Shown: positions 1 to 64,000 of the stretch, one piece after another | How the letters are laid out: the number at the start of each line of letters is the position of its first letter | Position numbering within the stretch: the stretch's first letter is position 1 | Source: Paramecium tetraurelia | Lineage: Eukaryota; Ciliophora; Oligohymenophorea; Peniculida; Parameciidae | Direction: 5' to 3' | NCBI RefSeq assembly: GCF_000165425.1 | Contig: NW_001798992.1 | Span: 162,902 to 226,901, forward strand | Length of the DNA: 64,000 nucleotides | Notes under the pieces: generated by a model | Told to the model about the DNA's origin: nothing | The model's input: the letters and a program-made list of their open reading frames with translations, nothing else | Database searches by the model: none | Made by a program: the position numbers and the translations under genes

Positions 1-602
1 TATCAATAATAAAGAATTAAGGGAAAAATCTATTAAAAGAAGAAAAAAGTCCTCATTTAGTATTTCAGAAATTGATATATAATCAAGCAAACGACCAAAC
101 ACATTAATCTCAAGACTTATTTAAAGGGAGGAACAAGAAATAGAAATGGAAGAGAAGTTTGACAACTTATAATTCCCTTGTTAATGTGCTAGAATTTTAT
201 CAGTAGATGATGATCTCTTCAATCAAAAAGCATTATAAGTGATAATTGGCCAAATGGGATTTAGATTATTAATAGTAATATTCATTTCATTTTTAGGCAT
301 ATAATGGTTATTAGGCTGTTGAATTAATATAAAACACTGAAAAATGCTCTGAATCATGTAAGTTGTTCCACTTTATTTTGATGGACTGCTAGATGCCCAT
401 TATGGATGGGTGGACAACCACAAAAGTCCTAATGGATCTCATTAGAGATAAGCAGGTTCCAGATATCCCCATAATAGGTTTGACTGCATTTAATTCAACA
501 GAAGATATCAATAGATGCTTTGAGGTTGGTATGAGAGATGTATTGACGAAACCTTTAAATATTAATTAGCTAAAGCAAGCATTACTAAAATTATTTAATT
601 GA
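1..602 (+). CDS. Hybrid histidine kinase, C-terminal receiver domain (5' end outside window)
   Basis: The reading frame is open from base 2 with TAA/TAG as Gln and stops at TGA 600-602. A 22-nt intron lies at 275-296. A Lys/Arg-rich linker is followed by a complete response-regulator receiver domain. Visible landmarks are the acidic pocket in ILSVDDD, the phospho-acceptor aspartate in MDCQMPIMDG, the conserved Thr in GLTAF and the Lys-Pro turn in LTKPL. The protein ends 17 residues later, as expected for a C-terminal receiver. In hybrid kinases this domain takes phosphate from the kinase His and passes it on. The kinase core must lie left of the window, so a stand-alone regulator cannot be excluded. 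Confidence 0.85.
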
Positions 603-1112
603 TCCATGTATTATTTTATTTACTGCTTATACTAAAATAACAAATATTGTAAGAATATTTCTCTAGAGTTCATATCCTTGTATTTAGATTTGCAATTATT
701 TCAAGACATATGGATATAGAATAAAGTTCTTCCATATTTAGTATGTTTTCTTTGGAAAGAATATTTTCATTAATGGATTCACTGAATATTTTCTTCTTCT
801 CTAATTATTCCTCTCATGCTTATGATTTTGAATTTTCAGATTTCTTGATGTAATTTATTTTAATGACAATTTGGCACATTCATTATTAATTAATAAGCAT
901 TAAAATCTAAAGTCTATTTCAACCAAAGTAATAAAATTCATCTAATATTATTTTTATATCTGATTCATAAGCAGAGATGTTGATTTATATTGTGTATTGA
1001 TATTTTTTATATTTTTATGCATTTTGTATATGTAGAAGAATAAATTATATGCTTTTCATTTCATAAAATAAAGAAAAAGATTTAATTTATTTTGAATTAA
1101 AATAAAGTTCAT
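603..1112. other. Intergenic; possible antisense ORF
   Basis: No recognisable gene. On the minus strand an ORF starts near 937 (MNFITLVEIDF...) and stays open past 600 into the end of the receiver gene. A second minus frame around 660-830 has a more typical composition (...NILSKENILNMEELYS...) and is bounded by TGA codons. This may be the remnant of a gene, or chance in AT-rich DNA with one stop codon. Confidence 0.3.
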
Positions 1113-1616
1113 ATGACATTCATCGTGAAAACAAGAAAAGTTCTTTTAAAATAAAGTCTTGAAATAAGAAGATAATTAGTAAGCCAATTTATTAAATTAA
1201 AAAGAGTGTTGAATTGCTTCATCCAAATAAGCCAACTCCATCATAAGAATCAGTTGTCAAGGAATTGGCTAGCAAGTATAAAGCTGATGAGAGAAATGTT
1301 GTTGTCTATGGCCTCAGAACAACATTCGGAGGTAACAGAACTACTGGATTTGCTCTCATTTATGACACTTAATAGTATAGCAATAATTAAATAATTCAGG
1401 TATTTACTTAAATTCGAACCAAAATTCAGATTGAGAAGAAGAGGAATTATCCCTAAAAGAGATGGAAGCAGAAAGGGATGGAAAGAAGTCAAATCAAAGT
1501 TAAAGAAGACCAGAGGTGCAGAAAAAACAAAGATTTATATGTCAAGAAAAACAGACAAGAGAGAAGTCATAAGAGCTTAAAAGGAAACTTATCTTAAGGG
1601 TTTTGTTGGAAAATGA
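1113..1616 (+). CDS. RPS24: Small ribosomal subunit protein eS24
   Basis: A 150-residue protein with two introns (1179-1204 and 1375-1399; 26 and 25 nt). After splicing it matches the S24e family along its length: [17 protein letters not shown], then [14 protein letters not shown], then [20 protein letters not shown] and [16 protein letters not shown], followed by a basic tail. It is a structural component of the 40S subunit in the cytosol. The first intron ends in AAG rather than TAG, but removing it is needed to join the two conserved halves. The start is the first ATG and gives [11 protein letters not shown], close to the family N-terminus. Confidence 0.95.
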
Positions 1617-1805
1617 TGATCATAAATATTAATAGTACATTATAATAAAACAAACTAATAATAATTAGCATATTTTCATATTGTATTTATTATGTGATAC
1701 TGATCCTTTTAATAAGCTTCAATAATTAGTATAATTTATGAAGGATTAATTATTTATCTCTCATAATGATTTTATTTTAATTCGTTTTTAATATTTTAAT
1801 TTATT

Positions 1806-4465
1806 ATGAAATTCGGAGTTCTGTTGTTGATTTTCTCGACTCTAGGCATATTTGCTAAGGATGTTACGAAAATTCATGATTGGGTATCAAAGAACATTCA
1901 ATCTCTTGAGAAATATATATAAGAAACCGATATGACAAGCGATATTCTGTTAGGCGTTCAAAGAAATGATAAAGGCAAAAAGTAAATCTCCATCCTTAAA
2001 TTAGCTTTTAAAATTGGATATTTTCTACTAATCATAAATAGCATATAGAATTAACAGATGGACAAATCAAGAAGACAACTGCATTCGGTCCAGATTCTGA
2101 GTACTTTACAGAAACTACATAAAACTTTGTTTTTTTAGGAACATAAATAAAGGATAAGGAATGGATAAAGATCTAAATGAAGAAAGGTAATGAAGATACT
2201 TAAAGAATTGATATGTTTGCTTAAGACAATTATCAAGGTGTCAGTTTAATCAATTCTAATAATGAAGGGACAATGAATCGTTTATTAATAGTAGAAAAAA
2301 TGAATGAAATTATTTCCTCATATGAAGAACAAGGAAAGTCAACAATTAAAATATCAAATTTATCAGAAGGCTAATCCTTATTCTATATTCTTTACAGTCA
2401 AAATTCAGAGGTCAGTGACATTGAGAAGCTATTTAATTACATCGTTAAAAACGTCATCGACCTTGAAAAGGAACATGATATTAATGCTGATGAATAACCA
2501 GTTACCTAGGATGATGGAGAAGAAGAATCAGATCCCAATGGACATGAAAAATCTGACTAACCCAAAAAGGAAGGAGATGGTGAAGAAAATTAAGTTGAAG
2601 GTTAAGAATAAGAACACGAATAAGAGCATTAGGAAGTACCTGAAGAAGATTGTCCAGGAGGAGAAGAAGATGATACTGCGAAGAATAAAGTTGATGTTGA
2701 TGACACTAAACAATTGCCATCTTAGGATGATCCAAAAAATGTGAAAATATAAACAAATGGTGTTGACTCATAAGAAAAAGAGGAAGTAATTGAAGAATCA
2801 GAAGAAGAAGATGAGGAGGTCGATGCTCCACCAAAAAAGAATTAAGGGTAGGATGAAAATAGTGAACCTGAGCCTCCTTCTGAGGAATATTAGAATTGTG
2901 CAGGAGAAGAGTTGGATACAGTAAAAAATAAGAGAGACTTGAACTAAAACTAGGAATCCAAACAAGGGAGAGTATTTTAGGCAAAAGAAGTGTCAATCAA
3001 AGACACAATTCATGAAGAAGAAGGTGAAGGAGATGGGCAGACAGGTGAATAAGGAAATACTTAAGGAGAAGAAAAGCCTGATGATTCTGAAGGAAAGACT
3101 GAAGGAACAAATGGAGCAACAGATGATGCTGAAGGAAAAACTGATGATACTACTGGAACTGAGGGAAAGACTGATGCTGCTGATGGAACTGAAGGAAAGG
3201 CTGAAGGAACAACTGATGAATCCGAAGCAACAGAAGGAAAAACGGATGATACTAATGGAACTGAAGGAACAACACATGAGCCTGAAGTAACAGAAGGAAA
3301 AACTGAGGGAACAACTGATGAGCCTGAAGTTACAGAAAGTAAACCTGATGATACCAAGGGAACTGAAGAAACATCGCATGAACATGAACATGAGCATGAT
3401 GTAACTGAAGGAAAGACCGATGATACTAAGGGAACTGAAGGAACAACAGATGAACATGAAGTTACTGAAGAAAAGACAGATGCTACTTAGGGAACTGAAG
3501 GAGCAACAGATTAGCATGAAGGAACTGAAGGAGCAACAGATTAGCATGAAGGAAAGGCTGATGATACTTAGGGAACTGAAGGTACAACGGATGAACATGA
3601 AGTAACTGAAGGAAAGACTGATGATTCTTAAGGTACTGAAGGAACAACAGATTAGCATGATGGAACAACAGATGAACATGAAACAACTGAAGGAAAAACT
3701 GATGATACCAAGGAAACTGAAGGAACAACCGATGATCCTGAAGTAACCGAAGGTAAAACCGATGATACTAAGGGAACTTAAGAAACATCACATGAACATG
3801 AACATGAACATGAACATGAACATGAACATGAACATGAACATGAACATGAACATGAACATGAACATGAACATGAACATGAACATGAACATGAACATGAACA
3901 TGAACATGAACATGAACATGAACATGAACATGAACATGAACATGAACATGAACATGAAATAACTGAAGGAAAGACTGATGATACTTAGGGAACTGAAGGA
4001 ACAACAGATTAACATGAACATGAAAATGAAGTAACTGAAGGAAAAACCGACGATGCTAAAGAAACTGAAGAAACTACAGATGGATAAGCAGATGATTAAT
4101 CAAAAACCCAACATGAAAAAGAAAATCACAAATAGGAACCAGAAGTAAAAATAATATATATTTTAAAGGAACCTTGCGTAATTTTATACTCAGAATGCCA
4201 TTTCACTGGTGACGAATTAAAACTGTGCGGTGCTCACCCTGTTATTCCAAATGATATGAAAAACTTTAAAGTGAAATCAATAAAGGTTCCCGAAGGTGTT
4301 TAGGTTACATTCTTTAATAAGCCTAACTTTGATGATGAAAAATTACATGCTAAAAATGAGATGGAATGTCTTGAAACACCTTTAAGATTGAATTTACTAG
4401 AATTGATGAATAACCTAAGAATGTCAAAGCATATTAATATAAACTCTATATCAGTTACAAATTGA
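1806..4465 (+). CDS. Secreted acidic repeat protein with a beta/gamma-crystallin-like C-terminal domain
   Basis: An 878-residue protein with one 23-nt intron at 1982-2004. It opens with a signal peptide (MKFGVLLLIFSTLGIFA), so it probably enters the secretory pathway. Residues about 20-210 form an unrecognised domain. From about 220 to 750 it is very acidic and low in complexity, with many units of the type GTEGTTDEPEVTEGKTDDTK and a pure His-Glu run. Residues about 780-860 contain VILYSECHFTGDELKLCG and KVPEGVQVTFFNKPNFDDEK, which resemble the paired Greek-key motifs of beta/gamma crystallins, often Ca2+-binding. The last 26 codons are uncertain: a +1 frame from about 4385 continues more crystallin-like (KIEFTRIDEQPKNVKAYQY). 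Ca2+ binding in a storage granule or cell coat is inference. Confidence 0.75.
3060..4085 (+). repeat. Degenerate coding tandem repeat (Thr/Glu/Gly/Asp-rich units)
   Basis: Units built from ACTGAAGGAAAGACTGATGA-like and ACTGAAGGAACAACAGATGA-like blocks recur throughout this interval with variable length. They encode TEGKTDD and TEGTTDE peptides inside the acidic secreted protein. Confidence 0.9.
3791..3958 (+). repeat. Perfect hexanucleotide repeat (CATGAA)28
   Basis: Twenty-eight uninterrupted copies of CATGAA encode (His-Glu)28 within the acidic protein. The copies are identical at every position, including codon third bases, which points to recent expansion. Confidence 0.98.
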
Positions 4466-5053
4466 TAATTGAATATTTAGTTTATATTTACAAAAAATAT
4501 TCTATAATAAGCAATTTTTCGTTATTTAAATAAAATAAATCCCAATTAATAATGTTTTAATTTTACTATAATTTATAATGATAAGATTCATTCCCAATTC
4601 CTATATTATTATACAAAAGGATATTCACTAATTTGAATACATAATATCATACTTATTTTATAAATAAATAATTTAAATAGTATTTTGGAGATTTAATGGT
4701 TTTTCTTTATCTTTGGCATATATATCAATAAGATAATTATTACGTTTTCTTCATTCAATACAAAATTAATACAATTTATTATAACCTGAAAATGGCTAGT
4801 TTACTGAGTTGAGATATCTACAATTAACCCATCAAAATATAAAAAGCAAATAATTTCTTAAACCAAAAAAAGATAAATAGAGTTTAAGACCCAAATTGAG
4901 GAGAATAATAAAAAAATTATCTGATTTATAATGAACAATATGGTAGAAATAGGAGAAGGTTTTTAAAACTAATTAGATTTGCCAGCTAATTGATTAAAGA
5001 CTGTAATATAAAAAATTCTCTTTGAAAAGTAATTCTAATTTCATTTATGCTCA

Positions 5054-5458
5054 ATGGCAATTAAAAAAGAATGTTATTATGATGACCTAGATAATTATTC
5101 TTCTAATAAATTATGCTCAAATAAATTAAAAGATTAGCAGTCGGGATTTAAATATTACATTGTTACACTGGAATGTAAATTCTAATTAGCAATACTTATA
5201 TGTTATTTGTGTAGACAACTACGTAAGTAAAAAAACTTACAACTTTTATTAAAGGCTTTATGCCATGGTCACAGTTTGCTTAATTATTAAATGTTTATAG
5301 ATTTTAAGCATGATTAATTGAAACAAAAGTAAAAATTATTTTTGATAGAAATAAAATTAGGATAAAATTATTAAAAATAACAATTCTAAGTTCGAGGTGA
5401 TAAGATGTGCGTTAAATATAAAAGACCCTTTATTTTTATTTAACTTTAATAAATTTGA
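5054..5458 (+). CDS. Weak ORF, unknown (134 aa)
   Basis: Open from ATG 5054 to TGA in the ciliate code. It starts MAIKKECYYDDLDNYSS and later has CYLCRQLRKQKNLQ. No family was recognised. With only TGA as stop, an ORF of this length can arise by chance. Confidence 0.2.
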
Positions 5459-5857
5459 ATTATTAAACTCTTATTCTGATACTCACAATTATGTTTTAAA
5501 AAATACATTAGAGAAATCTATCTATTTAAAAGCAATCAATTTGAAGGGTAGGCTATTTTTACTAAATCATTTAAATAGAGTGATAATTTGCACTGATAAT
5601 AATTAATAAACTATTAACAAATAATATATGCTCGTCCATCACCAATGAAAAATTTATTTAATTTGCTATAGAACTTACCTTGAATTACATTCAATTGATA
5701 AATTTTCACAGTATGTATTGAAATCGAATTATTCATTAATTATTTAATTTAATTTTCGAGTCAAGCAAACTTAAGAAAAATAACAATGGTTAAAATTTCA
5801 ATCAAATGTAAATACAATAAGTTTCAGTTTTATAGAAATATTGAAAATAATTATAGT

Positions 5858-6049
5858 TCATGGTGATATCGATGCATAAAATAAGTAAATTATTATAATC
5901 ATATTAATGATGCTTCCACATCCATAAATGAGAATTAAACAACTATTTTCTTCCTTAGAGCTTTTATCAAATATTATATGTTCATTCTCACTATCATCTA
6001 ATAAATAATGTTTTTCCTCATCTATATTTTAGATTGATATTTATTACAT
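5858..6049 (-). CDS. Weak ORF, possible small single-pass membrane protein (63 aa)
   Basis: A minus-strand ORF beginning MQQISIQNIDEEKHYLLDD. An acidic first half is followed by a hydrophobic stretch (INMIIIIYLFYASISP). The acidic-then-hydrophobic layout looks protein-like, but nothing else supports it. Confidence 0.25.
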
Positions 6050-6060
6050 ATATTTATTTA

Positions 6061-6375
6061 ATGAAATAATATTTTTTTACAGAAAGCATTTATTTTATGT
6101 TGGATGCAAAAAACGTCTTAATACAAAGAAAAAGCACTGAATGGAGAAATTTAGCATTAAGCAATAGCAAACCAAATCATAAATATTTCTTAGTTAATTA
6201 ATTGATTATAATAATTGTAATATCAAGTTCGTTGAATGATATTTATCATTATATTCTAATCAGGTTAAACAAATATAACTTTTATAGAATTTTGAAAATT
6301 CACAGTTTATTGCTACAAACAAGATGTTCTTTAACTTTAAATAAAATAAATCATGTAAAAGACATATTTAATTGA
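6061..6375 (+). CDS. Weak ORF, unknown (104 aa)
   Basis: Open in the ciliate code (MKQYFFTESIYFMLDAK...), with a hydrophobic patch LVNQLIIIIVISSSL. No family was recognised and it could be chance. Confidence 0.2.
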
Positions 6376-7314
6376 TGAATATTAAAGTATAGTCATTAGA
6401 GAAGGATAAATAGAAATTTCATAACAATATTGACACTTAAGCATGCAAATCATTTTAATTCAATTTTTCTAAATTAAAGTAAATTTAGTGATTAATACAT
6501 AGATTATCTTTAAAATACACATATAATCTCTATCATGATAGTATTTTTTTAAAGCATCTTACGATTAAATCTTTGTATTTGTGGATTTTGGAATAACTTT
6601 TTCCACTAATTAAAACTAAAATTTAAAGCAAACTACTTAAGATTTCAATTAAAAATTGAATAAAAAAGAAAGTTTCAGATTCCTTCTCCGTTTTAACTAA
6701 AATTTAAATAAAGAACAGCTTCTGCAAAGCAAATATTTAATGTGATATATCTCCTCTAGATTTTATTTTAACTCTACAATGCTAGATCGATTGAAAAAAT
6801 GAGCAATAACCTTTTCTATCTAACAATTTTATTTTTTCTCTAAAAGAATTCTTCCATAAATGTTCATTTTCGTATTCATCCCACTTCACCAAAATATCAA
6901 TAATATATTTTCATGATAAATAATGCTGTTTGGGTAATAGGATAATATTTATCTTGACCTAAAACAGATTTTAGTTTTCAGACTTAAGAGATATTTTAAT
7001 TTATTATAAAAACTGCACATGGATTTTAAATGTCTAAAACCAAAAAAATCTCAAGATTAAACCATTATTTATTAAATAGCTTTAGAATTAATAATGCTCT
7101 AATAATAGTTTACAAAAATAATAAGGAATTTCAGAAGAAAATTCGTTTTAAAATTAATCATCTTATATTTTTTTTTGTCGTATATTTCAATTTTTCATTA
7201 GAGCATTAACAATTAGAAATTCTTTGCAATGTTTTACAGGATTAGTTTTTCTCAAGTTTATCAATGAAGTTTAATATATCTGAGATATTTTTTAATTATT
7301 TTATAAATAGTATA

Positions 7315-9766
7315 ATGAATCCAAGTTCTCCTCATTGGAGAAGTTAAAATATCGACAACTCTGATCTTGTAGATGAAAGAATATATAGCATTCGAACGGA
7401 CAACAATAAACAATCACTCCTAAAGAAAAAATATTAGAGTGTAGTTTAATAATTAGATAATGATGATCAAATTGAAGACATCAATTTACTCTTTGATGAT
7501 AGATAGTTAAAAATAATAAACGATTTATCATTTGTGCAGACAGCAAAAATTAAAGAAAAGCCAGGCAGGGCATCAATTTCTAGGAAAATGAGTGTTATGA
7601 TTCAAAATAAAGAATAAGAAGAAAAATAACCAAGTTGTTCTTACATTTAAGTTTTTACTTAAGAAGATAAAATACGAATAGTTTGGGATGTTTTTACAAT
7701 GTTAGTAATCTTTTTAGCAATATTAATACTACCAGTTGAAATTTCTTTTAATGTAGAATCCTCTTTCTTAGATGATTTTAATATTTTTAGTTTATCAGTT
7801 TTTACACTCGATATTTTCATAAACTTCAATACAGCCTTTTAACATAAAGGTTAATACGTATTTGATAGGAAATTGATCTTTTAAAATTATTTAAAATGGT
7901 GGTTCTGGATAGATGTAGGTATTTATAAAAATTAAATATAGTTTCTACATTCCCTTTCGATTTAATTGTCGAAGCTGCAACATCAAGTGTAGTGAAAGTA
8001 GACGAAGATGAATTAAACTAACAATAAAATAAGTCCCAAAAGGATTCACTAGTATAAACAATGAAATTGCTTAGGATTCTAAAATTTTTTCGATTAATAA
8101 AAATTATAAGGTTGTTACGTCTATTAAAACTGAAGCAGCTTTTTGCTAAATTAGAAGATTATATAGATATCAGCGGGTCTGTTATCACAATATACTAATT
8201 GCTTAAATTAACTTTTATAATGCTTTTTGTTGCCCATTGGTTAGCTTGCATTTGGCATTTCATAGCTGAATAAGAAAATAGTTCTAATGGCTATAGTTGG
8301 TTATAGGCTACAGAACTTGCAGAACAATATTGGTACATAAAATATGTGGCATCGGTTTATTGGGCTACTGCAACAATGACTACGGTTGGCTATGGTGATA
8401 TCGTCCCAGTTACATCTGTTGAGAAATTATTTGGTATCATTGTCATGTTATTGGCTTGTTGTGTTTTTGCTTACATAATGAATAGCATTGGAGGCATCTT
8501 TGTCAAATTAGATACAAATGAAAAAACTATAAGATTGAAACTTGGATAAGCAAACTAATTTTTGAAATCTAATGAGATACCCAAAGATTTACAGGCAAGA
8601 GTGAGGAAATATTTGGAATATAAATATGAGACAGAATCATCATAGGTAAATGAAAAGGATGCATTATCAGTTCTATCATCCACTTTGAAGGACGAAGTGT
8701 TATAGAATGTGAATACTTCATTAATTAAATAGTCAGCTTTTTTTAATTCAGGTAAATTTGAGAAAGAAATATTATCTTAATTACCCTACCTTTTGGAAGA
8801 ACAAATCTATGGTCCAGAAGAATGCATATTTTTGGAAGGAATTGACCCAATTGAGAAAGAGAATGGCAACAATATTCAGGACAGAAATTTGTATTTCCTA
8901 AATTAAGGACAGGTTCTTATTTGTATTTAGAAGACAATTACCTGTTTAAAAATAATTGAGGGAGGAGCTACTTTTGGAGAATTGGCATTTTTTACAGATA
9001 AACCGAGAAGTGCCTCTGCTTATACACTAAATTTCGTCTATGTATAGGTTCTAAACAAAAAAAAGTTTTTTGAAAAACTCAAACTCAATAGTAGCTAAAA
9101 CTAAATATACCTAATGAATAAACATATTGTAGAAATTAATAATGATTACACTCCCTTAGGGTAATGTTGCTTTGCTTGTATGAGTAGCTCTCACTTTGCT
9201 TATGAATGCCCCAAACTTCATTACGTTGTAAATGAAGAAAAAAGACTTGAAATAATTAAAGAAGAACAGTTCAATCAAGAAAATAGCTTAAAAATATTTA
9301 ATAGATAATATATAAGGCAAAACAAAAGAGTTAAGTACAATTCAAGAGCGAATTCTTAACTAACCAATGTTGTAGCCGATGAAATCAAATTTGTATACAA
9401 TCATAACCGCGAAGGCGAAGATGACCTTTTAATTTAATCTAATCAGTAATGTATATTATTAAGTTCAGATCAAATGGCACAGAGGAAGAGGATGAAAATC
9501 CTTTCAAAATGAGTGTCAAAGGGCAGCTCGTTTAATTTTCCGAAGAAACTGATATTGATAGGATGTGTAAGTTTCCTCTTTTCTTTCCCAATTATAACTA
9601 TGATAAAATTATTTAGACTTATAACTAATTCACTCCAGAGATTAGAAAAGAGATCATAAAGAATAACAACTAAGTGAATTAAAAAAATAGAGGCCAGAGA
9701 TCCCATTCTGCAGAAAGAGCTTAATACTTTTAAAGATTAGAAGAAAAGTGCTTTGCCGAGTAATGA
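7315..9766 (+). CDS. Voltage-gated K+ channel of the EAG/CNG type with CNBD and C-terminal CCHC zinc knuckle
   Basis: An 801-residue protein with two 23-nt introns (7919-7941, 9446-9468). Six transmembrane segments start near residue 125. S3 contains WIDVVSTFPFDLI, and S4 (about 244-265) is the Arg/Lys-rich RILKFFRLIKIIRLLRLLK. The pore has the K+ filter GYGD at about 351 in ATMTTVGYGDIVP. A cyclic-nucleotide-binding homology domain follows; its phosphate cassette FGELAFFTDKPRSASA (about 546) keeps the Arg that contacts cyclic nucleotide in true CNBDs. At about 610-625, CFACMSSSHFAYEC fits C-x2-C-x4-H-x4-C exactly, a zinc knuckle. Plasma or ciliary membrane K+ conductance is expected. The second intron is supported because it restores a long charged tail. 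Confidence 0.93.
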
Positions 9767-9861
9767 TTATGTAATTAAAAATCTATTCACTGAGAAATCC
9801 CATATCTGATTTACTTAGATAACGTAATAACTACTTTATTAATTCTTTATTTTATTATTAA

Positions 9862-10720
9862 ATGAGTATTATGGCTATATTCAAAAATTGCATTGAACAC
9901 TTCCGAGGCAAATTTTCCAAAAATTACATTCCTGCTCAAACTCCTAAAGCTCATTCGAAAAAGAAAGTGCTTGTTTTAGATTTAGATGAGACCTTAGTTC
10001 ATTGTGAATTTAAGGAGAACAATAATTTTTAGTATGAAGCTCTATTAAAAGTAATTCATAAAGAATAAGAATATAAAATTCACTTAAGAACCCGACCACA
10101 TTTAAATAAATTCTTATTAGAAGCTAGTCGGGATTATGAAATCATAATCTTTACTGCAGGTTATGAAGTTTACTGTGAAAAAGTGCTAGAGTATATTGAC
10201 AAAGATAGATTAATTTCGGATTATTACGCAAGAGGAAGTTGCCAGTTTATTAATGGTGTATGCTTTAAAGATTTATCGTTACTGGATAGATCGATGGAAG
10301 ATATTATTTTTATAGATGTAAACTTGCAATTAATTTTAGAATAATCCTAATGCTTTTGATAGGTGCCAAGATAATGGATTATTAATACCTTCCTATCTTG
10401 ATTCTGATGATGATGACTGTCTCTTAAAATTAATTCCTTTTCTTAAATTTTTATCAAAGAAAAAAGACCTAAGACCAATAAACTAACATGTTCATACATA
10501 TGAAAATAATATTGGTGAGCCATTATTCACAGACCCCTAAAAAACATTAGAAATATAACAATAAGCGGTTGATGAGGATTCTCTAAGTGAAGATAATGTA
10601 ATTAAATAAGAAAATGATATTACAGATTTAGATATTAAACATAAAAAAACTTAAACTCATTTCGAACCAGTTTTTAAGATTAGTAACAAATTAAGAAGTG
10701 CAACTCTATTTTCTGGCTGA
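9862..10720 (+). CDS. FCP1/SCP-type HAD protein phosphatase
   Basis: A 278-residue protein with a 22-nt intron at 10318-10339. The HAD active site is KKVLVLDLDETLVH (residues about 36-49), the DxDx(T/V) motif in which the first Asp forms the phospho-intermediate. LRTRPHLNKFL and EIIIFTAGYEVYCEKVLEYI are the usual CTD-phosphatase core blocks. After the intron come NNPNAF and acidic DSDDDDC, matching the family's last motif. These enzymes remove phosphate from Ser/Thr, for example on the RNA polymerase II tail. The about 90-residue polar C-terminal extension is not recognised. The start is the first ATG; MAIFKN at the second Met is also possible. Confidence 0.92.
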
Positions 10721-11063
10721 AATGAAATATTAAACATTATTTCAACACTCAAAAATGCTTTATTTATAATATTCATATTACTATTATAAAATAATTCATC
10801 AGAAATTGAATCTAAACTTTTATTTTCCTTCACAGTATCTTATTTAAATTCTTTGAGATTTCTGGTTTTTACTTGTTTCTTAGATTTGATTGATAGATCA
10901 AAATGTAAAAATTATAGGCTAAGAAAATATTACTTGCTAAAAGTTTGAAATTTATTTATAAATTATCATTCATAAATAATTATGCTTGGAACCAATAAAT
11001 AAAAAAGAATCAAAAAGTACTTTATGAAATAAAATTGATAATAAAACACATATTGAAAGTTGG
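10721..11063. other. Convergent 3' gap with coding-like minus-strand stretch
   Basis: The minus strand between about 10996 and 10722 is open except for one TGA. It reads as a hydrophobic block (FYLLVPSIIIYE) followed by a charged, protein-like block (TVKENKSLDSISDELFYNS). It lies directly downstream of the large membrane protein's stop and could be a lost or alternative C-terminal tail of that gene. Confidence 0.3.
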
Positions 11064-14000
11064 TCATCGTTTTTGTTATTTTACAATTTGTTTGATAATA
11101 GCCAGACATTAGGTTTCATTTAGACATTCTAATGGCATCAAGATGAACGTAAATTTACTTGCAGAAACCAATTGTTATATTTTAGACAAATTTTAAACTT
11201 ACAATGCTCCTTACAAAATTAAAACAGAGAATCCAAAGGTTAAAAAATACTACAAAGAGCTTTTAAAATCACTTTGTAGTATTTTAGTTGTCGATTCCAA
11301 AATAGTTACATAAAATTTAACTACAGCCTTGTTAATGTCGAAAAAGTATTCCTAAATATATTGCTTAAATTCTAAAGTTGATAAATAATATGCAGTTTCA
11401 GTTTTATTAGTATTTATTTTGCCTTGCAATTCTAATTAGTAATATGATTTCAGAATGGCTATTAATCTACTATATTTATAACTAATTACTTAGAAAATAT
11501 TCCATTAATACCATTCCTAAAAATCTCCCTATTATTATCTTCTTCTCTAGGTTTAGGGTAATCTGGGAAATATAAAAATTATTCATTTGTATAATTGCAG
11601 AAAGGAAGTTAGTCATTCATCACAGAACACAAATCATTTTAATACAACGTTTCTAATATTTCTTTATCTGTTACAGATATTTTTTTCGAGTTTACTATGT
11701 CCTAATAGATATATTCATTAATTTCTTAGGCCTTTTCATATTTTGATTGAAATTTTTCCAAAAATTCTTATTCCAAAATATGGAAATATTTCTCTAAATC
11801 CAGAAGATATGGATTTTAGTTGAGAAAACCTAATTCACGTACCCTTTCTGATAAAATTGAATTTGTTTTCAATAATTAAGTTAAAATCATCAGAGAATCT
11901 AAGTCTTATTTGAATTAAACATATTAGATTGTTAATTTAATCTCTGATTGACTTGAATCTATGCCATACTTCATATAAAAAAAACTTGATAATATAAAGC
12001 TTAAAATAAGCAGAAGATACAAGCCATTTTTGAGATAGATGCCTATATGACTAAACTAATAATCGAATAGTTGTAAATTTGATTTAACCTATTTATTAGC
12101 CAAATTTTCTATCCTGTTTAAAATATCTTAACCTCTCTTTACAATAGTTTTATTATAACATTCATTCATATAGTTGGTTCTTTTCCATTTATAAGGATGA
12201 TTAATTATTTACTTTGCTTATTTAGCTGCAATAATGCTGGTCTTAATTTATTATTCCGATAGATGACTTAACAACTGAATTTACAATTAAACCATTTTGA
12301 AAGGTTGTTTCCATAATTATGTTAAGCAAATAATGCAACCTATTGCAAAACATAGTTTAGCGCTCAAAATGATATAGAGAACAGTGTTTGTATTCTCTGT
12401 CTAAATTTGAAGCTCAAGAATAATTTAATCTATCAAATTTTACGATGAGGTTATTTAGTTAATCAAATTTGCTTTGATAAATTGAAGTTTATAATACTCA
12501 TCTATAAGGAAATGATGATTGGATTCTGAATAATTTAATGCCTGATTAATATGTTCAAACAATTATTCAGTATATGTATCAGCTATCATATCAAATTATA
12601 TCATTGTTACTTCATATTCCTTATAACTAAATTAGTTAAGTATTCTAACAGTAAGATTTTACAATCTTTCTTCATTTTCTAAAATTGAGAATCTGTTTTT
12701 TAGATTTATCATCATGCCTTCCATTTCATCTCTAATACTGCTACCATGATTTATCATTCTATAATTGAGATACTAACCATAATCTTTACCCAATAATGAT
12801 CTTTCTAAATCCATTTATCCGATTGTCGCAAAGGAACAATACAGACGATTGAATTTATCCGGAATTCTCACTAATTAAATATCATATTGCAACAAATCAT
12901 TGAGTTAGGATAAAATAATTAGAATTACTAACATCAACAGGTAAATAATAAAGTATAGAAAAGTAGTCACAACCCAAATCTTTTTGATTGAAAGACAAAA
13001 TTCTTTATTTTTTTAATATTCTCTAATTTAATCTAGAACCTAAAAGTTGGAATTTCTTGAATATCGGCTTGATTATGAGATTTTTTAATCATCAAATTCA
13101 ATAATGTTAGCTTTGTTTTTTTATTTTTCATTTAAAGAATTACTATTTAGTTGATTTAGAACCTGCTGACTTTCACCATTAGAAAAAAGTAATTCTTATT
13201 TCTAATCTTAATTTGAATCGTGTATTAAAAATTGATTTTCAACAGTCCTCTTTGATTAGGGTGCAATTTCAGTAATTTTTTCTATTTCTGTTATAAATTT
13301 GGGATGTGTCTAATGAGTTATGACTTTAACTTATTATTAGATTATTTAAAATTAATTTTAAGTTGATGACTTTTTATCAAGACTGGGTATAGATTAAATA
13401 TCTTTATATTATTTGGATATGCTACAAATATAATAGATTTGATCAGTAGGTAATTAATGAAATTGAAATTAAACTTCAAATTAAACCTTACAATTAATAT
13501 TTTAATAATTGCCCAATTCTTATTTAATGTAGTGCAAGAATTCTTCAAAATAAGAAATCTTTTTTTATTACTGAGGATTAATGCTTTGATAGTACTTAAA
13601 GTAATATAAATATTGCATAAAATTAGTAACAGTTGATATCTCAATAATTACTTTGTTAATTTAATAGTTGTCATGATCAAAATTAGAATTCTGAATTAAG
13701 GAATCAATATTTGGAATCCAAAATTATATATAGCATTCATAAATAGATGGGTCAATAGAGGAGCAAATAGATTAGGTAGAACTATTATTAGTGTGAGTAT
13801 TCATTAAAATAGAGTAAGCATATTTTGAAACACCTAAGATTTTTCCGTATTAATCAAAAAGGATGTAATCATAATTAGATTTCACCTTTTTTAAAGCAGT
13901 CGTTAAAATAAAATCTTCAGATTTTTCATTTATATGCAAGAAACTCAATATGATTGGAAATATAAAACCTTCATAATCTTTACAAAACACTTATTTTCCT

Positions 14001-15988
14001 TTGTTGTATAGAGTTGAATTGCCTTTATTAATAAATTTAAAAACATATCTATCATGTTCTTGACTAATAAATTTGGGCATATATAAATTAATAAGTTGCA
14101 GATCTTCCTTGTTATTTTTATCTTCATATCCAAAGAATCTGCTAATCTCTTCAATATTCGCTCTGACGATTTGTCCAGTTTTTTCTAGGATACTAGAACT
14201 AATAACGATTAGATCATTGTTCATAATATTTATGTTCAAAATAGAGGAATTTGATGAATTATTTTCTTGTTTTATCAGGTCTTCGATATATAATTCAACA
14301 ATTTTAGTTTACTGGTAATCATTTGCAACAAAAGAAAAGTATAGAGATAAGAAGCGTAACTCTACGACATTAAATTTTTTTAATGTTTAGACTTTGAGAA
14401 TTGATTCAAAGTCAACACATTAAATCATTGACATTATTTTGATCTTTAATTTATTCAGAGTCTTATACATATTTACCAAATGGTTTGCAATGTGTTCTAT
14501 TTTATCATATCCTCTTTATAATTAATTCCATATTATTATTTTCTAATCCAGTAATTCCAAGAATATATTTAGACTATTATGAAATAAATTGTCTGCTTCT
14601 TTAATTTTAATAATTTAATAATGATATTGTTAACTGCTTTTGCTTTCTCCTGAATATAAATCTTAAATCTGTTGATCGTACTTCTTACTAATTAAGAATC
14701 CTATTGTTTTAAAGAATAAGGAGTGATTTTTGTTTGTGATTTAGTACCTTTTGGTCTCCAAAAGACTCTATAAGTAGGTTCCCTATATCTCATGTTTGAG
14801 AAGAATTCTATATAATTAAATTTCTTCGTATTAATCACTTTTTTCCAAATTCTTTATATAATACTCCAGCAATTCAAGAATGCTCTGAGTATTCAATCCC
14901 TCTACATTTATATACTATTTTATCAAATAATCTCCCACTCCTTTTTAAACAGAATTCGTAATGTTGTGATTAATAATCTCACCCAAATTTAATATTAGAG
15001 AGATCGAAAGTCTTTGCTGCTTTGCATCAGCAGATTGAATCTAGTATATTTGCATGAATATATGGGAAAAGAGAGGAACTAATAGTGTGATTCCATAAAA
15101 TTGAGCATATAGAGATTCGTCCCAAAGTATTATCCTGATTGTTACTGATACAACCAAAACTCCTGTTGCACCTATGTAGATTAGCTTTAATATTAACAAT
15201 AAGTACATTTATTTTAATGCAATATGGCTACATAATAATTGCATCAATAAAATATACAACACTTAATAACAGTAATAAATATTTGGACCAGTAATCAGAA
15301 CTGAGGGAATGTGTAATGAAATATAAAAAGTCGATAACGACTATAAAATAATTATACACAGAGTATCTTCTTAGCATATGCTGCTATGATATAATAAAGT
15401 AATTGCGAGAGCAATATACTATAATCAAGTAGTTTATGTAAAGTGGAATACCCAACAAAAAAATTACTAGTATATCATACTATTGCTTTAAGTGATGTAT
15501 TTCAGTGTGATATATGATAATCAGCTGATAATATGATATATAGAAAGTAAATATTTTTGAAACAATTTACCAATTGTAGAGTGAAAAGCTGAAAACTACA
15601 AACATGGCCAAATGCAAAAAAGTGTAAAAAATACTCATCAGATTATTTATTATTTCCATGTTGATCATTTCTAATGGCTTTTAAAATGTAATCCAGGAAA
15701 AAAGGGACCCACAGATATTTAAATATACTTCCTAAACAATATTGTTATTCATACATCTGAATGCTCTATGTGGGAATTTTAAGGCCAAAACAAGAGATAT
15801 AATTTTTGCATCAAAAATATAACCACTATCATAACATTTATGGAAGGTTTTGCATCATGAAAGTATAAATGATCTAATAACTCTGCCAGTCTCAAATGAA
15901 ATATTTCTTTAATGTATTGTTGCATATGCTCAAATATAATTTATATAATAAAGATTTATGTTTTCTTGTTAAAAAGTTAAAAATTCAT
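11064..15988 (-). CDS. Large multipass membrane protein with PAS-like domain (tiny-macrocysts TmcB-like family)
   Basis: A 1619-residue protein with three introns (15732-15754, 15185-15206, 11470-11489). The N-terminal third has several membrane segments (e.g. SINVMIVVIFLMQKLYLLFW, then GATGVLVVSVTIRIILW). A helical region with ISLILNLGEIINHNI follows. At about 570-700 is a PAS-like module (ILEKTGQIVRANIEEISRFF, later DYILFDQYGKILGVSKYAYS). Further membrane segments lie near 990, 1185, 1310 and 1565, and the end reads FTFILMPLECLNETQCL. This order matches the large ciliate group related to Dictyostelium TmcB/TmcC, whose function is unknown; a sensory role is inference. The start at 15988 keeps the total a multiple of three, but an in-frame Met at 15925 is an alternative. 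Confidence 0.8.
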
Positions 15989-16057
15989 TTTGATTACAGG
16001 TGAAATTATATTATTCATAATATAATTCTCCCATTAAACTAAGGATTTCAATATAAA

Positions 16058-16384
16058 ATGATGACACTACCATTTTTTAGGAGCTCGCATAAATATTGTT
16101 CATATTTTAAACAAATAATTTACGAATTACTTTTTAATATTGTATTAGTACTATTTTTAGATTTCATAGAATATTTACTCCTATTGTTGATAAGGATTGA
16201 GGAAAACAGTATCATTCAAAATATATAATATAATGTTGATATATTCATCATCTTATGCTACCCTTACTTAACCACAAGACTATTAAAAATTTCAAAGCAG
16301 CCTAAATAGGCAGAGATCAATATTAGTTGTAAAAGTTATTTACTCGTAAACTAAGCATTGATGATTGATTCCCTTTCAAATTGA
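16058..16384 (+). CDS. Weak ORF, possible small membrane protein (108 aa)
   Basis: Open in the ciliate code from two adjacent ATGs to TGA. It begins MMTLPFFRSSHKYCSYF and contains a strong hydrophobic segment (LLFNIVLVLFLDFIEYLLLL). No family was recognised. Confidence 0.3.
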
Positions 16385-17933
16385 AGTTATTAATGAAATT
16401 CAAAATTATTCGTATTTATAAGCTTTATATTTTAATAATTCAAATTATTTATTTTAAGTTAAAATTTACTTTAATTAGAAATTTTCAAAAAAAAAAAGCT
16501 TCAAAATTTTTAACTCAAGAAACAATGTCTTGATTGCAAAAAATATCACTTCAAAATCGAAATGCCCTTAAAGTCCAAACCAAGTTTCATAAAATCTGTG
16601 ATTCCATGAACTTTCCATACATTTTTGATATCGAAAAAAAATTATACTTTTGAAGAAAAATTATTATATCATTTGAGCCCTACAATAAGAGGATGAATGG
16701 TTAAATTAAAATCTTATTAAATTAAAATATTTATCTAAGGTATAATTTGATTTCAAAATGATTTGTTTTCAGCAACTTAGTTATTATGAGTAAATTAGGT
16801 CTTCCATTTTAAAGTTTCCAGTTGATGTATTTGATGATCACTTTTGGTTGTGGCTCATCAAATAGTAATGCAAGTTATTTTATACGAACTATTTTTTTTT
16901 ACTTATGCATATAATATGGATTTTTATTTGCAAAGCTTTTTATTATTAAATGGCAGCAATATTAAATATTTACAAGAATTATTATTTTATTTTGCATGAA
17001 ATCCTTATTATTAAAATATTTAAATACTTTTGTTTTATTAGAGCTAATTTAAAATTGGAGATAAACAACCAACATCTTAATCTAGCAGATAATTTCTGTT
17101 GAATTTTTCTATTCCTATTAATCTAAAATTTTATGTTTTTTATTAATTCTCAATTTTTTTTGCTATGATTGAATTGTTCAACATAAAAAATACAATAAAA
17201 CTCCTGCCTTTTATCTAAAGAAACTGGGTGCTAAACATTGAGCTCCCTTCTAAATATCAATTTATGGGAATGAGAAATCACTTACCTCTTAAAATTTCTA
17301 AAAGTCCAAGGTTTCAAAATAATTCATGATTATGATGGAAATTTAAAATTGAAAGATTTAACTTAGATATCGAGTTAACTTCGGATTTTGAAGAAAGATT
17401 TTTATCAATCACCTTTATTTGAGTTGGATCAGATGGTTTATTATGAATCAGAAAATCGCTCAAAAAAATTAATTGATGGTTTATGAAAAAATATTCCATT
17501 AATTTACATCAGAAGGGACTGATAAGCCTACAGATCTTCTAGTTTAGAGACTCCCTCTACATATTAATTGAAAAATAATAATTATATTATAAATGATGAT
17601 GTAAGATTCATATTTATAATAATTATCTAAATAAAATACTTCAATATATTGTAAAAAGTATTAATTTTAATCAATAAATTAGTATATTATGTTATTCATT
17701 TATTCAAACCAAAATATAAAAACAAAACAAATATGAATCATAGGTAGAGAGTATTAAGAATGCACTATTATTTTCCTGCTATAAATCTAATTGAATAGTT
17801 AGTCAATTATAAATTTTATTTATTTTTGATAATTTTTTAATTCCTTTTTTTTGAGTAGATAAAGAAAATAACAAGCATAAAAATATTAAATGTGTGAATT
17901 TAAAAATAAAGATTTTTTTTAATTAAATTTGAG
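16385..17933. other. Gene-poor 1.5 kb stretch
   Basis: No clear gene. A minus ORF at 17311-17499 (MEYFFINHQLIFLSDFL...) has protein-like composition. Downstream on the same strand, toward 17150, are short coding-like pieces in other frames (KGAQCLAPSFFRQKAGVLL). These could be the debris of a decayed minus-strand gene. The rest is AT-rich with nothing visible. Confidence 0.45.
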
Positions 17934-18574
17934 ATGTCTTAACAATAAGCAAAAGGTGGAAAGGGATAATAAGCAAAGTCAGAAGCAAAGCCAGAAGCAA
18001 AGACTTAAGCTCCAGCTAAAGTTGTCAAACCATAAGAAACTAAAGAAAATGTGATGAGAAAGATTAGAATTGAAAAATTGATGGTTCATATTTGTGCTGG
18101 TGAGTCCGGTGATAAATTGACTAAAGCTGCTAAGGTTTTAGAGGATTTAACAGGATAAAAGCCTGTATTCGGTAAGGCTCGATACACAGTCAGATCTTTC
18201 GGTATCAGAAGAAACGAAAAGATCTCTGTATTTTGCACAATTAGAGGTGACTAAGCAAAAGACATCTTATTTAGAGGATTAAGAGTTAAGGAAATGGAAT
18301 TAAAAAAGAGAAATTTCTCTGAATCAGGAAACTTTGGTTTCGGTATTCAAGAACATATTGATTTGGGATTGAAATATGACCCATACACAGGTATTAATGA
18401 TATAAAAAATGCGTAGGTATTTTCGGTATGGACTTCTATGTTGTCTTGTCCAGACCAGGTTTGAGAGTTGCTCAAAGAAAGTCAAGAAATGCCAGACTCG
18501 GAACTGCTTAAAGAGTTAGCAAAAAGGAAGCCATGGAATGGTTCAAATAAACATTTGAAGGCAATGTCTATTGA
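17934..18574 (+). CDS. RPL11: Large ribosomal subunit protein uL5 (RPL11)
   Basis: A 204-residue protein with a 26-nt intron at 18391-18416. It matches eukaryotic L11 (uL5) almost throughout: [57 protein letters not shown], and after the intron [19 protein letters not shown]. It is part of the 60S central protuberance and belongs to the 5S RNP. The Gln/Lys/Ala-rich extension of about 35 residues at the N-terminus is longer than in animals. The stretch upstream of the start is AT-rich. Confidence 0.97.
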
Positions 18575-18872
18575 TACATTAAAATAATACATTAAAAAAT
18601 AAATAAATTCCATATATATATTTTTATTTTCTTAAATCATTGAAATTTCAAAATTCTTCAATCCAGAGTTAACAGTTCAAATATTGTGCAGGTTCAATGG
18701 AGCATTAATTTAAAATACAATAAAGTAATATTATTCATTGATGAGCTCTGAGTTGATGGACTTTTAAGTAATTTAACCGATCTCAATGTTATCAAGTAGT
18801 ATAAATTAAATGGTTAATAAAAATTCCATTAATTTTATATTGCTATTTGGCTTTTTGATTTAAGTATAATAA

Positions 18873-20026
18873 ATGTCTTTTTTCTCAAAATTCACAAAAA
18901 AATTATAACCACAAGGTTTGGGTTTAAGGGAGCAATTCATGTAAATTTTAGATAATGTGCTTAAACCAAATATTAAATGTAACTTAAAAGAATGCGCCGA
19001 TATTCTTGCCCAGTATTTGATAAAAAGTGAATGTAAATTATATTATGATATACAAGAGCATATATCCACTTTATTTGAATTCTTAGCTACCATTACATTT
19101 GATTTTCAACCAATGCAAGTTATTCAATTATTAGCAATACTTCATTAATTATTATCGAAAGATGAATTAACTAAAAATATATCCATTAAAATAAGAACTG
19201 TGAAGATGCCTTGGCTATAAAACATAGGAACTTTAAATGGAATAATGGAATAGAGGGAAAAATGTTAGTAAAGTTCATCAATCATTCAATTGAATGAAAT
19301 ACCATACCAAGAGCCAAGCTCTCAATTTTAGTACATATAACAGTGCTACTTTTATTTATAATTGCTTTCTTAAAACATAGATTTATATTATGCTATCTCA
19401 TTTAATAATTATCCATATAATGCTAGATATGAGATAGATCACAGATTGTAGTGCACTTGGATTTACAAGATTTAGAATATTATGAACTACGCAATTCAGT
19501 TACTAGCTTACAATCAAGAATATATTGAGATTTAGAAAGTTATTTATTTGGATATGCTAAAATTTCATTCCTTCATTTGTTAAGAGATAACTTTGGTCTT
19601 AGATTCATATGCTACTTTGGGAAGGTGTTACACTTTGAGTTTGTACGAGATATTTTGTGAAAGTAATAAGCATTACGAATAATTGAAGAGGTTTTGGAAA
19701 GAGATTGGATTATAATAGCCTGAGCAATGTTTGTTATCGAATAGTTTGTTATAAGAATTTTTGCTCTTTGTGTAGAAATTGAAATTACTGAATTAGATGG
19801 TGTATAAAAAGAAAATAACAGTTCCATCATCTAAAATTAAGAGTATAAATGTATTTTAATAAATTAATTAATGAAGAAGAAAATGAATACCAGAAAAGGA
19901 AGTCAGTGTCCGAACGAGGAAGAACTAGCCTCAGTTGAGGATAGTGAGACTCATGAGGAGGTTTTCATGTCAAATCAATCGAAGAGAGATTTGAGATTAG
20001 TTCCGTCTTTTGGTGTTTAATAGTGA
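18873..20026 (+). CDS. Predicted helical protein, possibly ANTH (AP180/CALM)-like
   Basis: A 375-residue protein with one 26-nt intron at 19851-19876, ending in AAG. It starts MSFFSKFTKKLQPQGLGLRE. The body is helical and moderately hydrophobic. The segment ITLVLDSYATLGRCYTLSLY followed by EIFCESNKHYEQLKRFWKEI resembles the second half of ANTH domains, which bind phosphoinositides and clathrin. No N-terminal lipid motif could be confirmed. The C-terminal 50 residues after the intron are acidic and Ser-rich (EEELASVEDSETHEEVFMSN). The gene is real by length and codon pattern; the family call is tentative. Confidence 0.55.
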
Positions 20027-20211
20027 ATTAAAGTTTATAATATCTCATTAATTAATTTAAAAATAATAAAAGGGGATTAGTCAATGTCGTCTTTTTTTGA
20101 TTAGGAATAGACAAATCAAAATTTATATACAATATTAAAATGAAATTGCATTGAGTGAAAAAATTAATAATTACCGCAAATTCTTTCGCGCTTTTCTTGT
20201 TAATAAAATTA

Positions 20212-21022
20212 ATGGATTAAATCAACTGCTAAAACCCAAACCATGACTCACAGAGAATCAAATATATTTGTGTAGATCCAAACTGTTAAGCACAGCAAAA
20301 GATTGGTATTTAACTTAATTTGATAAGGTTGTGCTGATTGCTTTCTGGAAGATCATGTTACTCATTAGAGAAAGACTGTTGATCAATTTCATGATTAAGT
20401 GAAACAACAACTAGATACTTTTAATTAGATTGAATTTTAACCCATTACAAATGCTATTTAATAAGATTTGGAGAAACAAATTGATAAAGAATTAGAAAAT
20501 TGTCTTTCTTGTATTACCTATCGATTCACAAGCATATAAAGTGATCTGAAATCCTCATTGGATGGGGAGAATGAAAAACTATAAGAAAGTTATAATGCTT
20601 TGCAATTGAGCAAAAACTAAGAGGTAGATTCAATAAAGAATGTTAATGATTTACATTCAATTAGTCAAGAGGAAGTAAACGATTTAGTTAAGTTCTATCA
20701 AGAATCTTCGAAAATCTAACAGAATTATTCGAAAGCTTCTGAGATATTTTCTGATGAGAAATAAAAGGTAAAGTAAAAAAAATAGAAATACTTACAGAAA
20801 TTACATACAATCATGTAAGGACTGATGAGGGAATTCAATGAATTAATGACAACTAAGAACTTTTAATAGGAAGACTTCAGTGAATTTGAGACACCGCAGA
20901 AGTCAACAATGTCTCCAAATAAGATAATAAGTCTAGTAGAAAGTACAAGATAATCAAGGAGATTTTACATGAATTAAACAAAAAAATTATTGTTTGGAAA
21001 CGCTTCAAGGAAGAATGAATGA
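20212..21022 (+). CDS. B-box-type zinc finger protein with coiled coil
   Basis: A 262-residue protein with a 22-nt intron at 20306-20327. The N-terminus carries spaced Cys/His residues: CQNPNHD, then YICVDPNCQAQQKIGCADCF and LEDHVTH. This is the arrangement of the B-box-like zinc fingers common in ciliates; the intron falls between the second and third Cys pairs. The rest is a long charged helix rich in Gln, Lys and Glu (QNYSKASEIFSDEKQKVKQK), probably a coiled coil. No RING precedes it, so it is not a full TRIM protein. A similar architecture is found at 41092-42207. Partner and function are unknown. Confidence 0.75.
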
Positions 21023-21281
21023 ATAATTTAGTTATAATTTAAAAGTTTATAAATTAATTTCTCATTCGATGATATAAATGAAATTAGATGAAGGAGTAAA
21101 TATTATTTTTACATAATTTTATATTTTTCTAAAATAAATTTATTTCATCTTTGTTAATAGATATCATATAGGCTATTAATTTTAAGAACTCAATAATAAT
21201 AAATATTCTGCATTAATGGGTGTGGCTCTATACATAGAGGAGTCCCTAAAATCTTAATGTTTTTTGAGTTCTTTAAATATA

Positions 21282-21821
21282 ATGGGATTAAAGTAAGTTG
21301 TTAAATCTCATATTGATTCCTAAATAAAGTAATCAGTTAAGTATGTTAGTAGATCTATACCTTTGATTAGTATAAAGTAATTATCTTATTAGCACAAAAA
21401 TAAGGTAATCAAACTGTATATGAATACAAAAGTTAGTTGTTAAAATTCATCTCCCTTCATTCCTAATATTTTAAAGCATTTTTAATAAACTTAAATTAAT
21501 CAATAAGGCAGTGATTTTAATTAAAAACATGTAAACAATGAAGTATAATCGCCTAGTCATAGTTAAGCATTAACGTCAATATCTGATATAGTAGTTCTAG
21601 ATAATGCAAGATAATCGAATATGCTTACTAATTTCAAACACAAATAAGGGTTAGAATTATAATAGGAAGGATTCAAGTTAACAATTGTTGAAATATAAAA
21701 GTTGAAAATATTAAAAAATCAAAAAAATTTCATTAGGAAAACGAATAATTTCAACCTTTCATTGAATTCCAGGATATTTTCATACGAAAATGGAATTTAT
21801 ACTAGGGCAAAATTGGAATGA
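21282..21821 (+). CDS. Hypothetical polar protein; same frame reopens after the TGA
   Basis: An ORF of 179 residues, MGLKQVVKSHIDSQIKQSVK..., rich in Gln, Asn, Ser and Lys and without recognised domains. It stops at TGA 21819-21821. The same frame then stays open for another 70 codons to TGA 22032-22034 with similar polar composition (YESSFTLTEQYHNLIDQNGL). No GT...AG intron covers the first TGA. It may be an intact short gene followed by chance sequence, or a gene broken by one substitution. Confidence 0.4.
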
Positions 21822-22229
21822 ATCAGAAGAATAACAGTTAATGCATATACTTAATATAGCAGAAGAATAGAAATGAATCTATCCTATGAATCCAGTTTTA
21901 CTTTAACTGAATAATATCATAATCTAATTGATTAGAATGGTTTGAGAAATGTAAATTCAAGATAGAATAATAAATGCTCCAAAGATAAAGGAATAAATAA
22001 TGTAATTAAAAAGGCATTTAATTTAATCTGTTGAAAATTACACATCTTTTTTTAATCATATAATTCTACTATTGCTATGTGTTATTTGGGCATTTTGTTT
22101 AAGCATAGCCCTAATAATTCTTTACATCTTGATTGTTCTCTAACGAGGCTATCATGGTAATTTATGCTGATTGAGTTTTTGATTTAATGAATTTTAGAGA
22201 ACAATTTATATATATAATAATTAATAAAG

Positions 22230-24347
22230 ATGGGAGAAAAGAAAGTAGATCGATTTGTTTTCAAAATGAGTGACAAGATTGGATAAGGATCTTATGGACA
22301 AGTATTTTACTTACATATGAAGGTCTTTAAAGGCTAAGATGAAAAAACTAAATAATTGGTAGCCATAAAGATGGTTTCGAAAGCACTCATTAATGAAGAT
22401 GAATATTTAAGGGATGGTTTGATGAATGAAATTAAAATAATGAGAGATTTATAGGGTAACAATGTAGTAAGGTTTATTGATGTGCTTGAAACAAACAATA
22501 ATTACTATATTGTCTAAGAATTTTGTGACGGTGGAGATTTGCAAAAGTAAAACTTAAACAAAGTTAGTCAATTGAAAAAGAAGAAGTTTTTGCCTCAGAA
22601 AGAAGCAATTCAGCTGTTCATTGATGTTCTTTTGGGCATGATTGAATTGGTCAAGAAGGGAATCATACACAGAGATTTGAAGCCAGCAAATATCCTCATC
22701 AACAAGGGCATCTATAAAATAGCAGGTATTATGTTGTGAACACTCTTTTAGATTTTGGGTTTTCAAAAGCTATTGATAACTTTAGGAAGCAAATGATTGA
22801 ATCTGTTGTGGGTACACCTCTTTATCAATCTCTTTAATTGTTGAAGGCAGAAAAATACACATCCAAGAGTGATATTTGGTCTTTGGGCTTTATCTTTTAT
22901 GAGACTCTGTTTGGCCAGAGTAATTGAGTTAAGTATTATTCTTTTAGCTCCGTGGATTGCCAGATCGATTCCTGAATTAGTGAAGAATATTACATCTGTG
23001 CCATTGAAATTCCCACAGGATAAAAATGTAGACCCATAGATCTTAGATATGATAAGAGGCTGTCTGTAATTGTAAGAAAAGGACAGATTAGGTTGGGATC
23101 AATTATACAGACATGCTTGTTTTGGACAGAGTTTCTCTTTCTATACAAATCAAGCCAAATAGCTAGAGGACAAGGCAATGTTTTTGGTGTAAGATTTAAG
23201 ATTTAAAGTTATGAAAGATAAGATCGATTTGGAAAAGGTGTTTATCAAATATGACAAATCAGGAGATAACTCACTAGATATGAAAGAGTAATGTGAGTGA
23301 TTTTATTAGATTAACTTTGTTATTGCATGAGATAGACCCGAAATTGGATAGAGAGGAGATCGAATACATCTTCAACAAAATAGATCTGGATAGCAGTAAC
23401 TCTATTGAGTTGAATGAATTCAAAAAATGGTTGGAGGAGAATCAAGTCTAAATGTCCATGAGAAACTAGTCTAAACCACACATCTAAAGAAAAGGAACTG
23501 TAGAGATGCCAAAGGTTTATCCTAATAATTCAGAACAAGTAATTCCAGATTTTGATAATACATAACATGTATAACATATAAGTCCTTAATAATAATAATA
23601 GTAATAAATAGGAAGTCAATAATAATAGTAATATTAGAAATAATATACAAATTAATAATCATAATAATATCCATAATAATAATAATAATAGTAATAATAA
23701 GTAGGAACTCAATAATAATAATATTAGAAATAATATTCAAATTAATTATCATAATAATATCCATAATTACCATAGTAATAATAATAATAATATCCACCAT
23801 AATAATATTCACAATAATTTTAATATCCAAATTCTCCTGGATAATAAGGTACGGCTGGCTCTTAATAACAGTATCAAATGTAATCTCAACCCTTTCCTCA
23901 AATGAACAATTCATAACAATTCAATTAAGGCTTTTATCAACAACCTCCAGCCTATATACCTAATCAGTAACCTCAGCCACCCCAAAATTTAGCTTAAGAG
24001 AGAGCTATGTTGACTATCTAAAAATTGGTTATTGCAATTGAGAAATACAACATTAACATCTACGATCTATTTAGAAAGTATGATAAAACTGAATCACAGT
24101 CGTTGGATATGAAAGAGTTCGGAGTGATGCTCAGGTATCCCAATTAAAACTAATCTTTTACCATAGGAAAATCGATAGTCAATTGACTGATCAAGATATT
24201 AATCAGGCCTTTTGGATTTTTGACGTTGACAGAAGCCAAGAAATCACTTTCAAAGAGTTCCAAGATGGAATCGTTTCGTACTTAAATCAATGGAAAGCCC
24301 AGGTTAATTAATAAAACAGTGTTGGTTACCAATATTAAAAATATTGA
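22230..24347 (+). CDS. Protein kinase with two EF-hand pairs separated by a polyglutamine linker
   Basis: A 669-residue protein with four introns (22726-22751, 22920-22947, 23288-23309, 24135-24166; the last, 32 nt, is the longest in the window). The kinase domain has IGQGSYGQVF, the Lys in VAIKMVSK, catalytic IIHRDLKPANIL, DFGFSKA, and WSLGFIFYETLFGQTPW, resembling ATG1/ULK-like kinases. EF-hand pair 1 has loops DKSGDNSLDMKE and DLDSSNSIELNE. A Gln/Pro/Tyr-rich linker follows, encoded mostly by TAA and TAG. Pair 2 has DKTESQSLDMKE and DVDRSQEITFKE. All four loops keep the first Asp and last Glu needed for Ca2+. It differs from plant CDPKs by the long linker. Ca2+ control of kinase activity is inference. 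Confidence 0.92.
23580..23835 (+). repeat. CAA/TAA/TAG low-complexity tract encoding polyglutamine
   Basis: Runs of TAA, TAG and CAA with interspersed TAT and CCA codons recur in a loose approximately 96-base unit: two copies share AATATTAGAAATAATAT-like and TAATATCCATAA-like blocks. It encodes the Gln-rich linker of the EF-hand kinase. Confidence 0.85.
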
Positions 24348-24367
24348 ATTATTAAAAATAGTTTAGC

Positions 24368-25756
24368 ATGTTTAAATTATGTTATAGATTCACAAAAACC
24401 CATTTACCAGTCTTTAAGCAATATCCCTTGCATCCTAAAATATTAGAAATCTTGGATACTAAAGGCCTACACACAGCCACACCAGTTCAAGATATGATGT
24501 TCTCATGTTAAGATAAAGTAAGATTATTAATTGGACCCACAGGAACAGGTAAGACTTATGCTTATCTCCTACCAATCTTGGGAAAATTGAAACAAGAGGA
24601 AGAGGAATAAAACAAAATATTGACTGAGTAGAATAAACCAAGAGCAATTGTGGTTGTATCAACCAAAGAATTGGCAGAATAAGTGGAAGACGTAAGTTAA
24701 GAGTTCACTAAAGCAATGAAGCTCAGCACAATAGCATTGGGTAAGGGCACTTTTAAGAGGGAATAAAGTTATTTGTAAGAAGGAGTCGATTTGGTTGTCA
24801 CTACATTGGAAAGACTGTAGAGACATAGAAGTGCCTAATCAATATATCTCTCAAGAGTATAACATTATGTGGTTGATGAGATCGACACACTATTGGATGC
24901 GTCTATGTAGGATGACTTAAAAAAATTGGCTACTTATTTCAAGGATAAAGATGCCATGACCACATATTGTGGAGCCACTTATAGTACGAAAGTTAAGAAT
25001 TTTATAGAGAGTTAATACAAGAAGGATATCGCTCTCTTAATTGAAAAGCAATCGCATATGCATCTTGAAAATCTGTCTCATGATTTTGTACACTGCACTA
25101 CTCTTGATAAAAGTGAACCCTTTATAGCATTATATAAGGAATGCTAAACTAAATTTAAAGGTTCGATCATTATATTTTGCAATGAAATTACTAGTTGCCA
25201 TTTTCTAGAATTCTTTTGCAAAAAGAATGGAATTAAGACTGTTTCCTTACATGGTGATTTACCCAAGGGAATGAGATCCTAAAATGTCGCAGAATTTCGA
25301 AGTTAGCAATGTAAGGTGTTGATTACGACTGATTTGGGAGCAAGAGGTCTGGATTTCCCATTTGTTGATGCTGTAATTAATTTTGATTTTCCCAATTCAA
25401 CAAGTGATTATCTGCATAGAGCAGGAAGAGCAGGAAGAGCTGGAAAGAAAGGATTCATTTACAGTTTGTATCATAATAGCGAATAAAGTGTAATTGATGA
25501 GTTAAGGAAAGCTAATGAAGGTGAGCGACCTATAAGGATTGAAGAGTCAGCTTATAGTAAAACTAATAAGGAAGATTCACCAAAAGAAAAGGTAGTCAAA
25601 TCAAAATCTTAATAATAATAATAATAATAATAATCACCCAAATCTAAGACTTAGAAACATTATGTCAAAGGGTATAAGCCTGCTTAAAAATAAACTAAAT
25701 AGGAAAGAACTTCTTCTAAGAGTTACTTTAAAAAGGTTCATGAAGGCAAAGTGTGA
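24368..25756 (+). CDS. DEAD-box-family ATP-dependent RNA helicase, possibly mitochondrial
   Basis: A 462-residue intronless gene, 20 bp after the preceding stop. Helicase motifs in order are the Q-region [10 protein letters not shown], motif I GPTGTGKT (about 56), Ia STKELAEQ, II VDEID (about 169, DEID instead of DEAD), III GAT in place of SAT (about 200), [20 protein letters not shown] and [12 protein letters not shown] (about 348). The N-terminus [16 protein letters not shown] is basic and lacks acidic residues, compatible with a mitochondrial presequence. The C-terminal tail is Lys/Gln-rich with a run of eight TAA-encoded Gln residues, likely RNA-binding. It unwinds RNA or remodels RNP; the precise target is unknown. 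Confidence 0.93.
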
Positions 25757-26286
25757 TATATTATATTGTATATATTTAAGATTAATCTGTGATTATATAT
25801 AAATATTCTAAATATGAAAATGAAGAAAATTCTAATTAATTTAGAAACAAAAGTATTGTAAATTAAACTAAGCACTTAAAGTTTGCATATTTTATTCTAA
25901 ATTCATAAACGTTTTCATATAAATTAACTGGTTAAAAACTATAAAGTGAATTTATAAATACCTCATAGATTTACAAAATTTTTGATCAGTAGATTTATTT
26001 TCTTAAAGATCAATAGACTTAGAATGAGGGATATTAACTTTGCTGAATGATATTATCAATAAATTGGAAGTCTATTTAAATAAATACTAAGTTAAGATGG
26101 CTCACCTATAATAAGCCTATTTCAAATCTTGATACATAATTTTATAAAACGAAATTAATAATACATCTAAAGCAGCCAGTGTGAAATTAAATAGATAATA
26201 AAAAATATAAGAATAACAAAAAAATGTGTTTGATTTTCTATAAATAAGTGTAATTATGAAATACTTAGAAAAATATCATCAATATT
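25757..26286. other. Convergent 3' intergenic region
   Basis: About 530 bp between two converging genes, AT-rich with many stops in all frames. No gene, RNA or repeat was seen. Confidence 0.6.
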
Positions 26287-29200
26287 TCATTTTTAATTTT
26301 CTACACAAAAAACATGGTTTCCAGAATCAGAATAATCAACACTTTTACTATTACTTTTTTTCTTTTTTTCATTAATTTATTATTAATCTTCTTCATTTTT
26401 TGACTATTCTTATTCTTCACCTTAATCTTATTCTCCTTCTTATTCTTATTCATCATCTTATTCTTATTCTTGTTCTCCTTCTTCTTCCTCTACTTCTTGA
26501 TCTACTTCATCATCTTCCCCATCCTCTTCTCCTTCATCCATTTCATCTTATAACTTCTATATTTCAGCATTGTCATTAACTATACAATCACTCATTTTCA
26601 ATCCATATTTTACAATAGGTGGTAATTAATTAGGTATTAACCAATCCATATTATCTCCTTTTTCAATCTCTTCAATTTCTTCAGCTCCATTCATTTAATA
26701 GTTTTATTCTTCAATCAAAGCCTTTTAAGCAGCCTATCTATCATCAATATCTTCAACTTGTTTGATGGCTTAATCCATTTTCTCATCATCAAAGAGTTAA
26801 AAGGATTTTAATATTTATTCTGGACTGAACATACCAGATTGCATCACAAAATCATCTAATTATCTTTTCTGCAAAGATTTCAAAAAGATATTCTCTTCGA
26901 TAGTAGAGTTAGTGATCAATCTATATATAGTCACAGGTCTAACTTGACCAATTCTATGACATCTATCTTGAGCCTGTTTATCCATAGCTGGATTCCAATC
27001 AGTATCATAAAATATAACAGTATCAGCTCCAGTTAAATTTAATCCAATTCCTCCACTTCTAGTTGATGAGATAAAGCAAGTGATATTCAATTGATTAAAA
27101 CTTTCTACTATCTTTTATCTCATCTCGACTGGAGTAGATCCATCCAATCTCAAATAGGAAATCTTACTCAGAGATAGGACTGCTTCAAAAAGATCGAGCA
27201 TCTTAGTCATCTATGTGAAAATGATGATTTTATGATTCTGTGATTTTAATTTATAAATTAAAGAGACCAGAGTATTCATTTTACCACAATCATATATCAA
27301 TAGTTTCTTATTTGGGAAAAGCATCCTTTATTTTTAGATCATATAAAACAAAGAATCGACACCTCTAGGTATAGTATCTTGCTATTATGCTTGATAAGGA
27401 CTATAATAGAGTTGTTATGGCAAAGCATCAACTTTTCTGATGACACAACTGAATTCATTAAGAGTTTCTTGCATTTTTTCTAATAAGTAATCAACTGTTG
27501 GCATCAAGAAGCTTTTAATTTGTTCTTTACAACAAGTAAGCATTTCAGGATTGTATGTCAATAAAGCGTGGTAGAATACTACTTTTCTATAGCTATTTGA
27601 CATATTTGATTTGAATCTAGATTAAACTTATGAATTTTCTAATTCAACCCATCTTTTACCAAATTTTGATGCCTTTTTATTCATAATTCGTTATTCAATT
27701 ATGTTTGAATAGAACTATAAGACTTCTTAGGAGGGGAATCTTTGTTTAATTTATGTAACATGTAATTTGATTGGAGATTGTCTTAGATTTAATTAAACTC
27801 TTTTTGGATATGTAAATTTGAGAGCAGGGAAAAAGAATGGTTATTCTACTGGTCTTTATTCAAACAGTTCAGGATGATTACAGACTTTTCTTAATTATTA
27901 CACTTTGTTCATCATGGTAACAAAATCTGTTCCTTAGATTTCGAAGTTGCCAGAAGATTGAATGAATTCATCATATAAATATTTCTATCTTCTTGACAAA
28001 TCACATTTCACTATTATCTCCCTTTTCTCTGGCAATTACTTCTCTACATCCTTCTTCAACCTCCTCAAAACAAAGGGTCTCAATATATCATGCAATTATC
28101 TTAAGACTTCTTCTGAAATTGTTTTATTTTCCTAGATGGCTTTCTCTATACTCATAAACCATTGTAAAAAATCTTAATGACTGTCAAAAATTGAGGGCAT
28201 TAAGAAATGAAGTAAACTCCAAATTTCACCTAAATCATTCTAAAGGGGAGTTCCTGTCAAAAGCAATCGACTTCTTGTATTAAAATTCAATAAGACTTAC
28301 CACCTTTGAGATTTAAAGTTTTTAATATGTTAAGCTTCATCTAATATCATGTAATACCACTTCTTTCTTTTAAACACTTTGCTATCCTATATCACAATCT
28401 TATAACTTGTTATACAAACGTGGAAACTGTTCAATTAACTCCATCCTTATCTTTTTAATTTCCTCTCTTTGGGTGACCCAAAGTAAGTCATAATTTTAAA
28501 AGCAGGACACCATCTCTTGAATTCAATTTCCCAATTCATCAAAATACTTGTAGGAACAATAACTAAGTGAGGACCCCAAATTTATTTATTTGCTGCTAGG
28601 TATGCTAATAAAGCAATAGTCTATATTGTCTTTCCCAAACCCATCTCATCTGCCAAAATTCCATTCATCTGTTATTGATGTAAACTTGCCATCCAATGAA
28701 CTCCTACCAATTAATATATTCTTAATTGTCCATTCAATAAAAATGGTTACTATTCCAACAAACCTAAATTTATGATATTCTGTTACTGTCTTCTGCTTCG
28801 AATAGAAATGGGAATTATTTAGATTTTTTAAGCACCTTTAAACATTTGTCTGCATCCAATATACTCTCATCCACTTCTTCATCTTTAGACTCAACCTTAG
28901 CTATTTCATATCTGTCTTGCCCCACTTTTATGAGATCAATTACAATATCTGATTTTAAATGAGTTAAATAATACTTGATTAAACTGACTATATTTATTTT
29001 TTGAAGCCTGGCCATGCATTTTATCTTCGTTTTAATTCATAATAGAGTGTTTTGAATTTCTCAATTGGTATCAAGTTGGTTTCATCTTCTTATTGTGCAT
29101 TTTAATATTGGGATAACTTCTATCCAATTTCTTCTGTAACTTCTTTTAATCTAGTAACTATGTCTCCTAACTTCTATTTTTGAGTCTCCTATTTTATTTT

Positions 29201-29683
29201 GTCATCCTTGAATTATTGCACTTGCTTTCGTATTTGCCACACGTATTTCCAAAATTCTCTCTATACAGTTTTGGCTACTTTTTGTAATTGTCTAAATTGG
29301 TTCTTTTCTTCATTCTTTATATTATTTTCACTTGTACCTTCTCTTTTTCCTTAATTGCCTCATAATATTTTAACCTTTTATTAATTGCTTATTCTGCTAA
29401 TTTCTTAGTCTTAAATTTGAAGCATTCCAGTCTCCTCGTCATATACTGTTGCATTTCACTCTACTATCACTCAATAAAATACCATCTCATTTAGGATATA
29501 ATTCCATCTATATTGAGTATTAGTTTTGGGCTCCTGCTTTTTTTCAGGCAAATTTCCATATGACTCTTTAATATCTTTTAATTGTTCTTCCAATTTGAAT
29601 TTCTCCTCCAGCATCTGGCTCCTTGACAATTTGCCTTATAATTTTTGCGCTTTTTTTATTGACTTACTTTCTGATTCAGACAT
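26287..29683 (-). CDS. SNF2-family chromatin remodeller, SRCAP/SWR1/EP400 class
   Basis: An 1100-residue protein with four introns (29461-29482, 29315-29337, 28949-28974, 28764-28786). An HSA-type segment ([11 protein letters not shown], then [20 protein letters not shown]) lies at about 60-110. The ATPase lobe has [38 protein letters not shown] and the class-typical [20 protein letters not shown] and this neighbourhood separate SRCAP/SWR1 from ISWI and INO80. Then follow [11 protein letters not shown] and [20 protein letters not shown]. An insert of about 170 residues precedes the C lobe, which holds [18 protein letters not shown] and [13 protein letters not shown]. The end is acidic (Glu/Asp/Gln). 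SWR1-type enzymes exchange H2A for H2A.Z in the nucleus. The N-terminus is shorter than in fungi or animals. Confidence 0.95.
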
Positions 29684-30066
29684 AAATAATATTAAATTTA
29701 TTCTAAATTATTTTCAAGTATAAATAACAACTACAGGATTTGATTGATCGCATCAACACTCCCCTTTAATATCCACCTTACAATTTTTGAACTCCCACAT
29801 TCACTAATTTTCAACCCCCTTAGAATGTCGATCTGTCATTGCAATTCTGTACACATTGTTGTGTATTGGCACCCCTCTCAAAGAGAACGCCTATTGAAAT
29901 TCTTGCACGTTTGTAAATTATATAGAATAAACTCAACTTTCATGTAATATAAATTAAATTTTATAAAAATAAGTATTTTTAAATAGGAGGAGAATTCATT
30001 GGAAAATTGAATGGAAGCTGAAATACAAAACTATTGACAGCCATTTGATTTGAAATAAATAATTCA
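29684..30066. other. Intergenic region
   Basis: Between the start of the remodeller gene and the 3' end of the next minus-strand kinase gene. It carries the remodeller's promoter by position, but no motif was recognised. Short plus-strand ORFs here look accidental. Confidence 0.5.
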
Positions 30067-32352
<2,286 letters not shown>

Positions 32353-32409
32353 ATTTTAATTTTTTTGATTTATTTGGCAATTAACCATAGCACCTCTCAA
32401 TTCTAGACA

Positions 32410-32470
32410 TCGCTAAGTTTGCCTGAGATTTATTCCTTTGATGAGTCTAGATCCCAGCCAAACTTAGCGA
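32410..32470. repeat. Inverted repeat / potential hairpin in divergent promoter region
   Basis: Bases 32410-32425 (TCGCTAAGTTTGCCTG) pair with 32455-32470 (CAGCCAAACTTAGCGA) over 16 bp with one mismatch, around a 29-base loop. It sits between two divergently transcribed genes and is far more GC-rich than its surroundings. Confidence 0.8.
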
Positions 32471-32644
32471 AATCAGAGAATTTGAACTCTTTAATTCATC
32501 CGTATCAATTATCAATTAATTCTGGTAATCAAAAACAGTTTTTCTAGCGAACTCACAAGGCCATATTCATATAATTTTAGACTTAATATAATTAATAGCT
32601 TATTTTTTAATTCAAGTAGTGTAATTCAATGTTTAATAAATTTT

Positions 32645-34234
32645 ATGGCATAATTAGCATAAGAGGCTGAAGTCAGCCAATAAATTCAAAAAGTGCTTAA
32701 GCAATCTGTATCCAAAAGGGAAAAGCAGTCACTGATCAAATCTATAAAAAAGAGCTCAATCGCTCAAACTGGCAAGGCGTCCTCATTACAAACCATAATC
32801 TCTGTCTCCAACTCAATGGTGGGCACCAGCACGTTGGTCTTCCCAGTGCTATTTTGTCAATCAGGAATTGGATTGGGTATTGTTATCGCCATAATCATTG
32901 GATTGATTTCATGCAGAACCACTCAATTATTGATTGTACATAATAAATCAGATGAGGTATAATAACACAATTCATGAATTAATAGATGGACTTGCCAGAT
33001 ACCTTACAACGAGTTCTGGGTCCAAAGTGGAAGACCATTTTTAACATTAGTAATGTAATCCTCCTGTGGGCCAGTGGGATTATCTATATGATCTTGATAT
33101 GCAATCAACTTTATCCCTTAATTTAAATAATATGTGATAATATTGGCATAGAAAGCGCACCACTAACTGACATCACTCTCTCCAAGCTATCATACTAATG
33201 GATAGGAATTGGTTACACTCTATTTATTCTGCCAATGTTTTTCTAAAAGAAACTGGGAATCATTTTGCAACTCTTACCCTATGGAATTATTTCAGTATTT
33301 TCATTCATCTTATTCACAATATATGAAGGAATCTATATGTTAGTAACTGACCATCAAGGAGTGGTAGATAATTTGAAATGGTTTAGTTGGGATGTATCCA
33401 CAATGGCTGGTACATTTGCATTGGCATTGTTAATATAATCTATGGTTGTACCGATAATGAAGAATAATATGATTTAATAAAATAACAACCGAGATATTGC
33501 AATTGGATTTGGATGGACATGGTTTGTCTATTGCATGGCTGGCACATTTGGAGCTTTTGCAGTTGCTGGAGCTTTGGCAAATAATTAGAAGTAAGAGGGC
33601 AAGAGTGGATCTACTCTTTTAGATTATTATCCATCGGACAACCCCTTGGTCATAATTATATAGGTTCTACTGTTTCTATAGTTGACTCTTGTCTTTCCAG
33701 TATTACAATTTATCACAAGATCCTAATTTTTTGGTCTCATCTATGATTTGGAAAGATAACCCAAATGGTAATTCTACGCATTCTCATTGACTTATGCAAT
33801 AACTTGCTTAGTGGTTCAATGTGTCGAAGTTGATTTGTCCTTAATCATTAGTTTATGTGGGTACTGTGATTTGATTTATTTTTTACAGAGCTGTTATTGG
33901 ATTATTTCAAGAATACATCATCCCTATTACTTTGCATTTGAGTTGCTTGTATGCCAAGAAGGGTTCCTAAACTCCCAATTAGCCCAATTATAATCAAGTC
34001 CAAGCTAGTGTGGAATCAACAGAATATTTGGTAGATTAGGTCGATTTCACTAAGTTCTCACTCAATGATGAGGTTTACTTTATATTTTATGGTTAATAGG
34101 AGGATTTGAAGTGCAATGATCATTCAGACTTGCTAAAGCGTATGCCTAAGAATTTACGAATATCCTTATATTCATTTATTTTAGTGATTGGAGTCGCTAT
34201 TGGAATTGGCAAATTGATTGATATATTTAAATGA
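32645..34234 (+). CDS. Amino acid/auxin permease family transporter (SLC32/36/38, AVT-like)
   Basis: A 510-residue protein with two introns (32957-32985, 33861-33888). A soluble N-terminus is followed by the family hallmark first helix TIISVSNSMVGTSTLVFPVL, then about ten further membrane helices (e.g. FAVAGALANN region, YAITCLVVQCVEVDLSLI and the last LYSFILVIGVAIGIGKLI). A hydrophilic loop near residues 420-460 carries Gln/Asn/Asp. The family moves neutral or basic amino acids across vacuolar, lysosomal or plasma membranes, usually with H+ or Na+. Substrate and membrane cannot be read from the sequence. The 292-bp divergent promoter contains an inverted repeat. Confidence 0.88.
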
Positions 34235-34387
34235 TGTTTATGTATATAATTATTTCATTGAAATTATGATCTCAATATAGAAAAATGATGCAATCAATAA
34301 AAGGGAAGTTAACGCTTGATTTCTGCGTGCAAAATTCAAATTTTTATAAAATAATTGTAACAAGTATTAATAATTAAAATAAGTTTA

Positions 34388-35862
34388 ATGAAAGTAAATT
34401 TTTATTTATTGATATTTGGTTACGTAATATGCCAAGTATCGAGCGATAATACTTTTGCCTATCACAATACTGAATAAGCTTATCAATTTCTGATTGAAAA
34501 CTAGGATGAGTTAATACTTGGTTAATGGACAGCAAGTTCAGAACACTTGGTTTACTTAAACATAGTTTTTGACAACAAAAATTTACTATTGTAAGTCTAC
34601 CCAAGACAAAACAACGATTACGGAGACACCCACTATTTCAGATTGAGTTACTCATTAAGCAATAGCTCCTATCACTTTGATTCAGTCAAAAAGTATTTAT
34701 TGACAATTAACTTTTAGGCGAATGACATGGAACAATACCTTAACTGAAGTTACTCTACAAAGTAATAAGGAAAGTAACCATTTTTAGTGCTCTGCCACTA
34801 TTTAATTAGAAATCCAAAAATCTTAGAATTCCAAAAATCTTAATATTTATAGTGAATTTGAAGAGGGTTGTTAGATGAATGAAGAGAGATTATAACTATT
34901 GATGTTTAACAATTCGAAATATTCATTAGATCTTTAATCCTACACTGCTCTTATCATATGCATTTCACTATTTCAAATAATCAATTCACATTACTATTTA
35001 AATTCGGATTGTGTTCCAAATTAAGGTGGTTCACTCACAATCTCCATAATCTTGACTCAAGACATTTACATTTGCATATTTAGCTCATTGCTGTTTGACA
35101 CACCTAGATTTTACTATTTCATTCCCTGCTTGCTTTCTCAGCTGATTACTATTTTATGTGATCTCAAAATGAAAGCTAAATTAACTGTAATTATATTATT
35201 AATAATTTATAGTAAACTGAGAATTACAGTAAGAAAGACATACTTGTACTAATTATTGAAATGACATCCACTTCATTCCTATTCCTTCAAATTAAATACT
35301 GGTATGGGATGATCCTTCTGAATTTGTTTTTATTGCCCCAAATAATATTCACCTTTTTTACAGGAAACCGATAGAAATTCAACTTTAATTATCTCGGAAC
35401 AATTTTCCCAAGAGTCCTGCTCTCCTTATACTTTACAGCCTATTCGAATAACATTTTACTATTCAAATATAATTTAATTGTTGTTGGGATAGTCTTACTC
35501 ATATCTATCACCTAATTCATTTTGTACTTTTGCCAATGTCAATACGGATTATTCATCCTCTAGACTATGAAATTTAATTACTTCGTCAAATCCACAGAAG
35601 ATCATTCCCAATTAGATTGTTCAATTTGTCTTGATAATTTGAAAAACACCTCAGAATCCTACAACGTAACCTCTGAGGAGCCTGTTCTTGTTCAGACTTT
35701 GAACATGGCCACTCAAAAATAACTATTGATGAACACTCCATGCGTAAGACTTTTTCATTATATTCCTAGAACCATGTATTTCATCCTTCATGTTTGATAT
35801 AATGGATGTAAATAAACCTTACATGTCCATTGTGTAAGAGTTCACTTCCATAAATATGCTGA
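34388..35862 (+). CDS. Multipass membrane RING-H2 E3 ubiquitin ligase (Tul1/DSC-like)
   Basis: A 465-residue protein with three introns (34693-34717, 35187-35212, 35744-35769). It has a signal peptide (MKVNFYLLIFGYVICQVSS) and a lumenal region of about 180 residues with several N-glycosylation sites. About six to seven membrane helices start at SYTALIICISLFQII and include MILLNLFLLPQIIFTFF. The C-terminal RING-H2 reads CSICLDN ... CNHVFHPSCLIQWMQ ... CPLC; the last intron interrupts it right after a Cys. Signal, lumenal domain, many helices and C-terminal RING match Tul1/DSC-type Golgi or endosomal quality-control ligases. The assignment rests on layout plus the PQI motif. Confidence 0.8.
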
Positions 35863-36111
35863 TGGAAATCATGAGCTTTATTTGTATATATTTGATTAAA
35901 ACAGATGATGTTCAAATGTCGTAATGTATTATAACATATTATTAAAAAAATTCTTAAATTCTTAGTCCCTTTTTTAATTAAATTAAATATTTATTTTTAT
36001 TCTCTCCCCTCAATTACGAATCATTTCCATTCTTCCGACCCCAATCAAATCTCATATGCATATAAATCTCTTATTTTTATATTATTATTAAATTTTAAAT
36101 AAACACTAACT

Positions 36112-36531
36112 TCAATATAAATGATCATCATTAAAATCCTTTCCCTTCAAGACCTTTTATTTTATCTTAATCTTCACTTAATCTGCCTACTTTTCCTAAT
36201 AAATTTGTCTCGCAAAGTAATATTCAGGAGAATAGTCCCTATCGTAATTGTATTGTGTTTTGTAGTAAATATATTGTTTTAAAAGTTTTTACTCTTGTTT
36301 CTAATGAGATATATAGTCATTATGAGGACATCCCTCTTTATGAACAATGCCTTTCTTAGGATCAGGATCCTTTTAACAGTCACAATCTTTCAACCCTTTT
36401 TGTAAGGCTTCGTTGTAATCATCTAAACTTTTTGGAAAACAATTTTTAAGTTTATCAACGGCAAATTTTTTTTATTTGTCTTTATGATGCTTCTACCTTG
36501 CATATTCTTCTCTGTTTACTTCTTTTGCCAT
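36112..36531 (-). CDS. Unknown small charged protein (139 aa)
   Basis: An intronless ORF from MAKEVNREEYARQKHHKDKQ to TGA. It is rich in Lys, Gln, Asp and Tyr. The centre has Cys/His residues in DCDCQKDPDPKKGIVHKEGC followed by PHND, which could bind a metal, but the spacing fits no family known to me. No signal or membrane segment. It lies tail to tail with the RING ligase gene. The codon pattern and clean boundaries make it a likely real gene. Confidence 0.65.
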
Positions 36532-36880
36532 TTTAATTAATTAAAATTTTATTGATTAAAACTGAAAAATTAAAAATGAATGATCCGTCTCTGTCAGTAA
36601 TCATCAAATCTAGTAAAAATGATCCATTATAAAATTGCCAAAATCGAGCCAACATACGCCCTCCTTTGATTCTGCTATTGATTTTAATTTGATTAAATTA
36701 AGATGAAAGGTTTACCATCAATAAATGTGTAATAGACAAAATTATTAATCTTAAAGCAAACCAATTAACCTCAAATTATATTTTTTTATATCTTTGGTTA
36801 ATCATCTTTTGAGTATAAATTTAAAAATAAAATTATAATTAGACAAAATAATTTAAATACAATCACAAAGAAATATAGAT
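36532..36880. other. Intergenic region
   Basis: About 350 bp upstream of the small minus-strand gene. AT-rich; nothing recognised. Confidence 0.5.
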
Positions 36881-37204
36881 TCAATAAATCTCTTTCAGTA
36901 ATTGATTATTCTTGGGATTATTTTCTCTATTCTAATTCAAATCTTTTTTTGTGCGTTTATTGACTAAGTATTTTCTGTATTCTTAGTGGATGTTATTATA
37001 CAAAGTAGCGTATTTTATATTGAAGGCTGTTTTCTCCTCTTAGGTCATTTAGCTTTTCTTTTCCATTTAATTGAGGAAATCTTTTTCATTAACTATTTTT
37101 GAAATCAAATCCTCTTAGAGCAATAATTTAAATGCTCTTATCCTTTTGTTTATCACATATTTTTCCTTTTTATTGAACTATGATCTATTCTCTTCCTTAT
37201 ACAT
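36881..37204 (-). CDS. Unknown small basic helical protein (107 aa)
   Basis: An intronless ORF, MYKEENRSQFNKKEKYVINK..., highly charged, Lys/Glu/Asn-rich and probably helical throughout (KTAFNIKYATLYNNIHQEYR). No family recognised and no targeting signal. It shares orientation with the gene at 36112-36531. Confidence 0.6.
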
Positions 37205-38066
37205 TGTTTTTAGATAAATTATTAATATGAAATAGAAAGCTTGCTGGTGAATTTAAATCCCATTTTTAATTTCTTTATTAAAATGATAATATATAAGAAA
37301 TAATTAGGCTAATAATTAAATAAATTATTGTTATAAGTACTAGAAGCCAATAATATTTATTTAGTTATAAGAAATGCTTTCAACACAAATCCATATGTAT
37401 CAAAATATACAATTTTCATTGTTACTCTAATTATGATGGAAAACTGGATTTATGTTCCAATATAGTCAGTAGATGTTTTAAAGGTTTATTAAGAGGAGGT
37501 ATTTTCTTTTTTTGTCCCTCTTGTTGCCTATTCTGATTTTGTTGATGCTGAATTGGGTACCTATCCTCTTGAAATTCTGCTTAGATCAAAATGCTTTCAC
37601 TAAATTTTAACAATTTCCCAAAAAAACTAGATGGACATTTCTAACAAGGATTGCTACTGTTTAATTAAGGTTTATTCTTTTATTTCATAGAAGACTTTAA
37701 TTTTTAAATGTTATTTTTATTATATCTAATATAATTCATATCCTAATTATAATGAAAAAATATTTTAATAATTTGATTTAATTAAAGATTTATAGGAGTT
37801 ATTTTTATTATTCCAATGTGAAAACAGGAGGCTATTCAATCTTAGTCATCATATTTGAATTAAAGGGAGTAAACATTTTAGAATTTAAGTAAATCAACAT
37901 AAATTAGCTTGAATGAATTACATCAAAAATGCGATGAAATTTAGAAAGACAAGCTCATTTAAATCATACAGTATTATTGATAGTTGTGGATATAATGCAG
38001 GAGAATTAATACTACATAAAAAGAGGTGCATAATAAATGCTATGAAAAATTAACTTAGTTATTTTT
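37205..38066. other. Sparse region with two overlapping coding-like frames
   Basis: Contains the ORF at 37433-37858 (listed separately). A second plus frame at 37825-37980 (QEAIQSQSSYLNQREQTF ... HQKCDEIQKDKLI) looks like coiled coil, and I could not join the two by a normal short intron. The rest is AT-rich. Confidence 0.4.
37433..37858 (+). CDS. Possible gene or decayed gene, unknown (141 aa)
   Basis: Open in the ciliate code, MMENWIYVPIQSVDVLKVYQ..., with protein-like stretches such as VPLVAYSDFVDAELGTYPLE and ILLRSKCFHQIL. No family recognised. Near its end another frame becomes more protein-like, so the gene model may be incomplete or the gene may be frameshifted. Confidence 0.35.
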
Positions 38067-38981
38067 ATGAATTAATTAATTTAAGAATTAGAATGCCGCC
38101 ATTCAACAGCAATTCCGATTGTTTATAGTTTGCTTTCTAGTTGTTTCTTCGCCTTGACTGCTTTGACTATAAAATTAGTGCCAAATGTGGCTCCAACTTA
38201 GGTGTTGTATGTTAGATCATTGTTCACAATAATGATGCTGAAATGGATTGCCAAGGACAAAATTGATAGTTATCCATAAAAATAGATAAATAAATTGTAA
38301 TGGAGAGGATTGTGTGGAGGATTGGGGACAGTGGCTTGGTTTTGTGCAGTTCGTTTGATTTAGTCCTCAGAAGTTATTGTGCTATCGAAGATCTCACCAT
38401 TGTGGACCGCCTTGATAGCTGCATATGTCACAAAGACGGATAAATTAACATTAAAACTTTTAATAATAATTTTATTGTGTATCATCGGAGTGGCTTTGAT
38501 AGCCAGACCTCCCTTTTTACTAATGGTTCTAGGTTAGACTGTGGATGCAAATAAAGAATACGATATGCACATGTTAGGAGTGATGTTGGCATTGACATCT
38601 TCAATCACATAATCAATAGTCTAAGTGATCATCTCTCACTTAGCAAAGTCAGTGCATTAGATTGCAATACTCCAATACTTTTCCTTTTACACAATCATAT
38701 TGCCAATGCTTTTTGAGTTGTATAATTAATCATAGTTGGTATTCCCAACAAGTCAAGAATGGGTGTTTTTATTGATGAATAGTGCGTCTGGAGGACTGGC
38801 TCAGTTTTTCATGAATCGATGTTTTATATTGGGGAAATTGAATAAGATGTCACTTGTGGGACAGTCACAGGTTCTGTTTAGTTATTTTTTCGATATCGTG
38901 GTGTTGAATGAGAGTATCAACAATTTAAGCATTATTGGGAGTGTTTTAGTTTGTGGGTGTTTGATTAGTGTGATTTTATGA
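38067..38981 (+). CDS. EamA/DMT-family membrane transporter (SLC35G-like)
   Basis: A 304-residue intronless gene with ten membrane helices in the usual 5+5 EamA arrangement. The first reads IPIVYSLLSSCFFALTALTI, the first repeat ends SEVIVLSKISPLWTALIAAY, and the second repeat contains SSITQSIVQVIISHLAKS and GGLAQFFMNRCFIL. The paired P-L-W-T and Q-S-Q-V-LFSYFFD sites are typical of drug/metabolite transporters. The start ATG at 38067 lies in the correct frame; the ATG at 38096 is out of frame. Substrate unknown. The next ATG begins 10 bases after this stop. Confidence 0.88.
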
Positions 38982-38991
38982 TTGTTAATTA

Positions 38992-39429
38992 ATGAAATAA
39001 ATTATTTTGGCAATTCTACTTTTTGGATTATGTGTCCATGCACAGACAGACAGACATACCTTACAGGGAGCATTGAGTTTACTTGAGAAGGCATAAACCG
39101 ATATGTCTGTATATGATTAACAAGAGCCAAGATTATACACTTGGTTTTGTTCATTCAGAGATGGGGTTTAAAGACTATTCCAACCCATCACAGAGAATAA
39201 ACTGGCCAGTCAGTATGCTCTGTTTGGATCAGTGCCAGGAGTCATCCTTATGGCTGGAATAATGCCCATGATACTATTAGTCGTTTTTAGTTACGGCATG
39301 TTCAAATTCATTACTTATGAACCAAAGAAGATGGAGTTCAAATATGCTAAATTGCCAGTCAAGGAAATTCAGAAGTCTTAGAATAAACAACAACAATATC
39401 CACCATTTTGCGTATTTGGCTTTATATGA
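38992..39429 (+). CDS. Small secretory or single-pass membrane protein, unknown (145 aa)
   Basis: Starts with a clear signal peptide (MKQIILAILLFGLCVHAQ). A polar segment of about 65 residues follows (ALSLLEKAQTDMSVYDQQEP, then LYTWFCSFRDGVQRLFQPIT), then a membrane segment GVILMAGIMPMILLVVFSYG and a Lys/Gln-rich tail. The expected topology is lumenal N-terminus, one helix and a cytosolic tail. No family recognised. It begins 10 bases after the EamA gene stop on the same strand. Confidence 0.75.
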
Positions 39430-39471
39430 ATGTCTATTCAATATTCTAAATATATTATATATAAGATGTTT

Positions 39472-40398
39472 TCAAATGGCTTTTCTACATAGTGGGCATG
39501 TTGAATTTACATTCATCCAACTCTAGCAGTTTAATATCAAACCAATATACCATTATGCATGATTCGTGGAAATGATGGAACTTGCTGCAAGTCAGTGTTA
39601 AGATATTCTCTCCTAATTCGTATGCACATCTGCAAATAGTACATTCAGGATCGCCTTCAACACAATTGGGTTTGTAACTCTAAATGTTCAATCTTTCCAT
39701 AGCTTCTCTTTTTTACTGTCTTTTAGTGCAACTAAAAATCATTTGTATAAAACTTACTGTGAGACACAATAATATATCAAAAACAAAATCAAAAATGGTG
39801 AAAATAGAATACAAAATATTGCTATGATGTATAAGTCTATGTATTAATAGATTGAGAGTATGAGGATTGTGCACAGGAAATAGTATTAATAATATTCACA
39901 TCCTGTTCTTGATGTTTCTTAAGATAGAAATATTGCTAAGCCGTATAAGAAGAGCAATTAGTATATAATGCCCAATAGACGACTATACCATTTACCACAT
40001 AAGACTGACTTTTAGACTTCATATTTGATTTATCTTGTCAAAATGCTTATTTATTTTGAATCCTCAATAAAATGGGCTTAGAATTGTTCTTCTTAATCTC
40101 GTATTTAATCCAACTTCTACGCCAAATTACGTCGGTTTTCCTCTACATTCATGTACACTATCTAATTGAAATACAAGATAGTATTTAATATCGAATGAAG
40201 CACTATCCAAGCTATCCATTTATGCAATGGGTTTTCATAGTAGAATTCAGAAAAGGAAGTGTAATTGCATTGTTGGGTAGGTAAGAGTAAGTATGTTCCA
40301 AAGCTTATTTTGGTAAAACAATAGAGTAATTGGAGGGAATTGCTAACATTAAAATGATTAGCAGATTTCCTGTACAATTACGTTTCTTGCATCTGCAT
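39472..40398 (-). CDS. Multipass membrane RING-H2 finger protein
   Basis: A 290-residue protein with two introns (39732-39757, 39523-39550). Membrane helices include AWIVLHSILNTILYF, LLGIIYQLLFLYGLAIFL and a pair ending LFSPFLILFLIYYCVS, with a charged helical loop between. The C-terminal RING-H2 is CTICRCAYELGENILTL, FHHFHESC and SWMNVNSTCPLCRKAI, immediately before the stop; the second intron cuts it after the His-Cys part. It is likely a membrane-anchored E3 ubiquitin ligase. It starts 33 bp downstream of the stop of the next upstream same-strand gene. Confidence 0.87.
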
Positions 40399-40431
40399 TT
40401 ATATAATTATTAAAATAATATAAAATTTAAG

Positions 40432-40983
40432 TCATCCTATTATTTTTCTCTAATCTGAAGGATCGATGGTTTCTAAATTTTTGCTGATCTTCACTTCCTC
40501 ATTCAATTGGATCTCATCCCCCGTCTTGGACAGATTATCCAACAACACTAATTTGCTTAGAACTTCAAAGGTCTCCTATCTAAATTTGGGTTGATCAGCC
40601 ACTGGATTTCTGTACACATTTAATTGAGAAAGATGATTGAGCAAAGCCAACTATTTGATATCCTCAATAGAATCGAACTGATTATCCATGATCGACAAGG
40701 CAACCAGATTTGGGTAGATATTCAATTTGGACAATTCCTTCCCACTCAATTGATTGTGATCCAAGCATACTCTGATTATTGATTTCGAGTCGGGTAAATT
40801 GGAGAGACTCTTTAATTTGCACTTATTCAATTGAAGAGACAGAAGACTAAACTTCTCCAATTCAGCCTTGATAGAGTCTGGAATACAATCCATCTCAGCA
40901 TCCTCGATGATTATTTCTTCAGTTGAATCCTTGGCCAAACTCCTAAGAAATTTTAATAATTATCTTTCGGTTTCTTCAAACAT
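40432..40983 (-). CDS. Leucine-rich repeat protein (ANP32-like)
   Basis: A 183-residue intronless protein. Repeats with the LRR consensus run from about 45 to 135: LLSLQLNKCKLKSLSNLP, RVCLDHNQLSG, LVALSIMDNQFDSIEDI and LSQLNVYRNPVAD, closed by an LRR cap (PKFRQETFEVLSKLVLLD). Length and layout resemble the ANP32/LANP group, but the long acidic tail of that family is absent. The first ATG (MFEETERQLLKFLRSLAKDS) is used. Likely a protein-protein adaptor; partner unknown. Confidence 0.85.
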
Positions 40984-41091
40984 ATAATTTAATTACATTC
41001 TCAGTGATTCAAGACAGCTTTTTATGTTTTTAAAATCATGCTAAAATTAATCAACCTAAAATATAATTATATTATTTTGTAATAATATCTT

Positions 41092-42207
41092 TCAAAATCT
41101 ATGGTACTGTGGTGATAAGTAATGCCGAGGAGGATATTGATGCATAGAAGGATGCACAGGATAAGGATACATACTCTATGAATTTGGAGGGGGACTTCTT
41201 TATGCTCTAACATCCTAGACAGGTGATTTCCGATGCTCAAATGATTCAAATTAAGTCTTCTTCTCTGGAATTGTGACACGTAATGGTTCCTTGATTCTGC
41301 TGCCTTAAAAAGAACTGATTTTAGTGCTCTCAGTAACATTAGTGGTAGGCAATTAATGAATGCCAATGAAATCAGGGATTGAAGTGTGTTGAACTTGTAT
41401 TATTGAACTCAGAAACACACTCAACTCAGATCTTTTGATTATTATAAATTAGGTTACGCTCTGTGTTAATCAATTTAGACCTCGCTACTGACAGTTGGAA
41501 ATGCGTTTATGTACTCCCCTATCTTCTTATAGTAAACTTGGTTGTCCTCTTAAAAGGTTGTTGTGAAATAGGGTATGAGTGCTGTTAAACAATCTGAACT
41601 CTAAAATGTATTCAACATCTATTTCATTGATCTCCATCTATCTTCAATCATCGATAGTAAATGTTTAGCATCTCTCTCTTAATTATTCACATTCTTCTTC
41701 TGTTTGTGTTAGACTTCATTCTCTAAACCATTGAAGAATTGTTCAACAACATCCTACATCCGTTTCTTAATTTCTCTAATCTTTTTAATTGTTTTATCTG
41801 CATGAACCTCGAAAGTATTCACATGCTTTTTGATATCGTAATATGAGTTGGTGAATTTCTTCACTAAAAAGAATAGAAAACTAATGTTTACATTCATTAT
41901 TGACATGATCGCTTGCTTGATTTAATAAGACCTCCAATGATTCAAATACTGGGTATGTGCCTTCATTGACATGTTCCTTAGAATGAAGATGTATGCAAAG
42001 AGGACATAATGGTATTATACATTGAGGTGCTCGACACATGTTAGAGATATAATAACCTTTATGGTAGTAGCATTCCACTTAAGGTAGGTTGTTGGAATCG
42101 AAGAAGACTGTTCTGGCTAGATTGTCTGATAGTTTTTCAGGCTGTTGATAGGAATCTTGTCTCCCTTCATTAAATTCGTCATCTACATGTTGTACTATAT
42201 TATCCAT
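41092..42207 (-). CDS. B-box-type zinc finger protein with coiled coil and Pro-rich tail
   Basis: A 353-residue protein with introns at 41864-41891 (28 nt) and 41432-41457 (26 nt). At about 60-95 the zinc-binding pattern reads CYYHKGYYISNMC, CIIPLCPLC and HLHSKEHVNE, as in ciliate B-box proteins. A long charged helix follows (TIKKIREIKKRMQDVVEQFF). After the second intron the tail is Ser/Pro/Tyr/His-rich (SPPPNSQSMYPYPVHPSMHQ). Removing that intron links the helix to the tail; without it the frame meets a TGA. It resembles the smaller B-box gene at 20212. Function unknown. Confidence 0.78.
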
Positions 42208-42254
42208 TAAAATAGTTGTTAAAATTAACGAATAAAAGCAAATTAAAAAACAAT

Positions 42255-43805
42255 TCACAGCTCTTCTTTTCTAAAAGTAGAGTGCATTTTCTTAAATGTC
42301 CTTCCTCCTCCAAGCACATCATCAATGAATGTTATGATTTCGGTTGGTTCTATTGAATTCTACACAGCATAAGTTTATCGCTTAGGTTTTATAATCACAG
42401 CATAAGATTGAGTTTGCTTTGCTTCAAATTTGGATGTCAATTACCTATCATAAGAAAATAAAATACTGTAGAGATCCATAATAGAAGGAAATGTTTTCAT
42501 TTTAATATTTATGAGGGATTTTGGATACCAACTCTAAATCTAATTCATTTTGTATCAACAATAAGAAACATAACCCGTTTCCTTTTACTATACATTATTC
42601 ATAATTTTATCCATTCAATTTCTGAATCTCCTTCACTTAGACTTCCTTCCTTTGTCCATAGGCAAATTATCTAAGGAATTTAACAATATTATCTTTCTTG
42701 AATTCTGATTCAAACACCTTGAAATCTTGATCATTCTTGGCAACAATCAAACTTGGGAATTCTGTAATCTTGAAAATTGAAGATAATTGTCTTTCAGATT
42801 ATCGAATCATTGCAAATTCCAATTTCCCCTTGAATTCTTTTGAAAGAGCCTTGAACAAAGGAGGAGTTGATTTTTTATTGGTAAATAGAATAACCTTAGG
42901 TTTTGACTTTTCAATATACTCCTAGAAATTGAATCCGCTCAAGATGATGACAAAATCCTCCATCAAATCAACAGCCTCCTTTGCCAACTCATTTATTTCC
43001 CACTTCCCTTTGTACTTAATAGGTTCAGCAGAGAGACGAGATGCATAAATGGAAACAGAAGGATACCGTTTCACAGAGAATTCATCTTCACACAATGCTT
43101 CATCATCTTCACAATCAACAGCTGCGACTCTAAAGATGCCAGCATATTTCTCAGCCAATTCAATGATTAGTTTTTTGTGCTTCTATCCTTCCCCATTGGG
43201 CAAATAGAAATATATTACCCAAACCTCTTCTCTTCTGTAAAATCGAGAGAGATTACTCATATCAAGAGTATACACATCTGTATTCTCAAACAAATTGTCC
43301 TTCTTCCTTTGAACTTCCTCCTCTTGATTACCAAATCCACCGCCACCTTGATTTCCAAATCCTGATCCTCCAAAATTAAAATGGAATTACTGGTGACCCC
43401 CACCACCACCACTGCCTCCTCTAAAGAATTGTGAGAACATCTCATCAAATCCACCTCCGAAATTTTGGAATCCTCCTCCACCACCTTATTGTTATTGTTG
43501 TTCATGCTTGTTTACACCCTCTTCACCATATTAATCGTAAATCTTTCTTTTCTCTGAGTCTTTTAAGGTCTCATAGGCATTCACTATTTTTTAGAATTAT
43601 TTCTGAGCCTAAACAAAAATAAGAATAATTGATTAACCTTCTCCTCATTTCCCTTATTTTTGTCTGGGTGGTACTTGAGAGACTATTTCTTGAAAGCCTT
43701 CTTGATTTCAGCGTCACTTGCCCCCTTCTTCAATCCTAGCAATTGGTAATAATCTTCTCCAGCCAATACGAGCAACAAGAAAATTGCCAGCAACACGACT
43801 TTCAT
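42255..43805 (-). CDS. ER J-domain protein with thioredoxin-fold domains (DNAJC16/ERdj5-like)
   Basis: A 499-residue protein with introns at 43609-43637 and 42445-42466. It has a signal peptide (MKVVLLAIFLLLVLAGE). The J domain (about 18-85) carries DYYQLLGLKKGASDAEIKKA and the Hsp70-activating HPD in KYHPDKNKGNEEK. A Gly/Phe-rich linker follows (GGGGGFQNFGGGFDEMF). At about 200-310 there is a thioredoxin-like fold (VWVIYFYLPNGEGQ; ELAEKYAGIFRVAAVDCEDD; VKRYPSVSIYAS), but the CxxC position reads NGEG, so it cannot do disulfide exchange there. A second such fold probably follows. It should act with BiP in the ER lumen; no KDEL-type signal is seen at EEL. Its start is 50 bp from the divergent gene. 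Confidence 0.88.
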
Positions 43806-43855
43806 TAACTTTAATTTATTCTAGAATTTTATTTAAATAACAGACAGAATTTAAA

Positions 43856-45630
43856 ATGTCTACTTCCCCTACAGGTGCTCACCGTCATGACAATTCTCCA
43901 TATGTCACCAAAAAATAATTACCACAATATCCCATCCCTCAACAATACCAGCAATCAACCCAGCAACTCAATCAGCCAGATTATTATTAAGATGAAAGGT
44001 ATCGTGAATTTGAGGAGCGTGAGGAACAATACAATTATCAAATCCAAAAAATGAATGATTATATTCAAGTATTTAAATCTAATCATCTTAGCAATTGTAA
44101 CATGATTTGGATGTATCCGAACATGCCAAACAAGGCTTTGAATCAGATTACCTTAAGGCAGCCCATGAATTGCAGCTCTACAAGGATCAATTGAAGAAAT
44201 TATACACCATCTACCAACAATAAACTGCTCAATTTGAAACTATTAAAAAGAAAACCCAAGAATCTAATCTAAATGCTGAAAAAACATATGAAAAGCAATT
44301 TGAAATTAAAAACGATGTGCAAAATCTCATTTTGGACAGAGATCTCCTTATGAATAAACTAGAACTGGGCGATAAACAATACAATTTTGATGTCCAAAGC
44401 TTGACTCAGTAACTTAATGACAAGAATGCGGAGATCTAAGATCAGAGAAAGAGAATCAACGAATTAACTGAATTGAAAAGAAAAGCTGATGAAGAAATTG
44501 CATCCTTGAGATTTACACTTGATCATCAAACTGCTAGATTGGAAGCTGAATTAAGAGAAAAAGTACTGAAATTAGAAGCATTAGACAAACAATTTGCTGA
44601 AGCACTCTATCTCAAAGATAATGAACTAGTTGATGCATTCGATAAGATCAGGATCCTAGAACACGAAGTTAGACGTATCTTAGATTTGAATAGAAGCTAT
44701 GCCCAAGAGTTGAGTATGTTAGCAAGAGACAATAGATTCAAATAGGAAGAAATAGCCAAAGTCAGAGAAGATGCAGTAAATCTATCATATCATTTCTAGA
44801 AACCTGCTATGCCATAGTAAATCAGCGTCTAATCAGGTGGTATGGAACCTAGAATGCCACCAGCTTGGGCTGAGAAATTCCATATCAAAATAGATGCTTG
44901 TTTAGATTTATTTGAAAGGAATCACGCTAAATCTTTGAAATAGTTATGCCTTAATCTTTGGAAGGCAAAAATGGAATTAAAAGCAAGAAACAAATAGAAC
45001 AAAGCCATGGTTGAAGAAAATTCAAATCTAGGCAAAAGTGTAGTTGTAGGCGGAGGAACTGATATGAGAGTAACCACATATTTTGTAGACTCTTTTGTTG
45101 CTGCCATTACTTTTGCCAGAGATGCTATATCTAATGTAGTTTTTGATGTCTTTGTCAAAAGTGTTAATAAGGCAAATAATAAAAAACTCAATTCTTTCGT
45201 TCTATTCTTTGAATCTCTTAAAGAAATGTAACAGAAGTCGAGCAAAGGATTGTGGTTGGCCTTAGAAACCTATGCTAAATTGAGAAAAGCTCTACGTCAT
45301 TCTGTGCCGATCCTTATTGATGCAAAAGTTCAAAGTGGGTTGCTCTAGAAAGTAGAGTTAGCTATGGGTAAATTACTTAAGCATGACATGGATTTCAGAA
45401 ATAATATTAACAAATGGTTAGAAGGGACCTTAGCCTTTACTGTTTAAAAGAAGGAAGCAGAAGCTTATGACAAAAATAAGGATTATCTGTTCCTGTTTAG
45501 ATTATTAACAGTTAAATATAGAATCAAATTCCCACTGTAAGGAAAGACGTTTGAAGTAGATGTAGATATTGAAACCACTTTAGAACACAAGATTTGTTAT
45601 GCCTTAAGAAAAGTGGTTAAATAACAATGA
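43856..45630 (+). CDS. Coiled-coil protein, unknown (583 aa)
   Basis: One 23-nt intron at 44069-44091. The N-terminal 60 residues are Gln/Pro/Tyr-rich (PQYPIPQQYQQSTQQLN). Residues about 65-315 form a long coiled coil (KQYNFDVQSLTQQLNDKNAE, DLNRSYAQELSMLARD). A linker with MEPRMPPAWAEKFHI follows. The last 230 residues are a globular, helix-rich domain (RVTTYFVDSFVAAITFARDA). No family recognised; the layout recalls cytoskeletal or basal-body scaffold proteins of ciliates, which is inference only. It is divergent from the J-domain gene with 50 bp between the two starts. Confidence 0.8.
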
Positions 45631-45833
45631 TTATTAAATTTAATTATAAACCTACTATCATTTTGATATTTTTATTTGTATTCAATCAAACTGAGATGTC
45701 TGGATAGATGTATAAAATATTATCTCCTAGTGATATAGATCATTATATTAAAATATACATATCAAAACCATATGATATACTATGAAATTATTCATGAAAA
45801 TAAAGATTCTCTTATAATTAGATATATATATTT

Positions 45834-48090
45834 TCATTTATTGATACTTAAATAGTGACCAGATTTATTTTTGTAGAAGAGTAAATATGGAGTCTCTTCA
45901 TCACTAAAATATAATGGGTTTAATTTTACATCAATTACGAATTTAGATCTTCACTTGATAGTTCATATTTATTAATCTGAGCATCATCAAAGCAAATCCA
46001 AGTTTCTGGTTTAGACATAGATCTTGCATAGCAAGAATAATGACCTGAGTAACTGTTTTTTCCTAAATGAACGATGAATGCGTATAAAATATATTAACTA
46101 TCCATGGCATCCAGATGTTGTTGTTGGAATACTTCTCTCATGTCAATTAAAAACCTGAGAGGTACCTTGGCCAGGATCTTAGTCATTTATTGCGATTGAG
46201 CATCATATTAAAATCTTGTTAGAATATGATATCATACCTTTAAATGGTCATAAATAAGACAGGGGGTAAATCATTCAATTATATAGATTTTTTTATGTCA
46301 TTTGATTTTCGCTAACACTTCTCACACGTAAATTCAATTTTCTCCTCTTCGTAGACCTATGCAATCATGTCCTTCAATTCAGTATATTTATTTAGATGCA
46401 AATCAATTCCCAAAAACTTTTCAATCTGGCCAAATGAAACATCACAATTCGGACATTCAATAACTGATCTATGCGTTCCAAAGAAGATTCTCTCCAATAT
46501 CTCCTATTATTCTTTTGGAATGTATTTAAGGAGATCTTCTAAAAAATGATGTGCAAATTCTCCAACATCCTGTTGGTCATTTGAATTGCAATATGGAGCT
46601 CTAAGCAATCTCTTTAATTCATAGGGTGAACAAAATCCAGACTATTAAAAATTCAATAACATAAACAATTTTCTTAGGGCATTGTATTGTTTGGCTTCAG
46701 GTATTGAGTTTATTAAAATGAATTACCTAAATCTATCAGTCATGTAAAGAGCTTGCAATATACTATTCATAAAACAAGTGTTGGTAAGGTTCTCCAATCC
46801 CACATAATTGTCATGATTGGGTCTGTCATACAAAGAGTCATCAAAGTTCAAATTTTTCAACTTTTGACAATCCCATACAGGATGATCTATCTAATTAAAT
46901 TAATCGAAACTTTTATCTCTAGCAATATGGAGTAATTTAGAAAATGAATCATGGTGAAGTAATTTATTTTAATACTTTTTATGAATAGCATTCATAAATC
47001 CATATATTTTATCGAAAATCGATCTATCATTCTATCTCAAATCAATTACTAGTCTCAATCTGTCGCACATAATCGTAATGTAATCATCAGTTAATTATTC
47101 TTGACGTCTTGACATCCCAATCATATAAACTTATAAGAGATCCAGAATGCTAGTATTCTAATGCAATTGAGGCAATAATAACGGTAGAATGACCTCCAAA
47201 TATATTTCACTTAATATTAGATAACAGCTTTAGTTACTATTCTGCTTCATCTGCTCTTCCAGGATATCTGTAACTTCCTACAAGATTGAGAGATTTTCGC
47301 TTAAAATACTGTATTTTATAAGTCCCTTAAATATTTTCACCGATTTGTCAGGATTATCAAAGTAATTGATTAAAAAGTAATTTCTATGTTGACTAATAAT
47401 ATGACCCAACTTAGTGCTTCCAATTTTTTTGAATAATATATATAGGCAGATTCCCTATTATTCAATAGCTTAATCAAATATAGTGGATATCAGCATCAAC
47501 CAATCATGGTCACTATTCTAATTCGCATTGTCTTTGCATTGCTAAATCAGAGAATCAGCTAGTCTTTTCAGCAACTCATCGTCCTTATAATCTTTATATG
47601 CCTTCAAAATTAGTTGCAGCAACTCTGGGTTGTAGGTCATGTCTTTAGGACATAATCTACTCACTAAATCAATCACTATTTCTTTATTCAATTACAATTT
47701 TTCTTCAATGGTCCCCTATTATCTAAACTTTCTGATTAACCTCTCTGCCACATATCCTAATTGCTTGAGCAAGGGTCGATGTGATTCAACACGACAATTT
47801 TGTATTACATACTTTGCATACAGTCCAACCATTTCCAAGTTATCCAAAGATTCTGTAATTCTCTTAAAAACCCCCTCATTATAATCCATGCTATAGGAGG
47901 CCTTGTCTGGAAGAAGACCGCCAAAATTTCGATCCAATGCCTTATCCAATATTTAGAAACCATGTTGTGTTTCTGCATGGATGCTCTTGTATAAGTTCTC
48001 CAGTTCAAGTGGAGCCAATCTCCTGTCTTGAGACCATATCAAATTCAATTTTTCTTGGAGACTTTTTGCTTAGATAAATTTCTGATCCAT
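45834..48090 (-). CDS. Ubiquitin-specific protease (USP, peptidase C19)
   Basis: A 735-residue protein with introns at 46215-46237 and 45904-45929. The first 425 residues are a helical N-terminal region without a recognised domain. The catalytic core begins with the Cys box GLENLTNTCFMNSILQALYM (about 432), where the usual GxT before the active Cys is TNT. QDVGEFAHHFLEDLL follows, then a zinc-binding C-x2-C pair (CPNCDVSF ... CEKCQRKS). The His box is KNSYSGHYSCYA (about 670), and the end is PYLLFYKNKSGHYLSI, the family's last motif. It should cleave ubiquitin from proteins. Both introns restore the frame exactly where motifs would otherwise break. Confidence 0.93.
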
Positions 48091-48185
48091 ATATAATGAT
48101 TATTAATTAAGTTCATAAATAGAATAATAACGTGTAATTTGTCAACTTCTAATTATATTTGTTTGAAAAATGATAAATATAAATC

Positions 48186-48520
48186 ATGTCAACAATATAA
48201 AATTCAGACTAATCAACCTAAATAAGAGATAGATATCGCCAAATCTCGAACCTCTTGCTAAACCACCTTAGTAACTATATATTTTTCTATATCTAGAGAT
48301 CCATCATAAGGGTATCTTCAAGCAAAATGCAAATTTTAAAGTCTTGCTAAACAAGAAAACCAAGACCACCTTACTCAACCTTAAGAATGACCAACAAGCA
48401 AAATAGATGACCCTAAAATATTTTTCGAGTTTTGAATTGCTCCAAGACATACTAACATCTAAAATAGATGCAAATTGCTTAGAAGAAATTCGATAATTAT
48501 GTAATTATTTTTCGAATTGA
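48186..48520 (+). CDS. Small unknown protein (102 aa)
   Basis: Starts MSTIQNSDQSTQIRDRYRQI, with a 26-nt GTA...TAG intron at 48271-48296, then a basic helical part (FKVLLNKKTKTTLLNLKNDQ) and an acidic end. Removing the intron fuses two open segments of similar composition. No family recognised. Its start is 95 bp from the USP gene's start (divergent pair). Confidence 0.65.
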
Positions 48521-49436
48521 TCATAACATTTTATTTTTCATATATTCGATAGTAACAAGTCAAATCACTTTATTATATATAAAATTAAAAGTAAATTATT
48601 TCATTTCCAAATACTTAGGGAATAAATGAATTAGGACTTTAATGTTTTAATCTATTTCATTTTGGTTTGAACTAACTTTTTTATTTTGCCTAATTGTTAT
48701 TTGATAAAATAGAATTATAATAAAATTTAAGTTTTTAGAGAATCAAAGAATAGAATATATTTTTATTAGTTATAAAGATCTCAAAAGAAAATGATGAAAC
48801 AATAATAGAATTCTTTAAAGATAAATTAAAAGCAGTTCAGAGAAACTAATTTAGTTCTATTTTGATTATTTAGATCTGATCTAATAAGTTTATATAAGAT
48901 AGAATATAACAAATAAAATTTATCAAGGATGTTTTGATTGAATTATATTACAACTAATAATAAATACCTGAAGCCTTTTATAGAGAATATTTCAGAAAAT
49001 GACTTCATTTTATAATAAGAAATTAATAAATTTAATTCTATTCATATGATTTAATTAAAAGTAATATATTTTTTTGATGATCAAATGTATTAAATAAAGA
49101 GAACCTTAATAAATAATGGATCTGATTAATGATTTATTTTATTCATTCTCCTTACTAATTTTATTCTTCTTTATTAGTGCCTTCTTGATGTTTCTATTAT
49201 TACTAATTTTACTCTTCTTATTCTTATTCTTGTTCTTCAATCTTTTACTTTTCTTCAGAAGCCAAGCCAATCTTTCATTTTCTGCCTTTTCTTACACTTA
49301 TCTTTTTTCTTCAGCCTCTATTTCTTCTTATTTTTTTCGTTCTTCCTCTTCTCTAATTCTCTATTCTTCTTATTCAGCTTAAATTCTGGCTTATTCATTT
49401 TGTTCTTTCTATCTTTTTCTTCCTCATCCCTTTTTT
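48521..49436. other. Gap with an unassigned Glu/Lys-rich coding-like stretch on the minus strand
   Basis: From 48521 to about 49060 nothing is recognised. From about 49420 down to 49060 the minus strand, in one frame, reads as a strongly charged helix (EEQRIREEEERKKQEEIEAE ... LAWLLKKSKRLKNKNKNKKS) without an ATG of its own. It lies just past the stop of the gene at 49437-50026 and is probably that gene's lost C-terminal extension or a separate decayed piece. No short intron joins them. Confidence 0.4.
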
Positions 49437-50026
49437 TCATTTAAGTTTAGAAGGTCGCTCTTTCTGTTGCTTAGGAGGTTAGTACTTAACTTCTATTTTG
49501 GTGGCCCATTTGGTTACATCTCTCTTATTTTCAAGATCATCAATGAATTTTTTGATTCGTTCAACCAATAGAGGAGGTTAAGGAAATAGTTATGTATTCT
49601 TCTTCGAATAAATGAGAGTCCCTATCAATGAATTAATCAATGTTGTACCTTTATGTCTAATTTCAAAAGATCCAGTTCCAGGCTAAATTCCTTGATTAAA
49701 AGTGCAATAGCTATTTGGAATGGAACTTTCAATTACTAAAATGATAAGATTAAAATTTACATTGTTGGCATTCCAAAAATAATTTGACGTACTTTTCCTC
49801 ATTGTGATGTGTACACCATGCGTGTTCATCACAGTTTTAACAAACTTCAAAGTCAAAGATCAATGCATTTTCAAAAGGAGCTTCTCTAGGTAATATAAAT
49901 GAAACAGAATTTAATCTTAATGATGCCTTAAGCCTTTATTTAATCTATTCTTTTAGTTTGTTATTGAGGATTTTCGGGTTGCTCCTCTTGATTTTAAGTT
50001 TGCTCTAATTGTTCCTGTTCAGCCAT
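49437..50026 (-). CDS. Unknown CxxC-containing protein (180 aa)
   Basis: Two introns at 49884-49905 and 49736-49760. The first (22 nt, GTTTC...TAGAG) has a weak acceptor, but removing it gives a continuous frame and a total divisible by three. The start is Gln/Glu-rich (MAEQEQLEQTQNQEEQPENP). The core reads FEVCQNCDEHAWCTHHNEEK followed by YVKLFLEC, with a CxxC and a further Cys and His. This slightly recalls selenoprotein W/Rdx-type folds but is not enough to assign. The C-terminal part is basic and Pro-rich (KYQPPKQQKERPSKLK). A charged coding-like stretch follows the stop. Confidence 0.6.
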
Positions 50027-50081
50027 TTTAATTATAAAAAAATATAATCGATAAAAAGAATAAACATAATCAAGGGACAAT

Positions 50082-50640
50082 TCACTTGTTTTTTGAAATG
50101 ATTTTGGATAGAGGCACTCTTTATTGTTTGTCAACTAAATGTTACTTTAGGAAACTTAATGATTGTTAAGAATTAAGCTTATGATTCACTTCTCTGCCCA
50201 AGGTCTCTATGGATACTTTTTCATTGAATTTCTTGATTACTAAATGAGGATAGATAAGGAAGCTTACTTTTTTTGGATTTGATTTCAATGGGGATAGTGG
50301 TTGCTTATTAAATTTGTGGCATTTTGATGGATTTAATGACTTTCTCAGATAATTTTTCATTCAAATTCCTTTAGAAGGATTCATCAATTTTATTGTTAGT
50401 GAAATGTGATTGAGTGCTACTACTTTGCTCAGGAGGTTCGTCTTCAAATAAATTGGTTTGTTTGGCTTTCAATTATATTTCCTTATCCTTTTTAATTTTC
50501 TGCTTAATTTATTCCTTCTATTATTGTTTTTTTTGGTGTGCTTGGGTTTTCTGCTCGGCCACTTACTTTTTCCTCTCGATCTCGGCTTGCTTGGCTACCT
50601 GAAAGGGTACCATCTCAAGTTCTGAATCACTACCAGACAT
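50082..50640 (-). CDS. Unknown charged protein (176 aa)
   Basis: One 28-nt intron at 50240-50267. The N-terminus is acidic (MSGSDSELEMVPFQVAKQAE), then a Gln/Lys-rich helix (AHQKKQQQKEQIKQKIKKDK). The C-terminal part after the intron is more globular (NEKVSIETLGREVNHKLNSQ) and ends VPLSKIISKNK. Without the intron the protein would end early at a TGA, and the downstream frame would lose its well-formed tail. No family recognised. It lies only 55-60 bp from its same-strand neighbours. Confidence 0.62.
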
Positions 50641-50687
50641 TAATAATTAATTATAATAAACAGAATAAATAAATTCATGATAAACAA

Positions 50688-52670
50688 TCATTATGTGTTA
50701 AGAAGGGTTTAATAGTGTTCAATTTGTTCAGCCCAATACCTTTTGTTTTCTGAAATCTATTCCATAAACTCAGCTAACACTGGTAGAATCTATTGAAGAG
50801 TATTATAGTAAGGTAATACCTAGATCACATAAATAGAGATACCATGAAATCTATAAATCCGATCTAGCTCTTTGCAACATTGGTCGTTCTTCTATCACAC
50901 AACATAGTCACTGGAAGTCCCATATCCTTCTCCCTGTCCCCCTATTGCCAAAACTCTCCCAGCACTCTGAAAGTCCACTTCTCATAATTCTTCATTGGTT
51001 TGAAGGGGTTGCTGATATCTGCTGCATGTAGCAGAGTATCAAAGCAGATACCTTTATCTTTGCTTCCTGGATCAAAGTCATTCGAGGCCAATCTTGCCTT
51101 CAACTTATTGAAATCTAATAATGAACTCATTCTCAGACATACCTTTGCCATGCATTGCATTATCTGTACTCAAAATCATGCTTATAGACTTTTCTCTGAA
51201 ATACTTGAAATCCTATATTGAGAAATTCGAAAACAGTTCAGTTTCTCGTATACATTTGAATAGAGTAGCAGCATGATGTTGTTCAAGCGAGGATTTATCA
51301 TTGTAAGTCATTGCCAATTCATGTCTTGTGTTGTTCAAAAAGATGTTATTCAATCCTGGATGATCGACATCATGGGCAGCTGCAGACAGCAATAGTATTG
51401 AATAATCTAATTTGGTCAATTTCCCAATTTCTTTGAAATTGCATTTCTCAATAAAGAAATAGACTGTGTGGGTGACATCGAAAGCATGAATTACATTGTG
51501 GTAGAGATTCTCTTTGTGATAGTTCGATCCCAATTGATCCATACATTTCTTAAAAGAATCTGGAGATATCTTTAGAGTGCTAAACAAATGTTCCTTCTCA
51601 AAATAATAGCACATCAGATGAGTTAAGATGGCACTATCATATCTGTCAAATAAAGAGAAGTAATCATAATCCAAATTGAGGATGTTCTATGCGAAGTCTT
51701 GTCTTAATTATTCAGGCAACTTTGTATCGTTTGAGAAGATAATCTCTATTGAACTTGATTTCTTTGATTCCTAAGACGCCATCAACTATTAATTTTGAGG
51801 CTGATTCAACCAACCTAGTGCTTCGCTTTTCCTCCCCTCTATTATTGGCTCATAAACAGTATTATTGGAAATATGAGTGATTCCCCAATTTAACTACTTG
51901 ATTATGTCTGAATCTTCAAATTGATCTGCCAGATCACGCATTATTTCGATCACTTTTTCAACCGGTGATCTTACAGTGTATCTTGTGCCCGCATTATTGA
52001 TCTTTTTCACTTGATTATACTATTGTTTGGTTAGTTAAGAGTATTACCTTTCGAAATACTAAAAACAATCTCAAGAATCTGAAGATACCTCTCAACACTT
52101 TACTGATAGTTGTAAATGCGTCGCCCTGTAGATTCAGATCCAAAACTATTAAGACTATGGATGCAACGATTATCAATGCATCAAAAAAGGACCAACAATC
52201 TGAAAAATATGTCTAAGTTCACAATCAATATAATACAATAAAACCATTTTAAAAGCATCTGATGGATATTTCCAAAACAAATAGAATTAGTATGACCAGT
52301 TCTATTATCTTAGTCACAAATAATGTCTTATCTATGTCGGGATCCTCCTTAGCATCGTTGGCTATTTTTTCAACAAGACCTTACATGTGAATGAGAAATT
52401 GATGAAGACCAGTAGAGTGAATATCAAAACTAATGCAATTACTGCCTTATCTATCAAAGGGATTCCCTGATGTTGCTAATCAGTAATTCTTTCATAGGAT
52501 GTTCAAATTTACTCATCTGCAATAACGCGATCGTAACCTTCAATATTATATGAAGACCTTCGATCCCCAAAAATATTGGAGATCTCCTTTGAACCTCTCG
52601 GAACAACTTTAGCAGTAGCTTATCCCAGATTCCTATTAGTATCTTCATTTAAGTTCTATTGTTCAGTCAT
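50688..52670 (-). CDS. Voltage-sensor domain fused to 3',5'-cyclic-nucleotide phosphodiesterase
   Basis: A 610-residue protein with six introns (52489-52512, 52362-52384, 52213-52236, 52020-52047, 51115-51142, 50820-50842). Residues about 60-185 form four membrane helices: S1 DKAVIALVLIFTLLVFINF, S2 VTKIIELVILILFVLEISIR, S3 SFFDALIIVASIVLIVLDL, and S4 VLRGIFRFLRLFLVFRK with regularly spaced Arg. There is no pore. A linker leads to a class I PDE domain with the metal-binding motifs YHNVIHAFDVTH, SAAAHDVDHPGLNN and LEQHHAATLF, then LLHAADISNPF. All HD-domain metal ligands are present, so it should hydrolyse cAMP and/or cGMP. Control of hydrolysis by membrane potential is inference from the layout. 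Confidence 0.93.
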
Positions 52671-52840
52671 TTTAATTATATTTTATAAATTAACTTATGT
52701 TAACTGATATCATGATGGTTGAATTCACCGAAAGAATCAAATTTACATTCAAATCGGTCCCATTAATTGCCTAAACCCTAATTGAATAACTAGTAGAGAA
52801 TAATTCTAACAATGAATATATATATATGCATTTATATTAT

Positions 52841-55792
52841 TCAAAAGTTTTATTTTTATTATTTTTTGGAAAAGTTCCCTTAGATTTCAAAATAACCTCT
52901 AAAATAATGCATAATAATAAAATATATACCTGATTAGACTTGTTTCAGGATATAGCTAAGTCACATTTTCTATTGGCAACTGTTCAGATCTAACTACTAT
53001 GGATAGATAATTCCCTGGTGTAAGGTGATCTATCTTACGAGATACACACTTATCTAAATTAACATAAAGATTATCATTACAATTCGAATCATCCAAAATC
53101 ATTTAGTCCAATTTGCTAATGTCTTTTTCTTGTTTGATTTGGAATTTCCCCAAATCTATTTAAAGCTCAGACAATTTGACTCCTGCTTAAAATATCTGGA
53201 GATACTCCTTCTCAGTGTATTTCATCTCCAAAAGATCGTTGACTAACTTACTGTAAAACTTCCTGATGTTAGAATATATGCATAACTTCCAACTATTCTA
53301 TTTTAATTGAATTATCTGCTAATTCTTGTACTTCTACTTCTTCTTATTACTGTAAGCATCCACCAACTCCTAGCCTATCCTTCGAAGCTACTCCACTGCA
53401 TCCTCATGTAATTCTCTGTTGTTCTCAATCTCCACATAATAAAATGTGTTGGAGAGGTATTTCCCAAATTTGATCAACTTGTTACACTCTAGCTCCTGAT
53501 ACTTTTCTCCTAAGAAGTTTAATTGCTATTATGACAACACAATTATTATCTTATTTCTGATGCACACCTCCGATAGAGCCATAGATTCATCCAACTCCTT
53601 CAGACGACTATTGATTAACTTAGTGACCCTCTGCTGTATGTTTGTATCAAAATAGAGATAATTATACAATTCCATAGCCAAATAACGACCCCTATCACTG
53701 ACTTGCAATTCTTCATATTGCTATTTAGTAATTAATCCAGTCTATTAGAATGTGGTTTGTTTTGATTCTATTTGATAAGAATCCTTTAATTGATTTCTAA
53801 AATCCTCAGAATTTCTATTCAATTGCATCACAACATAAATTGTCCCTGCAAAAAATTAATCACAAATAGTAGATACTTATTGATAATTCAGTTTAGTATT
53901 GATTGTTACTGAATCATCACATACAATCAACTCTAATTAATTGACTTAAATATCTTAGCTCTACAAATAACTTCTTAAACTTGATTCCCAATCTTTTAAA
54001 TGCAATACCGTCGACTCCTTCACTCTGTAAACAATTGACTTCCTATCAATCCCCAACTATAACACTTGCCGAATAAATTGCTGAGAAATATGATGAATTG
54101 AAATCAATTAGATGAACTTCTCCTCTTCGATGACTTTCTTATGTTTGTGTTTATTTCTATTCTGTTATGATGAGATTTCGTGACAAAACTCCTGCAACTC
54201 ATTTATGTCACTGATTTCACTACTATCAAGACTATCGTAATTCCTTCTGAAAGATTCCATTGAATTGATTGTTCCATCGTTTTGATATCCTGATTAATTT
54301 AGTTATTACTAATCATTCATTTAAATTCTGCAAGGCTACTCAATATTTTCCTTGGATGCCCTCGACTTTTGATCACTCGAAAAACTGCTTTGATGTTGGC
54401 CCTACAAGGCATTTTTCAAAGCTTCTATTGATTTTAAGTCTAAATGAATACTTGAATTAAGTTTGTTTTCACAGTATTTAGAGGTTAAATCTGGAAGCGC
54501 TGATTTGCCTCTCCATTCCTAAGGAAATAATTACGATGAGGCAAAGTCCTTCTCTTTTTGTTATTAAGGCATGATGCCAGACTTACCGTATTGGGAATAT
54601 AGCAAGGTAGATTTGCAACTTTGAAACGATTATGATAATTAAGACATCTCCAATTGCTTGTTTTTCATTACTTGATTAAATTTTAACCTTAAGTCAATAA
54701 GATCTTTAATTATTTTGAAAGCCTAAGTGTTGTCTCTTTACTTAGAAAAAAACAAACATTATTTAAATCCTAGACTAAACACATAGTTTTGAATTTTAGT
54801 GTCAAACCTTCGGTCAATCTCCTTCACTAGGGATAGTATAGAATTGAGTTTATACAATCGAACTGTCCGATTGCACTTTTTCTTCAATATTCCTTCCAAA
54901 TCATCAATGAACTTGTCAATATTTTCACATAAATCAAATAATTCCATGTTAAACAATTCCAACTATTGTTAATTCAAAAAATCGCTTATGTTTTGTTAAG
55001 CCTATTGGCAATAGAGTAGATTGGATGAATATATCTTGAATTGAATTTTCCATCCATCATCAACCAATTTAATTAGGATTTTATTTTGTAATTAGAATTA
55101 CTCGACATCATTCTCTGAATAGAAATGAATAAAATCAATATAAGTCATGGCAATTTACTGGAGGGGATCCGCATCATTAAAATACTCTCGATTAATCGTT
55201 GGTCTCAATTCATGTTTGGGAGTAAAATTAATCGATTGATTATACTCAGTGATCCAGCTCTGAAATAATAGCGTAATTTTTTATTCCTTCCTCTTAGGGA
55301 TCCAGGCGACCACAAAGGACTCATACTGTTCCAGATCGAAATCCTTCAGGTATCCAGTTTACTCCTGCAATTGTCGCTATTCCTTAATCAACTTGTCTTT
55401 CACAAACAAGCAGGTTCCCCTGTATTTGGTATAGAGTTCTTTGTAGTTTTTAGAGTAGAATATAGATGTGTAGGGTTTGTAGGAGACGTGAGTTCGGCGA
55501 TCCTTCATCACGTAGATCATTTTGAATTCCTAGTAAGCTATGTATTCTATTTTGAATTGAGCAACACGCAATTATTCCTCATCGTTGCCTAAGCCATATC
55601 GATATTTGGAATACCTGCCAAATATATTTCAGTGGGTTCAAAAATGAGATGGGTGTTGGTGTTTTGAAGTATTCCTGTGAGGATGTTGACGAAGTTCATC
55701 CAGATGAATGTTTCTGTGGACAAGTTGAGCTATTTCTTGTGCAAGATCATGCGATTTGCGTAGGCTCCATTATGGTTATTTTTATGAAACAT
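52841..55792 (-). CDS. Large unknown helical protein (964 aa)
   Basis: Two introns, 55589-55614 (26 nt) and 52899-52929 (31 nt). The whole frame between them is open. The N-terminal third looks globular (RTHVSYKPYTSIFYSKNYKE; FDLEQYESFVVAWIPKRKEQ). The middle is polar with Ser/Gln-rich stretches, and the last third is helical (TKLINSRLKELDESMALSEV; YAELECNKLIKFGKYLS-like segments). No domain recognised. If the last intron were not spliced, the protein would end at 52887 instead; splicing gives the tail GYFEIQGNFSKKQQKQ. It lies between two same-strand genes with 105-170 bp spacers. Confidence 0.72.
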
Positions 55793-55897
55793 TAATGTAG
55801 TAAGTGTGTGTTGAGGTTGATTTGCACAAAAATGTGAACAAATAATTTGGGATGGTTTTATTTAGGTGTTTAATATAATAATTATTATAATATTCAA

Positions 55898-56931
55898 TCA
55901 AATTGAGGACGATCTTCTATTTTACCATCTACAACTAAGGTAATTGAATAAGTTACTCATATCTTCACATTTCATTTCCATTTGCATATCAGCGACGACT
56001 GGCATTTGGAATGGGAAACCAACACGAAATTGTGGGGGTATTTGCAATGCTCCATATTGAATCATCTGATTTAGAGGATGATATTGAAAGTAGTATGGCT
56101 GAGGGAAGTATGTCTGAGGAGGAGGAGGAGGTGGAGGGGGTTATTGTTGTCGCACTGGCATCAATACTTCTCTCATTTGTGGCTGGGTTTTTATTCGCTT
56201 TGCTGCCTGAGGTTCAAGGGGTTTCCTCCCTCTCTTTTTTGGTTCTCCTTGTTCCACTTGGACTTTGGGCTTGGGACCTCTCTTTTTAGGCATCACTGCC
56301 TTTGGAGTGTAGGTACTGGAGTCGTTTTAAATTTTATTTTCGTCTCTTGATTTATAATCTTCGTCAATTATTTTTAGAATCACATGAACAAAGTCATGTC
56401 TGTTAAAGCAATTAATGTGATCTGAAGATTTTATGTGCTATGTTTTAGAGATAACAATATTACTTCCAAGTAATCAGCATAAGGTTTACGACACACTCCA
56501 CAATACCTATGCTTGCGACCTGGTTTCGGAATTTACTAAACTTTACTATATATATTACCAACTTAGTCTTCTTCATAGTGTATTCTTGTATCTTTCTTTG
56601 ATGATCCTCCTTGTATTTTTGCATGCTCCTCAAGTAGTCATTCTAATTGAAATAACATACAACCAATTCTTACTCTGTCTACTTCTAAAATGAAACCAGG
56701 CAAGCATTATTGTTCATCTTAATTAAAGACTGGAACGATATTTTGGAAACAGGCCAGCTAAACATTATATTATATATCTGTTACAGCATCGTTGTACAAG
56801 GGACAGAAATCAATGTTAGTTGATTACTTTAACCAACACTTTAAACTTTTCGGATGGAGATTGAACTAATGCTCTGGGCATCTTGGTTGACACTTGCGTT
56901 TCCCCTATCCTGAAATTTTCTCTCCAGCCAT
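55898..56931 (-). CDS. DBF4-type zinc finger protein with AT-hook-like motifs
   Basis: A 318-residue protein with introns at 56866-56893, 56536-56558 and 56438-56463. The zinc finger (about 150-185) reads HRYCGVCRKPYADYLE, then HIKSSDHINCF: Cys-x2-Cys ... His-x5-His, the DBF4-type finger; an intron splits it. Downstream are two AT-hook-like basic motifs, KKRGPKPK and KKRGRKPLE, and a Pro/Gln/Tyr-rich tail with seven consecutive prolines. Dbf4 activates Cdc7 kinase for replication origin firing. This short protein could be a Dbf4-like subunit or a nuclear DNA-binding protein carrying only the finger. The first intron (GTGTC start) is less typical but restores the frame. Confidence 0.75.
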
Positions 56932-57218
56932 TTAAATTAATTATATTATATTTGGATACGATTTTTCCCTTTTTTTCTTAATCATTAACCCTTTGCGTAT
57001 CATTAATTTGTGTCATTCGATTCAGTTTAGCATCATCTCATATAAGAACTCGCTTTAAATATTTGAATTTTAATAATATTGTAATATTTTGATCAAGTAA
57101 GTACAAATTCAACCATTTCAAAGTCGAAGGCTGTTAAAACTAACTGATCCTTCCAGCAACTAAAACTACATAAATCAAAAATCAATCTGTCCAATAAAAA
57201 TAGGAATTTGATCAATGA

Positions 57219-58036
57219 TTTGAAAAGAACATTGAGAAATTCACAATCTTCAAAGCAGATTGGGACTGTCTCATTGTTTTAGATTCAAAAACTAGCATGC
57301 TGATTAAAATTCTTGATCAATTAGCAGAGGGAGTGAGTTTGGCAGTCGATCTTCATGAAAGGGATACAATTCAGTATTCTTTGATTCATTAAGAAATTGG
57401 GAGTTATTTCTGCCCAGAATTGAATATGACATGTAAATGAGTACTCATGACTCTTATATGAAGTTAAACATAAAGAATACAAAAGGTCAGTATGGTTAAA
57501 GGAATCCTTTATTGAAAAGAGTAATCTGGTATATGATGAGCACAATAAGTTCTGAAATCAATAATTAACATTAAGAAGTTCGAAGGAGCCTTCTATATTT
57601 CAGAGAGTTTGTTGTAGTTTATTAATTGTAAAATTGGGTATGATTAGAATAATGGATTGTCAAATTCATTGAAAACAATTGTAGCAATATACAGATTAAG
57701 ATACAAAACGATTTACCTATGGAAAAACAGTATTTCAGGAAATTTGAAAGCCAATCAATATGAGAGATCTTATTGATGAATTTATCAAATGAACGTACAT
57801 CAAAGAAGCAAATAATTTTATTCTTTAGTTTTATCCATGGAAAATTATTATAGGAAATAGAATATCTGAATATTCAATAGATTGCACAGAGTAAGCACAT
57901 GAGAGTAATTCAATAGAATTACAGAATGATCATGTATTTTAAAAAAATGAATGACCTTATTATCATGAATGTGGATTTAGTTGATAAATATAATTTAAGA
58001 TTTACTAAACTATCATCGTTTAATTTTAAATGCTGA
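57219..58036 (+). pseudogene. Decayed gene, possibly Sec1/Munc18-like
   Basis: Protein-like segments occur in successive frames, each ended by TGA. 57219-57440 contains KADWDCLIVLDSKTSMLIK and ILDQLAEGVSLAVDLHER. A second frame up to 57643 contains NIKNTKGQYGQRNPLLKRV. A third block between about 57770 and 58036 contains IILFFSFIHGKLLQEIEYLN. The first piece resembles the opening of SM proteins (W-x2-L-x-V-D ... L-x-EG). There is no start codon in the first frame, and I could not connect the pieces with normal 20-32 nt introns. It is most simply a pseudogene in the 1.5 kb gap at 56932-58428; the remainder of the gap shows nothing. Confidence 0.4.
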
Positions 58037-58428
58037 ATTTCAAATCAAATAGTAAATACTTACTTGATTGTCATTGATAGGTAATTTTAAAGCCAAGCAA
58101 TAGGCAGCAACTTTGAAAACATTAATTTATTTTTATTATTTAAGTTTCACATCTCTAGTGCATTATTAACCCTATTCAATTAAACTTATCAGCATTAAAC
58201 AAAGGAACCAATATTTTGGAAATCATTTATTGACTACATTCAAATGATAATAGAATCTGGAGTTTCTCAATCATATGATAAATCAATTCACCATAATTAC
58301 AGATGGCAAGCAAAATCAAATCATAGACAATTTTATCTACCCAAAAGCGAGGTGTTAATGTTTTCAGATAAACTGAATTTAATCAAAACTAAATAATATA
58401 TTATGATATAACGATAATTAAATTTAAA

Positions 58429-59975
58429 ATGTATTCCCTTTAGAAATTGGTGCCTAATAATAAAACTCAAATCTAACCTGGAGCATTCTCAAAACATCAG
58501 AACTTAAATAAGAGTGTTGATGGCATACTGCCTGTTAATTAAAAATCAGCATCATAACTTTAAACTCAGATCTCAAATGCTAACAAAAAAGAATCGAAGA
58601 GATAGTTAAATAAAAAATAAGAACTATTGTAAATACTAGAAAATGCATAACTTAATTAAGGATAAACCAAATCTGTATCACCAAACACAACACCACAAAA
58701 ATAAAAAAGTACCAGAAAATTGAATTTTAATCTTATTACAGAATAAGATGCACACTTTCTTAATTCTAGCAATGCCATGGCCAACATGATTATTGAGAAT
58801 ATACTTAATAAAGATGATTATTATGACAAAATTCGTTAAGAAAATCAGGATTTGAAAGAGTTATCCATTTAATTGCAATTAAGTCTGAATGAATAGAAAA
58901 AGAAGTAATAAATATTGGAGTAAACTAATAAAGATCTCAATCAAAATCTACAACAAGAACGTCAACTCTATCAGAATCAATTAATCAACATAAATGATCA
59001 AATTTAATAGATGAAATCAATGAAATTTACTCTTCAGAATGAACAAAAGAAAACTGAATCCCTAACTAAGCAGTTGTAGGATTAAATTGCAATCAACAAT
59101 GGCTTAAAATCATTTATTTGTGATAATTGTTTAATCTGCATAGAGTTCCTATCCTTTTTTTAGAAAATTGTGGAACACTTCCAACCCTAATTGATATTTG
59201 CTTATGAATCTCTTATCTAGTTATCGAAACATTCAACGGCCTTTATTTTGGATTTCATTTCCAAAACATAAAATCTCAATTTGCCTGCCTTAAGGAATTG
59301 TTTATTACCTGAAGAATTTGATGTGAATGGATTCTTCATGGCTGTTGAATCTCTAAAGTTTAATTAATCCTCAGAATCATCCTTTAGAAATAAAAGCCAT
59401 AATGCTTCAAAACATTAGATTTTAACAACAAATAACTCATCCCCTCCTCATGAATCTCCAAAACCATTGAGAAATGTATCATTGCAAGAACAATTTAACT
59501 AATTTCTTAACACTAGTGACCCTTAAATAGGTAGCCCTTATTTTACTGGTTTAGAAATAACAGATAAATAAGGAATTTTAAATAAAGACATGAATTAATT
59601 GCCTTTACAATTAAATGCAGCTAAGAGAGCCACTTAAGAGACTAGTGAAAATTCATTTTATTTTCAATCATTTAAATAAACCAATGAGGATGAAACCACT
59701 CAGTTGGATTAGCAAGTATTAAGAGATTAAGGCAAATAAACAAAAAGAAATAAGGAGAACTAGCAATCTTATTGTTAATATGTGATTGCAAAGTATGATT
59801 ACAAAGCACAAAAAGTAAAGTTATTTAGTGATATTGGTAGGATATAGATTTAAGCTTTAAGAAAGGGGATCAAATCAAATTGTTAAAGAAAACAACTAAT
59901 GGATGGTGGTATGGAGAAGATAAGAATTAACTCAAAGGATACTTTCCTCATAATTTTGTTTAAGCAATAGGATGA
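58429..59975 (+). CDS. Coiled-coil protein with C-terminal SH3 domain
   Basis: A 508-residue protein with a 20-nt intron at 59828-59847. The N-terminal 110 residues are Gln/Lys/Ser-rich. A coiled coil spans about 140-215 (NQNLQQERQLYQNQLININD). A helical segment has FICDNCLICIEFLSFFQKIV. A polar low-complexity region follows. The C-terminal SH3 domain has YVIAKYDYKAQK (ALYDY equivalent), LSFKKGDQIKLLKK, TTNGWWYGE with the ligand-binding Trp pair, and GYFPHNFVQAIG. The intron lies inside the SH3 domain and must be removed to join strand 1 to the RT-loop end. It is likely a scaffold binding Pro-rich partners; the partner is unknown. Confidence 0.88.
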
Positions 59976-60362
59976 TTGTAATTTAATAATTTTGATCTTT
60001 TTATCTAAAAACATCTTCATTAACAATAATATGCATGTCTTTTTAAATTGATAATTTATTACCATATTTGTTTCTTACTTGCATTAATCTAGAGTTGTGG
60101 TATATAATAGCATATTTTCAGGGTTACATCAAAATAATTATAGACTCAGAGAAGATTTTAGATAAAGATTGAGAATTCTTTCTTTTGTAATCTAATATTA
60201 AATCTAGTGATGCATGCTCGACTGAAATCTTTAGAGGAAAGAACTATTTGAATTTCAATCTCCAAATTAACATTGAGGGTTGCAACTACTTTCTAACTTT
60301 TTACAAAAATCCCTTATTAACATTGCCTAAAACTTATATATAAATAAGTATAATAAATTATA
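59976..60362. other. Intergenic region upstream of the carboxypeptidase gene
   Basis: About 390 bp, AT-rich. Nothing recognised; it presumably contains the promoter of the downstream gene. Confidence 0.5.
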
Positions 60363-61580
60363 ATGAACAATCTCATTCTATTTGTAATGAGCTTTGCAAT
60401 TGTGTATAGCCTTGAATTTCCATCATTCTATCATCGTTCTACAGTATTATTCAATTCAAACATCCAATTTAGGATATTTATATCGAAATTGCTTAGGCAA
60501 TTGAAAAGTGTGAAGGAGTAGAGATGGAAATGGTTAGAGATTTTCCTAAATTGTCGATGGTCACTCTAAATAAGAATTAGAATAAACCAAATAAAGGCTT
60601 TGTACTTTTTGGAGAGCATGCAAGAGAATTAATTTCTCCAGAAACGGGTTTGCATTTTGTTAAGAAACTCTGCAGTCAAAATGAGGAAATGAAATCAGTC
60701 AAGGATAATTATGAATTAAGAATGATGGTCAATGTAAATCCATTATCCAGAGAGAAAGTGGAATCTGGAGATTTTTGTAAAAGAGAGAATGAGAATGGAG
60801 TTGATTTGAATCGTAATTACAAATCTCATTGGACTAAAGTATATTACACTAATTACTCAGGATCATGATCCAGAAATGGTAAGAACTGCCCCTGGACCAT
60901 TTGCATTTTCTGAAGCTGAAACCTAAACAGTGAGAGATGAACTCAAGAAATTCTCTCCACACGTCTTCTTCTCCATCCACTCTGGAACCTTGGCACTTTT
61001 TACTCCCTATGCTTATAGCAAAGAATAACGTAAACATCAATTCTAAACTTTAGCAACTGAAAACATTTCCAGTATGATGGAAATTCTTACAGAAGTTAGA
61101 GAGAAACACTGTGAAACTTGTAAAATGGGATCTTGTGGCCATGAAATTGGTTATCTATCTCCCGGGACCTCAATGGATTACGCTTATGATGATTTGAAAG
61201 TAAATTATTTTTAGTATCAATTTTAGATACCTTATTCATTTACATTTGAAATTTATCATGGAGGTTTAGATGTTAGAACTAAAAAGCATGCCACTAAATT
61301 TTTAGAAGTCCAAACTTCTCACAACAAACACAGAATCACTGATGAAGAAAAATTAGATTAATTGCTAAGAGATCATTCCTGTTTTGCCACAACCTCAACG
61401 TAATTCTCTCTTTATTGATATATTAGCAAGGAAATGCCACCTGATGAATGTTTCAAATATTTTAATCCTGAAGAGAAGGATTAATACGACTTCTATGTTG
61501 AAAATTGGACTTAAGCTATAACATTATCATTAAACAGAGTAGCTGAATAAAGACAAGCATAGCAATAATAATAATAATGA
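60363..61580 (+). CDS. Secreted M14-family zinc carboxypeptidase
   Basis: A 370-residue protein with four introns (60444-60472, 60839-60860, 61200-61226, 61400-61426). It has a signal peptide (MNNLILFVMSFAIVYSLEF). Active-site residues are all visible: zinc ligands in GEHARELISPETG (His and Glu) and FFSIHSGT (third His), substrate-carboxylate binding in GVDLNRNY, the Tyr region GTSMDYAYDD, and the catalytic Glu in YSFTFEIYHGG. No long propeptide is seen between signal and catalytic domain, about 35 residues being present. The C-terminus ends in a run of Gln encoded by CAA/TAA. It should trim C-terminal residues from peptides in a lysosome, food vacuole or outside the cell. Confidence 0.93.
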
Positions 61581-61629
61581 TACATTTAAATCAATTCATA
61601 TCAATGTTTTTCCCTTTTTATCTCTAATA

Positions 61630-61934
61630 ATGTCAAAATAGATAAAGTAAATCTGAAGTATACTATCTTAGGAAATTGAAAAAATATTATTGTGTTGTAG
61701 TACATTTAGATATACAACTCTCTCAACTTTCTTGAGGCATTTATATGAGCAATATCCATTGATAAAGTCTTAGAATCTTTTGCAATCTATGTATTTGAGA
61801 ATCAAATGAATTTATCTTTATAAAGACTCATAAATCTAAATTTTCTGAATTCTACTAAGTTCAATATATCAAATTATCTTCATATCTAATATCCATTCAG
61901 TAGTCTATGTTTCATGAATTAGCCGTTAAAATGA
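61630..61934 (+). other. Unresolved coding-like stretch
   Basis: Starts MSKQIK, followed by a frame with FRYTTLSTFLRHLYEQYPLI and another with NLNFLNSTKFNISNYLHIQY. Candidate introns are either 25 or 35 nt and do not give one clean frame. It could be a small gene with an unusual intron or a decayed one. The rest of the 61581-62203 gap shows nothing. Confidence 0.25.
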
Positions 61935-62203
61935 AATTATATAATCTAAGTTATTAAAGCAGGAGATCTAATATGCAAATAGTGTATCTAAAACAACATG
62001 ATAAAAATATTCTACTTTGAATGAGATACCTTATCCAAAATTTGATTCCATAAACAATTATTTTTTATTATGCAAAAATGATCATTGTACATAAATACAT
62101 AAAAGATTTCACCAATAACCATCATTAAATTAAAAGTATGATATAAAATAAGAGTGATTTTATATGATATATCTATATATATTACGATATTTTGATATTC
62201 ATT

Positions 62204-63962
62204 TCACATTTTATGCCATCCTTTAAGATCGTCTTCATCAGAATCAAGCTCTTTCTAGGAATTTAATATTCAGAGAAATACCTTTTTAGAAGTCTCCTGC
62301 TAGTTTTAGATATTTATTTATCTCTACAATATGTCATTCTATATTTCTTCCTGTTATTCAATCTTTTTGTCTCTCCATTCCTTGGGTAATTACCAAAACT
62401 AAAAAATGAATAAAGCTTAATACTTTCAAAGATTTTTCCTTTCCACTGGTTACTAACATGTGTTTGTCTTCATACCATTAGAGTTTGGTGATATCTGTAT
62501 TATGAGCCTTAATTACAACTAAGAATGTTATAGCTAAAATGTACATATTGGTGCAGCCTTTTTCGCACTCCAGACGGTTACTGTACCATCTTTATTTCCT
62601 ACCAGACATTCTCCTCTGGAAGGTGACCACACGATTTCTCTCATTTGCAATTTGCCTTTCAAACTTGCAGTTTGTTTTGTAAACTTCTCTCTTCCAGATT
62701 TACCAACTTCAAAGATACCAATTTCTCCTTGATCGAATCCAGCTGTGAACAAGTAGTTCTTGACAGGATCGAAAAAGATGCCTCTTATAGGGGAGAGTGT
62801 TTAAGATGCTACTGAGGCAGCCAAAGATGGACCCATGGTTGCAGAGGTGATTTCAAAGACATGAACATAGCCTCCTTTATCTGAAACAAATATTCTTCTG
62901 TTGTCTTTATCAGCTGCTAAACCAGTCAAGGGATGTTAACTTGGTTAGAGCTCTGCGACTGTGATTTATCTTTAAAAGTCAAGTACTTTGTATTTCTTAT
63001 CTTCTGATACAGAATGAATATGTGAATTTATGGAATCATAAAAAACACCCATCACTCTACCCTAATGTGCCTTGATATCTGCTTGCTAAGGTTGATAAAT
63101 GATTGAGGTACTTCATCGTATCTGATAAATTGACTTTCTTGAGGGACTTTGAGCAAATTCAATTTTCCCTCATCCAATCCAACGATTAGAGTTGACGTCA
63201 CTGCATCCCAATACAAACATATTGCTTATGATGGATAGGTTTTATTCCACATTCTCTCATACTTGAATTCGTTCTCGTCATTAGTTTTGACCCAACATTC
63301 TAAACATCCAACAGCCAATAGAGTTGGAGGGGCTTCCTTTTCCCAAGGCATTTTCATATTGGTCAAATAAGCATCCACTCTGCTGGCTACATTCATATCA
63401 GATGATAAGACAAATATGACATCTAGAAAATTGTTAATTGATATTTTTACTCTACGATCTCTCTATATAGAAATCCCTTAATCCGTGAATGAAACCTGTA
63501 ATTTCTCCCAACATCTTGGGTGGATTGACCACTTGTTCTTGAGCATGCTTCTCCAACTATAAAAATTGTTTCATCGACTCAGAATTGAAGACATCTGATC
63601 GTTTTAATAATTCCTACTCTTATACATATCTTTTTACCTTAATGTAATAATCCAGTCCCACTCTTCGCTTCTCGATATCGACATGTTCCTTCAACTTAAA
63701 CAATGTTTTCCCTGGCAATGGAGGCAAATTCGTGAACACCTAGAATGAAACAATAATTATGCATACCTTCTTTAAGTTAGTATTCAGATCGTCAAATTCG
63801 GAGTACCTCTTTTCCAATGACCATTACTATCCATCCCTCTTGGACACCGACAAGATGAATAGAATGACATTACTGTCTATTTTGCTCATTTGATACTCCT
63901 TCACCTCAGCCTAACATTATTGAATTTATATCAACCTTTAGAGCCACTGCAAATTAATCCAT
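62204..63962 (-). CDS. PX domain plus WD40 repeat protein
   Basis: A 524-residue protein with seven introns (63911-63935, 63740-63766, 63423-63450, 63086-63111, 62519-62544, 62399-62423, 62255-62281). The N-terminal PX domain (about 5-105) has LEKRYSEFDDLNTNLKK, the central LPPLPGKTLFKLK and IEKRRVGLDYYI, the elements that bind phosphoinositide. WD40 repeats follow from about 150 (LLAVGCLECWVKTNDENEF; IKAHQGRVMGVFYDS; NKDGTVTVWSAKKAAP; VIKAHNTDITKLQWY). The end is a short coiled segment and an acidic tail (KELDSDEDDLKGWHKM). It probably acts on endosomal or phagosomal membranes; this PX-WD40 pairing is uncommon in animals. The gene is complete, with its start 38 bp from the window edge. Confidence 0.9.
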
Positions 63963-64000
63963 TAATTAATATATTATGTATAACAAACATCTACTTTCTA

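Follow-up and report, generated by a model that had tools for sequence, protein, structure and literature searches.

A voltage-sensor-like domain joined to a class I phosphodiesterase in a predicted gene of Paramecium tetraurelia

To our knowledge, no established enzyme family other than the voltage-sensing phosphatases is driven by a pore-less voltage sensor. Fusions of adenylyl cyclase to a K+ channel were reportedly described in ciliates and apicomplexans by Weber in 2004, and Ikuta is said to have described, in 2020, a rhodopsin-phosphodiesterase in which a membrane light sensor is fused to a phosphodiesterase (PDE).

A passage of PMC4588038 presents voltage, cyclic nucleotides and ciliary beat as linked in ciliates, and adds that cAMP rises on hyperpolarisation in Paramecium and that in P. 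tetraurelia each of the 16 genes for adenylyl cyclase codes for a cyclase joined to a K+ channel domain. For Plasmodium, a passage of PMC5746546 mentions PDEs with up to six transmembrane helices. We analysed a 64,000-nucleotide stretch of P. tetraurelia DNA, hereafter the window, which contains a predicted gene joining a voltage-sensor-like domain (VSD) to a class I PDE. This fusion, the VSD-PDE, is well supported by the gene models and domain matches described below.

Gene structure and paralogues

The VSD-PDE gene lies on the minus strand, with its ATG at 52670 and its TGA at 50690-50688; these coordinates are exact. Seven exons, separated by six GT..AG introns (lengths in Table 1), yield a spliced coding sequence of 1833 nucleotides, open throughout under translation table 6 with TGA as stop, and a protein of 610 amino acids. 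An earlier, sequence-only reading had proposed six introns within one spliced frame and a fusion of a voltage-sensing domain with a class I PDE. Both proposals are confirmed by the table-6 model, in which Ion_trans is followed by PDEase_I within the same 610 codons.

Table 1. Features of the VSD-PDE gene (window positions; residues of the 610-aa protein)
Feature	Position	Strand	Basis
Exons 1-4	52670-52513, 52488-52385, 52361-52237, 52212-52048	-	gene model
Exons 5-7	52019-51143, 51114-50843, 50819-50688	-	gene model
Intron 1, 24 nt	52489..52512	-	gene model
Intron 2, 23 nt	52362..52384	-	gene model
Intron 3, 24 nt, S2-S3 loop, phase 0; only position common to all six paralogues	52213..52236	-	
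Intron 4, 28 nt, S4/linker border; absent there in the three B gene models	52020..52047	-	
Intron 5, 28 nt, within PDE domain, phase 1; position common to A copies only	51115..51142	-	
Intron 6, 23 nt	50820..50842	-	gene model
S1 helix, residues 68-86	52389..52445	-	hydropathy peak
S2 helix, residues 101-122, with F115-x2-E118 of the charge-transfer centre	52258..52323	-	hydropathy and alignment
S3 helix, residues 135-155, with D140	52135..52197	-	hydropathy and alignment
S4 helix, residues 167-184: K167, R170, R174, R177, R183, K184	52048..52101	-	alignment
Linker from S4 to PDE, residues 185-356, within exon 5 without interruption; this exon also carries part of the PDE domain	51504..52019	-	
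Class I PDE catalytic domain, PDEase_I 357-589, split by introns 5 and 6	50754..51503	-	Pfam

The genome searched comprises 69 Mb in 231 contigs, with the window gene on contig C39. This size, translation table 6 and the tiny introns accord with a ciliate; table 6, TGA as sole stop and introns of 20-30 nt suggest Paramecium in particular. The genome contains 69 PDEase_I exon matches, which we grouped by hand into 42 places, and among these are five paralogues with the same architecture (609-613 aa). The window gene and its close paralogues on C73 and C198 form group A (A1 to A3); the more distant paralogues on C58, C157 and C138 form group B (B1 to B3, B3 being the C138 copy). Ion_trans and PDEase_I both score above their curated Pfam cut-offs in all five full-length members scanned. 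The B3 gene model is unsure in the linker, and this copy was kept outside the full-length Pfam scan and the dN/dS pairs; its first 240 amino acids entered the alignment and its PDE domain the tree.

All six intron positions match among the three A copies, as they do between B1 and B2; the B3 model agrees with the latter two at four of six positions. Only the intron in the S2-S3 loop is common to all six members (residue 129 in A, 123 in B). The PDE half has no intron common to A and B, the phase 1 introns lying 11 alignment columns apart.

Could the model wrongly merge a small voltage-sensor protein gene with an adjoining PDE gene? The position of intron 4, exactly between S4 and the linker in the A copies, would fit such an artefact, but this intron (28 nucleotides in the window gene, 30 in A2, 26 in A3) is too short for an intergenic region. 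Furthermore, residues 124-240 of B1 and B2 lie in one uninterrupted exon that holds S3 and S4 together with the beginning of the linker; in the A copies, residues 185 to 476/477 lie in one exon that joins the linker to about half of the PDE domain. Thus the fusion does not depend on any single predicted intron. With the architecture preserved across six loci, we give almost no credence to a merger. A single transcript for the VSD-PDE is supported by the predicted gene structure and by the six copies.

Several features surround the gene. Upstream, in the window (55894-56931, minus strand), there is a predicted gene beginning MAGEK...CQP(K/R)CPEHQFNL, which is found directly upstream of the VSD-PDE at C198 and C73 as well (loci L009 and L010, minus strand). 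This shared neighbour fits duplicated chromosome segments. At C73 this neighbour matches a DBF zinc finger weakly, short of the cut-off. Between the two genes, the window also holds a table-6 open frame of 913 amino acids (52887-55628, minus strand) with no Pfam match at E <= 0.01, and no frame as large occurs between them at C198 or C73. Scans of the 64,000-nucleotide window for tRNAs and Rfam families returned nothing. Elsewhere in this genome, 105 cyclase-domain exon matches accompany the 42 class I PDE places; a search of the genome for a K+-channel/cyclase fusion yielded no more than a cyclase fragment at a single locus.

Catalytic and sensor domains

Residues 357-589 match the complete PDEase_I profile (PF00233, positions 1-238 of 238, E 5.4e-80) and contain the motifs YHNVIHAFDV (from residue 357), HDVDHPG (400), HAADISNP (506) and SQIGFID (559). 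The HNxxH, HD and D metal-ligand motifs and the purine-binding Gln, assignments that we carry over from PDE4, are present in all six members, B3 having YHS for YHN. The full-length match and these motifs bear out a class I PDE with all HD metal ligands, as the sequence-only reading had it. Among the best 60 of 146 matches, the catalytic half is closest to PDE4 (E 6e-55), followed by PDE1 and PDE9, with PDE8 weaker. The likelier substrate is probably cAMP, because PDE4 is nearest by sequence and because SNP, which we take to be a mark of cAMP-specific PDEs, follows the metal Asp. Pfam detected neither a phosphatase family nor a cyclase domain in the VSD-PDE protein at E <= 1.

In the N-terminal part, residues 69-194 match Ion_trans at profile positions 8-121 of 241 (E 5.2e-11). 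Hydropathy peaks beginning at residues 68, 101 and 135 correspond to S1, S2 and S3. In the three A copies S4 does not stand out as a peak of its own; the three B copies show a fourth peak from residue 156. PKD_channel is a weaker Pfam match, just below cut-off with the full window protein and just above it with the N-terminal part. Using phmmer, the N-terminus matched the sensors of Cav and Nav channels, the 'Ion channel' entry 3wkv (E 2e-4), which we take to be an Hv1 chimera, and the voltage-sensor phosphatase 4g7v (E 9.1e-4), and weakly TPTE2 (9c49, E 0.13). A profile built from the six sensors retrieved, from PDB sequences, Cav3.2 (9ayg, E 1.9e-15), 3wkv (E 8.4e-9), 4g7v (E 1.4e-6) and the voltage-gated hydrogen channel 5oqk (E 9.7e-4).

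S4 has the sequence KVLRGIFRFLRLFLVFRK. Basic residues occupy the every-third-residue register at R174, R177 and R183, which in our reading of the profile alignment pair with R1574, R1577 and K1583 of Cav3.1 (6kzp). The in-register position between R177 and R183, L180, is neutral, so that the basic run is broken; R170 falls outside the register, and the B copies have Gln there. All six members have the aromatic residue and Glu in S2 (F115, E118) and the Asp in S3 (D140) that make up a charge-transfer centre, and all six keep the S4 basics K167, R174, R177, R183 and K184, including the three at every third residue. The Ion_trans match, the peaks and the aligned S4 agree with the four S1-S4-like helices of the sequence-only reading. 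Its description of S4 as Arg-rich is fair, the S4 charge being real but modest.

That reading had also seen no pore, and here too the evidence agrees: in the window protein the Ion_trans match ends at profile position 121 of 241, and no transmembrane helix is predicted in residues 190-356, where the 19-residue hydropathy mean does not exceed 0.49 in the A copies. In the B copies this mean is at most 1.38 over the same residues, at 311-322, adjoining the PDE domain. Within the linker, the segment (S/T)P-x-EK at residues 202-206 is common to A and B, with P203, E205 and K206 invariant.

The match to 5oqk raises the question of whether the sensor itself conducts protons as Hv1 does, or offers a gating-pore pathway, in which case the PDE would sense local pH or current in addition to S4 movement. 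The selectivity determinant of Hv1 is an aspartate in S1, but S1 of the VSD-PDE (68-86) has no aspartate, D66 lying just ahead of it, and we regard such a pathway as very improbable. Structure prediction was applied to S2-S4 in unspliced form, with intron 3 included and TGA read as Gly (pLDDT 69; Foldseek returned nothing at E <= 0.001), and to exon 5 alone, which holds the linker and roughly half of the PDE domain (pLDDT 40.6). As these predicted structures are uninformative, the voltage-sensor claim stands on sequence homology and conserved residues.

Selection, origin and possible voltage control

Synonymous differences (pS) are near saturation in three of the four pairs compared (0.71-0.91 for A1/A2, A1/A3 and B1/B2) and range from 0.41 to 0.66 in the youngest pair, A2/A3. 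Across the four pairs, B3 being left out, pN is about equally low in both domains, at 0.035-0.080 for the sensor and 0.041-0.077 for the PDE, and is higher than either in the linker and the N-terminus. Judged by these values, constraint on the sensor matches that on the enzyme in all four pairs, and the paralogues are under purifying selection. The S4 protein sequence is identical among the three A copies and among the three B copies, while the codons differ.

We computed a maximum-likelihood tree of 38 PDE domains, 6 from VSD-PDEs and 32 others; locus L034, with no predicted PDE protein, is missing from it. The six VSD-PDEs form one side of a branch with support 98/98, a grouping that could be overstated since long branches meet at the A/B join. 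Because the PDE-half introns of A and B differ, the case for a common origin of the entire fusion draws on the tree together with the sensor intron and the architecture. The sensor profile was also searched against six-frame segments of 38 fetched PDE loci, C162, C168 and C47 being left out. Only the five paralogue loci matched; none of the 33 others did so at E <= 1e-3 (next best 0.056), with flanks that may fall short of the 5' end in long genes. Searches of prokaryotic genomes with the C73 protein and of viral contigs with the six-sensor alignment found no relatives, a result that is not informative on ciliates.

In the tree, the PDEs nearest to the VSD-PDEs are six with different N-termini (L026, L029, L035, L036, L040, L042); in four of these gene models, transmembrane helices are predicted at the N-terminus or upstream. 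Ion_trans was found in none of the three N-terminal stretches scanned (L029, L035, L030). L030 and L031 encode PDE proteins of about 1200 amino acids with three to four predicted N-terminal helices.

Is the sensor-like domain a voltage sensor in function? Voltage-sensor folds can lose voltage sensing, as in TRP channels and polycystins, and S1-S4 could likewise be a mere membrane anchor or docking domain that holds the PDE at the plasma membrane or that of the cilium, perhaps next to a channel, with the enzyme constitutive or otherwise regulated. The few in-register S4 charges with a neutral L180, as well as the weaker PKD_channel match, would suit an anchor. So would the other PDE genes of this genome, whose predicted N-terminal helices, free of Ion_trans in the three stretches scanned, imply that its PDEs can be anchored otherwise. 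However, plain anchoring would not require F115, E118, D140 and five S4 basics to persist in all six members while synonymous sites approach saturation in three of four pairs. We consider an anchor unlikely, though a serious alternative. The reading we favour, and think rather probable, is a membrane-bound, PDE4-like class I PDE, probably preferring cAMP, with a genuine pore-less S1-S4 voltage sensor at its N-terminus.

Control of cAMP/cGMP by membrane potential through the VSD-PDE is plausible, since the gating-charge and charge-transfer residues are conserved. A change in membrane potential would move S4; this movement would be relayed to the PDE by the linker, including its (S/T)P-x-EK segment, and would alter PDE activity, much as S4 moves the phosphatase in voltage-sensing phosphatases. 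Our guess as to sign is that depolarisation activates the PDE, which would then clear the cAMP made by the hyperpolarisation-linked adenylyl cyclase/K+-channel fusions of Paramecium. For a voltage-gated PDE in this full sense, with membrane potential directly setting cAMP breakdown via a sensor like that of the phosphatases, we find the balance even. If true, it would give ciliates a direct molecular path by which membrane potential acts on cAMP and, with the K+-channel/adenylyl cyclase fusions, a push-pull arrangement in which cAMP synthesis and destruction are each wired to voltage, each within one polypeptide. In addition, the VSD-PDE might be turned into a tool with which voltage controls cAMP.

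Comparison with known systems

We found no voltage-sensing PDE in the literature searched; subscription journals, InterPro and the ParameciumDB tables lie outside its scope and may already annotate this domain pair. The word 'phosphodiesterase' is absent from the main text of a review of voltage-controlled enzymes (PMC3440755) and of a voltage-sensor review (PMC13095418). A passage in a Euplotes genome paper describes Ion_trans and PDEase_I genes as 'always adjacent' (PMC8670190). Perhaps these neighbours are the same fusion taken for two genes; if so, going by that passage, the VSD-PDE may be old in ciliates.

The multi-transmembrane PDEs of Plasmodium, as far as they are described in the source cited above, and those of this genome are likewise membrane-bound class I PDEs in alveolates; unlike the VSD-PDE, those of this genome had no Ion_trans in the three N-terminal stretches scanned. 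The adenylyl cyclase-K+ channel fusions of ciliates and apicomplexans, as outlined in passages of PMC4588038 and PMC5746546, also combine a voltage-channel module with a cyclic-nucleotide enzyme in alveolates. However, they have six transmembrane segments and a K+ channel domain and make cAMP, whereas the VSD-PDE lacks a pore and degrades the messenger; with neither an S5-P-S6 pore nor a cyclase domain, it falls outside that family. Rhodopsin-phosphodiesterase likewise couples a membrane sensor to a PDE, but its module responds to light and not to voltage.

The voltage-sensing phosphatases (Ci-VSP, TPTE2) likewise consist of a pore-less S1-S4 followed by a cytoplasmic enzyme, and one of them, 4g7v, is among the profile matches. 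Their enzyme is a PTEN-like lipid phosphatase, whereas that of the VSD-PDE is a class I PDE acting on a soluble messenger. If its control by voltage is real, the VSD-PDE would add a second type of enzyme under voltage control, one that acts on a diffusible messenger. Its architecture follows a known plan, a sensor joined to an enzyme, in which the enzyme is new.
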